Assembly (NCBI GenBank): GCA_000703065.1
Contig: JNLK01000001.1
Location: 1,240,001-1,304,000 of the forward strand
Source of the DNA: Lachnospiraceae bacterium AC2029
Lineage (GTDB): Bacteria > Bacillota > Clostridia > Lachnospirales > Lachnospiraceae
Direction of reading: 5' to 3'
DNA: 64,000 nucleotides
In this document: positions 1 through 64,000 of the stretch, one piece after another
Numbering within the stretch: position 1 is the first letter of the stretch
Layout of the letters: the number at the start of each line of letters is the position of its first letter
The notes under the pieces: model-generated
Databases searched by the model: none
The model's input: only the letters and a program-made list of their open reading frames with translations
Told to the model about the DNA's origin: nothing
Position numbers and translations under genes: made by a program

Positions 1-173
1 GTGGCGGGTTCCGTGGACGCCTCGGTCTTCGCCTCGGTTTTCACCTCGGTCACCGCTTCTGTCGTCGCAGCCGTCGTTGTAGCCTCATCCTTCTTTCCGC
101 AGCCTGCCATTCCCAGCATCATGGCACCGGAAAGTGTCAGTGCCAGGATTCGATGCATCCCTTTCTTTCTCAT
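1..173 (-). CDS. Lipoprotein, N-terminal part (runs off the left edge)
   Basis: The start ATG (171-173) follows a GGAGG ribosome binding site. The first residues form a bacterial lipoprotein signal: basic MRKKGMHR, a hydrophobic stretch, then LGMAGC as the lipobox, so the protein should be lipid-anchored outside the cytoplasmic membrane. After the cysteine come GKKDEA and a Thr/Glu/Ala linker with repeated TEA and KTEA units, typical of the spacer between lipid anchor and folded domain. Only 57 codons are visible, so the function cannot be told; a binding protein of a transporter is one possibility. It lies 22 bases after the hisA stop and is probably co-transcribed with it. Confidence 0.85.
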   Translation of the reverse strand, partial: MRKKGMHRILALTLSGAMMLGMAGCGKKDEATTTAATTEAVTEVKTEAKTEASTEPA

Positions 174-195
174 GTGGTTCCTCCGTCTTTCTTTA

Positions 196-978
196 TCACA
201 TATCACTATCTTCCAGATAGTGTATCACTTCCGCAAGTTCCATGGATCCTCCGAAGATCGAAAGCGCACTTCCGATGGTCACATCCAGCCGGTTCTGTCC
301 GGCCTCCCGAAGTTCCTTCAGATCATCAAAGCTTCCCACGCCTCCCGCGTAGGTTATGGGGAGTTCTCCCCATTCTCCCAGCTGCTTCGCAAGGGGAGCT
401 TCGATTCCCTTCCTCTTTCCTTCCGCATCCACGGCATGGATCAGATACTCTGCCGCACTGTCCTTCAGCTCCGTCAGAGTCTCGGGCGTTACATAGGTAT
501 CCGTCAGCTTCTGCCATCGGTCCGTGGCGATACAGTAGCCCCGGTCCGTCCGTCTGCAGCTGAGATCAAGCACCAGGTGATCCCTTCCGACCTCACGCAC
601 CAGACGGTCCAGCCGTTCCCGGTCCACCCGTCCGTCCCGGAACACATAGGATGTCACGATCACATGGGTGGCTCCCATGTCAAGAAACTCCGCCGCATTT
701 TCGGCAGTGATGCCTCCGCCGATCATCAGACCGCCGGGGTATGCCGCCAGCGCCTCACGGGCCGTCTGCCTGTCCGCCTCATACTCCTCTGTTCCCACGG
801 GATTCAGCAAAATGATGTGTCCGCCCGGAAGACCGAGTCTCCGGTAGAGATCCCCGTAGAAGGCGCCGCCCTCCGCGGATATGAAGTTGGTCTCTCCGAC
901 ATTCAGGTCCGAAAGGCTTCCGCCAACGATCTGCTTCACGCGGCCGTCATGAATGTCGATACAGGGACGAAGACGCAT
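196..978 (-). CDS. hisA: HisA-like isomerase of the eukaryotic HIS6 type
   Basis: Likely isomerises ProFAR to PRFAR in histidine biosynthesis (TIM barrel, 260 aa). The N-terminal RPCIDIHDGRVKQIVGG carries the expected first-strand Asp; later motifs are VTSYVF, LDLSCRRT, WQKLTD, LIHAVDAEG, ITYAGG and the C-terminal DVTIGSALSIFGG. From memory these match the fungal/plant HIS6 form better than ordinary bacterial HisA. No other his genes are near. The ATG at 976-978 is preferred because it lies 8 bases after GGAGG; the ATG at 982-984 is only 2 bases from it. A promoter (1087-1115) and two small hairpins lie upstream. The downstream lipoprotein gene is probably in the same transcript. Confidence 0.85.
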   Translation of the reverse strand: MRLRPCIDIHDGRVKQIVGGSLSDLNVGETNFISAEGGAFYGDLYRRLGLPGGHIILLNPVGTEEYEADRQTAREALAAYPGGLMIGGGITAENAAEFLDMGATHVIVTSYVFRDGRVDRERLDRLVREVGRDHLVLDLSCRRTDRGYCIATDRWQKLTDTYVTPETLTELKDSAAEYLIHAVDAEGKRKGIEAPLAKQLGEWGELPITYAGGVGSFDDLKELREAGQNRLDVTIGSALSIFGGSMELAEVIHYLEDSDM

Positions 979-1009
979 CCTCATGCCCTCCTTGGCTGTT
1001 GTACCATGC

Positions 1010-1046
1010 TTTTGCTTCGCAAAATCATGCATCTGCTTCGCAGATG
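1010..1046 (-). repeat. Two tandem mini-hairpins with matched arm changes in the hisA leader
   Basis: Two adjoining 20-base units share CATGC and GCTTCGC, but the four bases on either side of GCTTCGC differ between units: TTTT/AAAA in 1010-1024 and ATCT/AGAT in 1030-1046. In both, the two arms still pair perfectly (TTTTGC-TTC-GCAAAA and CATCTGC-TTC-GCAGATG). They lie in the predicted hisA 5' untranslated region, about 25-70 bases before the start. Confidence 0.7.
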
Positions 1047-1086
1047 TACGCTGCTCGCTTTGCTCGGGAAATCCCGTGGCTATTGT

Positions 1087-1115
1087 ATCATAATTCCTTA
1101 AGGTTTTGAAGTGAA
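1087..1115 (-). promoter_or_regulatory. Predicted promoter of hisA
   Basis: On the minus strand TTCACT (1110-1115) and TATGAT (1087-1092) are separated by 17 bases. The leader would be about 100 bases and contains the two tandem hairpins. Confidence 0.6.
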
Positions 1116-1176
1116 AAATAGCTACGCCTAACTTCATCGCAGACGGAAAGTTTTTCCACACAGTTCACGCTTCTTG

Positions 1177-1185
1177 TGGTATGAT
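1177..1185 (+). promoter_or_regulatory. Predicted extended -10 promoter of the AAA ATPase gene
   Basis: TGGTATGAT is an extended -10 element (TGn plus TATGAT) about 105 bases before the start of the AAA ATPase gene. No good -35 box is seen. It is divergent from the hisA promoter. Confidence 0.45.
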
Positions 1186-1289
1186 ACTGTGTATATCGCA
1201 GCGGACCGAAGCCACCTCTGTCAGCCCCTTGTTCCGATATCCGGGCTATACAGGGCGGGTCAGGACCGGCCCGCAGGAAGGATATCAAA

Positions 1290-2780
1290 ATGACAAATTA
1301 TGAATTATACCGAAAGATCCAGCAGTCCTTTCAACTGGCAGATCAGGTAAATGCCAGCGGCGTGATGCCTCCCGGCACCATGACTCTCCGGGAGATGCTG
1401 AAGTTCGACTACCTTCTGTTCCTGGGCTTCCTGTATGAGCCGGACGGCTCCGACACCAAATATGAGCGGCAGTTCATCATGGAGTATCTCACCATGTATG
1501 TGGATATGCGCCAGTTTCTGGAGCTCCGTTATGACCGGAGCCTGAAGCCCGAATTCATCAACACGGTCCCCCGTTCTCTGACTTACTTTGCAAAGCACGA
1601 CCTGTCCGGCGGAGCACGCCGCGATCAGCTGGGCCGCGCCTTCTCCAGGGTGGTCGTGGATGTATTCAATGACCTGGGTACCGAGTTCACCATAGGAAGC
1701 GGAAACGGAAGCTCGGTGACGGAGATCGGCAACCTTTCCAATTACGTGATCATGCTGAACAATTTCCTGAAGGAATTCGGTCTGTATAATATCGGAAATG
1801 CCGGCGAGCTGATCTCGGCGGATTCCATCAACGCCGCAAAACTGAAGGGTTCCTTCCGGAATCCCTCCAGCGTGACCGGCAAGGCGGTTTCCAGGACCGA
1901 AAAGAAGGCAAATGAGGCAGAGACCGTAAAGCCCAAGGTTCCCGAGGAAAAGGAGAAAACCCTGGATGAGCTGATGGAGGAGCTGGACTCTCTGGTGGGT
2001 CTGGACGCCGTAAAGCAGGATCTGACGAACCTCATCAATCTGGTGAAGGTACGGAAGATGCGCGAGGAACGGGGCATGAAGCAGCCGGATATCACCCTGC
2101 ACCTGGTGTTCTCCGGAAATCCCGGAACCGGCAAGACCACGGTAGCCCGCCTTCTGTCCAAGATCTACAAGGCTCTCGGCGTGGTGACCGGCGGACAGCT
2201 GGTGGAGGTTGACCGCTCCGACCTGGTCGTGGGCTATATCGGACAGACCGCAGCCAAGACCGCAGAGGTGATCGACAGTGCCATCGGCGGTATCCTCTTC
2301 ATCGACGAGGCCTATACCCTGACAGCCGGAAAGGACGAGAAGGACTTCGGAAAAGAAGCTCTCGATACCCTTCTGAAACGGATGGAGGATAACCGGGATA
2401 ACCTGATCGTTATCGTGGCAGGTTACACAGATCTGATGGAGGAGTTCGTAAACTCCAATCCGGGTCTGAAATCCCGCTTCAATAAGAACATTTTCTTCCA
2501 GGACTATACCGGCGAGGAGCTCTACCGGATCTTCGAGTCCATGTGCAAAAAGCAGGAGTACAGCCCGGACGAAGAAGCCGCAGCTTATATTCGGAAATAT
2601 CTGGATACCCGCGCCAAGGCACATGAAGAGAACTTCGCAAATGCCCGGGAGGTACGAAACTATATCGAGCGCTGCATCGAACGCCAGGCATCCCGGATCG
2701 TAACCGAGAAGGACGTAAGCGATGACAGGCTCCGTACACTGGTCCTGTCCGACTGCGTGGAGGAAGGATATCCTGCATGA
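1290..2780 (+). CDS. AAA ATPase of the SpoVK/CbbX family
   Basis: A 496-residue protein. The N-terminal ~200 residues are helical with no family I recognise firmly. A charged linker (about 200-228) leads into a C-terminal AAA module like CbbX and SpoVK: Walker A GNPGTGKT (276-283), pore-region VGYIGQT (314-320), Walker B ILFIDE (335-340), sensor region VAGY, and an arginine finger in GLKSRF (R396). Family members are hexameric remodelling ATPases; the substrate here is unknown. The start follows AGGAAGG at good spacing. The gene appears monocistronic, with a strong bidirectional terminator at 2937-2977. Confidence 0.88.
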   Translation: MTNYELYRKIQQSFQLADQVNASGVMPPGTMTLREMLKFDYLLFLGFLYEPDGSDTKYERQFIMEYLTMYVDMRQFLELRYDRSLKPEFINTVPRSLTYFAKHDLSGGARRDQLGRAFSRVVVDVFNDLGTEFTIGSGNGSSVTEIGNLSNYVIMLNNFLKEFGLYNIGNAGELISADSINAAKLKGSFRNPSSVTGKAVSRTEKKANEAETVKPKVPEEKEKTLDELMEELDSLVGLDAVKQDLTNLINLVKVRKMREERGMKQPDITLHLVFSGNPGTGKTTVARLLSKIYKALGVVTGGQLVEVDRSDLVVGYIGQTAAKTAEVIDSAIGGILFIDEAYTLTAGKDEKDFGKEALDTLLKRMEDNRDNLIVIVAGYTDLMEEFVNSNPGLKSRFNKNIFFQDYTGEELYRIFESMCKKQEYSPDEEAAAYIRKYLDTRAKAHEENFANAREVRNYIERCIERQASRIVTEKDVSDDRLRTLVLSDCVEEGYPA

Positions 2781-2845
2781 TCTGCGATCGGGCAGGATGG
2801 AGAACCCGTTCCCACCCAATGTTCCGCACACAGCGATGCTGCACA

Positions 2846-2875
2846 ATCGAGTAGGAGGGGTCCCTCCTACTCGAT
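2846..2875. repeat. Perfect 14-bp inverted repeat with a 2-base centre
   Basis: ATCGAGTAGGAGGG and CCCTCCTACTCGAT flank GT. No T-run follows on either strand, so it is not by itself a standard terminator. It is followed by a second, looser palindrome (GGCCGGC...GCCGGCC, 2884-2923) and then the true terminator, giving three stacked hairpins after the AAA ATPase gene. Confidence 0.8.
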
Positions 2876-2936
2876 GTCGCGTTGGCCGGCCTATGTGCAT
2901 GCAAGCATGCCCGCATGCCGGCCGTATCGCGCATGC

Positions 2937-2977
2937 AAAAAGACGTCGACACATTTCCGTGCCGACGTCTTTTATTA
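2937..2977. terminator. Bidirectional Rho-independent terminator
   Basis: AAAAA precedes GACGTCG and TTTT follows CGACGTC (inner CAC/GTG extend the stem). It serves the plus-strand AAA ATPase gene and the convergent minus-strand membrane protein gene. Confidence 0.85.
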
Positions 2978-2993
2978 TGTGCGATCAGGGGGC

Positions 2994-3968
2994 CTATCTC
3001 CGCGACTCTTCCCTTTCCGCCTGTTCTCTTGCATCCTGCATGAGAAGCTCCATCATCATGACGAAGAAGCAGACGGCCGCAACCAGATTTACGATCCAGT
3101 CCCCGATCACGCCCGTACCGGAGTAGCTGGCCGATGCTGTTTTCTTCATGATCAGGTTCAGCATTACCATAAACAGATTTATACCTGCCACGATGGCAAA
3201 GACGATCACCAGCGTTCCTCTCTTCTGCCGGATCTCCTTAAATGCTCTGCTCCTGTCCGCCATGATCAGGAATACCATGGCTGATACCAGGAATGAGATC
3301 GTTCCCACCTGATAGATGCTGAAGGGGAACTGGTCCACCAGTGCGCTCAGGAAGGCAAAGGCCAGAACCGTCATGGCCAGGACCATGAATGCATAGGTAT
3401 AGGCACGTCCGCGAAGACGCAGCTGACGTTTGTTGCAGGTCCTGGATTTGTTATTCTCATAGTTCAGAGCAAGGAACGCCAGAACGATGATCACGAGAGA
3501 GACGAGCAGGGTAAGCAGGACCTTTCCGCCTCCGCCCACGCGCTTAACACGTACCGAATAGCTGATCTTATAGGTTCCGTCCGCAACGGTCGCTCCCTGT
3601 GCGATGCTGCGCTTCACCATCAGGAACACCGCATCCTCACTGAGCTTTACGGGTTCGGACGTGGTTCCGTCCTCTGTTGCCGTCAGGGACAGCAGCGACT
3701 CCTTCATGGAGGAATCCTTGTAGACAAAGATATCCGACTGGATTCCCTTCTCTCCGTCCGCAGTCACCTCGAAGGTACACTCCTCGCCCGGAGCCTTCAT
3801 GTAAATGGACTGCCCGTTATCCCCCGTCAGAGCACCGTTCTGAACGGTAACCTCCGCCGAATAACTCATTTTCGTTTTTCCCTGGGAGCCCAGCACGATC
3901 GCGGAAATAAAGAGCATTACGATCACCATGGTCACAAGGACGGGGAAAATACTCGATCTGTTGTTCAT
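2994..3968 (-). CDS. Unknown six-helix membrane protein with an extracytoplasmic domain
   Basis: Not recognised. The 324 residues show an N-terminal membrane segment (7-27), a soluble domain of about 120 residues rich in beta-prone sequence (about 30-148, probably outside), then five more predicted membrane segments (150-170, 190-211, 218-236, 252-274, 288-310) and a charged tail. The start has an AAAGGTGAAG ribosome binding site. It lies 49 bases downstream of the NlpC/P60-like gene on the same strand and ends at the shared terminator, so the two are probably co-transcribed and may act together at the envelope. This pairing is inference only. Confidence 0.75.
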   Translation of the reverse strand: MNNRSSIFPVLVTMVIVMLFISAIVLGSQGKTKMSYSAEVTVQNGALTGDNGQSIYMKAPGEECTFEVTADGEKGIQSDIFVYKDSSMKESLLSLTATEDGTTSEPVKLSEDAVFLMVKRSIAQGATVADGTYKISYSVRVKRVGGGGKVLLTLLVSLVIIVLAFLALNYENNKSRTCNKRQLRLRGRAYTYAFMVLAMTVLAFAFLSALVDQFPFSIYQVGTISFLVSAMVFLIMADRSRAFKEIRQKRGTLVIVFAIVAGINLFMVMLNLIMKKTASASYSGTGVIGDWIVNLVAAVCFFVMMMELLMQDAREQAEREESRR

Positions 3969-4017
3969 AGCGTCTTCACCTTTCTTTTGCCTATCTGATA
4001 TAAACGACTGCAGTCTC

Positions 4018-4950
4018 CTATAGGATCATCACACACAGGAACAGCAGAATCACCGTCAGCGCCGCAACCAGTGAACTAAGCACCGTACCGAAGGAACCAC
4101 CGCTGCCTCCGGAGAAAACCTCCGTATCCGTTGTTGCGGAGCCTTCGCCGCCGGGCTCTGAAGCAGTTCCGGAAGGTGCCGGACTCTCTGTCTTCTGTTC
4201 CGTCTTCTGTTCCGCCTTCTTCGCTTTCTCTTCTTCTGCCTTCTTCTTCATGGCTTCCTGGTATTTCTCGGGTTCAAGACGATAGACATAGTAACCGGTA
4301 GAGCCGTCATCCGCACTCTCATTCGAAGAAGGCGATGTCATGGGGGAATAGTATTCCACTCCGATATGCTCTGCCAGAGCATGTCCTATGGTGGGATAGC
4401 CGATATACTCCTCTTTCCACCGGGTCGGTCCGTAGTTATAGGTATTGTCCGCAGTTCCGTCAAAAAGATCCTTCATAACGATCGCTGCATGAAGCCAGTG
4501 GGGATCCGGCGTATTCGTCGGGTCATCCATGTTCTTTGTATATATGACAATATCTCCGGCCTTGATCTTTCCGTCATTTACGTCCCTGATCATCTGATCC
4601 GTGGCATCCTGGTAATCCGACTGACCTCCCACACGGCTGGCAACCAGCGTGCAGAATTCACTGTTCTTCAGTGCATCATTCAGTTCCAGTACCGTGGTTC
4701 CGTCCACGGTAAGCTCACCGATCAGGCCGGACTTGTTGATCACATTCTGCACCCAGCCGTTGCAGGCGCCCACTTCAACATAGCCGCCCTGATAAAAGGC
4801 CTCCCGGAGCTTGTCATAATAGGATTCCACCTGAAGGGTTCCCATGGATTCATTCGGGATATTGGCCTCTGCCACGGTTCCTGCAGAAAATATGGATACG
4901 GCAAAAAGAAAAACGAATGCGAACAGTCTGCTCAATCTTCTTTTTGTCAT
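4018..4950 (-). CDS. Secreted, membrane-tethered NlpC/P60-like cysteine hydrolase (putative)
   Basis: Residues 1-29 are a signal peptide. The following domain has the layout of a papain-like NlpC/P60/CHAP fold: a cysteine near the start of a helix (C63 in GACNGWV), a GDIVIYT strand (132-138) and a histidine in HWLHAAIV (H154), suggesting a wall peptide hydrolase. A Lys/Glu-rich linker (about 233-255), a Ser/Gly/Thr stretch and a C-terminal membrane helix (288-310) would tether it. The ribosome binding site AAGGAGGT is near perfect. Substrate and activity are inferred from fold pattern only; an inactive relative is possible. Confidence 0.65.
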   Translation of the reverse strand: MTKRRLSRLFAFVFLFAVSIFSAGTVAEANIPNESMGTLQVESYYDKLREAFYQGGYVEVGACNGWVQNVINKSGLIGELTVDGTTVLELNDALKNSEFCTLVASRVGGQSDYQDATDQMIRDVNDGKIKAGDIVIYTKNMDDPTNTPDPHWLHAAIVMKDLFDGTADNTYNYGPTRWKEEYIGYPTIGHALAEHIGVEYYSPMTSPSSNESADDGSTGYYVYRLEPEKYQEAMKKKAEEEKAKKAEQKTEQKTESPAPSGTASEPGGEGSATTDTEVFSGGSGGSFGTVLSSLVAALTVILLFLCVMIL

Positions 4951-4984
4951 CTGTTACCTCCTTGCACGATTTCCTAAGCTCGTG

Positions 4985-5034
4985 ATAAAAACAGTGTAAC
5001 CTCTCCTGTTCCGTGCAGGAGAGGTTGCGCTGTA
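4985..5034 (-). terminator. Rho-independent terminator of pgm
   Basis: The arms AACCTCTCCTG (4998-5008) and CAGGAGAGGTT (5016-5026) pair perfectly around a 7-base loop, with a weaker outer extension. On the minus strand the stem is followed by GTTTTTAT. Confidence 0.85.
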
Positions 5035-5044
5035 TGAAATAGAC

Positions 5045-6781
5045 TTATGCATTTACAAGACTGTTGATCAGTCCCTGCAGCTTAGCTTCAAAATCCCTGG
5101 AAAGCTCTTCTGCATTCTCCAGCGAGCTCCCCTTCAGACCATAGTAGAACTTGATCTTCGGTTCGGTTCCGGAAGGACGTACACAAACCCATGCATCCTT
5201 CGAAAGCTCGAAATAGAGAACATTGGACTTCGGTAAAAATGTAGGTGTTTCTGCTCCCGTATGCAGGTTCCGTACAATATCCGTATCGTAGTCACGAACT
5301 GCGATCACCTCGTAGCCTGCAATATTGGTCGGGATATCCTTGCGGAGCATGGACATGATGGACTTGATCTTCTCGATTCCGTCCACACCCTTCATGGTGA
5401 TGGTGCAGATATTGTCGGTCCAGTAACCGTACTTCTCGTACATATCGATCATTGCATCCCAGAGGGTCTTGCCGATGGACCTGTAGTAGGTAGCTGCCTC
5501 ACAGAGAGCCATGGTCGCTACGATCGCATCCTTGTCCCTTGCGTGGGTTCCGATCAGACACCCGTAGCTCTCCTCAAATCCGAAGAGATAGGTACCGTGA
5601 CCGGTATGCTCATAGGACAGCATCTTCTGTCCGATAAACTTGAAGCCCGTGAGACATTCTTCCAGCTTCACTCCATAGGCATCTGCGATGCAGGCTGCCA
5701 TATTCGTCGTAACGATGGACTTAATCAGGCGTCCGTCCGCAGGGAGCCCGCGTGTTGCCTTGATCTCAGCGATCTCGTACTCTGCCAGCAGAGAACCGGA
5801 CATATTTCCGGTAAGACATCTGTATTCACCTGCACTGTCCTTCACATAGACGCCAAGACGGTCTGCATCCGGATCGGTAGCCAGAACCAGATCCGCATCC
5901 TTCTCCTTTGCCAGTGCCAGCGCCAGTTCGAAGGCTTCCTTTGCCTCCGGGTTCGGATAGGAAACCGTCGGGAAATCTCCGTCCGGCAGCTCCTGCTCGG
6001 GTACTACGTAGACATTTGTAAATCCAAGCTCTGCCAGGATCCGGCGAGCCGGGATATTTCCGGTTCCGTGAAGCGGAGAATATACCACCTTGATGTCCTT
6101 CGCATACTGATCGATGGTATCCTGATGGATGACCAGCTTCCTCAGTTCTGCGATATAGGCATCGTCCACTTCCTGTCCGATAACCTCATAAAGGCCCTTT
6201 GCCTTTGCTTCCTCAACCGTAATGGTTTTGGAATCCTCGATGGAGAGCTTCTTCACCTCCAGCATGATCCCGATATCGTTCGGAGGAGTGATCTGCGCAC
6301 CGTCCTCCCAGTATACCTTATATCCGTTATATTCCGGCGGATTGTGGCTGGCTGTGATATTGATGCCGGCAATACATCCCAGATGCCGTACCGCAAAGGA
6401 CAGCTCCGGTGTTGGACGAAGGGACTCAAAACGATATGCCTTGATCCCGTTTGCTGCCAAAACACATGCTGCCACATCGGCAAATTCCGGCGAGAAATGA
6501 CGGCAGTCGAAAGCGATCGCAACGCCTCTCTTCTGTCCGTGCTTCGAAATGATATAATTTGCCAGACCCTGTGTAGCCCGTGCAACCACGTATTTATTCA
6601 TACGATTTGTACCGGCACCGATGATGCCGCGAAGTCCTGCGGTTCCGAATTCCAGATCGGAGAAGAATCTCTCACGGATCTCCGCTTCATCTCCTGCAAT
6701 GGACTGAAGTTCCTTTGTAGTTTCCTCGTCAAAGAAATCACTGTTCACCCACTGTTCGTATGTCTTCATGTAGTCAGCCAT
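5045..6781 (-). CDS. pgm: Alpha-phosphoglucomutase / phosphomannomutase
   Basis: A 578-residue alpha-D-phosphohexomutase interconverting glucose-1-P and glucose-6-P, linking glycogen and UDP-glucose synthesis to glycolysis. All four family signatures are visible: phosphoserine loop TASHNPPEYNGYK, metal loop DPDADRLG, sugar loop GFEESYG and phosphate loop RPSGTEPK. The length fits the long Firmicute PgcA/PMM type. The ATG at 6779-6781 is chosen because AGGAGG lies just upstream; an in-frame opening 37 codons longer lacks this. A monocistronic unit is suggested by the terminator right after it. pgi and malQ elsewhere in the window belong to the same sugar-phosphate pool. Confidence 0.95.
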   Translation of the reverse strand: MADYMKTYEQWVNSDFFDEETTKELQSIAGDEAEIRERFFSDLEFGTAGLRGIIGAGTNRMNKYVVARATQGLANYIISKHGQKRGVAIAFDCRHFSPEFADVAACVLAANGIKAYRFESLRPTPELSFAVRHLGCIAGINITASHNPPEYNGYKVYWEDGAQITPPNDIGIMLEVKKLSIEDSKTITVEEAKAKGLYEVIGQEVDDAYIAELRKLVIHQDTIDQYAKDIKVVYSPLHGTGNIPARRILAELGFTNVYVVPEQELPDGDFPTVSYPNPEAKEAFELALALAKEKDADLVLATDPDADRLGVYVKDSAGEYRCLTGNMSGSLLAEYEIAEIKATRGLPADGRLIKSIVTTNMAACIADAYGVKLEECLTGFKFIGQKMLSYEHTGHGTYLFGFEESYGCLIGTHARDKDAIVATMALCEAATYYRSIGKTLWDAMIDMYEKYGYWTDNICTITMKGVDGIEKIKSIMSMLRKDIPTNIAGYEVIAVRDYDTDIVRNLHTGAETPTFLPKSNVLYFELSKDAWVCVRPSGTEPKIKFYYGLKGSSLENAEELSRDFEAKLQGLINSLVNA

Positions 6782-6849
6782 AATGTAAGCCTCCTGGTAT
6801 TGATCGTTACTCTTTTTAATATACGCCAAAGAACTGCATAGGCGCATAT

Positions 6850-6858
6850 ATTGTATCA
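6850..6858 (-). promoter_or_regulatory. Possible extended -10 promoter of pgm
   Basis: On the minus strand TGATACAAT (TGn plus TACAAT) lies about 70 bases before the pgm start. No convincing -35 box is seen. The rest of the 215-base gap between cca and pgm shows nothing clear. Confidence 0.4.
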
Positions 6859-6996
6859 TTTCCTGTCGGAAAAAGGAAGAAAAATACTCCATTTTTCGAT
6901 ACTTTTTTGACGAAAATCGTTTCCTGTGTCGGGTTTTTCCTACAGATGTCAGTATTCTGTCACTCTTTCCTTCTCCTGAAGCTTTTCAGCCTCCTG

Positions 6997-8337
6997 TCAG
7001 GACTTTCGCAAGCACGCAACCTCCTCGAGAAGAGTATCCCGGGTATTCCGCTCCGGATCCTCCAGGACGTAGTCAAGCAGGTGCTTTAAGATCTCACCCA
7101 TCTCCGGACCGGCAGGAATACCGGCTTCCATCAGTGCCTTTCCGTCCACCGCCAGTTCCCTGACAGTCAGGGCCGGCTTTTCGAGAAGGAGCCTGTCATA
7201 CATTTCCCGTATCCTTGCGAAGTCCGCTTCCTTCTTCTCCTTTTGGTAGTCGCTCTGTCCTTCCATATCTGCCCGACGGATCTCCAGATAGGCGGGGAAA
7301 TTCTCGATCCCCATCCGCGACACACCCTTTCGGAAGGTGGTCTCCGTCAGGTCCCCCTTCATCCCGAAATCATGCCAGAGCACCAGAAGAGATGCACCGT
7401 CTATGGTTTTGTTGTCCAGCTTCAGACGCTTCATCACATCCACGGCAATGGGGACGCCCTTCTCCGGATGTCCGTAGAAATGATCCTGCCCGTTCTCATC
7501 CGTGAACCTGCAGTCCGGTTTTCCCACATCATGGAGCAGTGCCGCATAGCGCATGACCTTTGTGGGGGACACATGCTGCATCACCGCTATGGTATGATGG
7601 CCCACATCCGTATAGTGATAGGGCGTGTTCTGAGAAGTCTCCATCATCCGGTCAAACTCCGGAAGGATTTTGGCCGTGATCCCCAAGTCGTAAAGCTCCT
7701 CCAATTCCTCCGGATGCGCCGAACAGATCAGCTTCGTCAGCTCGGTCTCGATCCTTTCCACACTGATGAGTCCCAGATCCTCCACGTGATTCCGGATGGC
7801 TTCCCTGGTTGCCGACTCGATGGTGAACCCAAGTTGAGCCGCGAAGCGTACCGCCCGAAGGATCCGGAGCGCATCCTCATTGAACCGTGCATCAGGATCC
7901 CCCACAGCACGGATCTCCTTCTTCTCCATGTCCTCCGCTCCGCCGTAGAGATCCACCAGCCCCTTCTCGGGATGATATGCCATGGCATTGATGGTAAAGT
8001 CGCGACGCATCAGGTCATCTGCCAGGTTCTCTGAGTAGGTGACGGATTCCGGACGGCGGTGATCACTGTAGTCTCCGTCCAGTCGGTAAGTGGTCACCTC
8101 GTAACCCACACCGTGATTCATAACGGTTACGGTTCCGTGCTGCAGTCCCGTATCGATAGTCCTTCGGAAGAGAGCCTTTACCTCCAGGGGTTTCGCGCTG
8201 GTGGTGATGTCCCAGTCATTGGGTTCCCGCCCCATCAGGCTGTCACGGACGCATCCACCTACCACGTAGGCTTCATAGCCGGCTTGATTCAGTTTTCGGA
8301 GGATCCACAAAGCATCCTGCGGAACTTTGATTTTCAT
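6997..8337 (-). CDS. cca: CCA-adding tRNA nucleotidyltransferase (HD-domain type)
   Basis: Adds or repairs the 3' CCA end of tRNA. The class II polymerase beta-like head carries VVGGCVRDSLMG and the metal pair in DWDITTS, followed by RRDFTINAM; the middle RNA-binding helices follow, and a C-terminal HD region has ALLHDVGKP. Length 446 aa is normal for the Firmicute enzyme with HD domain. The ATG at 8335-8337 is 7 bases after AAGGAG; the longer in-frame opening has no such site. A dedicated A-adding or poly(A) role cannot be excluded from sequence alone. Confidence 0.93.
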   Translation of the reverse strand: MKIKVPQDALWILRKLNQAGYEAYVVGGCVRDSLMGREPNDWDITTSAKPLEVKALFRRTIDTGLQHGTVTVMNHGVGYEVTTYRLDGDYSDHRRPESVTYSENLADDLMRRDFTINAMAYHPEKGLVDLYGGAEDMEKKEIRAVGDPDARFNEDALRILRAVRFAAQLGFTIESATREAIRNHVEDLGLISVERIETELTKLICSAHPEELEELYDLGITAKILPEFDRMMETSQNTPYHYTDVGHHTIAVMQHVSPTKVMRYAALLHDVGKPDCRFTDENGQDHFYGHPEKGVPIAVDVMKRLKLDNKTIDGASLLVLWHDFGMKGDLTETTFRKGVSRMGIENFPAYLEIRRADMEGQSDYQKEKKEADFARIREMYDRLLLEKPALTVRELAVDGKALMEAGIPAGPEMGEILKHLLDYVLEDPERNTRDTLLEEVACLRKS

Positions 8338-8458
8338 ATGCCAACTCCTTATTGCACAAATTAACGCGGACAGGTACAGATCACTGTACCTGTCCACAAA
8401 TCAAGGTTTCCCTTATCATTGTCGCTGAATACGTCAACGAATACGTAGAACGATCATT

Positions 8459-9892
8459 CTAGTATGCACGTCCGAAGTATACCATCTTCTTCGCTTCCCT
8501 GCCGCAATATACACAAGTGTCCGCAACATGCTCCTGTGCAAAGGGCATGCAGCGTGCGGTAGCTCCGGTCTCTTCCTTGATGGCGTCCTCGCAGGCACGG
8601 TCTCCGCACCACATTGCCTTGATGAAGCCGGGCTTTGACTCGATGGTTTCCTTGAACTCATCGTAGCTTGTCACGGTATAGGTATGAGCATCTCTGTGTG
8701 CTCTTGCCTTCTCCAGCATATCCTTCTGGATCTGCTCCAGCAGCTGCGGGATCAGGGTCTCCAGTGCATCCAGCTTTACGGTCTGCTTCTCACCGTTATC
8801 TCTCCGAACCACAACCGCTTCGCCGTTCTCCAGATCCCGGGGGCCAACCTCGATACGTACGGGGATCCCACGCATTTCCTGCTCCGCGAACTTGAATCCG
8901 GGAGACTTGTCGGTCTTGTCCACCTTTACCCGCGCAACTCCGGACAGCTTCTCCTGAAGGGCATCGGCAGCCTCCAGAACACCTTCCTTCTTCTGCTGGA
9001 TCGGAACGATCATTACCTGGGTCGGAGCCACCTTCGGAGGAAGCACCAGACCGTTATTGTCACCGTGAACCATGATCACCGCACCGATCAGACGGGTGGT
9101 CACACCCCAGCTGGTCTGGTGAACATATTTCAGGGTATTGTCCTTATCTGTATACTGCACGCCGAAGGCCTTCGCGAAGCCGTCACCGAAGTTATGGCTG
9201 GTTCCGGACTGCAGTGCCTTTCCGTCATGCATCAGTGCCTCGATGGTATAGGTCGCAACCGCACCGGCGAACTTCTCCTTCTCGGTCTTCTGTCCGCGGA
9301 TCATGGGGATCGCAAGAACATCCTCACAGAAGTCCGCATATACATTCAGCATCTGCTCGGTACGTGCCTCTGCCTCCTCGGCCGTGGCATGTGCCGTATG
9401 GCCTTCCTGCCACAGGAACTCTCTGGAGCGGAGGAAGGGACGTGTCTCCTTCTCCCAGCGAACTACGGAGCACCACTGATTATATACCTTCGGCAGATCA
9501 CGATAGGATGTGATGTCCTTCTGGTAGAAATCACAGAAGAGGGTCTCGGAGGTAGGACGTACGCACATCCGCTCCTGCAGCTTGGAGGTTCCGCCGTGGG
9601 TCACCCATGCAACCTCGGGAGCAAAGCCCTCTACATGATCCTTCTCCTTCTCGAGAAGACTCTCCGGGATCATCAGCGGAAGATATACATTTTCCACGCC
9701 GGTCGCCTTGAACCGGGCATCCAGCTGACTCTGGATCAGTTCCCAGATCGCATAGCCTGCCGGTTTCAGGACCATGAAGCCCTTAACACTGGTGTAGCCG
9801 GTCAGGTCCGCCTTCAGTACCACATCCGTATACCACTGCGCGAAGTCCTCCTCCATGGAGGTGATCGCTTCTACCTTCTTATCGTTTGCCAT
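8459..9892 (-). CDS. proS: Prolyl-tRNA synthetase, archaeal/eukaryotic-type
   Basis: Class II aminoacyl-tRNA synthetase charging tRNA-Pro. The 477 residues lack the bacterial-type editing insertion and follow the short archaeal-like form: motif 2 region VRPTSETL, the [14 protein letters not shown] signature, [15 protein letters not shown] and motif 3 region [11 protein letters not shown], then the anticodon-binding domain and a zinc-type C-terminal part ([10 protein letters not shown] ... CVYCGREA). GAGAGGT precedes the ATG. It lies 44 bases after the pseudouridine synthase gene, so there is no room for a T-box leader directly upstream. Confidence 0.95.
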
Positions 9893-9935
9893 TTTTAATA
9901 CCTCTCGTACTAATTCTTATTTCATTTCGACGGTC

Positions 9936-10718
9936 CTACCAGTCAGGATCCATGGCGTCCAGCAGTTCAAATGCCGCGCCCTCCGGTTCCCGGTGAAGGA
10001 ACACTTCTTCTCCCGTATAGGGGTGGGCAAATGTGATCCTGGTACTGTACAGCCCGATCTCCGATGCGTGCTTCTTACCACGTCCGCCTTTACCGCCCTG
10101 CTTTCCGGAATGCTTTCCGTCATTCCCCGGCTTTCCGGAATTCTTTCCCTTGCTTTCCTTCGCTCCGGGACCGTACTTCATGTCGCCCCAGATGGGATAG
10201 CCCGCATGGGACAGCTGACACCGTATCTGATGATGCCGTCCGGTCAGCAGATGGACCAGCAGGTAGGTAAATGTACCCTCGTCCGTATCGATGATATCCA
10301 GAACCTCGTAGGAAAGCTGCGCCTTCTTGGCCCCCTTCGTTCCCTCCGGAACGATACGGGACACATTTTCCTTTTTATCAAAGAGAAGCCAGTCCGTCAA
10401 AGTTCCCTCATCCTCCGGAACCTCTCCCCGGACTACCGCCTGATAACTCTTCTCGATCTTATGATCCTGCAGAAGATCTGACAGCTTCGCGGCTGCTTCC
10501 TCCGTCTTTGCAAAGAGCATGATCCCGGATACCGGCCGGTCCAGCCGGTTGATCACCGCAAGATAAGGCTCCCCGTCCGTGTCTCCCCGGTCGAAGATCT
10601 CATTCTTCACGATGCTGATCATGTCCTCCCGGTTGGAGTGGTCCGCCTGGGCGGGCACGCCATAGGGCTTGACGACAGCCATCATATATTCATCTTCGTA
10701 TACTATATCAAGCTTCAT
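9936..10718 (-). CDS. RluA-family RNA pseudouridine synthase
   Basis: Isomerises a uridine in rRNA or tRNA; the target cannot be told. Visible motifs are the catalytic-Asp loop NRLDRPVSGIM (Asn replaces the more usual His before RLD) and LLTGRHHQIRCQLSHAGYPIWGDMKYG. After this lies an unusual Gly/Lys-rich low-complexity insertion of about 30 residues before the final strands. The ATG at 10716-10718 (after GAGAGGT) is preferred over an in-frame TTG 4 codons upstream. It precedes proS by 44 bases, probably in one transcript. No N-terminal S4 domain is present. Confidence 0.88.
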   Translation of the reverse strand: MKLDIVYEDEYMMAVVKPYGVPAQADHSNREDMISIVKNEIFDRGDTDGEPYLAVINRLDRPVSGIMLFAKTEEAAAKLSDLLQDHKIEKSYQAVVRGEVPEDEGTLTDWLLFDKKENVSRIVPEGTKGAKKAQLSYEVLDIIDTDEGTFTYLLVHLLTGRHHQIRCQLSHAGYPIWGDMKYGPGAKESKGKNSGKPGNDGKHSGKQGGKGGRGKKHASEIGLYSTRITFAHPYTGEEVFLHREPEGAAFELLDAMDPDW

Positions 10719-10748
10719 ATGACCTCTCAAACACGTTTCTTCCGGGGT

Positions 10749-10831
10749 AAGATCCTTCGCGCTGTGCGCTCAGGATGACATGCATATCATCCGATCCTGT
10801 CATTCTGACGAACGCAGTGAGGAAGAATCTT
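10749..10831. repeat. Inverted pair of the dispersed GATTCTTC/CAGAATGAC element
   Basis: Unit A (10749-10780) runs AAGATCCTTC ... CAGGATGACA; unit B (10798-10831) is the same kind of unit reversed, TGTCATTCTGA ... GAAGAATCTT. They are separated by 17 bases, so the pair can form one long hairpin. A further half unit (CGGGATGACGG) follows near 10855-10868. This fills the gap between the aminotransferase and pseudouridine synthase genes. Confidence 0.75.
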
Positions 10832-10868
10832 CCCATCCATCTATGTCCTGTGCGCCCGGGATGACGGA

Positions 10869-12152
10869 TCACTCAGCCAGCAGCTTCTCGGCGCTGACCA
10901 GCTTCACACAAAGAGTGAAGAGCTCTGCAGCCACCTTCAGATCCTCCAGGGTCGGAAGGGTGGGTGCCACACGGATGTTGGAATCCCGCGGGTCCCGTCC
11001 GTAGGGCCAGGTTGCTCCTGCGCCGGTCATGGTGACTCCTGCCTTCTTGGCACGGGATACGATCTCCTTTGCACAGCCCGGAAGAGAATCAAAGCTGATG
11101 AAGTAGCCTCCCTTCGGCTTGGTCCACTCGCCGATCTCCAGACCGCCCAGCTCACGCTCGAAGATCTCCTCGACCGCTTCGAATTTGGGGCGGATGATGT
11201 CCGCATGCTTCCGCATATGCTCGGTCATACCGTGGATGTCTCCGAAGAAACGTACATGACGCAGCTGATTTACCTTATCATGACCGATGGTCTGGTTCTT
11301 CATCTGCTTCATGATATCCTCCAGGTTGTTGGGCGATGTTGCAAGTGCTGCAATACCGCTGCCCGGGAAGGTGATCTTCGAAGTCGATGCAAATTTATAT
11401 ACCAGATCCGGATTGCCTGCTCTCTTGCACTCGGCAAGGATCTCGATCAGATAGTCCTGATCGTCGTCATACAGGTGATGGATCCCGTATGCGTTATCCC
11501 AGAAGATACGGAAATCCTTGGCAGCCGGCTTCAGCCGTGCGAAGCGGCGAACCGTCTCATCCGAATAGGAATAGCCCTGAGGATTGGAGTACTTCGGTAC
11601 ACACCAGATACCCTTGATGGTCTCATCCTCGGATACAAATTGCTCCACCGCATCCATATCCGGTCCTGTCGGAGTCATGGCAACCGGGATCATCTCGATC
11701 CCGAAATACTCGGTGATGGCAAAATGCCGGTCATATCCGGGAACCGGGCAGAGGAACTTCACCTTGTCCAGCTTGCACCAGGGGGTGTTGCCCAGGATAC
11801 CGTGTGTCATGGCCCTTGAAACCGTGTCATACATCACATTCAGCGACGAATTGCCGTAGATGATGATGTTATCCGGATTATTCTCCATCATGTCTCCCAG
11901 AAGCACCTTTGCCTCATGGATACCTGTCAGCACACCGTAATTCCTGCAATCCGTGCCGTCCTCACAGGAAAGATCCACACTCGAATTCAGTGCATCCATC
12001 ATTCCCATGGAGAGATCCAGCTGCTCACGGCACGGCTTTCCGCGGCTCATATCCAGCGCCAGGTCCATTTCCTGGAATTTGCGGTACTGAGCCTTCAGTC
12101 CGTCCAGCTCTTCCTTCAGTTCTTCCTTCGACATTTCCTTATATGACTTCAT
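10869..12152 (-). CDS. Class Ic aspartate aminotransferase-like PLP enzyme
   Basis: Transaminase of fold type I, 427 aa. The PLP-lysine lies in FASTSKITFPGSG; upstream WDNAYGIHHLY holds the PLP-ring Asp/Tyr, and the terminal SNIRVAPT holds the substrate-carboxylate Arg. The N-terminal LDMSRGKP replaces the usual IGxP loop, which together with CPVPGYDRHF marks the divergent aspartate aminotransferase subgroup Ic (Pfam Asp_aminotransf type). Oxaloacetate/aspartate exchange is the likely reaction, known from family members. The ATG at 12150-12152 lies 8 bases after GAGGAG. A promoter is predicted about 50 bases upstream. Confidence 0.85.
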   Translation of the reverse strand: MKSYKEMSKEELKEELDGLKAQYRKFQEMDLALDMSRGKPCREQLDLSMGMMDALNSSVDLSCEDGTDCRNYGVLTGIHEAKVLLGDMMENNPDNIIIYGNSSLNVMYDTVSRAMTHGILGNTPWCKLDKVKFLCPVPGYDRHFAITEYFGIEMIPVAMTPTGPDMDAVEQFVSEDETIKGIWCVPKYSNPQGYSYSDETVRRFARLKPAAKDFRIFWDNAYGIHHLYDDDQDYLIEILAECKRAGNPDLVYKFASTSKITFPGSGIAALATSPNNLEDIMKQMKNQTIGHDKVNQLRHVRFFGDIHGMTEHMRKHADIIRPKFEAVEEIFERELGGLEIGEWTKPKGGYFISFDSLPGCAKEIVSRAKKAGVTMTGAGATWPYGRDPRDSNIRVAPTLPTLEDLKVAAELFTLCVKLVSAEKLLAE

Positions 12153-12200
12153 ATCGCAGTCTCCTCTCTGCATGATTCACTTCCGCTTAAACGTTTACCT

Positions 12201-12209
12201 ATTTTATCA
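12201..12209 (-). promoter_or_regulatory. Possible extended -10 promoter of the class Ic aminotransferase
   Basis: On the minus strand TGATAAAAT (TGn plus TAAAAT) lies about 50 bases before the start, in an AT-rich gap after hflX. The -35 region is weak. Confidence 0.4.
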
Positions 12210-12273
12210 CATCTTTTTTGTATTTCACAGAGTGCATATTCCACAAAATTCACTCATGGTTCTAACGGATTCA

Positions 12274-13524
12274 CTAAGAAAGCACCCGGTAGTAGGTTTC
12301 CTCCGGCACAAAGGCTTCCACGTATACGCCCTCGGCCCGGTAATCCTCCACCAGAAGTTCTCCCTTCGTCCGGATCTCCGAGAGAAATGACATCTTATCA
12401 AAGGGAAGCAGGATCTCCAGCTTCTTCTTACCTCCCCGGAGCAGAAGGGCTATGGCTTCTCTCAGCTCATCCAGCCCCTGTCCGGTTCCCGCGGAGATCT
12501 TCACCGTCTGCCTTGCCCGTTCATCCCGGAAATGGGTCTCCCCCTCTACCTTATCCATCTTGTTGAAGACGGTCAGTACGGGCTTCTCCCGGATCTCCAG
12601 AAGATCCAATGTTTCATAAACGGTCTGCATGTAGGTCTCCCATTCCGGATCCGAAGCATCCACCACATGGATCAGATAATCGGCGAAGGCCGCCTCCTCC
12701 AGAGTACTCCGGAATGCCCGGATCAGCTCCGTCGGCAGCTTCCGGATAAAGCCTACCGTATCGGTGATCAGGACCTGCTGTTTTCCCGGAAGCAGAAGCT
12801 CTCTCGTAGTGGTATCCAGTGTGGCAAAGAGCTTGTCCTCCGCCAGGATCCCGGCATCGGTCAGCGCATTGCACAGGGTGGACTTCCCTGCATTTGTATA
12901 ACCCACCACCGCCGCAACCGGGATTCCCTTCTTCGTCCGTTCCTTCCGGTTCAGCTCACGATGGGTTACCACATCCTCCAGCTCTCTTTTCAGCTGTCCG
13001 ATCCTGGTCCTTACCGCACGCCGGTCCTGCTCCAGCTTCTTCTCACCGGGTCCCCTGGTACCGATACCGCCTCCCAGCCGGGAGAGAGCGGTTCCCTGTC
13101 CGGAGAGCCGGGACAGATTGTAACGAAGCTGTGCCAGCTCCACCTGCAGCTTACCTTCACTGGTCCTTGCATGGGCCGCGAAGATGTCCAGGATGACTCC
13201 GGTCCGGTCCAGAACCTTTACCTCCAGTGCCCGTTCCAGATTCTTCTGCTGGGCGGGGGATAATTCATCATCCGTGATCACACAGTCCGCACCGGTTTCC
13301 AGGACCAGTTCCCGAAGTTCCTCCAGCTTACCGCTGCCGAGATACGTTCCCGGATCGATCCTGTCCTTGGGCTGGACCATTTCACCGACCACCTCCGCTC
13401 CTGCCGTCTCGGCAAGTGCACCCAGTTCCCGAAGCAGCGGACCGGTGTCCGGCCGGTTCGGCAGCTGGACCGCCACCAGGATCACCCGTTCCGCCTTATC
13501 CAGTTGTTCCTTCGTATGTTCCAT
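12274..13524 (-). CDS. hflX: GTPase HflX
   Basis: Ribosome-associated GTPase that splits or rescues stalled 70S ribosomes under stress. The N-terminal HflX domain carries the glycine-rich LSRLGGGIGTRGPGEKKLE signature, followed by a coiled-coil region and the G domain: G1 GYTNAGKST, G3 DTVGF, G4 NKMD. Length 416 aa is typical. The ATG lies 8 bases after the stop of the DUF885 lipoprotein gene with only a weak AAGTAAG ribosome binding site, so translational coupling to the upstream gene is likely. Confidence 0.95.
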   Translation of the reverse strand: MEHTKEQLDKAERVILVAVQLPNRPDTGPLLRELGALAETAGAEVVGEMVQPKDRIDPGTYLGSGKLEELRELVLETGADCVITDDELSPAQQKNLERALEVKVLDRTGVILDIFAAHARTSEGKLQVELAQLRYNLSRLSGQGTALSRLGGGIGTRGPGEKKLEQDRRAVRTRIGQLKRELEDVVTHRELNRKERTKKGIPVAAVVGYTNAGKSTLCNALTDAGILAEDKLFATLDTTTRELLLPGKQQVLITDTVGFIRKLPTELIRAFRSTLEEAAFADYLIHVVDASDPEWETYMQTVYETLDLLEIREKPVLTVFNKMDKVEGETHFRDERARQTVKISAGTGQGLDELREAIALLLRGGKKKLEILLPFDKMSFLSEIRTKGELLVEDYRAEGVYVEAFVPEETYYRVLS

Positions 13525-13532
13525 AGATTTTC

Positions 13533-15503
13533 TTACTTATGCTCGAGGATGTACTTATCTATCTTCTTCTTCAGCTGGTCATACTTGCAGGGGCCTGCAT
13601 TCAGAACCGCCTCATGGAACTCAACCGCCTTGAATTTGCTTCCCAGCTCCTGCTCCGCATAATCCCGCAGATCCTGCATTTCGTAATAGCCCACGGAATA
13701 GCTGAGATATACCCCCGGATCTCCCACAACGATCCGATAAAGCTTCTCTGCGTTGTCTCCGGAGATGCCCTTTTTGACCAGGAGGCTTCTAACGTCTTCT
13801 ACTGTCCAGCCCAGAGCGTTGACTCCGATGTCCACCTGTCCGTGATATCCGTATCCGATACATTCCTCGATCCTGCTGAGAGCTGCAAGTGCCTCCGGAT
13901 TCGAAGCCCCGTTAAAATCACAGTGCTTGACGGACTCATAGCTGCTGTAGACCGCCCAGCCTTCCATATATCCAAGCTCGGTTCCCAGCTCCCGGATATG
14001 ATTCGGATCTGTCCTGCGATAATAATTCGTCTGGTACATATGTCCGGGACAGCCCTCATGAGCCAGGGTCGTCCAGAGGCCGTTCAGATGCGCACCGTTT
14101 ACACGGATCAGATTTCCGTCCGGATCGTCAATGGCCGGGATCATATAGTATGCAGACGTACTGGAGCGGATCTCCTCCAGACTCTTGTCCAGGTAGGACG
14201 CCTTGTACTTGATCTCATCGATCTTCGGGAAGTCCTCCATGGATTTATCCATGATCAGCGCAACGATCTCCTCCACACTCTTATCCGACAGATAGTCGAA
14301 CATCGTCTCGCTGTTCTGCGCATAGTAGGAGTATGCATCCGGATACAGGGAATAGACCGTCAGCATTTCCTGCTTAAGCTTCTGTTCCTTCTCCTCCAGG
14401 TAAGCCATCATCTCCTGGGGATCTTTAGAGCTTCCGGTGTATTCTCTTACCAGGTATTCATAGATCTCGGAGCCGTGATCCTCGAAATTACACATGCCTC
14501 CTTTGACCTTGCACTTTCCCTTCCAGCCCTCAAAGGATTTTTTGATCTTCCGGTATGCGGGGATCATGGCATTGTTCAGTGCTTCTTTATTTCTCTTCTT
14601 CAGATCCTCCTTCTCCGTATCTGTCAGCCCGGCAAATGCGTCCACAGTGTCATTGAAGGTGGTGATCATGAAGTGTTCCCCGGTAACCTCGGTGAATTCA
14701 TCACACTGGTTGATGATCTCATCGATCACGCAGTCCTCGTAGCCATAGCCCTCATCCACGCGAAGCTGTTCAAATTGCAGGGAGTCATCGATCACGGCCG
14801 GGATCTTCTCCATCAGCTCGATATAGGTATCGAAGTCCTTCTTCTCCCGGAAGATAAAGTCCGTAAAGACAGTAGGAAGATTCCCCTGAAGCCCGCGCAT
14901 GGGGGCAAATGCAGAACCGATATAGATATTCTCATAGGTGACCAGTTGTCCCTTCAGATTGTCCAGCATGTAATCATAATCAAACCTCTGCTGCTCCGTC
15001 AGGGTATTCACATCGATGGCTTCCAGCCGGGAGATCCATTTCTCCAGATCCTTCTTGCTTTCCTCCAGAGATTCCTTTGTCGTCTCTTCATCACCCCAGG
15101 TCACCTCCGCCAGTTCTTCCAGCCCGAAGTTCGCCGGATCCTTGATATAGTCACGGAAGGTGATGGTACTGCCGGTCACGGATTCTTTAAAGTACTCATC
15201 AAAGAGCTTGTTCAGCTCCTCATTTTCCGTGTCCGCATACTTGTTATCATCCACTGCGGGAGGATCGATGGCGGGAGGGTCCACGATCACATCTCCCGTA
15301 TGCTCCTCCGTGTTGTCGGTTGTTGAGGTGGACGGTTCTATCTCAACATTGAAAAAATCAAAGATACTGTCGATCCTCTTTCCTTCTGTCTTTCTCTTCT
15401 CACCGCACGCCGAAGCGGACAGCAGAAAGCAGAGGCAAAGCAGCATCGCCATGCCTTTTCTCAGTTTTCCATGCCTTTTTTTCGGTTTTCTTTTCGTCTT
15501 CAT
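13533..15503 (-). CDS. DUF885 family lipoprotein, putative metallopeptidase
   Basis: A 656-residue exported protein. The N-terminus is basic, then hydrophobic, ending in LLSASAC, a clear lipobox. An acidic Thr/Pro-rich linker (about 50-100) precedes a long alpha-helical DUF885 domain with the family's zinc-protease-like motif HEGCPGH (the family consensus is HExxPGH) and the downstream EGWAVY. Family members are thought to be peptidases, but the substrate is unknown. Its stop is 8 bases before hflX on the same strand, suggesting one operon; a functional link is not evident. Confidence 0.85.
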   Translation of the reverse strand: MKTKRKPKKRHGKLRKGMAMLLCLCFLLSASACGEKRKTEGKRIDSIFDFFNVEIEPSTSTTDNTEEHTGDVIVDPPAIDPPAVDDNKYADTENEELNKLFDEYFKESVTGSTITFRDYIKDPANFGLEELAEVTWGDEETTKESLEESKKDLEKWISRLEAIDVNTLTEQQRFDYDYMLDNLKGQLVTYENIYIGSAFAPMRGLQGNLPTVFTDFIFREKKDFDTYIELMEKIPAVIDDSLQFEQLRVDEGYGYEDCVIDEIINQCDEFTEVTGEHFMITTFNDTVDAFAGLTDTEKEDLKKRNKEALNNAMIPAYRKIKKSFEGWKGKCKVKGGMCNFEDHGSEIYEYLVREYTGSSKDPQEMMAYLEEKEQKLKQEMLTVYSLYPDAYSYYAQNSETMFDYLSDKSVEEIVALIMDKSMEDFPKIDEIKYKASYLDKSLEEIRSSTSAYYMIPAIDDPDGNLIRVNGAHLNGLWTTLAHEGCPGHMYQTNYYRRTDPNHIRELGTELGYMEGWAVYSSYESVKHCDFNGASNPEALAALSRIEECIGYGYHGQVDIGVNALGWTVEDVRSLLVKKGISGDNAEKLYRIVVGDPGVYLSYSVGYYEMQDLRDYAEQELGSKFKAVEFHEAVLNAGPCKYDQLKKKIDKYILEHK

Positions 15504-15569
15504 ATCGTTTGGATCCTTTCCTCACGCAGTCCGAAAATCCTGTCGTATCTGTCACTCTATGAAACGGCA

Positions 15570-15600
15570 AGAGGGGATACAGCCTCAGCCGATCCCCTTC
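15570..15600 (-). terminator. Weak hairpin at the end of atpC
   Basis: GGGGAT (15572-15577) and ATCCCC (15592-15597) pair around a 14-base loop just after the atpC stop. The T-run on the minus strand is poor, so it may only slow transcription between the atp operon and the DUF885 gene. Confidence 0.35.
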
Positions 15601-15605
15601 TCTCC

Positions 15606-16010
15606 TTATCGTCCTTCCTTCTCCGCCATACGGATACGGAGTACCGAACGCTTCAATGCAAGCTCTGCCTTGCTTCCGTCTCCTGCATTGTCCTCCAGCC
15701 TTCGCTCCGCGCGGATACGGGCTTCCTCTGCCCGGTTCTTATCGATCTCCTGAGGCCACTCCACGGCCTCCGCCAGGATCGTGATCTTGTCCGGCAGGAT
15801 CTCCGCGAACCCGGAATGAAGCGCCGCTTCCTTAATATCCTTCCCGTTGTGGATGCGAAGGATGCCCGGATCCAGAACCACCGTGGTGGGAACGTGCATC
15901 GGATAGACTCCGACGTCACCGTCCGTTGTCGTAAACTCCACGAAGGTGGCCTCACCGCGGAAGAACTCCCGCTCGGGGGTTATAATTGTCAGTTGAAACT
16001 TATCTATCAT
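15606..16010 (-). CDS. atpC: F1-ATPase epsilon subunit
   Basis: Central-stalk epsilon subunit, 134 aa. It begins with the family pattern FQLTIITPEREF and VEFTTTDGDVGVYPMHVPT of the beta-sandwich domain. The C-terminal third (after the EEARIRAERRLED region) is the helical hairpin that in many bacteria regulates ATP hydrolysis. Last gene of the atp operon, 69 bases after atpD. Confidence 0.93.
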   Translation of the reverse strand: MIDKFQLTIITPEREFFRGEATFVEFTTTDGDVGVYPMHVPTTVVLDPGILRIHNGKDIKEAALHSGFAEILPDKITILAEAVEWPQEIDKNRAEEARIRAERRLEDNAGDGSKAELALKRSVLRIRMAEKEGR

Positions 16011-16052
16011 ACGATTCTCATTTCCTGTTTTATGCCCTGTCTGTAACGACCA

Positions 16053-16079
16053 CAGGATCCTTCGCTTCGTGCCGGCGTC
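16053..16079. repeat. Degenerate half of the dispersed GATTCTTC element
   Basis: CAGGATCCTTCGCTTCG resembles the left half of the element seen at 10749 and 42981. The right half is not recognisable. It fills the atpD-atpC gap. Confidence 0.4.
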
Positions 16080-17628
<1,549 letters not shown>

Positions 17629-17630
<2 letters not shown>

Positions 17631-18561
17631 AGTTCAGCGCTTCCGCACCGGCAACGATCTCCGTCAGCTCCTGTGTAATGGATCCCTGTCTTGCCCGGTT
17701 ATACTGCAGTTCCAGGGAACTGATCATATCCTGGGCGTTCTCGGTTGCGGAATCCATGGCCTGCATACGTGCCGCATTTTCACTGGCGATGGCCTCGAGA
17801 AATGCGCCGTAAATGATATTCGTTATGTATTTCGGAATGATCTCGTTCAGGATCTTCTCCTCGGGATGATAATGATCCATGACCGATCCGAAGACCACCA
17901 TATCCTTCTCGATCCCGCTTCCGGACATACCGTAGTTCATCTGAAGGTTGCGGTCCGACTCGGACTCGTCCAGGAAATCCGGTGAGAAGTCCTCCTTGGA
18001 AAGGGGGATGATCTTCCGGAGTGTGGGGACGTGTGTCACGGTATTCTGGAAATCCGTATACGCCACGTAGATCTCGTCGATCTCACCTGCATCGAAACGC
18101 TTCATCAGCTCCTTCGTAATGGCGATACAGTCATTATAAAGCGGTGCGTTGATGATGTCCGACTCGTCCCATACTATATTGTAGCCCTTCCGTCGAAGTC
18201 CCTCGATACCCTTCCGGCCGAGGCCGTAGATCAGGGCCTTCTCCTTGTCAAAACCGTAGGAATCGATCAGCTTCACGATATTGGAGTTATAGCCTCCTGC
18301 CAGTCCGCGATTGGAGGACATTACAAGAATCGCCTTTTTGTCGCTCGCGCCCTCCTTCAGGAACCGGTTGTCCTGGTCCCAGGTCTTGGAGAGGATGGAG
18401 CACATGGTCTTGTAGAGGGCCTCAAAGTAGGGGGTATTCGCCTCCACTCCGGCTCTGGCCTTCTGCAGCTTGACCGTCGAAACCAGCTTCATCGCCTTGG
18501 TGATCTGCTGGGTCGAGGTGACGCTCTCTTTTCTTCTTTTTATGCTTCTCATGGAAGGCAT
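17629..18561 (-). CDS. atpG: F1-ATPase gamma subunit
   Basis: Rotor shaft of F1, 310 aa. The N-terminal coiled-coil strand has the family pattern IKRRKESVTSTQQITKAMKLVSTVKLQ and the C-terminus ends with the partner helix (SELxxxYNRARQGSITQELTEIVAGAEAL pattern). GGAGG lies about 10 bases before the ATG. It is separated from atpA by an unusually long structured gap of about 205 bases. Confidence 0.95.
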
Positions 18562-18580
18562 AATTCTGTATCCTCCATTA

Positions 18581-18758
18581 TCTATTCATAGCCTACATAT
18601 CGACCGCGGCCCATCCGCGCAATGCGCGTCTGTCGTGCCTGCGGCACTCATGGCTGCGGCGATATGTTAGGTTTCTGCTTCGCAGATCACGCCCACAGAT
18701 AGGCCCCCTTCCGTTCAAGCGCGTCTGGGGTCCATCTGTGTTCGTGACTATGAATAGA
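18581..18758. other. Cloverleaf-like palindromic element between atpA and atpG
   Basis: An 11-bp outer stem TCTATTCATAG (18581-18591) / CTATGAATAGA (18748-18758) closes three arms. Arm 1: CCTACATATCG (18592-18602) pairs with CGATATGTTAGG (18660-18671, one bulge) and encloses a CCGCGGCC/GGCTGCGG stem with two hairpins, CGCGC-AAT-GCGCG and GTGCC-TGC-GGCAC. Arm 2: TCTGC-TTC-GCAGA (18674-18686). Arm 3: CACAGAT (18694-18700) / ATCTGTG (18734-18740) with an inner GCCCC/GGGGT stem. No reading frame of note is inside. Imperfect positions are G-T pairs on the plus strand and A-C on the minus strand. Confidence 0.65.
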
Positions 18759-18766
18759 AACCATTA

Positions 18767-20272
18767 TCACTTCAGTTTCTTCTTTGTCTCTTCGATGGCC
18801 TTGATCAGTACCGGTTCCAGATCGTCCGCGATGACCTTCTCCTCACGGATGCGGGTGAAGATCTCGGGCTCATTTGTGGAAATGTACTCGAAGAGCATGC
18901 TCTCAAACTCGGCGATCCTCTCAACCCCGATGTCCAGCAGGAAATGCTTGACCGCTGCAAAGATGATCACTGTCTGCTTCTCTACGGGAAGCGGTCTGTA
19001 CTGGGGCTGAACGAGGATCTGGCGGATCCGTTCGCCCTGTGCCAGCTTCTCCTTGGTATCATCATCCAGCTCGGAACCGAACTGCGAGAAGGCAGCCAGC
19101 TCACGATACTGCGCCAGCTCCACACGAATGGGAGAGGCGATCTTCTTCATAGCCTTGATCTGTGCGGCACCGCCGACACGGGATACGGAAAGTCCCGGGT
19201 TTACCGCAGGACGGAAACCGGAGTTGAACATCTCCGTCTCAAGATAGATCTGTCCGTCGGTGATGGAAATGACATTCGTCGGAATGTATGCCGACACGTC
19301 GCCTGCCTGTGTCTCGATGATGGGAAGTGCGGTAAGAGAACCGCCGCCCAGCTCGTCGGACAGCTTTGCCGCACGCTCCAGAAGTCTGGAGTGCAGGTAG
19401 AAGACATCACCCGGATATGCCTCTCGTCCCGGCGGTCTTCTGAGGAGCAGGGACAGGGTACGATATGCCTGTGCATGCTTGGACAGGTCATCGTAAATAA
19501 TGAGAACGTCCTTTCCTTCCTCCATCCATTCCTCACCCATGGCACATCCTGCGTAGGGTGCGATATACTGAAGCGGAGCCAGCTCACTGGCCGTGGAAGC
19601 TACGATGGTGGTGTAGCTCATGGCCTCGTACTCCGTCAATGTCTTGACGATATTTGCAACCGTGGAAGCCTTCTGACCGATGGCCACATAGATGCAGTAA
19701 ACACCCAGGCCCTTCTGGTTGATGATGGTATCCAGTGCGATGGCCGTCTTACCGGTCTGACGGTCGCCGATGATCAGCTCACGCTGTCCGCGTCCGATGG
19801 GCACCATGGCGTCGATCGCCTTGATACCGGTCTGCAGCGGCGTATCTACGGACTTCCGGCAGATAACACCGGGAGCCACACGCTCGATCTGACGTGTCCT
19901 GTCTGTCTGGATGGGGCCCTTGTCATCAATGGGCTGACCCAGTGCATTTACAACACGGCCCAGCAGCGCATCTCCGACCGGAACCTCTACCACGCGTCCG
20001 GTGGTCTTGACCTCATCACCTTCACTGATCGCGTGGCTGTCACCCAGAAGAACACAACCCACATTGTCCTCCTCCAGGTTCATGACCATTCCGTAAACCT
20101 CTCCCGGGAAGAGGAGAAGTTCTCCCTGCATGGCATTGTCCAGTCCGTGGATCCGGGCGATACCGTCTGCCACCTGAATGACCGTTCCGACCTCCGCCGT
20201 TTCCAGCTTCACCTTGTAATTCTCTATCTGTTTTTTGATCACAGAGCTAAGCTCTTCAGGTTTTAATTGCAT
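18767..20272 (-). CDS. atpA: F1-ATPase alpha subunit
   Basis: Non-catalytic nucleotide-binding subunit, 501 aa. Walker A GDRQTGKT, Walker B VLIIYDD, and the family sequence [10 protein letters not shown] with the arginine finger are visible. The ATG at 20270-20272 (MQLKPEEL) is preferred over an in-frame codon 11 positions upstream because AAAGGA lies about 10 bases before it and the family starts here. The gap to atpH (113 bases) contains a copy of the dispersed repeat. Confidence 0.96.
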
Positions 20273-20303
20273 GAACTTTCGTTCCTTTCTGCTAAATGTC
20301 ACC

Positions 20304-20343
20304 AAGATTCTTCAGACGCGTCCGCCGCATCCTCGGAATGACA
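20304..20343. repeat. Copy of the dispersed GATTCTTC...GAATGACA element
   Basis: AAGATTCTTC ... GGAATGACA with an intervening 21-base diverged centre, in the atpH-atpA gap. Forward orientation relative to the plus strand. Confidence 0.65.
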
Positions 20344-20385
20344 TGTGCATCTTTCGGCACGGGAGCTGCATCTCCCGCCGCGGGA

Positions 20386-20928
20386 TCAGACTCCCGCTTC
20401 AAGATCCCTCTGCATCTTCATCAGCTTTGAGGAAAGACTGCTGTCCACCACCCGGTCTCCTACCCGGATCACCAGACCGCCGATCAGGGACGGGTCCACC
20501 TCATACCGGATACGCATGGACAGATAATCCGTGGTATCCAGGAGCTTCTTCTGGATCCTTGCCTTCTGATCCTCCGTGAGGGGCAGCGCGCTGGTCACCT
20601 CCGCCACGCCGATCTTTTCCTCCTCAAGAGCCATATCCGTAAAACGCTCCAGCGTCATGGGGATTTCCCGACCGTGTCCCTTCTCAAGAAGAGCCGTGAT
20701 GACGCCGGTGATCAGAGGATCCGTGCTTCCTGCAAATACCGCATCCACCATTTTCATCTTCTCGTCCATCTGGATGTCCGGATGATTCAGGATGCGAAGG
20801 AAATCTTCATTCTCCTCCAGGACACGACTGACGGTTTCCGCCTGTTCACGGACATTCGTAAGCCGTCCGCTGTCCTTTGCCGCGGAGAAAAGAGCAGAGC
20901 CGTATACCGTTCTTACTTGCTTTGCCAT
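20386..20928 (-). CDS. atpH: F1-ATPase delta subunit
   Basis: Stator connector between F1 and the b subunits, 180 aa. It follows the OSCP/delta pattern: YGSALFSAAKDSG at the N-terminus, a six-helix N-terminal domain, and the C-terminal signature DPSLIGGLVIRVGDRVVDSSLSSKL. Its start overlaps the atpF stop by 16 bases, and AGGGG lies 7 bases before the ATG. Confidence 0.94.
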   Translation of the reverse strand: MAKQVRTVYGSALFSAAKDSGRLTNVREQAETVSRVLEENEDFLRILNHPDIQMDEKMKMVDAVFAGSTDPLITGVITALLEKGHGREIPMTLERFTDMALEEEKIGVAEVTSALPLTEDQKARIQKKLLDTTDYLSMRIRYEVDPSLIGGLVIRVGDRVVDSSLSSKLMKMQRDLEAGV

Positions 20929-21458
20929 GTTTCATCCCCTATCTCATCCAGAGTTTCCTGCAGAAGTTCTTCCTGCTTTTCGGGACTCATGTTGGCCGCT
21001 ACCATCTTTCCTGCCATGGCAGAAGCAACTCCGATGATCTCCACTCGGACTTCTTCCTTCACCTTTTCCTTCTCCAGAGCAGCCTCCCGCTCTGCAGAAG
21101 CACGGATACGACCGGCTTCGGCCTTCGCCTCATCTATAATATCATTTTCATTTCGAACCGCTTTTCTTCTGGCTTCACTGAGGATCTCCAGCTTCTCCTG
21201 CTCCACTCCCGCGAGCTTCGCCTCATACTGAACCTTCATTTCAGCCGCGGCTGCCTTGTCCTTCTCTGCGTCTTCCCGGTCCTTCTGTACCTTCTCCTGG
21301 CGTTTTGCCAGCGCATTTCTCACCGGATTGATGAGAAGATACCCGACAAAAAGAAACAGGATAAATACAGCGATTCCCTGGAACAGCAGATCAAAGAGCA
21401 GCTGACTGTCCAACCCGAAGATACGGCCGGTTGCAAGTACTGCACCTTCTGCGACCAT
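20913..21458 (-). CDS. atpF: F0 subunit b
   Basis: Peripheral stalk subunit, 181 aa. One membrane helix (about residues 20-44), then the typical long charged amphipathic helix (EKVQKDREDAEKDKAAAAEM pattern) that dimerises and reaches the top of F1. The ribosome binding site is weak. The gap between atpE and atpF carries a degenerate copy of the dispersed repeat. Confidence 0.93.
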   Translation of the reverse strand: MVAEGAVLATGRIFGLDSQLLFDLLFQGIAVFILFLFVGYLLINPVRNALAKRQEKVQKDREDAEKDKAAAAEMKVQYEAKLAGVEQEKLEILSEARRKAVRNENDIIDEAKAEAGRIRASAEREAALEKEKVKEEVRVEIIGVASAMAGKMVAANMSPEKQEELLQETLDEIGDETWQSK

Positions 21459-21509
21459 GTCGTCACCGTCACTTTCTGTTTGTTATCTGTAAGAATATGT
21501 TCCTTCGGA

Positions 21510-21536
21510 ATACTTCTTCACTTCGTTCAGAACGGC
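21510..21536. repeat. Degenerate copy of the dispersed element in the atpE-atpF gap
   Basis: ACTTCTTCACTTCGTTCAGAA followed by CGGCA matches the overall plan of ATTCTTCGxxxCGxTCAGAATGACA with several changes. Confidence 0.4.
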
Positions 21537-21554
21537 ATAGAGCGCCGCTTGGAT

Positions 21555-21839
<285 letters not shown>

Positions 21840-21875
21840 TTACTATGGTTTATGTATTCTTTTATTTATTAACTG

Positions 21876-22616
21876 TTAAAGCTCCCCGTCGCCTCTCTTG
21901 CTGGAGACAAATGTCACCGTCAGCATACAGAACACGTAGGTCTGGATGGCTCCGGAGAAAATGTCAAAGTACACATGGAGCGCCGACGGAACTCCTATCT
22001 TTGCAAACCACGGGAGCATACCGTAGTACAGCGCCATCAGCACCGTACCGCCAAGCACATTTCCGAAAAGACGGAGTGACATGGACAGCGGGGTGGAGAA
22101 CATACTGATCACGTTCATCGGGAAGAACAGGGGGAAGGGTTCGAACAGATCCTTCACCATATTCCACTTATTGTAGCGGATATCCGCATACATGATCATC
22201 ACCCAGGTGATCAGGGCCAGGCACAGGGTCGTGCCGAAGTCCGCGGTGGGAGGCCGGAGTCCCAGGATTCCGGAGGTATTGCAGAAGAAGATATACAGGA
22301 ACAGCACACCGATATAATTGATATAGTGCTTTGCTCCCTTCTTCCCCATGGTCCCTTCCACGAAGCCGACCAGCGCATCGACCCCCATTTCCACGAGGGT
22401 GGATGTGGTGGTCATCTTCCCTTCGCGTTCCGCCTTAAAGAAGGCGCGTCGAAGACAAAGTGTAAGGATCATCAGGACCGCTACCACGATGATGGTACAT
22501 ATATGTGTAGTTGTGATATGCACGGTACTTCCGAAGAAATCGATCTCGAAGAACTCGTGTATGTAGAAGTCCGCTTCCTGCACGGTGGCAGGAGCAACGG
22601 CAGGGACGAGTACCAC
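21876..22616 (-). CDS. atpB: F0 subunit a
   Basis: Stator half-channel subunit, 246 aa, with several membrane helices. The essential arginine lies in SLRLFGNVLGG and the last helices show SGAIQTYVFCMLT, both family hallmarks. Translation starts at a GTG (22614-22616) with GGAGG about 10 bases upstream. The micro-ORF at 22644-22709 lies between this gene and atpI. Confidence 0.95.
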   Translation of the reverse strand: MVLVPAVAPATVQEADFYIHEFFEIDFFGSTVHITTTHICTIIVVAVLMILTLCLRRAFFKAEREGKMTTTSTLVEMGVDALVGFVEGTMGKKGAKHYINYIGVLFLYIFFCNTSGILGLRPPTADFGTTLCLALITWVMIMYADIRYNKWNMVKDLFEPFPLFFPMNVISMFSTPLSMSLRLFGNVLGGTVLMALYYGMLPWFAKIGVPSALHVYFDIFSGAIQTYVFCMLTVTFVSSKRGDGEL

Positions 22617-22643
22617 TGTCCTTCTTCCTCCTTCACATTGTAT

Positions 22644-22709
22644 TTAAAATAACTGCACAAGAGACATGAGGACCAATACCAGGAAGTTCACATCAAATGA
22701 AATCTCCAT
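22644..22709 (-). CDS. 21-residue hydrophobic micro-ORF between atpI and atpB
   Basis: An ATG one base after the atpI stop codon opens 21 codons ending in TAA. AAGGAGG lies 6 bases before this ATG, one of the best ribosome binding sites in the operon, although it also encodes the last acidic residues of AtpI. The peptide begins MEISFDVNF, continues as almost uninterrupted Leu/Val/Met, and ends LVQLF, so it could be one membrane helix. It does not overlap atpB, whose own GGAGG comes after its stop. I know no described subunit of this kind. It could instead be a leader that couples atpI and atpB translation. Confidence 0.55.
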   Translation of the reverse strand: MEISFDVNFLVLVLMSLVQLF

Positions 22710-22710
22710 C

Positions 22711-23190
22711 TTACTCCTCCTTGTCGTCTTCAGATCCGACAGAACCGACAGTATAGCGGATCCCGGTATCCTCCGGATCCGGCTCTTCCGGAACGAATCT
22801 CCGGAACAGCGCCGCTATTGGGATATGCAGGAGTCCCGAAACCTTCAGGGACGCCACTCCCAAAGCAACACCGACAAATGCGTAAATATCGATCCAGATC
22901 GCCAACGCCAGAAGCACACCTGTGATCAGGATCCTGAGCACCCCATGCCGCGCGGCATAGGACTTTGCCCGCTTCTCATTCATTTCCAGAGAAGCCTCTA
23001 TCGTATCATACATATTGATGACCAGAAGACATGCTGCCACCGCACCCACAAGGATGCCGCCCAGGAAGAACCATCTTCCCGGCAGGAATATCCCTCCGAT
23101 CAATGCAAGTACCGCAGAAACAAGGATGATTCCGAAGATCAGCTCAGCGAGTGTTCTCCCCGCTACCCGGTCCCTCCGGATCCTCGTCAT
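22711..23190 (-). CDS. atpI: ATP synthase subunit I-like membrane protein
   Basis: A four-helix membrane protein of the ATP synthase I family (known to assist c-ring assembly or cation uptake). Helices lie at roughly residues 12-30, 35-55, 85-105 and 108-128 of the 159-residue form; the tail is acidic. The start is uncertain. The ATG at 23190 overlaps the upstream gene by 47 bases and gives a short N-terminus but has a poor ribosome binding site. An ATG at 23235 has AAGGGG 7 bases upstream and would add 15 residues. No start codon exists after the upstream stop, so some overlap is unavoidable. Confidence 0.75.
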   Translation of the reverse strand: MTRIRRDRVAGRTLAELIFGIILVSAVLALIGGIFLPGRWFFLGGILVGAVAACLLVINMYDTIEASLEMNEKRAKSYAARHGVLRILITGVLLALAIWIDIYAFVGVALGVASLKVSGLLHIPIAALFRRFVPEEPDPEDTGIRYTVGSVGSEDDKEE

Positions 23191-23449
23191 CCGGATGAAA
23201 AGCTCTCTTTGCCCATTCCGGCTCGGTCTTGTCATTCGCATTCCCCTTGATATGCTTACGGATCAACAGATATACGGCCCGGTATCCGCTGAGGATCCCC
23301 AGGATGATGAACAACCAGAGGAGCTTCGTCCCGAAGTGTTTGTCCAGAAAGAACCCGATGGCAAAGCACAGCCCGAAGGTCACCAGCATGGTGATCCCCA
23401 CCTGCAGGATCAGAAACAGAGTCTCCATAACCTCCCGTTTCTCCTTCAT
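23144..23449 (-). CDS. AtpZ/AtpI-like F0F1-ATPase gene 1 protein
   Basis: First gene of the atp operon, 101 aa, with two membrane helices (about 10-30 and 41-61) and a charged tail rich in Asp, Glu and Pro. It fits the ATPase_gene1 family; the ILGILSGYRAVYLLI second helix is typical. The role is probably in assembly or Mg2+ handling, by analogy with AtpZ. AAAAGGAG lies 8 bases before the ATG. The leader from the atp promoter is about 45 bases. Confidence 0.8.
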   Translation of the reverse strand: MKEKREVMETLFLILQVGITMLVTFGLCFAIGFFLDKHFGTKLLWLFIILGILSGYRAVYLLIRKHIKGNANDKTEPEWAKRAFHPDDEDPEGPGSGENTR

Positions 23450-23499
23450 CGGCTCCTCTCCTTTTCAACCTCCGGCGGACACAAAACCGCAACAGATCT

Positions 23500-23528
23500 A
23501 TTATAGCGTGGTTTCCGGATATTCGCAA
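23500..23528 (-). promoter_or_regulatory. Promoter of the atp operon
   Basis: On the minus strand TTGCGA (23523-23528), 17 bases, then TATAAT (23500-23505), about 45 bases before the first atp gene. This is the only strong promoter seen for the operon. Confidence 0.8.
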
Positions 23529-23591
23529 CCATAAACTATGTGGATGCTCCGAAGTCAGCAGGCTGTACATCGGCCCGGATCCCAGAAGGAT

Positions 23592-24419
23592 CTATTCGTG
23601 GAAAATGAACTTCTCCACCACCTCGGCGATACCGTCCTCCTCGTTACTGGAGGTGATGTAATCCGCAACTGCCTTTACTTCGGGCTTTGCATTGCCCATG
23701 GCGATCCCCAGACCTCCGTATTTCACCATGGAAATGTCATTAAAGGCATCCCCGCAGCAAATGGTGTTGATCTGGCTGATCCCAATGGGGCCGATCACAC
23801 GTTCCAGGGTCCGCGCCTTGTCGATCCGCCTTGCGGTGATCTCGATAAAGAAGGACTCCGAACGCATGACATTCACAGTATCACCGAACATGACCTGCAG
23901 CTCCTTCATATACTGCTCGGACTTCTTCGGATCTGCGGTCAGAAGACATTTATAAATATCGTAGTTTACATAATCCAGAAAATTCTCACAGACACCAACG
24001 GTCAGCCGGTTGATCCTTGCTTCCAGCTCGATCCATTCATCCAGTCTTCTTCCTGACAGCACCTGAGGATCACACTCCATATCCTTCTGATAGGTGATGA
24101 TCCCCAGATCATTCTGCTCGGCATACTCGTAGATCGGCCGCAGCAGGGAATTGGGGAGCTTCTTCTCGTAAATATTCTTCCCGGTCCTGCAGTCCTGCAC
24201 CCGCGCCCCGTTGTAGGTCAGGGTATATCCGCCGAACTCCGCCAGCCGGAGCTCGTCCACGTATTTCTGAACGCCCGGCGTCGGACGTCCTGAGGCGATC
24301 ATCACACTGTGTCCCGCTTCCATGGCCCGGATCAAGGCGTCCTTCGTACGGGGTGTGATCTCTTTCTCATTATTGACAAGGGTTCCGTCGATATCCAGAA
24401 CCAGTAGCTTTTTCTCCAT
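23592..24419 (-). CDS. Cof-type HAD-IIB hydrolase
   Basis: Cytoplasmic sugar-phosphate or FMN/PLP-type phosphatase, 275 aa. Motif I LDIDGTLV (nucleophile Asp and general acid Asp), motif II IASGRP, a cap domain in the middle third, motif III lysine in the DKARTLERV stretch and motif IV CGDAFNDISM place it in HAD subclass IIB. Substrate specificity cannot be told. It lies 142 bases upstream of the atp operon on the same strand, with the atp promoter between. Confidence 0.9.
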   Translation of the reverse strand: MEKKLLVLDIDGTLVNNEKEITPRTKDALIRAMEAGHSVMIASGRPTPGVQKYVDELRLAEFGGYTLTYNGARVQDCRTGKNIYEKKLPNSLLRPIYEYAEQNDLGIITYQKDMECDPQVLSGRRLDEWIELEARINRLTVGVCENFLDYVNYDIYKCLLTADPKKSEQYMKELQVMFGDTVNVMRSESFFIEITARRIDKARTLERVIGPIGISQINTICCGDAFNDISMVKYGGLGIAMGNAKPEVKAVADYITSSNEEDGIAEVVEKFIFHE

Positions 24420-24516
24420 TCGTACTCTCTCCCGCGGCTGATCCCCGGTATCCTCCGATCCATCGGTGCAGATCGCACGTATGTGTCCGACCTGCCGGTC
24501 GTATCAGCCGTTTAGT

Positions 24517-25737
24517 TTACATAATCTGCTGATAGGTAGCCAGGAAATCCTTCATTTCCGTCATGGCTTCCTGCAGCGTATCCAGCTGCGGAAGGTATAC
24601 GATCCGGAAATGATCCGGCTGCTCCCAATGGAATCCGCCGCCGTGGGTCAGAAGGATCTTCTTGGACTTCAGGAGATCCAGCACAAACCGCTCATCGTCC
24701 CTGATGTTGAATTTCTTCACATCCAGCTTCGGGAAGATGTAGAAAGCCGCCTCCGGCTTCACCGCACTCATTCCCGGGATGTCATTGACCGCATTGTAAA
24801 TGTATTCTCTCTGTTCATAGACACGTCCGCCCGGAGCGATCATCTCGTCCGTCTCCTCCATCAGCTTCAGTGCCGGCGCGATCAGGGACTGAGCGGGCAC
24901 GTTGGAGCAGAGTCGCATGGAGGACAGCAGATTCAGGCCTTCAATATAGCCCTTTGCATTGCTCTTGTCGCCGGATACGGATACCCAGCCCACGCGGTAG
25001 CCTGCCATCAGATGGGACTTGGAGAGTCCGTTGAAGGTGAGGCACAGGCAGTCCGGAGCGAGGCTTGCTATGGACACATGTGTCTTTCCGTCCATGACCA
25101 GGCGGTCATAGATCTCGTCTGCAAAAATGATCAGATCATGCTGCTCTGCCAGAGCAACGATCTCCTTCAGCAATGCCTCGGGATACAGCGCTCCCGTAGG
25201 GTTGTTGGGATTGATGATAACGATCCCCTTCGTCCTCGGAGTGATCTTTCTTTTAATATCATTGATATCCGGATACCAGCCAGCCTCCTCATCACAGATG
25301 TAATGGACCGCAGTTCCTCCGGCCAGCGTCACGGATGCAGTCCACAGCGGATAATCCGGTGCCGGGACAAGGATCTCGTCGCCGTAATCCAGAAGCCCCT
25401 GCATGGACATGGTGATCAGCTCGCTGACCCCGTTTCCGGTGTAAATATCGTCGGGGGTCACACCATGGATCCCCTTCTTCTCATCATAACGGACGATGGC
25501 ATCCCGGGCATCTGCAAGGCCCTTGGAATCAGAATACCCCTCGGTATTTACCAGTTCCTTTGCCATATACTGCACCAGAGACTCCGGTGCACGAAAGCCG
25601 AAGGGTGCGGGATTTCCGATGTTCAGCTTCAGGACCTTCTCACCTGCCGCCTGCATGCGGTTGGCTTCATCCATGACCGGTCCGCGGATATCGTAACAGA
25701 CATTGTTCAGTTTCAGGGATTTCTCAAATACTCTCAT
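24517..25737 (-). CDS. alaA: Glutamate-pyruvate aminotransferase, AlaA-like
   Basis: Class I PLP aminotransferase, 406 aa, very close in pattern to E. coli AlaA: N-terminal NVCYDIRGPV, LNIGNPAPFGF, IYTGNGVSELI, PAPDYPLWTA, IINPNNPTGA, FADEIYDRL, the PLP-lysine in FNGLSKSHLMAGYR, SMRLCSNVPAQ and the terminal carboxylate-binding HFRIVYLP. It should make alanine from pyruvate and glutamate. The ATG at 25735-25737 lies 9 bases after GGAGG; the longer in-frame opening is rejected. A promoter with a perfect -35 lies about 80 bases upstream. Confidence 0.92.
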   Translation of the reverse strand: MRVFEKSLKLNNVCYDIRGPVMDEANRMQAAGEKVLKLNIGNPAPFGFRAPESLVQYMAKELVNTEGYSDSKGLADARDAIVRYDEKKGIHGVTPDDIYTGNGVSELITMSMQGLLDYGDEILVPAPDYPLWTASVTLAGGTAVHYICDEEAGWYPDINDIKRKITPRTKGIVIINPNNPTGALYPEALLKEIVALAEQHDLIIFADEIYDRLVMDGKTHVSIASLAPDCLCLTFNGLSKSHLMAGYRVGWVSVSGDKSNAKGYIEGLNLLSSMRLCSNVPAQSLIAPALKLMEETDEMIAPGGRVYEQREYIYNAVNDIPGMSAVKPEAAFYIFPKLDVKKFNIRDDERFVLDLLKSKKILLTHGGGFHWEQPDHFRIVYLPQLDTLQEAMTEMKDFLATYQQIM

Positions 25738-25814
25738 GGCGATACGCCTCCTTATTCCCTCCGCGCCGGCGGTCTCATTTCCTGCATCAGTGCGAGGGCA
25801 AAATCTTACGCAAC

Positions 25815-25843
25815 ATTTTCGCACGGGACGGCAAATGTGTCAA
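25815..25843 (-). promoter_or_regulatory. Predicted promoter of alaA
   Basis: On the minus strand TTGACA (25838-25843), 17 bases, then GAAAAT (25815-25820). The -35 is consensus and the -10 is weak. It starts right after the T-run of the preceding terminator. Confidence 0.55.
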
Positions 25844-25892
25844 TAAAAACGAAAAAGACCCTGCCGAAGGATGATCCTCCGACAGAGATCTT
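25844..25892 (-). terminator. Rho-independent terminator of the small lipoprotein gene
   Basis: On the minus strand a stem of about 15 bp with several G-U pairs (CTCTGTCGGAGGA / TCCTTCGGCAGGG) is followed by TTTTTCGTTTTTATT. Confidence 0.8.
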
Positions 25893-25915
25893 CTTTGATC
25901 ACGCTTAACGTTCTA

Positions 25916-26263
25916 TTACTGCTTGATCAGGTGATAATGTGTATAGGTCTCCTGGAGATCGAGAGTATTGCCGTCCAGAGTATAGGAGAACTCCTTCGGT
26001 GCATCCCACTTCTCCAGTGTGACTGTCAGCTTCTTGTTAGCCTCATCCAGCGTGTAGGTTCCCTCGCTTTCGAAGCCTGTGGTCTCACCCACGAACTTCA
26101 CCTTGCTGCCGTCGCTGAAGGTAAATGTCCAGTTACCGTCGACATCATCGGTCTGCTTCCATGAACCTGTAACCGCATCGGTCTTTCCGCCGCAGGCTGC
26201 AAAGGAAGTAGCCAGCATCATCAGGCAAAGCACTACTACCAGTTTCTTAGCTAATTTCTTCAT
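25916..26263 (-). CDS. Small lipoprotein with a lipocalin-like DUF5640 domain
   Basis: 115 aa. The signal MKKLAKKLVVVLCLMML ends in SFAAC, a lipobox. The remaining 90 residues form alternating strands (GSWKQTDDVDGNWTFTFSDG, KKLTVTLE, LDGNTLDLQ), the pattern of the small beta-barrel DUF5640/lipocalin-like proteins common in Lachnospiraceae. Function unknown. GGGGAGG precedes the ATG. It has its own promoter, which sits in a near-perfect palindrome, and its own terminator, so it is an independently regulated single gene. Confidence 0.85.
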   Translation of the reverse strand: MKKLAKKLVVVLCLMMLATSFAACGGKTDAVTGSWKQTDDVDGNWTFTFSDGSKVKFVGETTGFESEGTYTLDEANKKLTVTLEKWDAPKEFSYTLDGNTLDLQETYTHYHLIKQ

Positions 26264-26303
26264 TCTTTTTCCTCCCCTGTTCCTTCAGGTTAATATAATA
26301 TCA

Positions 26304-26339
26304 GAGGGGATTATAGTACAATCCCCTCTAAATGGCAAT
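26304..26339 (-). promoter_or_regulatory. Promoter overlapped by an operator-like palindrome
   Basis: On the minus strand TTGCCA (26334-26339), 17 bases, then TATAAT (26311-26316). The palindrome AGAGGGGATT-N7-AATCCCCTCT (26304-26330) covers the spacer and the -10 box. No T-run follows, so this is not a terminator. A repressor site controlling the small lipoprotein gene is likely. Confidence 0.75.
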
Positions 26340-26390
26340 AAACAATCGTCTTAAATTGTATATTCATCGAAAATTTTCGCGGAATATCCG

Positions 26391-27467
26391 TTATTCTCCC
26401 GCAGGAGCCTCGGTGCTTTCCGTGGTTGCCTGGGTGGTTGTTGCCGTAGTGGTCGGAGTGGTCTTCTTTGTGGTATCTTCACCTGCTCCTACTTCCAGCA
26501 TCACCTGTGCGGCATCATCACCTACCAAAGTGGTGGGCAGCTTACCGTCCCAGGTTTCATAATATTTATGACGAAGCACGTTCGAATCGATGGATTCGGA
26601 AAGCTTCCGGTTTGCATCCGCCTCAGCCTCTGCAGCGATGATCTTCGCCTTACCTTCTGCTTCCGCCTGGGTCTTACGAACCTCGGCATCCGCCTCGGCC
26701 TTCTCGATATTCTTCTTGTTCTCGATCTGCTGTGTCTCGTAATCGATCTGTGCCTGCTGTTTCTTCGCGATCTTCTGATCGTATTCCTGATCAAATGTAG
26801 CATCGGAGATGACTACCTTGTTCACATATACAACCTGCTGACCGTATTTCTCATCCAGAGACTTCTGGATATTCTCCTTTGCAATGGGCTCCAGGATGCT
26901 TCGGTTGGTACAGTCCACCGGAGACAGCGTCTTGGACGAAGTCTTGATCGAAGATGCCACCAGCGACTCATTTACAAGCCCCTGCTCGTAGTTCGTTACA
27001 TTTGCATAGATCCATGCGGACTTCTCCGGATTGATCTGATAGGTAACGGTGATCCCCTGGAAGGTTACTTCGTTTCGCTCACTGGTCTCGGATGTGATCG
27101 GACTGTCAAACTTAATATCCTGCTGCTTGTTGTTCACGGTCACGATCTCCTGGATCAACGGAAGATGGAAGTTGAAGCCGTGAGGCAGTGTGTTCTGCTC
27201 TACCTGTCCGAAGGTCACGCGGACTCCTGTAAAACCTGTGGGGATGATGGTGAAGGACAGGGAGAAGATCACGAGGATCACTCCGATCCCGCCAAGGACT
27301 CCGACTGCTGTCCGGCTGCCCTTTCCGCTTCCGACCTCGACAACGGTCTCATCGTCGTCCTTCTTGCTCACCTTGTTCTTGCCGGATATCCCGTTACGGA
27401 CGCCCAGAGCGATCGCACCAATGATGAAGAGAGCTCCGACACCGGCGATGATCAAATTCAGTAACAT
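26391..27467 (-). CDS. SPFH/prohibitin-family membrane protein
   Basis: 358 aa. Two hydrophobic segments (about 3-22 and 56-78) flank a charged loop; the second leads into a prohibitin-type SPFH domain (IPTGFTGVRVTFGQVEQNTLPHGFNFHLPLIQ pattern), followed by a long Glu/Lys/Ala-rich coiled coil (about 235-300) and a Thr-rich disordered tail ending in APAGE. Such proteins form large membrane-bound rings or cages. AAGGAGG precedes the ATG. It has its own promoter and no partner such as a NfeD protein nearby, so its cellular role is open. Confidence 0.88.
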   Translation of the reverse strand: MLLNLIIAGVGALFIIGAIALGVRNGISGKNKVSKKDDDETVVEVGSGKGSRTAVGVLGGIGVILVIFSLSFTIIPTGFTGVRVTFGQVEQNTLPHGFNFHLPLIQEIVTVNNKQQDIKFDSPITSETSERNEVTFQGITVTYQINPEKSAWIYANVTNYEQGLVNESLVASSIKTSSKTLSPVDCTNRSILEPIAKENIQKSLDEKYGQQVVYVNKVVISDATFDQEYDQKIAKKQQAQIDYETQQIENKKNIEKAEADAEVRKTQAEAEGKAKIIAAEAEADANRKLSESIDSNVLRHKYYETWDGKLPTTLVGDDAAQVMLEVGAGEDTTKKTTPTTTATTTQATTESTEAPAGE

Positions 27468-27506
27468 AGTGTTCCTCCTTTATGCTGTGATAAACAACTG
27501 CCCCAT

Positions 27507-27535
27507 ATCATAGCAGATTCGACAGCGTTCGGCAA
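27507..27535 (-). promoter_or_regulatory. Promoter of the SPFH gene
   Basis: On the minus strand TTGCCG (27530-27535), 17 bases, then TATGAT (27507-27512), about 40 bases before the start. Confidence 0.7.
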
Positions 27536-27581
27536 CGAAATCGGAGGACAATATGATTTTTATCGTGCAGATAGTAAACTG

Positions 27582-30500
27582 TTACTTCATGGCTCCGTTT
27601 GCCCGTTCAAAGACGGCGGTCACATTTCCGTCCCCGGCATACCGGGCCATACCAAGGCTGATCACACCGGAGCATTCCTTCTGGCGTTTCTCCATCTCCT
27701 TCATCAGCTCGTCAATGTGCTCATAATCATGTCCCCGTGAAATGACGGCAAATTCTTCTTCACCGATCCGGAAAACCGGACTGCGTTTAAAGACATTGCA
27801 GATCAGTGCGCAGGCCTCCTTCAGTACCGTATCTCCCGCAGGGCTGTCTTCTTCCGACACCCGGCAGCGGACGATGGCGTACTCCAGCGGCGTCTTCTCA
27901 TCCAACTGGCGGTCCAACTGTTCCTCCGCGTCGAAGAATGCAGTTCGATTCTTGACGCCGGTCAGGGTATCCCTGTCCGCCCTCGTCCGGGCAAGGGACA
28001 GGTTATGTACATACTCCTGCTCTCTCCGAACCTGGGAATCGATATTCATAACGCCAATGATCAGCTTCTTTTCCCCGTTTTCTTCGATCGGGACCGCCTT
28101 CAGACTGACATAGGTCGGGGAGCCGTCGATATTCAACCGGTATTCAAACCGGAACACCCCGTTCTCCCGAATCTCCTTCAGCACATTTTCTTTCGTAAAC
28201 AGCGCCCGGAACATATCATGATCCTCGGAATAGATTGCCTCCTCCGAATTGATCATGGACTGTTCGAAGAAATTCTGTCCGTGCTTCGCAAAGCCCAGCT
28301 CCTCATAGTCCAGTGTGGCATTAAATTCCGTGTACTCCTGCGTCTCCGGATTCACGATATAGAAACAGAGCATATCCATCGACAGCGCCTGCAGCCTGTG
28401 GTTGAAGGTCTGCTCCTCGTGCATCTGACGCAGTGCCTCCTTCTGGCGCATCTGGTCATCCACATTATTCACTCCAATGATGATATGATCGTCACCGGGC
28501 TGCATGCGGACCGCCTTCATGTTGACATAGATCGGCATATCGTTCTGCACCAGTCGGTAGGTCAACGTGAAGGATTCGTGTTCATCCATGTTTCTGACCA
28601 CATTTTCCTTGGTAAAGTTCTGAAGGAAATAGCTCTGGTCTTCCCAGTAGATCGCGCTGAGTGCGTCCTGCCGACTCGCCCGGAAGAAATCCTCACCATG
28701 GCGTTCCACAGCAAGATTTCCATGGTTGACACTGGGACGGTACTCCGTAAAACGATCACTCTTCAGATCCACATAGTAAAGGGCAAAGTAGTCCGCGGAA
28801 AGTGCATTGGCCACATGAGTATAGGAGACATCCATCTGCTGCTTTGCATCCACCACCGCCAGGATCACCACCACGATGGCCACGGTCCCCGTCACAGGAT
28901 TCTCAGCGATCCTGCGAATGAAGATGTGAACGGTATCCCCGTTATCCAGCTTTCCGCTGAAGAAGCTGCGATCTCCCGTAGCCGAGAACTTACGTATCTC
29001 ACGGATGATGGAGTACCAGCGTTCCTGCCTGTTCTCATCGAAATGCAGCCTGAGTTCCTGAGGCGAGATCCCGTAGTTCCTTTCCATGAAATCCCGATAT
29101 GACTTATTGCACCGGATGATCCTGTAATCATCCCCCTTCTCCTCGATAACCGTCATGGGAACGGTATCGAAGTAGCGTTGTACGGATTCCCGGTCTTCAT
29201 GTGCCACAATGGAAAGATCATAGAGATTGAAGCCTCCGATCGCCGAGTAGTAGCCCGACTCCTCAGGATTCTCAAATCCGATCTGGATCCCCATCTGATA
29301 GCGTTCCAGGACCTTCTCATACGGGATGGGTTTGCAGTAGTAATATCCCTGCAGCTTTCTGCAGCCCACCTCCCGAAGGAATTCCACCTGCTCCTCGGTC
29401 TCCACTCCCTCCATGACCATATCCAGACCCAGGGCTATGACCATTTTGATCAGCTCCGTGAGTATGATCTTCGTTTCTTCTCCCTGATCAAACTGCCGCA
29501 TGAACCGCAGATCAAATTTGATCAGATCAAAACGGATGGTCTGAAGAACATCGATGGAGGAATACCCGCTTCCGAAGTCATCCATCCACACCTGGAAGCC
29601 CAGCTTCCGGAACCGCTCGATCTGTGTCTTCATATATTCGAAGTTGCTTCCGACCACGCTTTCCGTGATCTCGATGGTCAGAAGATTCCGGGGCACCCCG
29701 GCACTGTCCACACGGTATCGGATCTCCTCCACGATATCGCAGGCCTCAAAATCATATCTGGACAGATTGATGGAAAGAGGTACAAGATAAAGCCCTGAGT
29801 TCCTCTGGTCCCTGATCCGTTCCAGGATCCGGTCCAGCATATAGAGATCCAGCCGATAGATCAGACGGGACTCCTCCAGTATCGGGATGAACTCCGCCGG
29901 TGAAAGAAATCCCAGTTCGGGATCGATCCAGCGGGCCAGTGCCTCCTCATCGCATACCCTTCCGTTGGCCGCACGGACGATGGGCTGGTAGTATACCTTG
30001 ATCCATCCTTCCTCCAGAGCCTGGTCAAAATGATCCAGTATATACTGATGGTTCTTCACGGAGGATAGCAGATTATCATCAAAGAAGGTGTAGCTGGAAG
30101 CGTAGGTCTCCTTCTTCGTATCACACGCCAGCTTTGCGCGGTCACAGGCATCGCTCACATCGATCCCCTCTGCCCTGTCCTCATAGATACCGATCCTAAC
30201 CGGAAGAGCATTTCCGTCATTTGCCTTCTCCAGTTCCCGGATCAGCCGTTTCACCCTTTCCTCCAGATTTTCCGTATCCGTATAGACCACAAAATGATCC
30301 TGTGCAAATCTGCTGCAGTTATCACTGCTAAATGTCCGGAGCAGTATTTTAGCCACGGATTTCAGAAGCTTATCCCCCTCGGCAAATCCGTACTTGCCGT
30401 TAAAGTACTTCATCCCGTTCAGATCCAGATAGAGCAGTGCAGGTTTCTTCCCCTGAGCGATGGTACGATTCCTTGCACTCCGCACAAGTTCGAAGAAATA

Positions 30501-30998
30501 CGTCATCGCCGGAAGTCCCGTCAGATGGTCGAAATAAGTTTTGCTATACTGACTCTCCTCCTCCAGAAGACGGTTGAACTTGTTATTCAGCTTATTCTCC
30601 GAGTCTTCCCTGCCGGGATCGTAGAAGCCTTCGTCAGTATACCAGATCACAGCAAGCCGGCTCCCATCCTCAGTGTATACATGTTCTCCGAAAGCATGGA
30701 TGATCTTGTACTGCGACTTCACCTTTGAGCGGTACACAACATTGTACTCACTGTCTTCCGTGGCAAAATGAAAAGCCGCGTCCGCGATCCGTACGACATC
30801 ATCCGGATGCGTATCCCGATACATATCATTATCCATCAGGTCATACGCTTCCTCCCGGTTGAGGTCGAACAGGGTGCAGAACCCGGCTGACAGCACAAGA
30901 GTAACCACCCGTCTGTCGATGAACTGATACACAGCCATCGGCACACAGGATTTCTCCCACAGAGAAAACTCTATCGAACTAAATTGATACTTTTCCAT
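27582..30998 (-). CDS. Multidomain c-di-GMP protein: PAS, degenerate GGDEF, EAL, PAS-like repeats, second GGDEF-like
   Basis: 1138 aa with no predicted membrane segment. Order: PAS-like (about 1-130); GGDEF-like (150-310) whose signature is changed to AQDHF (232-236), so cyclase activity is unlikely; EAL (about 317-565) with EAL at 352-354, INLS, ITES, DDFGSGYSS, an IKFD lysine and EGVET, all expected for an active c-di-GMP phosphodiesterase; a PAS domain (about 590-720); two similar PAS-like units (about 745-860 and 870-975), each with a FTKENV motif; and a C-terminal GGDEF-like domain with GEEEF (1079-1083). Probably a phosphodiesterase controlled by its sensory domains. The gene lies 47 bases after the superoxide reductase gene. 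Confidence 0.88.
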   Translation of the reverse strand: MEKYQFSSIEFSLWEKSCVPMAVYQFIDRRVVTLVLSAGFCTLFDLNREEAYDLMDNDMYRDTHPDDVVRIADAAFHFATEDSEYNVVYRSKVKSQYKIIHAFGEHVYTEDGSRLAVIWYTDEGFYDPGREDSENKLNNKFNRLLEEESQYSKTYFDHLTGLPAMTYFFELVRSARNRTIAQGKKPALLYLDLNGMKYFNGKYGFAEGDKLLKSVAKILLRTFSSDNCSRFAQDHFVVYTDTENLEERVKRLIRELEKANDGNALPVRIGIYEDRAEGIDVSDACDRAKLACDTKKETYASSYTFFDDNLLSSVKNHQYILDHFDQALEEGWIKVYYQPIVRAANGRVCDEEALARWIDPELGFLSPAEFIPILEESRLIYRLDLYMLDRILERIRDQRNSGLYLVPLSINLSRYDFEACDIVEEIRYRVDSAGVPRNLLTIEITESVVGSNFEYMKTQIERFRKLGFQVWMDDFGSGYSSIDVLQTIRFDLIKFDLRFMRQFDQGEETKIILTELIKMVIALGLDMVMEGVETEEQVEFLREVGCRKLQGYYYCKPIPYEKVLERYQMGIQIGFENPEESGYYSAIGGFNLYDLSIVAHEDRESVQRYFDTVPMTVIEEKGDDYRIIRCNKSYRDFMERNYGISPQELRLHFDENRQERWYSIIREIRKFSATGDRSFFSGKLDNGDTVHIFIRRIAENPVTGTVAIVVVILAVVDAKQQMDVSYTHVANALSADYFALYYVDLKSDRFTEYRPSVNHGNLAVERHGEDFFRASRQDALSAIYWEDQSYFLQNFTKENVVRNMDEHESFTLTYRLVQNDMPIYVNMKAVRMQPGDDHIIIGVNNVDDQMRQKEALRQMHEEQTFNHRLQALSMDMLCFYIVNPETQEYTEFNATLDYEELGFAKHGQNFFEQSMINSEEAIYSEDHDMFRALFTKENVLKEIRENGVFRFEYRLNIDGSPTYVSLKAVPIEENGEKKLIIGVMNIDSQVRREQEYVHNLSLARTRADRDTLTGVKNRTAFFDAEEQLDRQLDEKTPLEYAIVRCRVSEEDSPAGDTVLKEACALICNVFKRSPVFRIGEEEFAVISRGHDYEHIDELMKEMEKRQKECSGVISLGMARYAGDGNVTAVFERANGAMK

Positions 30999-31045
30999 AA
31001 ATGGCCACCCCCTCGGTCATTTTGGGTAAAGCTTATTAACTGCTT

Positions 31046-31381
31046 TTAAACCTCCGCCTTCCACAGGCCATGGAGATTACAGTATTCATAAGCAGCAATG
31101 ACCTTGTCGGTAGTCTTGAAGACCGCCTGCGGTTTCACTCCCGGTGTAAGCACCTTCTTCTGGTAACCGCCTTCGGTCTCCAGTACGATCCACTGGATAA
31201 AATGCGCCTCCAGCATCGGATGCTCCACGGAACCGACTGTCACCGTAACGGTATCCCCCTCTGAAGCGATCACCGGCACATGCTTCTCACCTGCCGCATC
31301 CGTGGTATTCGGAACAAGCTCCTCTCCAACGGAAAGTCCTTCGGCTATCAAAATCTGATCATCAACCTTATAAAACTTCAT
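31046..31381 (-). CDS. Superoxide reductase (desulfoferrodoxin family, one-iron form)
   Basis: 111 aa. The Fe(His)4Cys centre is complete: H34 (EKHVPVI), H54 (EHPM), H60 (HFIQW), and C101/H104 (CNLHGLW). The protein reduces superoxide to peroxide without making O2, a trait of strict anaerobes. The N-terminal FYKV aligns with the start of the rubredoxin-like domain of two-iron desulfoferrodoxins (FYKCxxCG), but the cysteines are gone, leaving a vestige. The ATG at 31379-31381 follows GGGGAG by 9 bases. It has its own promoter. Confidence 0.9.
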   Translation of the reverse strand: MKFYKVDDQILIAEGLSVGEELVPNTTDAAGEKHVPVIASEGDTVTVTVGSVEHPMLEAHFIQWIVLETEGGYQKKVLTPGVKPQAVFKTTDKVIAAYEYCNLHGLWKAEV

Positions 31382-31424
31382 ATGCAACATCTCCCCTCTA
31401 AAAAATACAAACTCATAGTACTTT

Positions 31425-31454
31425 ATTTTACCATATTCCATCCGGTTTCTACAA
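31425..31454 (-). promoter_or_regulatory. Promoter of the superoxide reductase gene
   Basis: On the minus strand TTGTAG (31449-31454), 18 bases, then TAAAAT (31425-31430), with TGG before it as an extended -10. Confidence 0.6.
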
Positions 31455-31501
31455 GCATTTCGGTGGTATTCTGTCCCGAATGGACAGATTGTTCCGGAGC
31501 A

Positions 31502-34021
31502 TCACGGATTTGTACAATATCCCTTTGTATTAAAGTAATACCTGGTGCCGCTTATGATATAGGATCTGCCCTTTGCATACCAGCCGGAAGCATCCCCGTA
31601 CCACCATCCGTTCCTGCTTTTACGCCAGGTGCAGCGATACTTATAATGGCAGATACCGTTCGGATCACACCACCATCCGTCGACAAATTCGCCCTGCGCA
31701 GTATATCCGTTCTTATGGAAATAGTACCACTTACCGTCGATCATCTTCCAGCAGTCCTTCAGGTAGGATTTTCCGGAAATGGAATACCACCAGCCCTTCT
31801 TATCCTGCTTCCAGCCGGGAGCCGCCGGCTTTTCATCCCACGCGCCGCCTGCGGTCAGGAAACATCCGCTGCGGTATGCATTTTTCTCCATGTATCCTTC
31901 CTTATTGAAGTAATACCACTTCCCGTCGATCTTCTGCCACCGGTTCTTCGCGTACCATCCGGACGTGTCCCCAAACCATTTGCCTTTCCTGTTCTCTTTC
32001 CAGGAACCGACGGGCTTATAGGTCTGCTTTCCGTCCCTGCCGTACCATTTTCCGTCTACCCATTCATTTTCATATGTCTTCTCCGGCTCAGGTTTCTCAT
32101 AGGTAAGACCTGTTCCCCGTGCATAGAGGATCTCCGAACTGTAACCGTCCCCTTCTTCATTCAGCTTCGGCAGATTCACCGGAAGCACGCCGCTGGGAGC
32201 TTCCTCCCCCTCAAGCATCATATAAAGGCCTGCAGCCATATTCGGTCCATAGCGCTTCATGGGCTCCTTATCCTGACGGGGATCCAGATTCATGGAACGC
32301 GCTCCATAGGTGAGCACGATGGCATCCGCAGCCTGGAAACGGGCAGCGTCATAGGGCAGGAATACGCTCATCACTATGAACCTTCCACCCTGCTTATGTG
32401 TCTTTTCGATCAACTCATCTATAAGCCCGGCCGTATTCCCTGTCAGGAATCCGGCACTTGTCATCTCGGAGATCGCGATCACATTGTCAGCCCCTTCGAT
32501 CCAATCCAGGACCTCCTGCCGTTTCTCCGGAGCCTCCTTTTGGTAGAAGCAGTGCACCTCATATTCGGAATTCTCCGGAAGCTTACCCTCTTCCTTCAGA
32601 AGGTCCACAATATATTCCATGGGCAGCGGTTCATCATTATATGCCGTAAGGATGACGGTCTTTTCGCCTTCATCGGTCAACGGCAGGGTGTTGTCATCAT
32701 TCTTCACCAGAGTGATGGAACGTTTCGTGATATCCCATTCGATATCATGATCCGCCTTTGTGCTGACGGTCTTCATCGCCTGTTCCACCTTCTGCTCAAC
32801 ATCCGACCCGTCGTAGGGCGTGAGAAGTCCGTGCTTTTCCTTCAGCTTCAGGATCCGGAGAACTGCCGCATCCACCTTCTCCATAAGCTCAGCGTCTGCG
32901 TCAACCTTCCCGGCCAGAGCCTGAATCCCTGCTGCCAGCATGGTGCGTCCCTTCTGTGTTGTAATATCCGCCGGCATAAGGAAAATGTCCACGCCAGCAT
33001 TGATCGCAAGCTGGATAGCGTCCATCTGATCGAAATGCTCCGCGATCGCAGCCATGTTCATTGCGTCCGTGACTACAACCCCCTCAAAACCCATATCCCC
33101 TCGCAGGATATCCGTAATGATTGTTTTGGAAAGGGTTGCAGGAAGGAATATCTCCTTACCGGTAGACTTTGATGTATATGTTTCCTTTTCTATCATGGGA
33201 TACTCGATATGCGCGGTCATGAGCATCTCCACACCATTGGCGATCTCCTCCCGGAAGGGAATCAGTTCCATATTCTGCAGTTCCTCATATGTCGCATCGA
33301 TACGGGGAAGTCCCGAATGGCTGTCAACATTTGTATTTCCATGTCCCGGGAAATGCTTCGGGCATGCGATCAGCCCAGCCTCCTGCATGACTGACATTGT
33401 CTGTTTGGAAAACTTTGTCACCACATCCGGATCATCTGAAAAGGACCGGATTCCGATAATGGGATTTGCCGCATTGTTATTCACATCCGAATCCGGGCAG
33501 AAATTAACGTTAAAGCCTAACGCCAGAACCTCCTTAGTGATGATGGATGCCATCGTAGTTACATCCTCTTCCCTGCCGGTTGCGGTCAGTGCCATATTTC
33601 CCGGGCCTTGAACACACTCATTCAGGCGGGCAACACTTCCGCCCTCCTGGTCTATGGAAACAAAAAGCTGTGCCTTTGCTCCGCCGGCAGCCGTTTTCAC
33701 CTGCATGGAGTCGATCAGACGCACCGTCTGCTCCGTTCCCATCGTATTGCTCGCCATAAGGATCACGCCTCCGAAATGATTGGCCTCCAGATAGTCAGCC
33801 AGCTCATCAGGAAGTACGGTGACTCCCTCCTTGGTCCCGTCGCTCTTCTGATAATAACTCGGGCAGATGACCATCATCTGGGCAAGCTTCTCCACCGTAG
33901 TCATAGACTGAAGGATTTCCTCAGGCTTCGTCCCTGCAGCCTTTGTGCAGCCCGGTGTCCATAGTCCGATTGTAATAAGAAACACCAGCATACAACAGAT
34001 AAGTCTTCTTTTTTTTGTCAT
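31502..34021 (-). CDS. GH3 beta-N-acetylhexosaminidase with C-terminal wall-binding repeats
   Basis: 839 aa, exported. The N-terminal signal is basic then hydrophobic (about 1-28). The GH3 catalytic domain (about 35-390) is of the NagZ kind: DQEGGSVARL, CPKHFPGHG (the loop with the catalytic His) and VVTDAMNM with the nucleophile Asp. A second alpha/beta domain (about 410-620) follows. The last ~190 residues contain several aromatic repeats of the type W-x-x-x-DGKWYYF-x-x-x-GY, as in choline/glucan-binding modules. It probably cuts GlcNAc linkages at the cell wall. GGAG lies 7 bases before the ATG. Confidence 0.9.
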   Translation of the reverse strand: MTKKRRLICCMLVFLITIGLWTPGCTKAAGTKPEEILQSMTTVEKLAQMMVICPSYYQKSDGTKEGVTVLPDELADYLEANHFGGVILMASNTMGTEQTVRLIDSMQVKTAAGGAKAQLFVSIDQEGGSVARLNECVQGPGNMALTATGREEDVTTMASIITKEVLALGFNVNFCPDSDVNNNAANPIIGIRSFSDDPDVVTKFSKQTMSVMQEAGLIACPKHFPGHGNTNVDSHSGLPRIDATYEELQNMELIPFREEIANGVEMLMTAHIEYPMIEKETYTSKSTGKEIFLPATLSKTIITDILRGDMGFEGVVVTDAMNMAAIAEHFDQMDAIQLAINAGVDIFLMPADITTQKGRTMLAAGIQALAGKVDADAELMEKVDAAVLRILKLKEKHGLLTPYDGSDVEQKVEQAMKTVSTKADHDIEWDITKRSITLVKNDDNTLPLTDEGEKTVILTAYNDEPLPMEYIVDLLKEEGKLPENSEYEVHCFYQKEAPEKRQEVLDWIEGADNVIAISEMTSAGFLTGNTAGLIDELIEKTHKQGGRFIVMSVFLPYDAARFQAADAIVLTYGARSMNLDPRQDKEPMKRYGPNMAAGLYMMLEGEEAPSGVLPVNLPKLNEEGDGYSSEILYARGTGLTYEKPEPEKTYENEWVDGKWYGRDGKQTYKPVGSWKENRKGKWFGDTSGWYAKNRWQKIDGKWYYFNKEGYMEKNAYRSGCFLTAGGAWDEKPAAPGWKQDKKGWWYSISGKSYLKDCWKMIDGKWYYFHKNGYTAQGEFVDGWWCDPNGICHYKYRCTWRKSRNGWWYGDASGWYAKGRSYIISGTRYYFNTKGYCTNP

Positions 34022-34069
34022 TGAATGTCTCCTTTTCCATGATCATAGACCAATATCCCCATGCCTGCC

Positions 34070-34097
34070 AAAAAAGGCTGTCTGAACGACAGCCTTT
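34070..34097 (-). terminator. Rho-independent terminator of the VOC gene
   Basis: GGCTGTC (34076-34082) and GACAGCC (34088-34094) pair around 5 bases; on the minus strand TTTTTT follows. Confidence 0.85.
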
Positions 34098-34139
34098 AGC
34101 ATGGATCACCTGTCCGGTATCTGATTTATGCTTCGCGGA

Positions 34140-34520
34140 TTATGACTCCTTGATGTGCTGACAAAGGTCAAATGCAAATCCGCTCGGGGAACGCAGCATT
34201 GCCGATCTGTTGGTCCGCGTATCTACAGTCGCATCTCCACTGGGATTCGTGAAGCCCTTAGAGATAAAGTACTCATATGCTTCTTCGAAATTATCCACAT
34301 TCATACGGATCAGTGTAAGATCCTGCTGCATGCCGGCCACACCGGAAACATCCACATAAAAACCGTTAGCATCCTTCATACGAACGTTTGTGACATCCTT
34401 CTTAGAGGGGGAAACAACGTCAATACTGTGGCGTCTCTCGAAGCCCATTTCCTCAAAGAGCTTGATGATGTTTTCAGCATCAGACGTTACTATCAGCGGA
34501 TTAAAACTGGTAATCTTCAT
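34140..34520 (-). CDS. VOC superfamily (glyoxalase/bleomycin resistance-fold) protein
   Basis: 126 aa with the paired beta-alpha-beta-beta-beta plan of the VOC fold: ITSFNPLIVTSDAENIIKLFEEMGF in the first half and LIRMNVDNFEEAYEYFISKGF in the second, ending SPSGFAFDLCQH. Metal-binding residues are not clearly conserved, so enzymatic activity is uncertain. The ATG at 34518-34520 follows GGAGG. Single gene with its own promoter and terminator in an AT-richer stretch. Confidence 0.8.
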   Translation of the reverse strand: MKITSFNPLIVTSDAENIIKLFEEMGFERRHSIDVVSPSKKDVTNVRMKDANGFYVDVSGVAGMQQDLTLIRMNVDNFEEAYEYFISKGFTNPSGDATVDTRTNRSAMLRSPSGFAFDLCQHIKES

Positions 34521-34586
34521 TTTGCACCTCCATATTTTCATCTTTTTTATAATGCCTGTTGTAGTAAGCAACTCAGCAACAATTGT

Positions 34587-34592
34587 ATTATA
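34587..34592 (-). promoter_or_regulatory. Likely -10 box of the VOC gene promoter
   Basis: A perfect TATAAT on the minus strand about 65 bases before the start; the -35 region is poor. Confidence 0.4.
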
Positions 34593-34637
34593 CAGTAAAA
34601 GATATAACAAAAGCGCAACAAATCCCGGGATAATTCT

Positions 34638-34670
34638 AAAAAAACTGCCATCAGAAGGATCCGATGGCAG
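34638..34670 (-). terminator. Rho-independent terminator overlapping the end of the GNAT gene
   Basis: On the minus strand CTGCCATC ... GATGGCAG followed by seven T. The stop codon of the acetyltransferase lies inside the hairpin. Confidence 0.85.
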
Positions 34671-35148
34671 AAAGCTTCAGTCTCATATCCTTATATTTTT
34701 GAACCCTGTCACCAAAGCCTAATTTTTTATACAACGGATAGCCTTCATCCGTTGCCACCAGATCAATGCGGCAGATCTGATGTTCTCCGGCATATTCGAT
34801 CAAATCACTCATAAGGCGTGTGCAGATTCCCCTGCCACGGTATTCCTCTTCTGTATATACACTAAGAACCTCCGAATCAAATCCATTTGGAAGAAACGGA
34901 TTCGCCGGTTTCTCAATGATCAGCAGATATGCTGCAGCAACAAGCCTGCCCTCCGCCCTGGCCACAAACGCGATCAGTTTCTTTCCGAGCTCTCTTTCAA
35001 AATAGCCCGGAAGCTGGCTTTCCATACATTCCTTTTCCTTGTCTGTGATAGAGCCAAAATCATCTATCATATATAGAATTCTAAGTCTGACAAGTTCCGG
35101 AATATCGCTTATTGTTGCAGTATCATATACTATGCTTTCCTTATTCAT
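34651..35148 (-). CDS. GNAT-family N-acetyltransferase
   Basis: 165 aa. The acetyl-CoA binding motif A is VYTEEEYRGRGICTRLMSDLIEYA, followed by LVATDEGYPLYKKLGF, the typical C-terminal strand and helix. Substrate unknown. The ATG at 35146-35148 is preferred: GGGAG lies 8 bases before it, whereas the upstream in-frame ATG codons lie in or before that site. Confidence 0.85.
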   Translation of the reverse strand: MNKESIVYDTATISDIPELVRLRILYMIDDFGSITDKEKECMESQLPGYFERELGKKLIAFVARAEGRLVAAAYLLIIEKPANPFLPNGFDSEVLSVYTEEEYRGRGICTRLMSDLIEYAGEHQICRIDLVATDEGYPLYKKLGFGDRVQKYKDMRLKLSAIGSF

Positions 35149-35196
35149 TTGTTTCACTCCCATAAAATTTGTTTTTATCAACGAATTTCTGAATTA

Positions 35197-35364
35197 TCAG
35201 GCATTCTTCGCAGGGACATCTTCGCCTAAAAGAATGATCGTTTCCACTGTTGTCCGACTGAGCAACCGAATTGCCATCTCAGGAACCATTTCTACTAATG
35301 CATTTACCAATCCGTCATCTATTACGCCACTAATCCGCCATATTGGCGTTTTGAATAGTCTGGT
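35197..35364 (-). pseudogene. Possible gene remnant directly after the RhuM stop
   Basis: In the RhuM reading frame 55 stop-free codons follow the TAA, ending in TGA at 35197. The peptide would contain PIWRISGVIDDGLVNALVEM and end GEDVPAKNA. No start codon with a ribosome binding site opens it, and I do not recognise it. It may be the tail of a gene cut by the RhuM module or chance. Confidence 0.25.
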
Positions 35365-36387
35365 TTAGTTTTGCTCTTGGATCATTTTCTTTACCGCCTT
35401 ATCAAAATCTGATTCAATAGGCTGGGTTCGGTTGAATATTTCATATTCGGCTTTGGCCTTATCCATCGCCTGCTTATGAGATATTCTTCCGTTATCCTTA
35501 AGAATCTTGTACTGACGGAATTCAAGAAAAGCATTTACGCTCTTTTCAAACTCTTCCATCGTGAATACATTCTCACGCTCAATCAGATCCTCGATATAAT
35601 CAAAATATCCTGTGACCGCACGTTCCAGCCTGCGAATCTGCTTCTCCTCCAGATAATTCTTTGCAATCGAAACATCTGATTTCAGTATTCTGCCATCCGG
35701 AGCATTCTTCCAGGTTGTAAGTCCCATATGCTCTTTCTCATGATCTGCTGATTCATATACTATCTCTGCAGCGGTATGATCTGTGATCGCATAATGAAAC
35801 TTGTTCTGTATCGTTGCATAAAAATGATAAGCCACTTCGGAATCCTTTGTGTAATCAATGCTACACTCAGCAAAAATATCTGTAATCTGCTGCCAGATAC
35901 GCCGTTCGCTGGCACGAATCGAACGAACACGCTCCAACAACTCGCGAAAGTAATCTTTTCCGAAAGCAGTTTTCCCTTGCTTCAGACGGTCGTCATCCAG
36001 AACAAAGCCTTTTGTCATGTATTCCTTAAGAACTGTAGTCGCCCAGATGCGAAATTTTGTTGCTTTAATTGAATTTACACGATATCCAACAGAAATAATT
36101 GCGTCCAGATTATAAAACATAGATTCTTTATCTTGTGTTTTTCCTGGAATTGCTCCATGCGGACTGGTCGTTGCAATTTTTGCAACAACCACTTTTTCAT
36201 CAAGTTCCCCACTCTCAAATATCTTTTTCAGATGTCTGCTGATACCGGATTTATCAACGCCAAACAATTCTGCCATAGCCTTTTGAGTAATCCACATGCT
36301 GTCATTCAATATATATGCATCAACAGAAACATCCCCTTCATCGGAATGATAGAAAACCATTTCCATCTGTTTATCAAAATCTCTCAT
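35365..36387 (-). CDS. RhuM-family protein
   Basis: 340 aa of the Virulence_RhuM family. The N-terminal third is a winged-helix-like DNA-binding region (WITQKAMAELFGVDKSGISRHLKKIFESGEL), followed by the family core SMFYNLDAIISVGYRVNSIKATKFRIWAT and the long helical C-terminal part. Family members occur in genomic islands and near defence genes; the function is unsettled. The ATGA overlap with the upstream HTH gene shows a tight two-gene operon. GGAGG lies about 10 bases before its ATG. The region is more AT-rich than its neighbours, which suggests acquisition by transfer. Confidence 0.88.
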   Translation of the reverse strand: MRDFDKQMEMVFYHSDEGDVSVDAYILNDSMWITQKAMAELFGVDKSGISRHLKKIFESGELDEKVVVAKIATTSPHGAIPGKTQDKESMFYNLDAIISVGYRVNSIKATKFRIWATTVLKEYMTKGFVLDDDRLKQGKTAFGKDYFRELLERVRSIRASERRIWQQITDIFAECSIDYTKDSEVAYHFYATIQNKFHYAITDHTAAEIVYESADHEKEHMGLTTWKNAPDGRILKSDVSIAKNYLEEKQIRRLERAVTGYFDYIEDLIERENVFTMEEFEKSVNAFLEFRQYKILKDNGRISHKQAMDKAKAEYEIFNRTQPIESDFDKAVKKMIQEQN

Positions 36388-36590
36388 AGAAGGTTATCCT
36401 CCTTCCCTTTCACCAATTCCTCATACTTCAACTGGTAAGCAATAAGTCTGGGAATGTATTCCGGTGGTGTTCTCCTTCCCGCTTCCCAGTCTTCCAACGT
36501 GCGAACAGGGATCCCCGTATGCTCTGAAAAGCCTTTACGCGACATCCCTGTGCTTTCTCGTAGTTCTTTTATCGATTTAGCTATATCCAT
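36384..36590 (-). CDS. Small HTH (XRE-like) transcriptional regulator
   Basis: 68 aa, essentially one helix-turn-helix domain: MSRKGFSEHTGIPVRTLEDWEAGRRTPP is the XRE/YiaG-type pattern. First gene of the pair with RhuM, overlapping it by four bases. Two near-identical 10-bp sequences in its promoter region make autoregulation likely. AGGG lies 8 bases before the ATG. Confidence 0.88.
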   Translation of the reverse strand: MDIAKSIKELRESTGMSRKGFSEHTGIPVRTLEDWEAGRRTPPEYIPRLIAYQLKYEELVKGKEDNLL

Positions 36591-36603
36591 ATTCTTTTCC
36601 CTT

Positions 36604-36613
36604 GCATTGCGTG
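36604..36613. promoter_or_regulatory. Putative operator copy 1 (GCATTGCGTG)
   Basis: Lies between the -10 box and the start of the HTH gene. Differs by one base from copy 2 at 36650-36659 and has the same orientation. Confidence 0.5.
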
Positions 36614-36624
36614 TTGATATTCAA

Positions 36625-36653
36625 ATTATATCACATATTCATCAGAACCGCAA
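36625..36653 (-). promoter_or_regulatory. Promoter of the HTH-RhuM pair
   Basis: On the minus strand TTGCGG (36648-36653), 17 bases, then TATAAT (36625-36630), with TGA before it as an extended -10. Confidence 0.75.
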
Positions 36654-36659
36654 TGCGTG
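36650..36659. promoter_or_regulatory. Putative operator copy 2 (GCAATGCGTG)
   Basis: Overlaps the -35 box of the HTH-RhuM promoter. It lies 46 bases from copy 1, a whole-number-like 4.4 helical turns, on the same strand. Confidence 0.5.
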
Positions 36660-36665
36660 GTTTTA

Positions 36666-37052
36666 TCACAACCTATTTAAGTCAAATGAATTACGGATCT
36701 CCCGCTTAACCAGTTCATTTCCTGTGGTGATGATAGGTGAGTTAGTTTTCTTTTGATATCCTTCCCTGAAAAATATCTGCTCATCCCCTTTGATTAATGT
36801 GTGAGCCACGATATCCTCGATACGAAAGATATGCCACAGCGAGTACGCAATGGTCTTGCTATGATAACCCTCAGCGTTGATATATGGTATCGCATTGAAT
36901 TCTTCCCTACTCAATTCATCTTTGAATGAAATGATCATATCCCACAGATTATCACGCAGCGAAAACAAGGTACCGATGCCTGAATCATAGGTATCCTTTT
37001 TCTTTATTTGAGTTTACATCAGTTTATTCAGTTCAGACCATTCTTTATTCAT
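36666..37052 (-). pseudogene. Broken DinB-like gene (early stop codon and lost 3' end)
   Basis: An ATG at 37050-37052, with AAGGA 5 bases upstream and overlapping the end of the methyltransferase gene, opens MNKEWSELNKLM and meets TAA at 37014-37016. The same frame then continues without a stop for 115 codons (TQIKKKDTYDSGIGTLFSLR...). The central SLWHIFRIEDIVAHTLI is the DinB-fold pattern with its metal His. DinB proteins are usually about 150-170 residues; this frame ends at about 128 positions, next to the RhuM module, so the C-terminus is missing too. A single C-to-T change (CAA to TAA) would explain the stop. Alternatively a shortened protein is made from an internal TTG at 36966-36968. 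Confidence 0.65.
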
Positions 37053-38730
37053 CTGTGTCCTTCTCCGAATCCTTTATCCTATAGTAATCTTCAGCGTCTA
37101 TACCTATCTGAACAAAATCCTTTGCCTTAGCAAATTTGTTGTTCAAAAGGACAACCGTCTCCACATGTTCTGTATTCGGAAACTCGTCCACGCAGCAGGC
37201 CTTCAGCACCTTGTATCCACGAGCCTGTAATGTAACCAGGTCTCTTGCAAGAGAGGTCGGTTTGCAGGAAATGTAGACCATATAGGGCACGCCATAGGAG
37301 ATGATCTTGTCCAGCGCCTTCGGGGTACAGCCATCCCTTGGCGGATCCAGGATGATAAAATCCGGCTTCTCATCGATCTCGTCCAGCTTCTGCAGCACAT
37401 CTCCGGCAATAAATTCACAGTTCTTCAGCCTGTTCAGCTGTGCATTTTCCTTTGCCGCCTCCACGGCTTCCTCCACGATCTCGATGCCGTAGACCTTCCG
37501 TGCGATTGGAGACATCAGCTGTGCTATGGTACCGGTTCCGCTATAGAGGTCATAGATGACGCCCGCCTTCTTGCCGGCAGCATCCCCTTCCTCTCCCACC
37601 GGTGCTGTCTTCCCGGCGACTCCGCCGGTTTCGTTAAGTGCATCATCATAGACTGAGAGCACATACTCTCTTACCTTACTGTAAAGCACCTCACAGCCGT
37701 GGGTATTCGTCTGGAAGAAGGAGAAGGGAGAAACCTTGAACTTAAGGCCAAGCACCTCCTCCATCAGATAATCCTCTCCGTAAAGCTTAGTCAGGGAATC
37801 GCAGACCACCGCATCGGCCAGGCTGTCATTTTCCGTATAAAGCACCCCTGCCAAATGGCTGTGGCTGCTGAGGGTATCAAATTTCCCGGCCGCTTCCAAA
37901 GACACCAGTCCCGCCACATATTCCGGGAGATGCAGTTCCTCGATGATCTGGTTCCGAAGTCCCTCTCCGGAAGCTTCCTTTTTCTCTTCAGGCGCCGTCA
38001 TCATCTCTGCAGACCCTGTCATTGCCTCCGGAACATTTCCGGTTTTATTCTTCCGCCTCGGATCCTCCAGTGCATGCTTCGTGGTGGTCACAAGATTTAC
38101 AAGGATACCACCATCCGCAAATGACTGGCGGATCACCAGATGCCTCAGGATCCCGTAATGCTGCATTTTATGATAGAAGTTCACCTTATGATCCCTGAAG
38201 AACTTCTGAGTATATTTCACGATCTCATTCCAGGCCGGACGTACGATGGCACAGCCCTTCACCTCAAGGATGTCGTAGGAAGTTCCCTGTCTGTGAAGTC
38301 CCAATGTCAGGGGACCATCCTTCTCCGCATCTCCGAAGCTGAACTCCATCTTGTTCCGGTACTGGAACTGATCCGGGGAAGCAAGGATACCTTCCCAGGG
38401 AAGCTCGGGAACCACCGGTGTAAGCAGATTCTTCACCATCTGCTCCTTCAGCCGGAGCTGGTTTGTATAGGACACATGCTGATAGGAGCATCCTCCGCAC
38501 TCATAGAAATGCGGACAGACCGGCTTCTTTGTCTCCAGAGGCGAGGACTTCAGGGTATTCAGAACCATGCCCTCCAGATAACCGCTCTTCTTCTTGGTGA
38601 TCCGGATCCGGACGGTAGAGCCGGGAAGTGCTCTCTTTACAATAACCTTGCGGTCCTCATACTGAAAGCTTCCTCTGTTCGGAAAGCTGTAGGATTCAAT
38701 TGTTCCTTCAATGACGTCCCCTTTTTTCAT
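37045..38730 (-). CDS. 23S rRNA (uracil-5-)-methyltransferase, RlmD/RlmCD-like
   Basis: 561 aa SAM enzyme with an N-terminal TRAM domain (about 5-58), an iron-sulphur motif C72-x5-C78-x2-C81, SAM loop LYSGTGTIAQLM, DPPRDGCTPKALDKI and the catalytic cysteine in YISCKPTSLARDL. Two linkers rich in Gly/Ala/Glu (about 240-270 and 375-400) lengthen it relative to E. coli RlmD. The ATG at 38728-38730 follows AGAGG; the longer in-frame opening runs through a purine-rich repeat and is rejected. Which uridine (U747 or U1939 equivalent, or both) is not visible. Confidence 0.92.
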   Translation of the reverse strand: MKKGDVIEGTIESYSFPNRGSFQYEDRKVIVKRALPGSTVRIRITKKKSGYLEGMVLNTLKSSPLETKKPVCPHFYECGGCSYQHVSYTNQLRLKEQMVKNLLTPVVPELPWEGILASPDQFQYRNKMEFSFGDAEKDGPLTLGLHRQGTSYDILEVKGCAIVRPAWNEIVKYTQKFFRDHKVNFYHKMQHYGILRHLVIRQSFADGGILVNLVTTTKHALEDPRRKNKTGNVPEAMTGSAEMMTAPEEKKEASGEGLRNQIIEELHLPEYVAGLVSLEAAGKFDTLSSHSHLAGVLYTENDSLADAVVCDSLTKLYGEDYLMEEVLGLKFKVSPFSFFQTNTHGCEVLYSKVREYVLSVYDDALNETGGVAGKTAPVGEEGDAAGKKAGVIYDLYSGTGTIAQLMSPIARKVYGIEIVEEAVEAAKENAQLNRLKNCEFIAGDVLQKLDEIDEKPDFIILDPPRDGCTPKALDKIISYGVPYMVYISCKPTSLARDLVTLQARGYKVLKACCVDEFPNTEHVETVVLLNNKFAKAKDFVQIGIDAEDYYRIKDSEKDTDE

Positions 38731-38735
38731 ATTTC

Positions 38736-38850
38736 CTCTTTTCCTGTTTCCGGGAGTTTCCTGTTTTCTGATCTTCCTGTTTTCCTGTCCTTCGGTTCCC
38801 CTGTTTACCGGTTTCCCTGTCTTTCTTAATCTGTAGGTTTTCCCGTTTTT
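38736..38850. repeat. Imperfect TTTCCTG tandem tract before the RlmD-like gene
   Basis: The minus-strand transcript would be a purine-rich leader built from repeated ACAGGAAA-like units (ACAGGAAAACAGGAAG and similar). Several AGG triplets there look like ribosome binding sites. It occupies the gap between the phosphodiesterase gene and the methyltransferase. A shorter similar tract precedes rsmA (49209-49235). Confidence 0.5.
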
Positions 38851-38854
38851 CTTA

Positions 38855-38887
38855 GATCCTCCGTCCCTCGCTGCCCGGCATGACACA
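38855..38887. repeat. Degenerate copy of the dispersed element
   Basis: AGATCCTCCG ... CCCGGCATGACA keeps both ends of the element plan with a changed centre, next to the end of the phosphodiesterase gene. Confidence 0.4.
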
Positions 38888-38908
38888 GAAGGGGATTCTT
38901 TTACACTG

Positions 38909-39400
38909 TCACAGCTCCTTCAGCTCGTAATCGACCTTGCCGGTCTTTTCGTCGTGTGTCATGACCACATATGTCTTCCTTGGATTGGTCTGACGGGGCA
39001 GGGAGATGCTTCCCGGATTCAGGATAGTGATCCTCTCCTTCTCCCGAAGATCCGGCACGTGGGTATGCCCGTACATGGCGATATCGCATCCGTTCTCCAG
39101 AGCGGTCTTTTCCAGATACTCCGTCCCGTAGGAGACGTGCTGTCTATGCCCATGAGCCGCAAAAACCTTATGATTTCCGATATGAAACACCGTAAAGGTC
39201 GGCAGATTCTGATCATAATCGCAGTTTCCCCTTACGAAATAACAGGGACATCCGGCCGCTGTCTGCAGCTCCAGATCATGCCCCTGCACATCACCGAGAT
39301 GGACCAGCAGATCAAATGGCTTCTCCTTCTCGATCGCACGAAGCGCCGAAGCTGCCGATCCATGGGAATCACTCATAATAACTATCTTTTTCGGATTCAT
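38909..39400 (-). CDS. YfcE/MJ0936-type metallophosphoesterase
   Basis: 163 aa calcineurin-like phosphoesterase. Metal ligands are in MSDSHG, LVHLGDVQGHD, VRGNCDYD, AAHGHRQHVS and YGHTHVPD. Family members cleave cyclic phosphodiesters in vitro; the natural substrate is unclear. It begins 2 bases after the rdgB stop, with no good ribosome binding site of its own, so its translation is probably coupled to rdgB. Confidence 0.92.
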   Translation of the reverse strand: MNPKKIVIMSDSHGSAASALRAIEKEKPFDLLVHLGDVQGHDLELQTAAGCPCYFVRGNCDYDQNLPTFTVFHIGNHKVFAAHGHRQHVSYGTEYLEKTALENGCDIAMYGHTHVPDLREKERITILNPGSISLPRQTNPRKTYVVMTHDEKTGKVDYELKEL

Positions 39401-39402
39401 CG

Positions 39403-39993
39403 TTACAGCATTGCCTCCAATGCCATCTTCATCATACGGAGCGCCTGTCCACGGTGACTGATGGCGTTCTTCTGCTCGGGCGAGAGTTCAGCAGAGGTCT
39501 TTCCGTACTGGGGAAGGAAGAAGATTGGATCATATCCGAAGCCGTTCTCTCCCGCAGGTGCATATGCCACACGGCCTTCCATCACACCGGTCTGCACCAG
39601 GCTTCTTCCGTCCGGGAGCACTGCGGCAACCGCACAGATGAACCGTGCGCCTCTCCGGTCCTCCGGCACATCCTTCACCCGGTCGATCAGATTTGCATTC
39701 TTGATATCATAGGAGGTATCCTCTCCCATATAGCGGGCCGAGTAGATCCCCGGCTCCTTTCCGAGAGCATCGATCTCCAATCCCGAATCATCCGCCAGCA
39801 CCAGGGCACCGGAAGCCTCATGGACTGCCCTTGCCTTGATCAGCGCATTTTCCTGGAAGGAGGTTCCGTCCTCCACGATGTCAATGTCGATCCCCGCCTC
39901 CTTCATGGACTGGATCTCAAAGCCGAACCCTCCGAAGATCTGCCGGATCTCACGCATCTTATTCTCATTTCCCGTTGCAAATATCAGTTTCAT
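39403..39993 (-). CDS. rdgB: XTP/dITP diphosphatase (Ham1/RdgB)
   Basis: Removes non-canonical purine nucleotides (XTP, dITP, ITP) from the pool. 196 aa with the whole family pattern: FATGNENKMREI, SFQENALIKA, LADDSGLEIDAL, PGIYSARYMGE, GENGFGYDPIF and ISHRGQAL. The start overlaps the upstream protease gene by four bases (ATGA), so protease, rdgB and the phosphodiesterase form one operon. The rdgB-yfcE pairing is common in Firmicutes. Confidence 0.95.
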   Translation of the reverse strand: MKLIFATGNENKMREIRQIFGGFGFEIQSMKEAGIDIDIVEDGTSFQENALIKARAVHEASGALVLADDSGLEIDALGKEPGIYSARYMGEDTSYDIKNANLIDRVKDVPEDRRGARFICAVAAVLPDGRSLVQTGVMEGRVAYAPAGENGFGYDPIFFLPQYGKTSAELSPEQKNAISHRGQALRMMKMALEAML

Positions 39994-41747
39994 TCCTCTT
40001 CCTCACTTTCCGTGGATGCAGTCTCTGTCTCTGCATCCTCATCCGTTGCCTCCCTGTCATTTGTGAAGGCCTTCAGGCATACATTACAGCCGGATTCCTC
40101 CGCACTGTTCCATGCCTTTCCATACAGGCTGATATAGCCCTCGCCGTCCGAAATGTCCGCCTGCCTGGACCGCTCATCCGCCGCATATTCCACGGCGATG
40201 GGACGCTTGGAGCCCGGGGTGGACACCTGAATCTCCACCGCAAATTTCTGTCCCGCCTTAAGGGTCGGAGGCTCCGGGATCTGCACCGTGTAGTAGCCGG
40301 CATAGCGGGTCTCTCCGGACACCAGGAACACCCTGTTCTCCAGATCCGCGGTTCCGGACACCTCCGGCACATAGTATACCGAAAATACCGTCCTGGGGCC
40401 TGTCGCATAGAAGGACACTGCTGCCAGCTCCTCGTCTCCCTCCGGAGTATAGCAGTTGGCAAAATACGCTTCTTCCTTTCCGAAGCCCAGCTCGCCGACC
40501 CATCCCAGCAGGTCGGACTGGTAGATATGCCGGAAATTATCCGCATCCTCCAGCCGGGTGTAAACTATGGACTGTCCACAGAGATTTTTATCATCATAGG
40601 ATACATAGAAATATCCCCCGTCACCGAACTCCTCACCCCAGCTGTTCTTGCAGATATAGGCTCCGTCCCTCTCCGGCTGGATCGCAAAGTTGGTCTTGGA
40701 ATAATTATCGTCCCAGCCCACGACCACCACATCGTGGTTCGGTTTCTCGGTCCCGTTGTAATAATAAGCCGAGGTGCCGATATTGTAATACTGAGAGTCG
40801 TAGCCGGAGTACTCGATTCCCAGATACAGGGAAGTCTCCACTCCGCCGTAACGGTAAATGGCGCTCTTGATGATCTCGTCATCCCGTTCGTTGATGACGA
40901 TGGCTTCCTCCAGATGCTTCACTGCCGAAAGCCCCTCCACGGTCTCACCGTCCCCATAAGGATCATCCTCTTCATACACAGGTCCCTGCCATGCCGCCAG
41001 ATAGGCGATACTCATCGTATGCTCTCCGCCCGCGGACAGTGCCAGCCGGTAGCTGTTATTCAGAGCCATATGATCCGTGGAGTACACATTTTCCTCGTAA
41101 GGCATCAGGGTAGTCTCCAGGGCACCCAATGACGCAAATGCCCAGCAGGTTCCGTACTTTCCCTGATCCCGCACCGGAGTCACACGGTTCTTCTCCCGCA
41201 TGTCATAGCGCGCCGGCAGCGGATTGCTGGACACGACCTCCTTCAGATTCACGGTGTTGTCCACATAGGAGATCTCCACGCTGTAGCCCATGGAACTCAT
41301 GAGGCGCTCCACCGGAAGGTAGAGCTGCTGCTCGCTTTTATCGTACTGATAGGGCGTTTCGATCTCCACCGTCTGCCCGTCGATCTGGGCCTTCGTACTG
41401 TCCTCCTTAAGAAGGATCTTTGTATTTCCACGCTCTATGGACACATCTCCCGTAGCATACCGGATGATGGAACAACCCAGGACATCCGCAAAGAGCCGTT
41501 CCTGACACAGAAGCTTCAGGTCATCAGACATCCGGATATGATAACCGAAATTCTTCAGACTGACGCCGTTCAGCAGCAGCTCAATCTCATTTTCCTTTGA
41601 ACGCTGCACCGTATCCGCCCGGAACTGTTCCACGCTTTCACTATATCGGTCATTTTTCTCTATCTTCTTCTGCGGCCGGTCCGCATGCAGGAATACAACG
41701 ACTCCCACGACCCCGATCAGAAGAAGTAACACGATCCATTTCTTCAA
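39990..41747 (-). CDS. Membrane-anchored papain-like (C1A) protease
   Basis: 585 aa. An N-terminal membrane helix (about 4-21) anchors it outside. Residues about 50-170 resemble the copper amine oxidase N-like stalk domain found in Firmicute surface proteins. The C1A domain follows: LPARYDMREKNRVTPVRDQG with the oxyanion Gln, GTCWAFASLGA with the nucleophile Cys, NHDVVVVGWDD with the catalytic His, and KNSWGEEFGDGGYFYVSY with the Asn. A beta-rich C-terminal domain (about 410-560) and an acidic tail complete it. The start is a TTG, 8 bases after AAGG. Its linkage to rdgB is unusual. Confidence 0.88.
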   Translation of the reverse strand: MKKWIVLLLLIGVVGVVVFLHADRPQKKIEKNDRYSESVEQFRADTVQRSKENEIELLLNGVSLKNFGYHIRMSDDLKLLCQERLFADVLGCSIIRYATGDVSIERGNTKILLKEDSTKAQIDGQTVEIETPYQYDKSEQQLYLPVERLMSSMGYSVEISYVDNTVNLKEVVSSNPLPARYDMREKNRVTPVRDQGKYGTCWAFASLGALETTLMPYEENVYSTDHMALNNSYRLALSAGGEHTMSIAYLAAWQGPVYEEDDPYGDGETVEGLSAVKHLEEAIVINERDDEIIKSAIYRYGGVETSLYLGIEYSGYDSQYYNIGTSAYYYNGTEKPNHDVVVVGWDDNYSKTNFAIQPERDGAYICKNSWGEEFGDGGYFYVSYDDKNLCGQSIVYTRLEDADNFRHIYQSDLLGWVGELGFGKEEAYFANCYTPEGDEELAAVSFYATGPRTVFSVYYVPEVSGTADLENRVFLVSGETRYAGYYTVQIPEPPTLKAGQKFAVEIQVSTPGSKRPIAVEYAADERSRQADISDGEGYISLYGKAWNSAEESGCNVCLKAFTNDREATDEDAETETASTESEEEE

Positions 41748-41798
41748 ATGTTCAACCTTCTTTTTTCTTCACTTGATTTACCTGATCCGCTTCCGGTC

Positions 41799-42956
41799 TC
41801 AGGATCCCGGCTCCCGTTTCGGAGGCTTCGGCCCCATGAACTGGTAGAAGTAGGAACGGATCATACCGTTATAGATCTTACGGTTCCTGTCCGCCTTACG
41901 TCCCAAGTACTTCTCCGCCTCCTCGTAGGATGTGATGATATACATGGACCAGTCCTTCAGATTCCGGTACACCTCTCCCAGCGTCCGATACAGCGCGGGA
42001 AGCTCCTCCTTCTCGGCGATACGCTCACCATAAGGCGGGTTCGTAATGATGAAGCCATAGGGCTTCGGATGCCGGAGATCCGCCACATCCCTTGCCTGAA
42101 AATGGATGTGCTCCGCAACACCCGCCTCCCGGGCATTCCGGATGGCGCACTTCACCATCTCTCCGTCGATGTCATAGCCCTGGAGATGCATCTTCAGGTC
42201 CGTACGCTCCAGACTCCGCGCCTCATCGTAGGCCGCATACCACTGCTGCTTCGTCAGAAGCTTCTGCCAGGTATTGGATGTAAATTCCCGGTTAACGCCC
42301 GGGGCGATCCGCGCGCCGATCATGGCCGCTTCGATGGGAAATGTACCGCTGCCGCAGAAGGGATCCACCAGGATCCGGTCCTCCCGCCAGGGAGTCAGCA
42401 TCAGGAGGGCCGCTGCCAGGGTCTCGGAAATGGGCGCCTTGCCCACCAGCTGACGGTATCCGCGCTTATGCAGGGATACACCGGAGGTATCCAGTCCGAT
42501 GGTCACCCGGTCCTTCAGGATGAACACCCTCACCGGATATTCGTCTCCGTCTTCCGCAAAATGCTCCACATGGTAGGTTCCCCGAAGCCGGTCCACCATA
42601 GCCTTCTTCACAATGGACTGAATGGAAGAAGGACTGAACAGTGCGCTCCGGTTTGTGGTCGCCTTCGTCACCCAGAATTTCCCGTTTCTCGGGATATAAC
42701 GCTCCCAGGGGATGGCCTTGGTTCCCTCAAACAGGTCGTCAAAGGTGGTCGCCTCAAACTCTCCGCAGCAGAGCAGGATCCGCTCCGCGGTACGGATGTA
42801 GATGTTGCTCCGGGCGATGGCCATGGCATCGCCGCGGAAGGCTACTCGTCCGTCCTCCACAGCGCTGATCTCATATCCCAGCTGTTGTATTTCTTTCTTC
42901 AGAACCGCCTCCAGGCCGAAGTGGCAGGGCGCGATCAGTGTGAACTGTTCGTCCAT
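41799..42956 (-). CDS. THUMP-domain class I SAM RNA methyltransferase (RlmL-like)
   Basis: 385 aa. N-terminal ferredoxin-like plus THUMP region (LIAPCHFGLEAVLKKEIQQLGY), then a Rossmann methyltransferase with DPFCGSGTFPIEAAMI and the N6-type motif TNPPYGERI. This is the RlmL N-terminal/YpsC type, expected to modify guanosine N2 of 23S rRNA (G2445 type). The ATG at 42954-42956 follows AAGGAG by 6 bases. The upstream gap carries an inverted pair of the dispersed element. Confidence 0.92.
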   Translation of the reverse strand: MDEQFTLIAPCHFGLEAVLKKEIQQLGYEISAVEDGRVAFRGDAMAIARSNIYIRTAERILLCCGEFEATTFDDLFEGTKAIPWERYIPRNGKFWVTKATTNRSALFSPSSIQSIVKKAMVDRLRGTYHVEHFAEDGDEYPVRVFILKDRVTIGLDTSGVSLHKRGYRQLVGKAPISETLAAALLMLTPWREDRILVDPFCGSGTFPIEAAMIGARIAPGVNREFTSNTWQKLLTKQQWYAAYDEARSLERTDLKMHLQGYDIDGEMVKCAIRNAREAGVAEHIHFQARDVADLRHPKPYGFIITNPPYGERIAEKEELPALYRTLGEVYRNLKDWSMYIITSYEEAEKYLGRKADRNRKIYNGMIRSYFYQFMGPKPPKREPGS

Positions 42957-42980
42957 GGGTGTCTCCTTAAAAGAAACGAT

Positions 42981-43082
42981 GGGATTCTTCGTGTCGCAAT
43001 GCGACACTCAGAATGACGTCCGCGTCATCCTGAGCCTCCGGCATACACTCCTGTGTAAGCCCGTAAGGCGAAGAATCCTGTC
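42981..43082. repeat. Inverted pair of the dispersed GATTCTTC/CAGAATGAC element
   Basis: Forward unit 42981-43017: GGGATTCTTCG, a hairpin centre GTGTCGCAATGCGACAC, then TCAGAATGACG. Reverse unit 43024-43082: GTCATCCTGAG ... GGCGAAGAATCCTGTCG with a longer centre. Together they fill the pgi - methyltransferase gap and could fold into one large hairpin serving as a transcription end. Confidence 0.75.
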
Positions 43083-43107
43083 GTTGTATGTACTCTTTTT
43101 TTGTATG

Positions 43108-44463
43108 TTACTGTCCGAGACGTGCACGAAGCTCGGCGGTCTTCTCCTCATAGCCCGGACGGCCCAGAAGAGCAAACATGTTCTTCTTGTAGCTCTCAAC
43201 GCCCGGCTGGTTGAACGGATTTACGCCCAGTACGTAGCCGCTCATGCCGCAGGCAAACTCGAACTTGTAGAAAAGCTCACCCAGAGACAGCTCGTCGATG
43301 GTATCCATATCAATACGGATATTCGGAACCCCGCCGTCCACATGAGCCAGGATGGTTCCGTTCATGGCACATTTGTTGATGAAGTCAACGGTCTTACCTG
43401 CCAGATAGTTCAGGCCGTCCAGATCGGTCTCCTCAAGCTCCATGGTTACGGTCTTGCGCGGATTCAGAACGTTGATAAATGTCTCGAAGTGATTCTTGGT
43501 ACCCTCCTGGATGAACTGTCCCAGAGAGTGAAGATCTGTGGTGAAGTCCACGCCTGCAGGGAATATTCCCTTTCCGTCCTTGCCCTCACTCTCGCCGTAC
43601 AGCTGCTTCCACCACTCTGTTACATAGTGAAGTGCCGGCTCGAAGTTTCCGAGGATCTCCATGCCGAGGCCCTTCTCATGCAGTACATTTCTGACTGCTG
43701 CATACTTCATGGCGTCATTGTCGTCAAAGTCATTCTCGAGGCAGTACTTGCGTCCGTTTGCAGCACCCTCCATCAGCTTGTCAAGATCTGCTCCGGAAGC
43801 TGCGATGGGAAGAAGTCCTACAGCCGTCAGTACGGAGAAACGTCCTCCTACATCATCCGGTACAACGAAGGTCTCATAACCCTCACTGTTTGCCAGTGTC
43901 TTCAGTGCTCCCTTCTCCTTATCGGTGGTCGCATAGATACGCTTTGCAGCCTCTGCCTTGCCATACTTCTTCTCCAGCATCTGCTTGAACAGACGGAATG
44001 CAACGGAGCACTCGGTTGTAGTTCCGGACTTGGAGATAACATTGATGGAGAAATCGCTGTCTCCGATCACATCGCAGAGCTCGCTGATATAGGTACTGCT
44101 GATGTTGTTTCCGCAGTAGTAGATCTCCGGAGTCTTCCGGATAGACTTGTCCACCATGTTGTAGAAGCCGTGACGCAGTGCCTCGATGGCTGCGCGTGCT
44201 CCCAGATAGGAACCGCCGATACCGATCACAAGAAGGATATCGGAATCACTCTGGATCTTTGCTGCAGCAGCCTTGATCCGTGCAAACTCTTCCTTGTCAT
44301 AATCCACCGGAAGATCGATCCAGCCGAGGAAATCATTTCCCTCACCGGTCTTCTCAACCAGCGTCTTCTTAGCCGCGATCACGCGGTCCTTCATCGCTGC
44401 AACGTCAGCGTCGGTTGCAAGCGCTTTTGTGTTACTGAAATCAAATGCAATCTTCTGTGCCAT
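43108..44463 (-). CDS. pgi: Glucose-6-phosphate isomerase
   Basis: 451 aa, the shorter Firmicute form. Phosphate-binding [21 protein letters not shown], catalytic residues in [25 protein letters not shown] and the C-terminal [14 protein letters not shown] lysine are all visible. Interconverts glucose-6-P and fructose-6-P. GGAGG lies about 10 bases before the ATG. It has a strong promoter divergent from murG. Confidence 0.96.
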
Positions 44464-44505
44464 ACCTGTTTTTCCTCCAAAGAAATTGATAAATCGCTAC
44501 CCCAT

Positions 44506-44534
44506 ATCATACCAAATCCTGTAGTTTCTTTCAA
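44506..44534 (-). promoter_or_regulatory. Promoter of pgi
   Basis: On the minus strand TTGAAA (44529-44534), 17 bases, then TATGAT (44506-44511) preceded by TGG as an extended -10. Confidence 0.8.
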
Positions 44535-44576
44535 TCCCTAGTATCTTCTGACGGTGTTTCTTTTTTCCCGGCTTTA

Positions 44577-44585
44577 TGGTATCAT
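44577..44585 (+). promoter_or_regulatory. Predicted extended -10 promoter of murG
   Basis: TGGTATCAT (TGn plus TATCAT) about 110 bases before murG; a weak TTTCTT lies at the -35 distance. Confidence 0.45.
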
Positions 44586-44693
44586 GGAATCCATACTTCG
44601 ACTGTATCGGCCCGCCGGGCAGGGCACGTTCCGCAAATGGGACTCCGATGCCGGGCCCGCTCCGTTCAGTCCTACCATGTTCAGGAGGCTATC

Positions 44694-45755
44694 ATGAAGA
44701 AGATCGTTATGACCGGCGGAGGAACTGCCGGACACGTAACACCGAATATCGCCATGCTCCCGCGTCTCCGGGAGCTGGGCTATGAAATATCCTACATCGG
44801 AACCTATGACGGTATCGAGAAGAAGCTGATCGAGGATGCCGGTATCCCGTATTACGGAATCTCCTCCGGCAAGCTGCGCCGCTATTTCAGCCTTCGGAAC
44901 TTCTCCGATCCCTTCCGTGTGATCAAGGGCTTTCGGCAGGCAAAGAAGCTGATGAAGAAGCTGAAGCCGGATGTGGTCTTTTCCAAGGGCGGTTTTGTCA
45001 GCGTTCCCGTGGTCATGGCCGCATCAAAAAGAAAGATCCCCATCGTGATCCACGAATCGGATATGACCCCCGGTCTGGCAAATAAGCTCGCGCTTCCGAA
45101 GGCCACGAAAATCTGCTGTAACTTCCCGGAAACCGCCGAGAATTTCGAAGGACGGGCCACCGTGACGGGTACTCCCATCCGTAAGGAGCTCTTCAACGGA
45201 AATCCCGACAAGGCTATGAAATTCTGCGGATTCACCGAAAAGCGTCCGACGATCCTGATCGTAGGCGGAAGTACCGGAAGTGCCGCGGTGAACAGCGCCA
45301 TCTGGGAGGCCCTGGACGATCTTCTCAAGGAATACAATGTGATCCATATCTGCGGCGAGAACAAGACCGATGCATCGAAGAACGGCATATCCGGGTACGC
45401 GCAGTTCGAGTACGTCAAGCAGGAACTGGCGGATCTGTTTGCTCTGGCCGATCTGGTCATTTCCCGTGCCGGAGCCAATGCCATCTGTGAGCTTCTGGCA
45501 CTCCGGAAGCCCAATATCCTGATCCCCCTCTCCAGGGCACAGAGCCGGGGAGACCAGATCCTGAACGCAAAGTCCTTTGAAAAGAGCGGCTACAGCAAGG
45601 TGATCGAGGAGGAAGAGCTTACAAAGGACGTCCTGCTCTCGGCGGTACACGAAACCTTCGGAAAGAAGGATACCTACATCGAAGCCATGAGTCACACAAA
45701 AGAACGGGATGCGATCACCATCATCACCGAAATGATCGATTCTCTAGTAAAATAA
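44694..45755 (+). CDS. murG: UDP-GlcNAc:lipid I N-acetylglucosaminyltransferase
   Basis: Makes lipid II on the cytoplasmic face of the membrane (GT28, GT-B fold, 353 aa). The N-terminal glycine loop is MTGGGTAGHVTPNIA, followed by FSKGGFVSVPVVMAA and HESDMTPGLANKLA; the C-terminal donor site has VGGSTGSAAVN, SRAGANAICELLALRKPNILIPL and SRGDQ. The ATG at 44694 lies 5 bases after AGGAGG; the longer in-frame opening is rejected. It stands alone, away from other mur genes, and ends at a large hairpin shared with the convergent gene. Confidence 0.95.
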   Translation: MKKIVMTGGGTAGHVTPNIAMLPRLRELGYEISYIGTYDGIEKKLIEDAGIPYYGISSGKLRRYFSLRNFSDPFRVIKGFRQAKKLMKKLKPDVVFSKGGFVSVPVVMAASKRKIPIVIHESDMTPGLANKLALPKATKICCNFPETAENFEGRATVTGTPIRKELFNGNPDKAMKFCGFTEKRPTILIVGGSTGSAAVNSAIWEALDDLLKEYNVIHICGENKTDASKNGISGYAQFEYVKQELADLFALADLVISRAGANAICELLALRKPNILIPLSRAQSRGDQILNAKSFEKSGYSKVIEEEELTKDVLLSAVHETFGKKDTYIEAMSHTKERDAITIITEMIDSLVK

Positions 45756-45759
45756 AAGG

Positions 45760-45823
45760 TATGACAGAAGAACAGGTACGGTATCACATGAAAATGTGAC
45801 ACCGTACCTGTTCTTCTGTCATA
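45760..45823. terminator. 30-bp-stem hairpin between convergent genes, probable bidirectional terminator
   Basis: Arms 45760-45789 (TATGACAGAAGAACAGGTAC...) and 45794-45823 pair along all 30 positions except one, around GAAA. The single imperfect pair is A-C on the plus strand but G-U in the minus transcript. Flanking T-runs are poor. It lies between the stops of murG and the unknown anchored protein gene. Confidence 0.7.
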
Positions 45824-45842
45824 ATTTAAGAGCTACCTCTGC

Positions 45843-46415
45843 TTATTTTGCTTCCGAGGTTGCCGCATCACGCTCCTCGCGAATCTTCTCATTTACTACA
45901 TTTGCCTTTGCCTTACCACACATACTTGCAAGCGACTGTGCCTTATAGAAATCGTTCTGATACTCGTCTTCAATAAATACATTGTAGCTGGTGGTGACAT
46001 AGGTGTCCTTGGCTGTTTTCTTAACCTCAAACCGGATTTCAACCGCTGCCTGAGAGAAGGAAAGGGCATTTTCCTGTCCGTTCTCATGCTCCATGGAGAT
46101 GTCCACCTTGTATACATATGCATGAACGGTATACTGTCCGGTCGTCTTGTCATCCGATTCTATCAATGTATCAACAACCCATGCAGAAGAACCGTTACTG
46201 CAGTTCGCGAGCATCTCGCCGAACGTGATATCATTCTTCGGCACCTTCTGATTCTGATAATACTCCGCCACCGCATAGGAATCCTTCTGGAAGGTCTTCT
46301 GCCAGAACTCGATCAACGGATTCTTCATGTTACCCGGAAGTACAAAAAAGATACCTACGAGCGCTGCGATACCGATCACAATTCCCAAAATGATTCGTAC
46401 AAGTCTGTTTCCCAT
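45843..46415 (-). CDS. Unknown membrane-anchored protein
   Basis: 190 aa. One N-terminal membrane helix (about 6-28) followed by a soluble domain of about 150 residues, probably extracytoplasmic, with a cystatin-like or NTF2-like mixed helix/strand pattern (SAWVVDTLIESDDKTTGQYTVHAYVYKVDI), and a charged helical tail. I do not recognise a family. AGGAG lies close to the ATG. It is 42 bases downstream of the HD hydrolase gene, likely in one operon. Confidence 0.7.
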   Translation of the reverse strand: MGNRLVRIILGIVIGIAALVGIFFVLPGNMKNPLIEFWQKTFQKDSYAVAEYYQNQKVPKNDITFGEMLANCSNGSSAWVVDTLIESDDKTTGQYTVHAYVYKVDISMEHENGQENALSFSQAAVEIRFEVKKTAKDTYVTTSYNVFIEDEYQNDFYKAQSLASMCGKAKANVVNEKIREERDAATSEAK

Positions 46416-46457
46416 ACTCTCCTGCCTTTCTCACCTTTCAACCAGCCATGGAACAAT

Positions 46458-47048
46458 TTAGAACAGCTCCTTCTCAAGCTGATAGATATATGCTTCGATC
46501 GCCTGCATCCGCTTGGTGTACTCCGCACGTCCGGCATCCGTCTTGCATCGACGGATCTTCGGCTTGTTGATCCGATAGTACTCCTTGATCCGGTAGTAGG
46601 CTCTCTTATAGCTTGCTTCGTCATCAAGTGCGGTCGCCATACAGTCCCACATGATCCCCAGGGCACCGACCTCATCCAGAAGATCGGCATCCATAACGAT
46701 CTTACACTCCAGGGACAGGTCCTTTTCGGAATCCTTGTCGTTGTGAAGGAGGATGATCTCTCCGACTCTCTTGATGGTCTCCGGATCCATCTCTATGGAA
46801 TCCAGATATTCAACCGCTATCTCCGCGCTTACCTCTTCATGCGGTCGCTTCTCATCCCAACCGACATCGTGCAGAAGCGCAGACAAAACGATAACGTCCA
46901 GATTCCCGCCAAGCTTCGCCTGCAACCGGATTGCCCATCGGTATACACGCATGATGTGCTCAAAGCGGTTTCTGAACGGATAAGGATTCGGGCGGTCTGT
47001 CTCCGCCGTCTTCTTCTTCACAAATTCAATTACTTCTGCGTAGTTCAT
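46458..47048 (-). CDS. HD-domain phosphohydrolase
   Basis: 196 aa. The metal site is the H...HD...D set: FRNRFEHIMRVY, SALLHDVGWDE and VMDADLLDEVGALG. This is the small predicted HD hydrolase type (nucleotide or phosphate ester substrate unknown). The ATG at 47046-47048 is chosen because GAGGGG lies about 10 bases upstream. First gene of a two-gene operon with the anchored protein. Confidence 0.85.
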   Translation of the reverse strand: MNYAEVIEFVKKKTAETDRPNPYPFRNRFEHIMRVYRWAIRLQAKLGGNLDVIVLSALLHDVGWDEKRPHEEVSAEIAVEYLDSIEMDPETIKRVGEIILLHNDKDSEKDLSLECKIVMDADLLDEVGALGIMWDCMATALDDEASYKRAYYRIKEYYRINKPKIRRCKTDAGRAEYTKRMQAIEAYIYQLEKELF

Positions 47049-47154
47049 ATGCTGCCAACCCCTCATTTCCCGCGTCCTGCCGGATTCTCCATTCCGGCAA
47101 AAAACGCACAACGATTAAGCGTCCGTAGAACGGATGCAATAATCTATCTATCGT

Positions 47155-47163
47155 ATAATAGCA
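47155..47163 (-). promoter_or_regulatory. Possible extended -10 promoter of the HD hydrolase gene
   Basis: TGCTATTAT on the minus strand (TGn plus TATTAT), about 105 bases before the start, in an AT-rich gap that also holds the palindrome GGTAATTACC. Confidence 0.35.
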
Positions 47164-47299
47164 CTTTTCAGAGGTAATTACCACCTTAATTTTAATATTT
47201 AGGCATTTTTCACATAATTTTTTACCACTTCGGACAAGACCCGGTCACCCGAAAATGGAGCATGAGCGCCCACCTCCCCGATGCCATGATGACCGGCAA

Positions 47300-47332
47300 A
47301 TGAAAAAGATGACAGAGTGTCGAACTCTGCCA
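47300..47332 (-). terminator. Rho-independent terminator of the SRP RNA gene
   Basis: On the minus strand GGCAGAGT-TCGAC-ACTCTGTC is followed by ATCTTTTTC. Confidence 0.85.
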
Positions 47333-47335
47333 TCC

Positions 47336-47615
47336 GAATCTGCCTTTTATACGCGCGATCGGCTTTGAAAGGCGTCCATGAGCGTTACCAGAACAGCCAA
47401 CTCAGTCTAGGCTGCCTCACGGCACACAAGGAGGTTCCGCTTAGTGCTGCTTTGTTCCCAACCTGACACGGTTCACAGATTCCTGTCGCGTGAGACCCAA
47501 ACATCAACGTCGCTTATCCTGGGCAGCCCCACAGAAACACGATCCGAGGCCGATCATCACCCCTGCTATAGCGGATTGCAGGTACAGGGCACCGCTAACT
47601 CCCCGGCTGCGCGGT
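47336..47615 (-). ncRNA. ffs: Signal recognition particle RNA, large Bacillus-type with Alu domain
   Basis: On the minus strand the Alu part reads GGGGAGTTAGCGGTGCCCTG followed by CTGCAATCCGCTATAGCAGGG, matching B. subtilis scRNA nearly base for base in memory. Later GTTGATGTTTGGGTC and the SRP54-binding hairpin GTCAGGTTGGGAACAAAGCAG (GGAA tetraloop, AGCAG side) and ACTAAG...GTGTGCCG are present. The 5' end is set from the promoter and is good to a few bases; the 3' end is set by the terminator and is less certain. Confidence 0.93.
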
Positions 47616-47621
47616 GCGTCT

Positions 47622-47650
47622 AGTATATCGAAATCCGCTCTCCAAGTCAA
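47622..47650 (-). promoter_or_regulatory. Promoter of the SRP RNA gene
   Basis: On the minus strand TTGACT (47645-47650), 17 bases, then TATACT (47622-47627), with the predicted start about 7 bases further on. Confidence 0.85.
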
Positions 47651-47756
47651 GGAGTTTCTGTTCGCCGGTACAGAGGAATCCCCTGTCATCGCAGGAAATA
47701 TCCTCAGATCATGTGCTCCGCCCGCCGTCTGTTCCTTCCTTCTTCCGGCATGCTTT

Positions 47757-48281
47757 TTACAACAGGATCTCCTTCCGTCCAGAGGTGCCCTTCAGCGCCC
47801 GGAGCTTCGCGAAGAAATTCTTTAACTGCTTTGAGGACTCCTGCTCAAGAAGGCCGGTCTCCACCTCCACCTGATGATTGAAGGCCGGTTCCTCCAGAAG
47901 ATTAAGAACGGAGCCGGCACAGCCCGCCTTCGGGTTCATGGCTCCGATCACCACGCGGGGGATCCGGGCCTGAACGATGGCTCCCGCACACATCTGGCAG
48001 GGCTCCAGCGTCACATACATGGTACAGTTCTCCAGGCGCCAGTCTCCCATCGCCTCGGTGGCTTCCCTGATGGCAAGGATCTCCGCATGTGCCAGCACAC
48101 TATGATCCTGATTTCGCCGGTTATAACCACGTCCGATCACCTGATCCTCATGCACGATCACACAGCCGATGGGGACATCTCCTCCCTCCGCCGCCTGTCC
48201 TGCCAGCTCCAGTGCCTCCTGCATGTAAGCCATATCCTTTTTGCCCTGTACTATATCTTTTACAGCAAAGATGATTCCCAT
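47757..48281 (-). CDS. tadA: tRNA adenosine(34) deaminase
   Basis: Makes inosine at the wobble position of tRNA-Arg(ACG). Zinc site and proton-shuttling Glu are in HAEI, and PCQMC supplies the two zinc cysteines; VPIGCVIV and AGAIVQARIPRVVIGA are typical. 174 aa. The ATG at 48281 has AAAGGA 5 bases upstream and is used here, but the conserved domain begins only at an ATG at 48233, whose ribosome binding site would be too close, so the extra 16 residues are uncertain. Confidence 0.93.
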   Translation of the reverse strand: MGIIFAVKDIVQGKKDMAYMQEALELAGQAAEGGDVPIGCVIVHEDQVIGRGYNRRNQDHSVLAHAEILAIREATEAMGDWRLENCTMYVTLEPCQMCAGAIVQARIPRVVIGAMNPKAGCAGSVLNLLEEPAFNHQVEVETGLLEQESSKQLKNFFAKLRALKGTSGRKEILL

Positions 48282-48304
48282 TGCTTTCCTTTCGTGATCT
48301 ATAA

Positions 48305-48335
48305 ATATTCTTCGAACAGCGACCTCAGAATGACA
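48305..48335. repeat. Copy of the dispersed ATTCTTCG...CAGAATGACA element
   Basis: ATATTCTTCGAACAGCG then ACCTCAGAATGACA, a compact 31-base copy in the rsmA-tadA gap, forward on the plus strand. Confidence 0.65.
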
Positions 48336-48347
48336 AGGTCCGCCGCA

Positions 48348-49208
48348 TTATACCGATAACAGATCCGACAATGCCGCGAACTGCGCCAGGGAAAGAGTCT
48401 CTCCCCGTACCGTCACCGGAAGTCCCATTTCCGTAAGTGCCGCTTCCGCCGCCTCCTTCGTAATCCCAAGAGTCGGCTCGTTTCGAAGACCGTTCACCAG
48501 CATCTTTCTCCGTTCATTGAAGGACGCCCGGATCAGCCGGAACATCCACTCATCATCCTTAACCGGAACGGGCGGTTCCGTCCGCCGGGTCAGCCGGATC
48601 ACAGCGGATCCCACCGCCGGCCGGGGCATGAAGCAGTTGGGCGGTACATTTGCGGCGAGATATGTATCCGCATAGTACTGTACCGCAAGGGACAGAGCCC
48701 CGTAGATCTTCGAACCCGGCCCTGCATCCATCCGTTCCGCCACCTCCTTCTGTACCATCACGGTGATGGACTCTGCCGGGACCTGCCCCTCCAGAAGTCC
48801 CATAATGATGGGAGTCGTGATATAGTAGGGCAGGTTTGCCACGATCTTACATCTGTTGCCCTCGCCCAGAAGCTGTTTCAGGTCACATTTCAGGATGTCC
48901 TCGTGGATCACCTCCACATTGTCATAGCTGCTGAGAGTATCCGCCAGGATCGGCAGAAGCTTCGCATCGATCTCCACGGCATAGACCTTTCCCGCAGCCT
49001 CAGCAAGGTACTGGGTCAGGGTCCCGATGCCCGGACCGATCTCCACCACGGTATCCTCCTTCGTGATCTCCGCAGCCCGGAGGATCTTACGGATCACATG
49101 GTCATCGATCAGGAAATTCTGTCCGTAGCGCTTCTGAAACTGAAATCCGTATTTCTGTATTGTCTGTATCGTAACCTGCGGGTTACTGAGTTTTTCTCTA
49201 TCGTCCAT
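48348..49208 (-). CDS. rsmA: 16S rRNA dimethyladenosine transferase
   Basis: Dimethylates the two adjacent adenosines in the 16S 3' hairpin (KsgA). 286 aa with YGQNFLIDDHV, SAM loop VEIGPGIGTLTQYLAE, VYAVEIDAKL, the catalytic NLPYYITTPIIM and the C-terminal FRLIRASFNERRKMLVNGL. AGGA-type sites in the CAGGAAGACAGGAA leader precede the ATG. Follows tatD on the same strand, a common pairing (tatD-rnmV-ksgA), here without rnmV. Confidence 0.95.
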   Translation of the reverse strand: MDDREKLSNPQVTIQTIQKYGFQFQKRYGQNFLIDDHVIRKILRAAEITKEDTVVEIGPGIGTLTQYLAEAAGKVYAVEIDAKLLPILADTLSSYDNVEVIHEDILKCDLKQLLGEGNRCKIVANLPYYITTPIIMGLLEGQVPAESITVMVQKEVAERMDAGPGSKIYGALSLAVQYYADTYLAANVPPNCFMPRPAVGSAVIRLTRRTEPPVPVKDDEWMFRLIRASFNERRKMLVNGLRNEPTLGITKEAAEAALTEMGLPVTVRGETLSLAQFAALSDLLSV

Positions 49209-49310
49209 TTCCTGTCTTCCTGTCTTCCGTGTCTGTTTTATCGTCAGCGCCGTTTACCCATCCGTCCGCCACTGCACCCTTTTCGTCCGACGTTCCCCGG
49301 TGTCCGTCCT

Positions 49311-50195
49311 TCAAATCGTCGAGCCGTCCGCATCCGTGTGCTTTTCGACCGGCGGATCTTCCTGTGAACCGCCGGGATACGGAGCCTCCAGCCGGTACAG
49401 CCTGCAGGCATTCTCCCAGGTCACACGGCAGACCTCATCCAACGTGCAGCCCCTTAGTTCGGCTATGGTCTCTGCGATCTGCGGAATGGCACGTGAATCG
49501 TTCCGTTCTCCCCGGTGTCCCTCCGGAGGCAGATACGGAGCATCCGTTTCCAGCACGATACGCTCCAGAGGTACACTCCTTACTACCTCCCGGACCTTCT
49601 TAGACCCAGGGTAGGTCACGACTCCTCCGATCCCAAGACAGAAGCCCAGCTTCAGGAACCGCTCCGCCATTTCCGGACTGTAGGAGTAGCAGTGGATCAC
49701 ACCTCCCACCTCCGCGGCCTTCTCCTCCTCCAGGATCTCCAGGGTATCCTGTGCCGCGTCCCTGGAATGGATCACTACGGGCAGCCCGGCTCTCCTTGCG
49801 ATACGGATCTGCTTCCGGAAGAAGTACTGCTGCACCTCCTTATCCGGCGTCACGTCCGGATTCTTTCTGTGATAGTCCAGACCGATCTCTCCGATGGCAG
49901 CCACCGTAGGATCCTCTGCCAGGATCTCCAGCCGGATCAGGTCCTCCTCTTCAGCGTCCCCGCTGTGCAGGGGGTGTATCCCCGCCACCGCACTGTGTAT
50001 GGTCCGCGCTTCTCTGCCGACAGATGCCTCTGCCAGCTTTACGGCCCGGATCGAGGAGTCCAGATCATATCCGATCACCGCATCCCTCAGGATCCCGGCA
50101 TCATACACCCTGCGGAGTACCTCCTCCAGGTCTTCTTCAAACCGGGGATCATTATAATGTGTATGGGTGTCAAACCATCTGAACGCTCCGGACAT
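49311..50195 (-). CDS. tatD: TatD-family metal-dependent DNase
   Basis: 294 aa TIM-barrel hydrolase. Metal residues are in FDTHTHYND, IGEIGLDYHR, VVIHSRDA, GVIHCYSY and VLETDAPYLPP. The C-terminus carries about 25 extra disordered residues (PPVEKHTDADG). The family is linked to 3'-5' DNA/RNA exonuclease action. The gap to rsmA (about 100 bases) shows a short CCTGTCTTCCTGTCTTCC tract. Divergent from the aminotransferase gene with a shared promoter region. Confidence 0.92.
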   Translation of the reverse strand: MSGAFRWFDTHTHYNDPRFEEDLEEVLRRVYDAGILRDAVIGYDLDSSIRAVKLAEASVGREARTIHSAVAGIHPLHSGDAEEEDLIRLEILAEDPTVAAIGEIGLDYHRKNPDVTPDKEVQQYFFRKQIRIARRAGLPVVIHSRDAAQDTLEILEEEKAAEVGGVIHCYSYSPEMAERFLKLGFCLGIGGVVTYPGSKKVREVVRSVPLERIVLETDAPYLPPEGHRGERNDSRAIPQIAETIAELRGCTLDEVCRVTWENACRLYRLEAPYPGGSQEDPPVEKHTDADGSTI

Positions 50196-50221
50196 GTCCC
50201 TTCCATCCCTTCATCACAGCC

Positions 50222-50271
50222 TTGTATTTTCAGTCCTTCTAAATTATAATGGATAGAGTGCGCACGCACAA
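50222..50271. promoter_or_regulatory. Divergent promoters sharing a symmetric -10 region
   Basis: Plus: TTGTAT (50222-50227), 17 bases, TATAAT (50245-50250). Minus: TTGTGC (50266-50271), 17 bases, TATAAT (50243-50248). The two -10 boxes overlap in the palindrome ATTATAAT. They would drive the aminotransferase (plus) and tatD (minus). Confidence 0.75.
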
Positions 50272-50296
50272 TCCTATTTTTCGAAAGGAACCCACC

Positions 50297-51484
50297 ATGA
50301 TCAACGAGTTTTATAAAGAAATGACGGGAAAGGAATCCGTCATCCGACAGTTTTTTGACTATAGCCGGAAGCGTGCTGCCGAACTGGGCCCGGACAGTGT
50401 CCTGAACTTTTCCATCGGCAATCCTTCCGTTCCCGCGCCGGACAGCGCAACAGAAGCCATGATGACTCTGCTCAGGGAGGAGGATCCCGTATCCCTTCAT
50501 GGCTACAGTCCGACTCTCGGCCAGCCCACCACAAAGGCTGCCATCGCAGAGTCTCTGAACAAAAGGTTCGGCATGGATTACAGGGCCGAGCACATTTTCC
50601 CCACCTCGGGAGCTGCAGGCGCTCTGTCTCATGCACTCCGCGCAGTGACCAAGGCAGGGGATACCGTGATCACCTTTGCGCCCTATTTCCCGGAGTACAT
50701 TCCCTACGTTACCGGAACGGGAGCCAGACTTTCAGTGGTACCGGCAGACACCTCCACCTTCCAGATCAACTTTGAAAAGCTGGAGGAGCTCTTCACACCG
50801 GAGGTTTCCGCGGTTCTCATCAACTCGCCCAACAACCCGTCCGGTATCGTATATACCACAGAGACCATTCAGAAGCTGGCATCCGTCCTTTCCGCAAAGC
50901 AGGAGGAATACGGTCATGAGATCTTCCTGATCACAGATGAGCCCTACCGTGAGATTGTCTTTAGAGGAACCGACTCGCCCTTCGTTTCAAAGTTCTATGA
51001 CAACTCCATCTGCTGCTACTCCTTCAGCAAGTCCCTGTCCCTGCCCGGCGAACGTATCGGGTATCTGGCAGTAAACCCGAAAGCAAAGGACGCAGACCTG
51101 ATCGTCCCCATGTGCGGACAGATCTCCCGTTTCACCGGACATAACTGCCCCTCATCCCTGATGCAGCGTGCAGTGGAGCCGGTACTGTACGAGACCAGCG
51201 ATCTTTCCATCTACGAGGAAAATGCGCTCCTGCTCTACGATGCTTTGACGAAGATCGGTTACTCCGTGGTAAAGCCCGGCGGAACCTTCTACATGTTCCC
51301 GAAGAGCCCCATCGACGATGCAAATCTCTTCTGCTGGACTGCAGCGAAGGAACTGGGGCTGATCATCGTGCCCGGCGATTCCTTCGAATGTCCGGGACAT
51401 TTCCGTATCTCCTACTGCGTTCCTACCGAGCAGATCCGGCGGGCCATTCCGCTTTTCGAGGAGCTGTTCAGAAGATTCGCATAG
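50297..51484 (+). CDS. Class I/II PLP-dependent aminotransferase
   Basis: 395 aa, fold type I. LNFSIGNPSVPAP, SGAAGALSHALRA, INSPNNPSGIVY, LITDEPYREI and the PLP-lysine in CYSFSKSLSLPGERIGY are clear; HFRISYC holds the C-terminal Arg. This is the aspartate-aminotransferase-like group common in Clostridia; the amino donor cannot be told. The ATG at 50297 follows AAAGGA by 7 bases. Single gene with a strong promoter. Confidence 0.88.
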   Translation: MINEFYKEMTGKESVIRQFFDYSRKRAAELGPDSVLNFSIGNPSVPAPDSATEAMMTLLREEDPVSLHGYSPTLGQPTTKAAIAESLNKRFGMDYRAEHIFPTSGAAGALSHALRAVTKAGDTVITFAPYFPEYIPYVTGTGARLSVVPADTSTFQINFEKLEELFTPEVSAVLINSPNNPSGIVYTTETIQKLASVLSAKQEEYGHEIFLITDEPYREIVFRGTDSPFVSKFYDNSICCYSFSKSLSLPGERIGYLAVNPKAKDADLIVPMCGQISRFTGHNCPSSLMQRAVEPVLYETSDLSIYEENALLLYDALTKIGYSVVKPGGTFYMFPKSPIDDANLFCWTAAKELGLIIVPGDSFECPGHFRISYCVPTEQIRRAIPLFEELFRRFA

Positions 51485-51522
51485 ATCCCCGCTTCTTTTT
51501 CCGCGGAAGTGGTCGCTTTCCC

Positions 51523-51551
51523 TTGTGTTTTTAGCCTGAATTCGGTATAAT
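51523..51551 (+). promoter_or_regulatory. Promoter of the malQ operon
   Basis: TTGTGT (51523-51528), 17 bases, TATAAT (51546-51551), about 40 bases before malQ. Confidence 0.8.
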
Positions 51552-51590
51552 CAAGGGAGTTTTGATTTGTAATATGGAGGTACGTAACCA

Positions 51591-53123
51591 ATGGACATCA
51601 CGAACGAGGCAGAAAAGAGACCAAAGCGTTACGCAGGTATTCTGGTGCATCCCACATCCTTTCCGAGCCGCTACGGCATCGGAGATCTGGGACGCGGTGC
51701 ATATGATTTTATAGACTTTCTGGAGCGGTCCGGCATGACCGCCTGGCAGGTTCTGCCCCTGGGGCACACCGGCTTCGGTGATTCACCCTATCAACCCTTT
51801 TCGTCCTTCGCGGGACAACCCTACATTATCAGTCCGGACCATCTGAAGGAGCTGAATCTTCTGTACGAAAGCGACTTCCAGGGCATGCCGGTCTGGAACC
51901 CCGAGAATATCGACTACGGCGATGCCATCGCCTTTAAGACCAATCTTCTCAAGCTTGCATATGACCGTTTCAAAAACGAAGAGATCCAAGACGGTTTCTC
52001 TTCCGACGAGAAACTGATGCAGCAGTATGAGGTATTCTGTAACGACAACGAATGGCTCAGTGACTATGCCCTTTTCATGGCCGGCAAGGACTACCATGAG
52101 GGTGCCCCCTGGTATCTGTGGGAGGACAACCTGAAGAATCCCACCAAGGCCGAAAGAAAAGAATGGGAAGAAAAACTGGCCGAGGATATCGGATACTACA
52201 AGTTCATCCAGTTCCTTTTCTACTATGAATGGATGAATCTGAAGGAATATGCAAATGACAGGGGCATTTCCATCATCGGAGATATCCCCATCTTCGTAGC
52301 CTGGGACAGCGTGGACGTATGGGTTCATAAGAAGCTGTTCTGCCTGGACTCCGACGGATACCCGACAGTGGTCGCAGGTGTCCCGCCGGATTATTTCTCG
52401 GCAACCGGTCAGCTGTGGGGCAATCCGCTCTACAACTGGAAGGAGCACACAAAGACCCGCTACGACTGGTGGTTCAAGAGGATCCGTCATCAGCTGACGC
52501 TGACCGACTTCCTCCGGATCGACCATTTCCGCGGCTTCGACAAATACTGGGCAGTTCCCTACGGTGAGGAGACAGCCATCCATGGAAAATGGGTGGACGC
52601 ACCGGGAGAGAATTTCTTCACGATGCTGGAGGCAACCCTGGGTTATCACATGCCGATCATCGCAGAGGATCTCGGAGAGATCGATCATTCGGTCATCGAG
52701 CTTCGCGACAAATTCGGTTTCCCGGGTATGAAGATCCTTCAGTTCGCATTCGAGAATCCGAATGAGAACCTCTTCCTGCCCCATAACCACATCCGTAACT
52801 GTGTCTGCTATACCGGAACCCACGACAACGATACGTCTCTCGGCTGGTACAAGAATACCTACGAGGCTTCCCGTGACAAGCTCCGCCGTTACTTCAGCAC
52901 AGATGCCAGTGACATCTGCTGGGTAATGATCCGGGCCTGCTTCGGTTCCGTAGCCAACATGGCCATCGTTCCCATGCAGGACATTCTGGAACTGGATTCC
53001 TGGGCACGCTTCAACAAGCCCGGCGTCGGCAGCGGAAACTGGTCCTGGCGATATCAGCAGAAGGATTTAACGGAACATTTGGCCAGCCGGCTTTTCGAAA
53101 CAGCGAAAATGTTCGGCCGTTAA
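51591..53123 (+). CDS. malQ: 4-alpha-glucanotransferase (amylomaltase, GH77)
   Basis: Transfers maltodextrin segments between glucans. 510 aa with YGIGDLGRGAYDF, LPLGHTGFGDSPYQPFSSFAG, IGDIPIFVAWDS, RIDHFRGFDKYWAVPYGEETA (nucleophile Asp in RIDHFRG), IIAEDLGEI (acid/base Glu) and YTGTHDNDTSLGW. Starts 10 bases after GGAGG. First gene of a plus-strand run with plsC, an unknown gene and a CPBP protease, all with short gaps. Confidence 0.96.
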   Translation: MDITNEAEKRPKRYAGILVHPTSFPSRYGIGDLGRGAYDFIDFLERSGMTAWQVLPLGHTGFGDSPYQPFSSFAGQPYIISPDHLKELNLLYESDFQGMPVWNPENIDYGDAIAFKTNLLKLAYDRFKNEEIQDGFSSDEKLMQQYEVFCNDNEWLSDYALFMAGKDYHEGAPWYLWEDNLKNPTKAERKEWEEKLAEDIGYYKFIQFLFYYEWMNLKEYANDRGISIIGDIPIFVAWDSVDVWVHKKLFCLDSDGYPTVVAGVPPDYFSATGQLWGNPLYNWKEHTKTRYDWWFKRIRHQLTLTDFLRIDHFRGFDKYWAVPYGEETAIHGKWVDAPGENFFTMLEATLGYHMPIIAEDLGEIDHSVIELRDKFGFPGMKILQFAFENPNENLFLPHNHIRNCVCYTGTHDNDTSLGWYKNTYEASRDKLRRYFSTDASDICWVMIRACFGSVANMAIVPMQDILELDSWARFNKPGVGSGNWSWRYQQKDLTEHLASRLFETAKMFGR

Positions 53124-53149
53124 GACGAAAGAAAGGGCATTGGTGATCT

Positions 53150-53878
53150 ATGCTTCGATTGATCCTGTCATTCCTTTGGGCCTTCTTCTCCATGATATTC
53201 TCGCTTCCCGTCCATTTTCATTGGAAGCATATGGCCAAGAAGGATCCCGTAAAAGCCTGGAATAAAGCATGGAAATATGTCCGTGGCTTCTTCCGCGGAC
53301 TGATTTTCCTCGCAGGTACGAAGATCGAGGTGCGCGGCGCGGAGAATATCCCCGATCAGCCAGCACTCTTTGTCGGCAACCACAGAAGCTACTTCGATAT
53401 CATCATCCTGCAGACCCTGTCCAAGACCCCGATGGCCTTTGTGGCAAAGAAGGAGTTCCGCTCCTATCCCCTGCTGCCGGCCTACATGGATGACATCGGC
53501 TGTGTCTTCCTGGACCGGGAGAACATCCGCCAAAGTCTGAAAACCATCTCAGAGGGTACGGAACGGATGAAGAAGGGACTGTCCCTGGGGCTCTTCCCCG
53601 AGGGAACCCGGAACCACACCGATACGCTGCTCCCCTTCCGGGCCGGCGGCTATCGTATGGCAGATAAGGCAGAGTGCCCCCTCGTAGTCATGGCCCTTAC
53701 CAATTTCGGACGTATCTTCGAGGAGAACAAGTTCCACTTTATCCGCCGCAGACACGTGATCATCGAATTTGACAAGCCTGTCTATCCGCATCAGATGGAG
53801 AAGCAGGATCAGCGGGACTTCTATGAGAATATCCCCGCACGTATCCAGGAAATGCTGGATACCCACAAAGTAAAGTAA
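53150..53878 (+). CDS. plsC: 1-acyl-sn-glycerol-3-phosphate acyltransferase
   Basis: Second acyl transfer in phosphatidic acid synthesis, at the membrane. 242 aa: N-terminal hydrophobic helix (about 1-20), HX4D motif NHRSYFD, LDRENIRQS, FPEGTRN and the hydrophobic ECPLVVMAL block. Lies 26 bases after malQ. Other LPLAT-family acyltransferases look alike, so the acceptor is inferred. Confidence 0.9.
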   Translation: MLRLILSFLWAFFSMIFSLPVHFHWKHMAKKDPVKAWNKAWKYVRGFFRGLIFLAGTKIEVRGAENIPDQPALFVGNHRSYFDIIILQTLSKTPMAFVAKKEFRSYPLLPAYMDDIGCVFLDRENIRQSLKTISEGTERMKKGLSLGLFPEGTRNHTDTLLPFRAGGYRMADKAECPLVVMALTNFGRIFEENKFHFIRRRHVIIEFDKPVYPHQMEKQDQRDFYENIPARIQEMLDTHKVK

Positions 53879-53891
53879 CGGAGGAACCACA

Positions 53892-54482
53892 ATGACAGCA
53901 CTTATCATCGTCGGTGTCGTACTTCTCGTGATCATCGGGATCATGGTTGTTCTCTATTTCGTAGGGAACAAGATGCAGAAGAAGCAGCTCGACCAGAAGG
54001 AACAGATCAATGCGGCTGCACAGCCCATGTCCATGTTCATCATTGACAAGAAGATCATGCCGGTCCGGGATGCCAAGCTCCCGAAAACCGTTATGGACCA
54101 GTTACCCAAGCGTTACCAGAAGGCAAAGGTTCCGGTGGTCAAGGCCAAGGTAGGGCCGCAGGTAACCACCCTGATCTGTGACGACGCCATCTACGAGGAC
54201 GTTCCGAAGCACGGTGAAGTAAAGGCCATGGTAAGCGGCATCTATCTGGTCGGAGTCAGGACGCTCCATTCCAAGACCCGTAAGATGCAGCAGCAGGAGG
54301 AGCTGGACGAGAAGGGCAAAAAGAAGAAGGGCTCCATGCGTACCCGCATGATGAGAAAGCAGGCGGAGTACCAGAAGCAGTTATCTGCCGAGCTTGAGAA
54401 TCGTAAGACCAAAGAGGCCGAAAAGGAACAGAAGGCCAAGGAAAAGAAGGATCGTGCGAGGGCAAAGAAAATTGTCGACTAA
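53892..54482 (+). CDS. Unknown membrane-anchored basic coiled-coil protein
   Basis: 196 aa, not recognised. One N-terminal membrane helix (about 3-24), then a compact middle domain (about 45-120, with MSMFIIDKKIMPVRDAKLPKT and VTTLICDDAIYEDVPKHGEV patterns), then a strongly charged, Lys/Glu/Gln-rich helix to the end (about 125-196). The layout suggests a cytoplasmic domain tethered to the membrane. It lies 13 bases after plsC and overlaps the CPBP gene by 11 bases, so it belongs to the operon. Confidence 0.75.
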   Translation: MTALIIVGVVLLVIIGIMVVLYFVGNKMQKKQLDQKEQINAAAQPMSMFIIDKKIMPVRDAKLPKTVMDQLPKRYQKAKVPVVKAKVGPQVTTLICDDAIYEDVPKHGEVKAMVSGIYLVGVRTLHSKTRKMQQQEELDEKGKKKKGSMRTRMMRKQAEYQKQLSAELENRKTKEAEKEQKAKEKKDRARAKKIVD

Positions 54483-55359
54483 CAATCAGAACAGAAAGGG
54501 ACTGCAGCTGTTATTTGCAACAGTCCCTCTTCTTTTATCATTTATCATTTCTCTGATCGCATTTTTCGCCGCTGTCTTTATCCGCGGCGCTCTTTTGCAT
54601 TCAGAAACAACCACCTCCGAGGCGGCGGATGACGGGATCGTCTACCTGATCAACTACTCCCTGCATATCATCATTTTCGGATTCTGGTATACCATGATCC
54701 TGCAGGAACGGGCTCCCTTCTCCGGAAATGTATCAACGGAGGCCGGTAAAACCTCAAAGAAGAAATCAAAGAATTCCGGAAAGGAACCGGAGGAATGGCA
54801 TCCCGTCAAGTACTGGGCAAAGCGGCTTCCCATCCTCCTTCTGATCGGATATGGTCTGCAGCTCTGCGTCTCCGGGATCATAGCGATCCTGTCCACTGCA
54901 TTTCCGGATCTTTTTGCCTCCTACAAGGAGCTGATCCAGTCCCTGGCAGGAACGGACATCGACTGGATGACCTTCCTCTCCGTCAGCTTCCTGGCTCCGA
55001 TCGGGGAAGAGCTTCTGTTCCGGGGCGTAGTATTCCACTATGCAAAGGGCGCAATGAAGCTGAAGCCTGCCATCATCTTCCAGGCAGTTCTCTTCGGAAT
55101 CTACCACATGAATCTGATACAGTTCGTCTATGCGGTGGTCATAGGCTATCTCCTGGGAGTTCTTGCGGAGAGAGCCGGAAGTATCCTGCCCGGCATTGTT
55201 CTCCATATCATAATCAATCTCTCGGCTTACCTGATCCCCGGGGTCTTCATCGACAACATCCCGAAGGCGGCACTCTGTTCCGTACTGGCTTTGGGAATCG
55301 TGATTCCCTGCTGTATCGTAATGCTGAAAAAACCCAAATCAAAGAAAAGGCGCGACTGA
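54472..55359 (+). CDS. CPBP-family intramembrane protease (Abi/CaaX type)
   Basis: 295 aa with about eight hydrophobic segments. The CPBP motifs are EELLFRG (with the catalytic Glu pair and Arg), GIYHMN and the final VLHIIINL histidine-containing helix. Start: no ATG fits; a TTG at 54472, 9 bases after GAGGG and overlapping the previous stop, gives MSTNNQNRKG and is preferred to an in-frame ATG deep in the previous gene. Substrate unknown. Last gene of the malQ operon; its stop lies in the terminator hairpin. Confidence 0.85.
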   Translation: MSTNNQNRKGLQLLFATVPLLLSFIISLIAFFAAVFIRGALLHSETTTSEAADDGIVYLINYSLHIIIFGFWYTMILQERAPFSGNVSTEAGKTSKKKSKNSGKEPEEWHPVKYWAKRLPILLLIGYGLQLCVSGIIAILSTAFPDLFASYKELIQSLAGTDIDWMTFLSVSFLAPIGEELLFRGVVFHYAKGAMKLKPAIIFQAVLFGIYHMNLIQFVYAVVIGYLLGVLAERAGSILPGIVLHIIINLSAYLIPGVFIDNIPKAALCSVLALGIVIPCCIVMLKKPKSKKRRD

Positions 55360-55377
55360 GGTTCGCGCCTTTTCTTT
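55341..55377. terminator. Bidirectional terminator after the CPBP gene
   Basis: AAAGAAAAGGCGCG (55341-55354) and CGCGCCTTTTCTTT (55364-55377) pair perfectly around 9 bases. The A- and T-rich stem bases serve both directions, toward the convergent ddl gene as well. Confidence 0.85.
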
Positions 55378-55457
55378 GCCGTTTTCACGGGCGATCATCA
55401 TTGTCTGTTTCTTCATCCGCTTCAATCATTCGGTTTCAGCTATCCCTTCCGGATCAT

Positions 55458-56510
55458 CTATCTCCTCTCGACAGCCATCTCGATCAATGCCGGAATATAC
55501 TCGGACATGGGATGTCCCGCCTTCTCCATCAGCATCGGATACATGCTGATAGCGGTATGACCCGGGATGGTGTTGATCTCATTGAAGACCACGCGGTTGG
55601 TCCCTTCCTCCAGGAAGAAGTCCACTCTCGCCATTCCGAAGCAGTCGCAGGCCCTGTAGATCCGGAGAGCCGTTTCACCGAACTCCTTCTCCTTGCCTTC
55701 CGGAAGAACCGGATTCACATTCGTGATGGAATCCGCATTATTGTACTTTGCGTCAAAATCATAAAACTCGGCAGCAGCTACGATCTCTCCCACACCGCCG
55801 ACAAAGGCACTGTCACCATAGCCGAAGACCGCACACTCGATCTCCCTGCCCACGATGGTTTCCTCTACCAGGATTTTATTGTCATGCTCTGCCGCCAGGC
55901 GAAGGCCTGCGATCAGCTCCTCCCGGTTGTGCGCCTTGGTGATCCCCATGGAGGAACCCGCATTGGAGGGCTTTACAAAAACCGGGTACTGTCTCTCAGC
56001 TTCGATCCCTGCCACAACAGCATCCATATTCTCCAGCTCCCAGGAACGGACCGGTACATAGGCCGCCTGGGCAACCCCGATACTGTCTGCGATCACCTTG
56101 GTGAAAAACTTATCCATGGTAATGGCTCCCGACAGATGTCCGCAGCCCGCATAGGGAAGCTTTGCCGTTTCAAAAAGCCCCTGAACGGTTCCGTCCTCGC
56201 CCCAAAGTCCGTGAAGAACCGGAAAAGCAACATCCACGGTCCTCTTTTCGATCTTATCTCCATCGATCAGAAACAGGGTATGGTCTGTCTCGGGAGAAAG
56301 AACCGCATGGATCTTACTGTCCTTCCAGCTGCCGTCCTCCAGGGAAGCTATGGACGGAGCCAGCAGCCACTGGCCGTCCTTCGTAATGCCCACCAGGATC
56401 CGATCGTAAATATCCTCATGAATGGACTTTGCCACCGTCGCTCCGGAGATCACGGAGACATCATGCTCCGAAGATCTTCCTCCGAACAGAACCAGTACCG
56501 TTTTTTTCAT
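55458..56510 (-). CDS. ddl: D-alanine--D-alanine ligase
   Basis: ATP-grasp ligase for the peptidoglycan dipeptide, 350 aa. LFGGRSSEHDVSVISG, FPVLHGLWGEDGTVQGLFE, VKPSNAGSSMGI, and the end FNEINTIPGHTAISMYP are visible. The omega-loop EFYDFDAKYN keeps the Tyr/Lys pattern of true D-Ala ligases rather than D-lactate (VanA) types. The ATG at 56508-56510 follows GGAGG by 9 bases. Lies 120 bases after comF, with a small terminator between. Confidence 0.95.
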   Translation of the reverse strand: MKKTVLVLFGGRSSEHDVSVISGATVAKSIHEDIYDRILVGITKDGQWLLAPSIASLEDGSWKDSKIHAVLSPETDHTLFLIDGDKIEKRTVDVAFPVLHGLWGEDGTVQGLFETAKLPYAGCGHLSGAITMDKFFTKVIADSIGVAQAAYVPVRSWELENMDAVVAGIEAERQYPVFVKPSNAGSSMGITKAHNREELIAGLRLAAEHDNKILVEETIVGREIECAVFGYGDSAFVGGVGEIVAAAEFYDFDAKYNNADSITNVNPVLPEGKEKEFGETALRIYRACDCFGMARVDFFLEEGTNRVVFNEINTIPGHTAISMYPMLMEKAGHPMSEYIPALIEMAVERR

Positions 56511-56572
56511 TTCATCTATCCTCCATTGATGATTTGATCTATATTTCGTACGCCCTCTGCCCGACCGTCCAC

Positions 56573-56590
56573 AAAAACCCGGCCGGTTTA
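56573..56590 (-). terminator. Small Rho-independent terminator after comF
   Basis: On the minus strand AAACC-GGCCG-GGTTT followed by TTTG, a short GC-poor stem with a T-run. Confidence 0.5.
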
Positions 56591-56630
56591 TTTCAGGCGT
56601 TCGCACATTTATCGATTATTGGCGGAAGTA

Positions 56631-57326
56631 CTAACAGCAGACCGTAGTCACATATACTCTCTCTGCCCCTGCCCGAAGCAGCACCTCCGTGCAGGCATCC
56701 GCCGTTGCTCCCGTGGTGAAAATATCATCCACCAGAAGCACCGTGGCCGGCGGCTTCTCCGGTCCCGGCCGAAATGCCGACCGAAGATTCAGCGCCCGTT
56801 CCTCACGGGACAGCTTCTTCTGGGCTACGGTATCCGTTCCTCGGACCAGGATCCTCTCATTGACCGGAATCCCTGTCTTCCCGGAAATGGCGTCCGCGAT
56901 CAGAGCCGCCTGATTGTAGCCCCTCTTTCTGAGACGGTGCGGATGGACAGGTACGGGCACCAGAACATCCGGCATCAGTTCCTTCCACTGATCCGCGAAA
57001 CGGTCTGCGATCAAGCCCCCGTAAAATGAGGCGTATTCCGCCCGTCCATGATATTTCAGCGCCGCCATGGCGTCCGACACCGGCGGTACATACCAAAGCA
57101 CCGGATATCCGCGGAGAAACAGATGCTTCTTTCTCACGCAGTCTCCGCAGAATTCCTCCTCTTCATTTTCCACGGTCCGTCCGCAGCCAAAGCATCTCGG
57201 TTCCTCCACATAAGGAAGCCTGACACTGCAGTCCCTGCAGATCCCTTCCTCTCCGAAGGGCAGGACCGTATCACACACCGCACATCGCGGCGGAAAAAAA
57301 AGATCAGCTAATCTCTTCCTGTTCAT
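56631..57326 (-). CDS. comF: ComF-family phosphoribosyltransferase-like protein
   Basis: 231 aa. N-terminal double zinc ribbon (CAVCDTVLP ... CRDC; CFGCGRTV ... CGDC) and a type I PRTase domain with HRLRKRGYNQAALIA and the PRPP loop VLLVDDIFTTGATADAC. In Bacillus ComFC supports DNA uptake; elsewhere the role is less clear. It overlaps the recD2 end by 23 bases, with AAGGAG in the recD2 coding sequence as its ribosome binding site. Confidence 0.93.
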   Translation of the reverse strand: MNRKRLADLFFPPRCAVCDTVLPFGEEGICRDCSVRLPYVEEPRCFGCGRTVENEEEEFCGDCVRKKHLFLRGYPVLWYVPPVSDAMAALKYHGRAEYASFYGGLIADRFADQWKELMPDVLVPVPVHPHRLRKRGYNQAALIADAISGKTGIPVNERILVRGTDTVAQKKLSREERALNLRSAFRPGPEKPPATVLLVDDIFTTGATADACTEVLLRAGAERVYVTTVCC

Positions 57327-59583
57327 TAAGCTCCTTTATCCGGGTCGTAAGGCCGGTGAAGCGCTGCTGCTCGCTCTCATTGTCGATCATATGGTTCGCC
57401 AGTGCGGGATTTCCCACCAGCACCACCAGTTCCTTTGCACGGGTCACCGCCGTATAGAGCAGATTCCGGTTCAGCAGCTTATCCGGACCGGGATAAAGCG
57501 GGATCACAACCGCCGGATACTCGCTGCCCTGGGACTTATGGATGGTGACGGCAAACGCATGCTCCAGTTCATCAGCCATATTATAGGTATAACGTGCCTC
57601 CCGCCCATCGTCAAAACGGACCTCCAGCACCTCTTCAAACTCATTGATACTCCGGATCCGGCCCATGTCTCCGTTAAAGACGCCGATCCCTTCCTCTTCC
57701 AGATAGTCCGTCTGCTCCGAGGGTGACAGACGCCACTCCAGCTTATAGTTATTCCGGATCTGCATGATCTTGTCGCCTTCGCGGAAGATCACCTCTCCGA
57801 TCTTCTTCTCCCTCTTGGCGTGAGAAGGCGGGTTCAGCGCCTGCTGCAGTCTGCGGTTCAGCGCTTCCACACCCAGATCTCCCTTTCGCATGGGCGTCAG
57901 GATCTGGATCTCCTCCGGAGAGACCTTCAGATACCCCGGAAGATTCTTGGTGAGAAGCGTCACCAGCTCCTGACCGATGGCCTCGCTCCCGCTCCTGGGA
58001 ACGAAGAAGAAATCCTTACTCTTGTTATTGATCGGCAGATGCTCCCCGTTCTTGATCCTGTGGGCATTGCCGACGATCTGACTCTCCTCCGCCTGACGGA
58101 AGATGGTGGTCAGTGTGGTCACAGGGAAGCAGCCACTTGCGATAATGTCATGAAGTATATTTCCGGCTCCCACGGAGGGCAGCTGGTCAATATCTCCCAC
58201 CAGGATCAGGCGGGTCCCATACGGGATGGCCTGCAGGAGAGAATGGAACAGTGATGCATCCACCATGGATGCTTCATCGATGATGATGGCATCACATTCC
58301 AGTGGATTCTCTTTATTTCTTGAAAAGTAGAGCCGTTGTGCCCTCTCAGCCCCCGGATCTCCGTTAAATTCCAGCAGCCGGTGAATGGTACGGGCCTTTA
58401 CGCCCGTGGATTCCGTGATCCTTTTCGCAGCGCGTCCCGTGGGGGCAGCCAGCTCCGCCTCCAGTCCGCTGTTCTCAAAATAACGGATCAACGCATTGAT
58501 GATGGTGGTTTTTCCGGTTCCCGGTCCTCCGGTGATCACCGCAACGCCCGAGCAGATGGAGGTTTCCACAGCCCGCCGCTGTTCCGGATCCAGCTTGATG
58601 GAAAGACTCTTCTCCACCTCCCGGATCGCAGCTGCCAGTTCGTCCTCCGGGGTTTCATGCCGTAGACAGAGTTCTGAAAGCATCCCAGCTGTCTCCACCT
58701 CATTCCGATAATTCCACCAGGTATATACCGCTGTAATGGAAGGACTTCCCGGATCCCCGTCCGGACTGATCTGTTTCAGAACCAGGCGCCGTTCCATGGC
58801 CATATCCGTCAGCTGGTCGTGAAGCCGGTCCGCAAAGCCGTCCCAGTCCTCCTCCAGATTCATGGCATGGTAGGTATCGTAGGCAACCTGCTGTTCCGGC
58901 AGGAACATGTGTCCCTCCGTCATTGCCTCGGAAAGAACATAGAGGATCGCCGACTGCAGACGGTACACACTGTCCGCGGACACACCGACAGAGGCTGCAA
59001 TCTCATCTGCACGCCGAAAACCGATGCCGGGGATATCCTCCACCAGCCGATATGGATTTTCCCTGATTATGGAATAGACATCCTTTCCGTAGAACTCATA
59101 GATCTTCAGCGCAAGATTTGCGCGGATGCCGTATTGGGTCAGAAAGATAATGACCTCCTGATATTCATGATTGGACTGATACGCTTCGCCGATCGCCCTG
59201 GCCATCCTTGCCGAGATGCCCTTCACCTCAGCAAGCCGCTCCGGCTCTTCATCCATGATCCGAAGGGTATCCTCCTTAAAAAGCTTCACGATCCTCTTTG
59301 CAAGGACCGCGCCCACGCCCTTCACCAGACCGGAGGAGAGATATCGTTCGATCCCCAGCGCATCTGCAGGCATGGACAGTTCGAAGGTCCTGACCTGAAA
59401 CTGAATATCATACTGGGGATGGTGGACATAGTCCCCCTCCGCCTGTATGTACATTCCCTCATAGATCCCTGCCATGGTTCCTACGAAGATTTCCTCGCCT
59501 TCCGTCGTTTCAACGACGAATACGGTATATCCGGTCTCTTCATTCCGGTAGATGATTTTTTCGATATAACCTTCGCAAACCAT
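57304..59583 (-). CDS. recD2: RecD2-type 5'-3' DNA helicase
   Basis: SF1B helicase, 759 aa. N-terminal OB-like domain (CEGYIEKIIYRNEETGYTVF), helix-hairpin-helix elements (about 90-200), then Walker A TGGPGTGKTTII, AAPTGRAAKRI, Walker B IIDEASMVD, VGDIDQLPSVGAG, TTIFRQAEES and the C-terminal AVTIHKSQGSEYPAVVIPL and YTAVTRAKELVVLVG. This is the RecBC-independent RecD2 type. ATG 59581-59583 (after GGAG) is preferred to an in-frame TTG at 59598. Between mreB and comF in one operon. Confidence 0.95.
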   Translation of the reverse strand: MVCEGYIEKIIYRNEETGYTVFVVETTEGEEIFVGTMAGIYEGMYIQAEGDYVHHPQYDIQFQVRTFELSMPADALGIERYLSSGLVKGVGAVLAKRIVKLFKEDTLRIMDEEPERLAEVKGISARMARAIGEAYQSNHEYQEVIIFLTQYGIRANLALKIYEFYGKDVYSIIRENPYRLVEDIPGIGFRRADEIAASVGVSADSVYRLQSAILYVLSEAMTEGHMFLPEQQVAYDTYHAMNLEEDWDGFADRLHDQLTDMAMERRLVLKQISPDGDPGSPSITAVYTWWNYRNEVETAGMLSELCLRHETPEDELAAAIREVEKSLSIKLDPEQRRAVETSICSGVAVITGGPGTGKTTIINALIRYFENSGLEAELAAPTGRAAKRITESTGVKARTIHRLLEFNGDPGAERAQRLYFSRNKENPLECDAIIIDEASMVDASLFHSLLQAIPYGTRLILVGDIDQLPSVGAGNILHDIIASGCFPVTTLTTIFRQAEESQIVGNAHRIKNGEHLPINNKSKDFFFVPRSGSEAIGQELVTLLTKNLPGYLKVSPEEIQILTPMRKGDLGVEALNRRLQQALNPPSHAKREKKIGEVIFREGDKIMQIRNNYKLEWRLSPSEQTDYLEEEGIGVFNGDMGRIRSINEFEEVLEVRFDDGREARYTYNMADELEHAFAVTIHKSQGSEYPAVVIPLYPGPDKLLNRNLLYTAVTRAKELVVLVGNPALANHMIDNESEQQRFTGLTTRIKELNEQEEIS

Positions 59584-59604
59584 GGACAAGGGCTCCAATA
59601 ACGA

Positions 59605-60594
59605 TTATTTCTCGTCGTCGATATATTCCACATATTTACCGGTTCCGATAGCGACCGCCGAAAGCGGATCCTCCGCCGTCATGGTGGTGATGCCGGTCTT
59701 CTCCTCGATCAGCTGCTCCAGCCCGTGGAGAAGAGCTCCTCCGCCCGTCAGCACGATACCACGGTCGGCAATATCCGCTGCCAGCTCCGGCGGGGTACGC
59801 TCCATGACCGCATGAACGGCTTCCACGATCTGACCGGTAGGCTCACGAAGCGCCTCTTCCGTCTCATCCGAGGTGATCATGACCGTCTTCGGAAGTCCTG
59901 TCACCAGGTTTCTTCCGCTCACATCCATGGAAATGTTCTCCGGACGCTTATAGCATGTACCTACATTTATCTTCACTTCCTCTGCCGTCCGGTCACCGAT
60001 CAGCAGATTATGCCGCTTGCGGATATACCGGATGATGGCGTCATCGAAATCATCTCCCGCCACCTTGATGGACTGGCTGACTACCGCTCCGCGCATGGAG
60101 ATCACGGCAATATCCGTAGTTCCTCCGCCGATATCCACCACCATATTTCCTACAGGCCGAACGATGTCGATCCCTGCTCCGATGGCTGCGGCGATGGGTT
60201 CCTCAATGATGGTAACATCACGGGCTCCCGCATTATAGGTGGCCTCTTCCACGGCACGTTTCTCAACCTCGGTCACACCCGACGGAACACAGACACAGAT
60301 CCGGGGACGACGTCCGAAGAAATTCCGGCCAACCGCCTTACGGATGAAATACTTCAACATTTTCTCCGTTGTAGTGTAATCCGAAATGACTCCGTGACGA
60401 AGAGGTCGGATCGCGATGATATTTCCGGGAGTACGTCCCAGCATGAGCCGGGCCTCCTCACCAATCTCCACGATCTTCTCAAGGTCCTTATCATATGCCA
60501 CTACGGAAGGCTCACGGAGCACGACTCCCCTTCCCTTCACGTAGACCAGTATACTTGCAGTACCCAGATCGATACCGATATCTGCACTTGCCAT
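59605..60594 (-). CDS. mreB: Rod-shape determining protein MreB/Mbl
   Basis: Bacterial actin homologue, 329 aa, forming membrane filaments that direct wall synthesis. IGIDLGTASILVYVKGRGVVL, IRPLRHGVISDY, the phosphate-2 loop VVDIGGGTTDIAVIS and the adenosine motif IVLTGGGALLHGLEQLI are typical. AGGAGG lies 5 bases before the ATG. The gene is not next to mreC/mreD, so it may be the Mbl-like paralogue. Confidence 0.95.
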   Translation of the reverse strand: MASADIGIDLGTASILVYVKGRGVVLREPSVVAYDKDLEKIVEIGEEARLMLGRTPGNIIAIRPLRHGVISDYTTTEKMLKYFIRKAVGRNFFGRRPRICVCVPSGVTEVEKRAVEEATYNAGARDVTIIEEPIAAAIGAGIDIVRPVGNMVVDIGGGTTDIAVISMRGAVVSQSIKVAGDDFDDAIIRYIRKRHNLLIGDRTAEEVKINVGTCYKRPENISMDVSGRNLVTGLPKTVMITSDETEEALREPTGQIVEAVHAVMERTPPELAADIADRGIVLTGGGALLHGLEQLIEEKTGITTMTAEDPLSAVAIGTGKYVEYIDDEK

Positions 60595-60627
60595 TGTTTC
60601 CTCCTAAATCATCATACCTTACTATTT

Positions 60628-62367
60628 CTAGTCCTGAGCGATCCTGAGCAGGACTGCGGTGGCAGGCCTCCCGTCGATCCATTCCATCGGGATCTCCGTC
60701 ACATCATAGATGCCACCCAATTCATTGATATATCTTCGCCAGGTTCTTTTACCCTGTTTCTGCGGCGCCTCGAGCACGGTACTCGAGTAGCTCTCATAGT
60801 CTTCCTTTCCCTCCGGGATCATCCTGCGGGAATCCTGTCCCACGAAGTCCGTTCCCAACTGCCGGTTCAGCGTATCATTTGAAAAGAGGACTCTTCCGGA
60901 TTCCGCCTCCTTGATAAACACCTTGATCGTCAGCTGATTGAAGATCTCCAGGATCTCCCTGCCGGAGGTCTTTCTGGTACCAACACCTTCAATGTAGGTA
61001 AGATTCTCGCCGATCATCTTTCCCACCAGTTTGGCAAAATGAATCTCCGATTCACTCCAGATTCTTTCCCTTCTTGTCTCCAGGAAGATCACTCTTCCCA
61101 TGCCCTCGTCAGTGATACGCACCGGCATGATCATTGCCGCCCGTACAAATCCCTGGAACGCACTTACGCGGATCCGGTTGGTCATATTCTTCTGATCGAT
61201 CACAAAACCGTCAGAATAGAACTGCTGCCGTTCTGACTCGTTAAATGCATCAAAATTGATCTCATGCGGTGCATCACCGGTAACGCTGTAATATCCTTCC
61301 ATCTTATCGGCAGAATCAGCTCCACCGGTCTTCCGGGTCAGAAATACATATTCAACATCCAGCACTCTGGCAGCTTCCCGGAGGATGGTCGTAAGACCGC
61401 CGTTGGCATCCTTTCTGATCTGATCGTTCAGCTCCGAAAGTACCTGCAACTGTGTCCGTTCAAACTCCAGCTGTTTCTCCAGTTCCTTCTCCCTGCTGCT
61501 TCGCCGGCCGGCCATGATGGATCTCTGAATATATTCGGAGATCAGCTCTCCGAGACGGTACTGCTCACGGGAAGCGATCCTTAATGTGGCAGTCTGAGAC
61601 TTGTCATGGGCGCAGAGCATCCAGGTTGCAAGGTGTACTCCGCTCACCATAATGGGGACGGCCGAAACCCGGCTGTCCGGATTTCCGTCATTCAGCTCCA
61701 TATAGACAGATTCTTCCTGTATCAGGACAGAATGCTTCAATGCATTAAAAAGCTCCAGGTTCTCCGGGCGCTCAAACATATCATAATAATAACCAAGATA
61801 TGCTTCCGGTCCTACCGGCGGAAAGAGAGAATGTCCGTCCTGATCCACAACGGTGGAGTAAAGTCCGTAGGCCCTCGCAAAAAACCCGAAGAATTCCCCC
61901 AGCGTATCATCCGCCAGAACATCCTTCGTGATCAGGCGCCCGCCTGCTTCCTTCCCCCGTACGGTACCGGTCTGTGCATTCTCCACAGGAGCCGCGATCT
62001 CCTGGAAGATATACTCGATCATATAATAATCCGCGTCATAGTCGATATACTCGGAACGTACATCCACATCCCGGATAACCCCATCATCTCCTGCCAGACG
62101 TACACGGTAGGTGAAGCTGGACTTTGTCTCGGATGCAATGCTGACCGCATCGATAAATCCGTTCCTGTCCTCCGGATGGATATAATCCTTCGGAAGACGG
62201 AACCCGCCCTTCAAACTTGCCAGATTCATCCCGAGCTGCTGTACATTTTCGGAAATGTATTCCAGCTTTGTCCGGGTCACCGGCTCATCCTTTGTGTATT
62301 TCATTACAACCACGCAGCTTTTGGTCATTTCAAGTGCACGCACAAGATAATCCTTGATCCGATCCAA
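60628..62367 (-). CDS. PAS/PocR-like/GAF sensor protein without a known output domain
   Basis: 579 aa, soluble. An N-terminal PAS-like unit (about 15-130; YIHPEDRNGFIDA and FTYRVRLAGDDG), a middle ~150-residue domain resembling PocR-type ligand-binding modules (FFGFFARAYGLYSTVVDQDG), a coiled linker (about 290-325), a GAF domain (about 325-465) and a C-terminal PAS-like unit (about 475-575; KVFIKEAESGRVLFSNDTLNRQ). No kinase, GGDEF or DNA-binding part follows. The start is a TTG, just after GGGGGTG. It lies 33 bases before mreB and after the DivIVA-like gene with a terminator between. Confidence 0.75.
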   Translation of the reverse strand: MDRIKDYLVRALEMTKSCVVVMKYTKDEPVTRTKLEYISENVQQLGMNLASLKGGFRLPKDYIHPEDRNGFIDAVSIASETKSSFTYRVRLAGDDGVIRDVDVRSEYIDYDADYYMIEYIFQEIAAPVENAQTGTVRGKEAGGRLITKDVLADDTLGEFFGFFARAYGLYSTVVDQDGHSLFPPVGPEAYLGYYYDMFERPENLELFNALKHSVLIQEESVYMELNDGNPDSRVSAVPIMVSGVHLATWMLCAHDKSQTATLRIASREQYRLGELISEYIQRSIMAGRRSSREKELEKQLEFERTQLQVLSELNDQIRKDANGGLTTILREAARVLDVEYVFLTRKTGGADSADKMEGYYSVTGDAPHEINFDAFNESERQQFYSDGFVIDQKNMTNRIRVSAFQGFVRAAMIMPVRITDEGMGRVIFLETRRERIWSESEIHFAKLVGKMIGENLTYIEGVGTRKTSGREILEIFNQLTIKVFIKEAESGRVLFSNDTLNRQLGTDFVGQDSRRMIPEGKEDYESYSSTVLEAPQKQGKRTWRRYINELGGIYDVTEIPMEWIDGRPATAVLLRIAQD

Positions 62368-62386
62368 GCCTTCACCCCCTTTAGAC

Positions 62387-62418
62387 CGAAAAGCAGGGAC
62401 AGCAATCCCTGCTTTTCG
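62387..62418 (-). terminator. Rho-independent terminator of the DivIVA-like gene
   Basis: CGAAAAGCAGGGA (62387-62399) and TCCCTGCTTTTCG (62406-62418) pair perfectly around 6 bases; T residues lie in the stem end on the minus strand. Confidence 0.8.
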
Positions 62419-62452
62419 TCCTGTGTGATTCGTATGCCTTCCGGTCCGCCTA

Positions 62453-63334
62453 TCAGTTCAGATCGCCGAAGGCTCCGTCTGTCATTTCCTTTGTCTTCTT
62501 TACGGAAGCAACCACCTGATCTACCGACTCCTGCAGCTGAGATACGAACTCGCTGATGCTCTCGCACTCGCGCTTCACCTGCGTACGTGTCATATGAACC
62601 TCATCTCTGGTCTTCTGCTTCAGTTCCTCGCATGCAGCCTCTGTTTCAGACTTCATCTTCTCACAGTCGGCCTCTGTGGAGATGCGAAGATTCTCACAGT
62701 CAGTTTCTGTCGTGTTGCGAAGATTCTCACAGTAGGTCTCGGTGTTGATCTTCTGATTAGCACAGTCATAACTGGTTGTGGATCTCTGACGTTCGCACTC
62801 TTCCTCTGTGGAAGCCCTCAGCGCCCTGCAGCTATCAGCCGTCTGCTCGGACAGCCGTGCACAGTCAGCCTCAGTTGTGGACTTCAGTTCGTCACACTGG
62901 CGGCGTGTCTCTTCCATCATCTTCTCAAGCTCTGCAGCTACCTCTGCACGCTTGGACTCACATTCATTTTCCGTATCACGTACCAGGCGGTCTGCACGCA
63001 TCTGCGCATCCAGCGCAACCTTGCTGACGGACTCGTACTTAGCCCTGTAGTCATCCTCATTCGCCTGATAATCGGCAAGCTTGGCACGGAGTGTATCCAG
63101 TTCCTCCTGAAGATCGGCATTCGCATCCTTCAGCTTATCCACGGTATCCTTGGACTCACTCATATTCACCTCACGCATCTTGCGGAGGCTGTCAACAGTC
63201 TCACCCAGCTTTACTGTTGTCTCCTTCAGCTGAGAGATCTGCTTCTCATAATCCTGCTGCATCTCTGTGATATAGGTCTCAACTGCCTTCTTATCATATC
63301 CGCCGAATGACACTGTTTTTAATTCAAAATCCAT
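62453..63334 (-). CDS. DivIVA-like coiled-coil protein with an 11-residue cysteine ladder
   Basis: 293 aa. The N-terminus (MDFELKTVSFGGYDKKAVETYI) follows the DivIVA/GpsB plan of a membrane-binding loop before a coiled coil. Residues about 25-280 are helical. All 11 cysteines fall at 11-residue phase: 125, 147, 158, 169, 180, 191, 202, 213, 224, 235 and 257. Each hendecad reads roughly T-E-x-x-C-E-x-L-R-x-x. The DNA shows the matching 33-bp periodicity. The ATG 63332-63334 has AGGGG 7 bases before it. Likely a cytoskeletal or polar scaffold near MreB; the cysteine ladder has no function known to me. Confidence 0.85.
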   Translation of the reverse strand: MDFELKTVSFGGYDKKAVETYITEMQQDYEKQISQLKETTVKLGETVDSLRKMREVNMSESKDTVDKLKDANADLQEELDTLRAKLADYQANEDDYRAKYESVSKVALDAQMRADRLVRDTENECESKRAEVAAELEKMMEETRRQCDELKSTTEADCARLSEQTADSCRALRASTEEECERQRSTTSYDCANQKINTETYCENLRNTTETDCENLRISTEADCEKMKSETEAACEELKQKTRDEVHMTRTQVKRECESISEFVSQLQESVDQVVASVKKTKEMTDGAFGDLN

Positions 63335-63410
63335 GGTAAATCCCCTTTCTCGCACTGATCTTGGATGGTATTTACATTTCTGTTCCAAACGGTAACCCTA
63401 TGCTCCAAAA

Positions 63411-63419
63411 ATTATATCA
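63411..63419 (-). promoter_or_regulatory. Extended -10 promoter of the DivIVA-like gene
   Basis: TGATATAAT on the minus strand (TGn plus a perfect TATAAT), about 75 bases before the start; the -35 is weak. Confidence 0.6.
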
Positions 63420-63486
63420 CATTCCCCCCTGATATGCACCCCATTTTTTCTGTTTATTCAAAAAAACCTCCAGCCGGAAAGCGACC

Positions 63487-63515
63487 TTGTGAAAGCAGTC
63501 CGAATATGATACAAT
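63487..63515 (+). promoter_or_regulatory. Promoter of the right-edge lipoprotein gene
   Basis: TTGTGA (63487-63492), 17 bases, TACAAT (63510-63515), about 55 bases before the start. Confidence 0.65.
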
Positions 63516-63570
63516 GCCCTTTGAGAAACGGCCGGCCCTGTTCTGTCGGCCCGCAAAGAAAGGCTTTCAC

Positions 63571-64000
63571 ATGAAGAAGAAAATATGCGGCTTCCTTCTG
63601 TTGCTTTGCATGATGGTCGGACTTCTGACCGGCTGCGGCAACAAGGAAAGCCAGTTCCAAAGCTATATCCAGTCTCTCATCACGGCCAATTACCTCGGCA
63701 CCTCGGATGAGTACATCAAGACCACCGGCGTCAATCAGGCGGACGCAGAGGCTCTCTACCTTCAGAACGCCACCCGCCTGGCGAACAACCTGAACGCATA
63801 CTACGGCCTTGACATCACCAATGACACGGAAATGGGGCCCCGGCTGATCGAGGTATCCAAGCTGATCTACAGCAAGATCCGCTATGAGGTCTCACCCACC
63901 AAGATGGTCAACGGCATCTACTACGTGGACATCACCATCCATCCCATCAACATTCTGAATGATACCCATGACAAGGTGGTGGCATATGTCCATGAATTCA
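63571..64000 (+). CDS. Lipoprotein, N-terminal part (runs off the right edge)
   Basis: The ATG at 63571 is 7 bases after AAAGG. The signal MKKKICGFLLLLCMM leads to LLTGC, a lipobox, then GNKESQFQSYIQSLITANYLG. The visible mature part (about 120 residues) is helical then beta-prone (ISKLIYSKIRYEV-like and GIYYVDITIHP) and resembles the DUF5105-type small lipoproteins of Clostridia, but this match is tentative. No stop is reached in the window. Confidence 0.85.
   Translation, partial: MKKKICGFLLLLCMMVGLLTGCGNKESQFQSYIQSLITANYLGTSDEYIKTTGVNQADAEALYLQNATRLANNLNAYYGLDITNDTEMGPRLIEVSKLIYSKIRYEVSPTKMVNGIYYVDITIHPINILNDTHDKVVAYVHEF

Follow-up and report, generated by a model that had tools for sequence, protein, structure and literature searches.

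A DivIVA-related hendecad protein with a conserved cysteine ladder, encoded next to PAS/GAF and MreB genes in Lachnospiraceae

Why would a coiled-coil protein of an anaerobic bacterium carry a cysteine at the same position of one 11-residue repeat after another, and would the thiols of such a protein do anything beyond filling space? The question is raised by a single gene in the window analyzed here, a stretch of 64,000 nucleotides from Lachnospiraceae bacterium AC2029. The gene is read from the minus strand, with its ATG at 63334 and its stop at 62453-62455, and an AAAGGGG stretch was noticed by eye just 5' of the start (within 63340-63349). The gene and its parts are as follows.

62453..63334, minus strand: gene of a DivIVA-related coiled-coil protein with a cysteine ladder, 293 aa (open frame and translation; relatives with the same start region)
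63278..63307, minus strand: DivIVA-like motif region FGGYDKKAVE, residues 10-19 (aligned with relatives)
62564..62962, minus strand: cysteine hendecad ladder, residues 125-257, 13 repeat slots with 11 cysteines in one phase and two slots without cysteine
62456..62563, minus strand: C-terminal segment past the last ladder cysteine, with Val278 where many relatives have an extra cysteine

According to the original prediction, all 11 cysteines of the protein lie in one phase of an 11-residue repeat, with two gaps of 22, and the translation bears this out: the cysteines are residues 125, 147, 158, 169, 180, 191, 202, 213, 224, 235 and 257, separated by 22 residues, then eight times by 11, and again by 22. 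When 11 cysteines were placed at random on 293 residues, none of 100,000 placements had all 11 in phase at period 11, and the best had seven. Over all periods from 3 to 30, up to ten of the 11 shared a phase (20,000 placements), because very short periods are easily satisfied; period 11 is the meaningful test of the cysteine phase.

The ladder protein was found in 36 of 61 genomes in a protein search, all of them from the window's genus (37 genomes of the genus were searched), and a scan of GTDB species genomes gave 115 relatives, 80 of which were kept. The kept relatives are assigned to Lachnospiraceae, Eubacterium (including E. ruminantium), Clostridium sp. and unclassified Clostridia, Clostridiales or Eubacteriales, and profile searches revealed full-length ladder proteins in four further Lachnospiraceae genera (genomes G064, G457, G484 and G531); the carriers are a group of anaerobic gut bacteria. 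Two overlapping searches together provided 110 loci, from which 109 proteins were read (L226 was left out), corresponding to 79 distinct sequences. These 79 proteins contain 824 cysteines, 787 of them in the ladder phase, with 8 to 13 ladder cysteines per protein. Between the first and the last ladder cysteine, the ladder slot is occupied by cysteine in 787 of 944 cases and otherwise by threonine (51), alanine (45), valine (36), leucine (14), methionine (7), serine (3) or isoleucine (1). Residues that lie one base change from cysteine (Ser, Arg, Tyr, Phe, Gly, Trp) account for only three of the 944, all serine; that serine should be so close in the code and yet almost absent speaks for selection on cysteine. 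A similar distribution was seen among 27 representatives of less than 72% identity (cysteine 277 of 333, serine 2). Both cysteine codons are in use in the ladder (TGT 451, TGC 336), so the codons have drifted while the residue stayed. Moreover, the ladder spans 10 to 15 slots in these proteins, which means that the phase is retained while repeats come and go, as the proposed check on varying repeat number had asked. Very recent duplication, the other circumstance that had been named as able to explain the pattern away, is ruled out as the sole cause: within the window gene, the 13 units are on average 42% identical in DNA sequence, whereas units in the same position of relatives that share its layout (four distinct sequences from six loci) are 69-76% identical. 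The cysteines outside the ladder phase number 37 in the 79 relatives, and 31 of them stand exactly 21 residues, that is three heptads, past the last ladder cysteine; if the repeat turns heptad there, this site is again core position a.

With cysteine set as position a of the 11-mer, the same 944 repeats have leucine (490) or methionine (147) at d, 637 in total, and mostly threonine at h (729, followed by Val 94, Ala 67, Met 20 and Ile 13), while the other positions are mostly charged or polar, charges being frequent at b, e, i and k. In the available text of PMC9858780, a, d and h form the hendecad core, and the residue pointing to the axis is said to have to be small, with Ala as the foremost choice, unless the oligomer is of higher order. 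The less polar a, d and h positions, the polar remainder and the long helix that characterize a hendecad coiled coil were all found, in the sequence and in a single-chain AlphaFold2 prediction, which gives one unbroken helix over residues 15-288 (mean pLDDT 82.5, pTM 0.31). The hendecad coiled coil that had been predicted is thus upheld as a repeat pattern with cysteine at a core position and as a continuous predicted helix of the single chain. In a hand-made ideal hendecad model, the threonine at h faces the bundle axis, with the cysteine at a and the leucine at d lying 32.7 degrees to either side. Successive layers are 16.5 Angstrom apart, and residues 125-257 extend over 19.8 nm. In the ideal dimer, the Cb-Cb distance in layer a is 5.2-6.0 Angstrom, which exceeds that of a relaxed disulphide, and the axial threonine layer, at 2.8-3.8 Angstrom, is tight for threonine; given these distances, a plain dimer may be wrong. 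The ideal trimer or tetramer, with axial Cb-Cb distances of 4.8-5.8 Angstrom, fits threonine better than the dimer does.

Downstream of the ladder gene, on the same strand, the window contains the following features.

62383..62421, minus strand: strong hairpin between the ladder gene and the PAS/GAF gene (-26.3 kcal/mol, z -5.72; none of 200 shuffled sequences reached this stability)
60628..62367, minus strand: PAS/GAF-domain protein, conserved neighbour (PAS_3 30.1 bits, cut-off 25.6)
59605..60594, minus strand: MreB/Mbl actin homologue, conserved neighbour (MreB_Mbl 467 bits)

The adjacency to MreB and a PAS/GAF sensor, which had been noted for the window, holds across relatives: in all of the 80 named loci the PAS/GAF gene comes next after the ladder gene on the same strand, in 75 of them the MreB gene comes after that, and the five loci without MreB end inside or soon past the PAS/GAF match. 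The GAF match of the window's PAS/GAF protein falls below its cut-off (19.3 vs 22.4 bits). Beyond MreB, RecD2-like, ComF-like and Ddl-like genes (identities assigned by eye) are conserved as well. The hairpin has no clear T run and is absent from the terminator prediction list; it may end or attenuate the transcript. On its other side, the ladder gene adjoins a divergent gene with a lipoprotein-like start (63514-63999, plus strand, running off the window), which is matched, in one orientation or the other, at 68 of the 96 loci that were compared and gave no Pfam or NCBIfam match. MreB loci were additionally drawn regardless of the ladder, with an MreB match in 107 of 110 genomes. The upstream regions of 20 of them were taken, and 18 were left after setting aside two that end at contig ends (L465, L475). 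No DivIVA-like gene was seen upstream of MreB in these 18 other-genus loci (open reading frames of at least 120 aa, by eye), so the sample yielded no further ladder-free relatives. In an MreB tree of 78 rows, the 69 ladder loci are separated from the remaining rows by a single branch (support 98/91); hence, one gain or one loss suffices. The genome G512, whose gene at this locus has a weak ladder, is present in the tree as row L438, and row L249 of the same genome was left out; L438 is therefore wrongly labelled there as a locus lacking a DivIVA-like gene.

That the protein is DivIVA-like, as originally predicted, is supported through a relative rather than through the window protein alone. 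Against the Pfam DivIVA family (PF05103, gathering cut-off 28 bits) the window protein scores 19.9 bits, and against the GpsB family NF010725 of NCBIfam 20.1 bits, where the cut-off is 91. Two syntenic relatives without a full ladder score 44.3 bits (L250, genome G380), which is above the Pfam DivIVA cut-off, and 23.9 bits (L249), which is below it. Since L250 passes, the ladder family looks DivIVA-derived by sequence even with the sub-threshold score of the window protein. The GGYD motif is present in 79 of 79 distinct relatives. The pattern GY[DN]xx[QE]V[DN], given in the available text of PMC9858780 as marking the DivIVA-like domain at the head of the coiled coil, is found in its strict form in five of the 79 but not in the window protein, which reads GYDKKAVE there; when we loosened the pattern by a rule of our own, 78 of the 79 had it. 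Dimerization by way of the motif loop and the coiled coil is a further mark of the DivIVA-like domain. The family profile also aligns weakly, over positions of about 7-52, to the GpsB chains 9pv2, 8e2c and 8e2b and to DivIVA 2wuj (E 0.02-0.03).

The same two relatives bear on the thiols. L250 stands in the same place before PAS/GAF and MreB and reads C, S, S, S, S, S, S, R, Y, C, K, V, C at the ladder phase, with alanine at h in nine of 13 repeats, and the gene of G512 at the same locus (L249/L241) has only three cysteines in phase. Free replacement of cysteine with the repeats kept, which had been named as evidence that would speak against a special role, was not seen among the 79 distinct proteins, but in other genera one relative at this locus has serine in six successive repeats and another has only three in-phase cysteines. 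It follows that the locus can exist without stacked thiols and that the thiols are not needed everywhere; these ladder-poor relatives are the main evidence against a chemical role. Close to the C-terminus, both carry two cysteines separated by exactly 21 residues, and this pair may be the older thiol site.

Cysteine ladders were also found in proteins of other build. A profile of the ladder segment gave matches in 17 of 299 Lachnospiraceae genomes; two of these genomes, G460 and G576, have matching proteins (L382, L383) without a ladder. Matches from other searches of the family, in G490, G503 and G508, showed none either. What we call family 2 comprises proteins with an N-terminal AGxIAEAxLxLNGVFExAQ and a C-terminal WxxLSxRLExFYxAHxGL. 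Its ladder members (L242/L247, L245, two copies in L246, L377-L381, L386 and L387) have 3 to 19 cysteines in one phase, and a further member, L385, has 13 cysteines in two phases. Some members thus resemble the window protein in their hendecad ladders of Cys, Leu/Met/Lys and Thr/Ala but differ from it in their N- and C-terminal parts and in gene context, and many members have no ladder. With an N-terminus profile, which was built from ladder-bearing members and may lean to them, family 2 was detected in 27 of 220 genomes, with 35 matches at 30 loci. Of these loci, 29 were read (L405 was left out), and a ladder is present at five of the 29 (L389, L390, L395, L399, L416); some of the others have Ala-type hendecads (L402, L403, by eye) or no rod. 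In family 3 (TTLMGGFDKDDV, judged DivIVA-like by eye), a ladder is present in one member, L243/L248, which has seven cysteines in phase, whereas L234, L235, L428 and L430 have no ladder, L428 having Ser/Ala-type hendecads instead.

Two members of family 2 deserve a description of their own. The longest ladder, 19 cysteines in one hendecad phase, belongs to the 556-aa protein of G532 (L242/L247), the gene of which is partly masked in the record. In G570 (L246), two family-2 ladder genes are immediate neighbours of genes for type I signal peptidases, and a sortase gene and a gene for an LPXTG pilin-like protein lie in the same region; one would not expect a thiol rod to be linked with genes of surface pili.

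1252-1836, 1893-2711, 8493-9326, 9421-11010 and 15906-17418 of L246 (G570): signal peptidase/sortase/pilin region

At the threshold used, a search of 391 genomes of the class detected no ladder outside the window's own family (two of the 391 match, both inside it). A search of the order had profile matches in eight of 392 genomes. Of these, L232 was rejected as an out-of-frame artefact, L236, L234 and L235 have no ladder, and L233, which belongs to family 2 and comes from a different bacterial family within the order, has only a single pair of cysteines 11 residues apart. Within its own genome the window gene is the only match of the ladder profile at E 1e-5, and the weak or unrelated matches L365 and L432 have no ladder (a weak 232-aa frame was left out). 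No match of the ladder to plasmids and phages was obtained with tblastn at E 0.01. Scanning viral sequences for seven in-phase cysteines gave at least 119 stretches; among the 33 open frames listed, none resembled the ladder by eye, and they were set aside as leucine-rich repeats, low-complexity sequence and out-of-frame reads. A second viral scan, with Thr/Ala at h, gave at least 120 stretches in at least 49 open frames, and among the 40 listed only L312 looked both ladder-like and helical; this 969-aa frame of a viral contig has a five-cysteine 11-residue ladder and is possibly a coiled-coil phage protein. Judged by these sequence comparisons, the cysteine ladder appears to be a trait that recurs within a single bacterial family.

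What might such a ladder do? DivIVA-type dimers are parallel. By analogy with these dimers, as they appear in the available text of PMC9858780, we infer that the protein forms a coiled-coil rod with its thiols in the core. The reading that we favour, tentatively and with somewhat less than even confidence, is that of a DivIVA-derived rod scaffold linked to MreB, whose core thiols would serve as a thiol-dependent zipper, responding to oxidation in the first place. The protein would be a rod-shaped cytoplasmic scaffold that acts with the neighbouring MreB, and its hendecad core would be built from Cys at a, Leu/Met at d and Thr at h. Assuming a parallel oligomer in register with the core packed in this way, the chains would bring their thiols together in one layer after another, spaced roughly 16.5 Angstrom apart along some 20 nm of rod. 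On this reading it is most probably their chemistry as thiols that would count: as long as the cytoplasm of these anaerobes is reduced, they would pack the core. More speculatively, an oxidant or a thiophilic metal could cross-link the thiol layers and thereby lock the rod, and the locked rod might couple the redox or metal state to the MreB-linked scaffold, sensing and MreB contact being equally speculative.

In favour of the thiol zipper are the single phase of 787 of the 824 cysteines, the occupancy of the slot by cysteine in 787 of 944 cases, the mixed codons, the varying span, the off-phase cysteines three heptads past the ladder, the ladders in families 2 and 3 and the gene order, all directly observed. 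Against it are L250 and L249, the preponderance of T, A and V at the slots without cysteine, as for any small core residue, the minority position of ladders in family 2 and the Cb-Cb distances of the ideal dimer. We consider it rather unlikely, though worth stating, that the thiol-ladder coiled coil is a functional module which was adopted several times in different scaffolds of this anaerobe family and through which oxidation or metal would zip the rod and signal to an MreB-linked scaffold.

Nearly as likely as the thiol zipper, and in itself quite possible, is the explanation that cysteine is here a mere small, weakly polar core residue with chemically idle thiols, on which the lineage would have settled, together with threonine, because its cytoplasm is always reduced. 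The small axis-pointing residue, Ala above all, of hendecads in the available text of PMC9858780 agrees with this. Hendecads need a small core residue and similar rods often use Ala or Ser, which is what the six successive in-phase serines of L250, the Ala-type hendecads of family 2 and the Ser/Ala-type hendecads of family 3 display, and T, A and V are the usual replacements of the ladder cysteines. However, an idle small residue should mix freely with Ser and Ala, which were seen in only 3 and 45 of the 944 slots. Cysteine is generally a rare residue, and cysteine ladders nevertheless occur in three protein families.

An alternative chemical role, which we regard as unlikely, is that of a metal-thiolate rod, a trimer or tetramer in which Cys3 or Cys4 layers would bind zinc, copper, cadmium, arsenite or iron-sulphur clusters and which would act as a store, sink or sensor. 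Designed helical trimers do bind metals through cysteine layers, as described for a Ni(Cys)3 trimer in the available text of PMC10299331, and the axial threonine fits a trimer or tetramer better than a dimer, although this geometry comes from the hand-made ideal model. On the other hand, there is no recognised metal-handling gene among the typed conserved neighbours, and DivIVA-like N-termini are dimeric in the structures presented in the available text of PMC9858780. It is less likely still, indeed improbable, that the 11-mers form an amphipathic helix lying on the membrane in the manner of apolipoproteins rather than a coiled coil. Apolipoprotein is the best Pfam match (3.4e-6), and the family profile matches ApoA-I and ApoA-IV PDB chains, but the 27.3 bits obtained for PF01442 (Apolipoprotein A1/A4/E) compare with a cut-off of 90, the ladder proteins L245 and L248 give the same weak match, and the least polar face consists only of Cys, Leu/Met and Thr, with charges common at b, e, i and k. 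Very improbable, and largely refuted for the window gene, is the idea that unequal crossing over, by copying one Cys-bearing 33-base unit, left the ladder behind as a by-product: units 202 and 213, the closest pair, are 82% identical, and repeat numbers that differ between relatives mean that units were gained and lost, but the low identity within the gene and the best match of 10-12 of its 13 units to their own counterparts in the same-layout relatives (six loci, four distinct sequences) contradict it, while it may apply to the 19-cysteine L242 with its many similar units (by eye).

If the thiols of the favoured zipper react, these anaerobes would have, next to MreB, a scaffold under redox or metal control; if they are inert, it is a natural experiment on the tolerance of a hendecad core, with Cys, Ser and Ala versions at hand. 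In the titles and abstract openings of the open-licence papers listed by literature searches, no natural hendecad protein with a cysteine ladder is described, and the word cysteine is absent from the main text of PMC9858780.

Compared with known systems, the ladder protein shares with DivIVA and GpsB of Firmicutes the GGYD motif followed by a long coiled coil but differs in its cysteine-filled core, in scores below the Pfam and NCBIfam cut-offs and in the strict motif, which only five of the 79 relatives have. Its gene context differs as well: in the available text of PMC9858780, DivIVA is encoded near SepF, FtsZ, FtsA and YggT/YggS and GpsB near RecU, DnaD and PBP1A, whereas the ladder gene adjoins PAS/GAF and MreB. 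The actinobacterial hendecad scaffolds FilP and Scy likewise have a DivIVA-like N-terminus followed by hendecads, and the window protein matches the NCBIfam Scy model weakly (19 bits, cut-off 1040); yet these proteins, as characterized in the same available text, have Ala-rich cores, belong to Actinobacteria and lie in a different gene context. Hendecad rods of the DivIVA kind are thus known, with Ala-rich cores in the described cases, from which a cysteine-filled core differs. Designed three-stranded coiled coils with cysteine layers, as far as their descriptions were available, show the likeness of metal-binding thiol layers inside a helical bundle, but they are synthetic. The cysteine core of the ladder proteins, kept across deep divergence and present in other scaffolds, is a natural counterpart of these designs, which are heptad-based and have one or two thiol layers, not ten.
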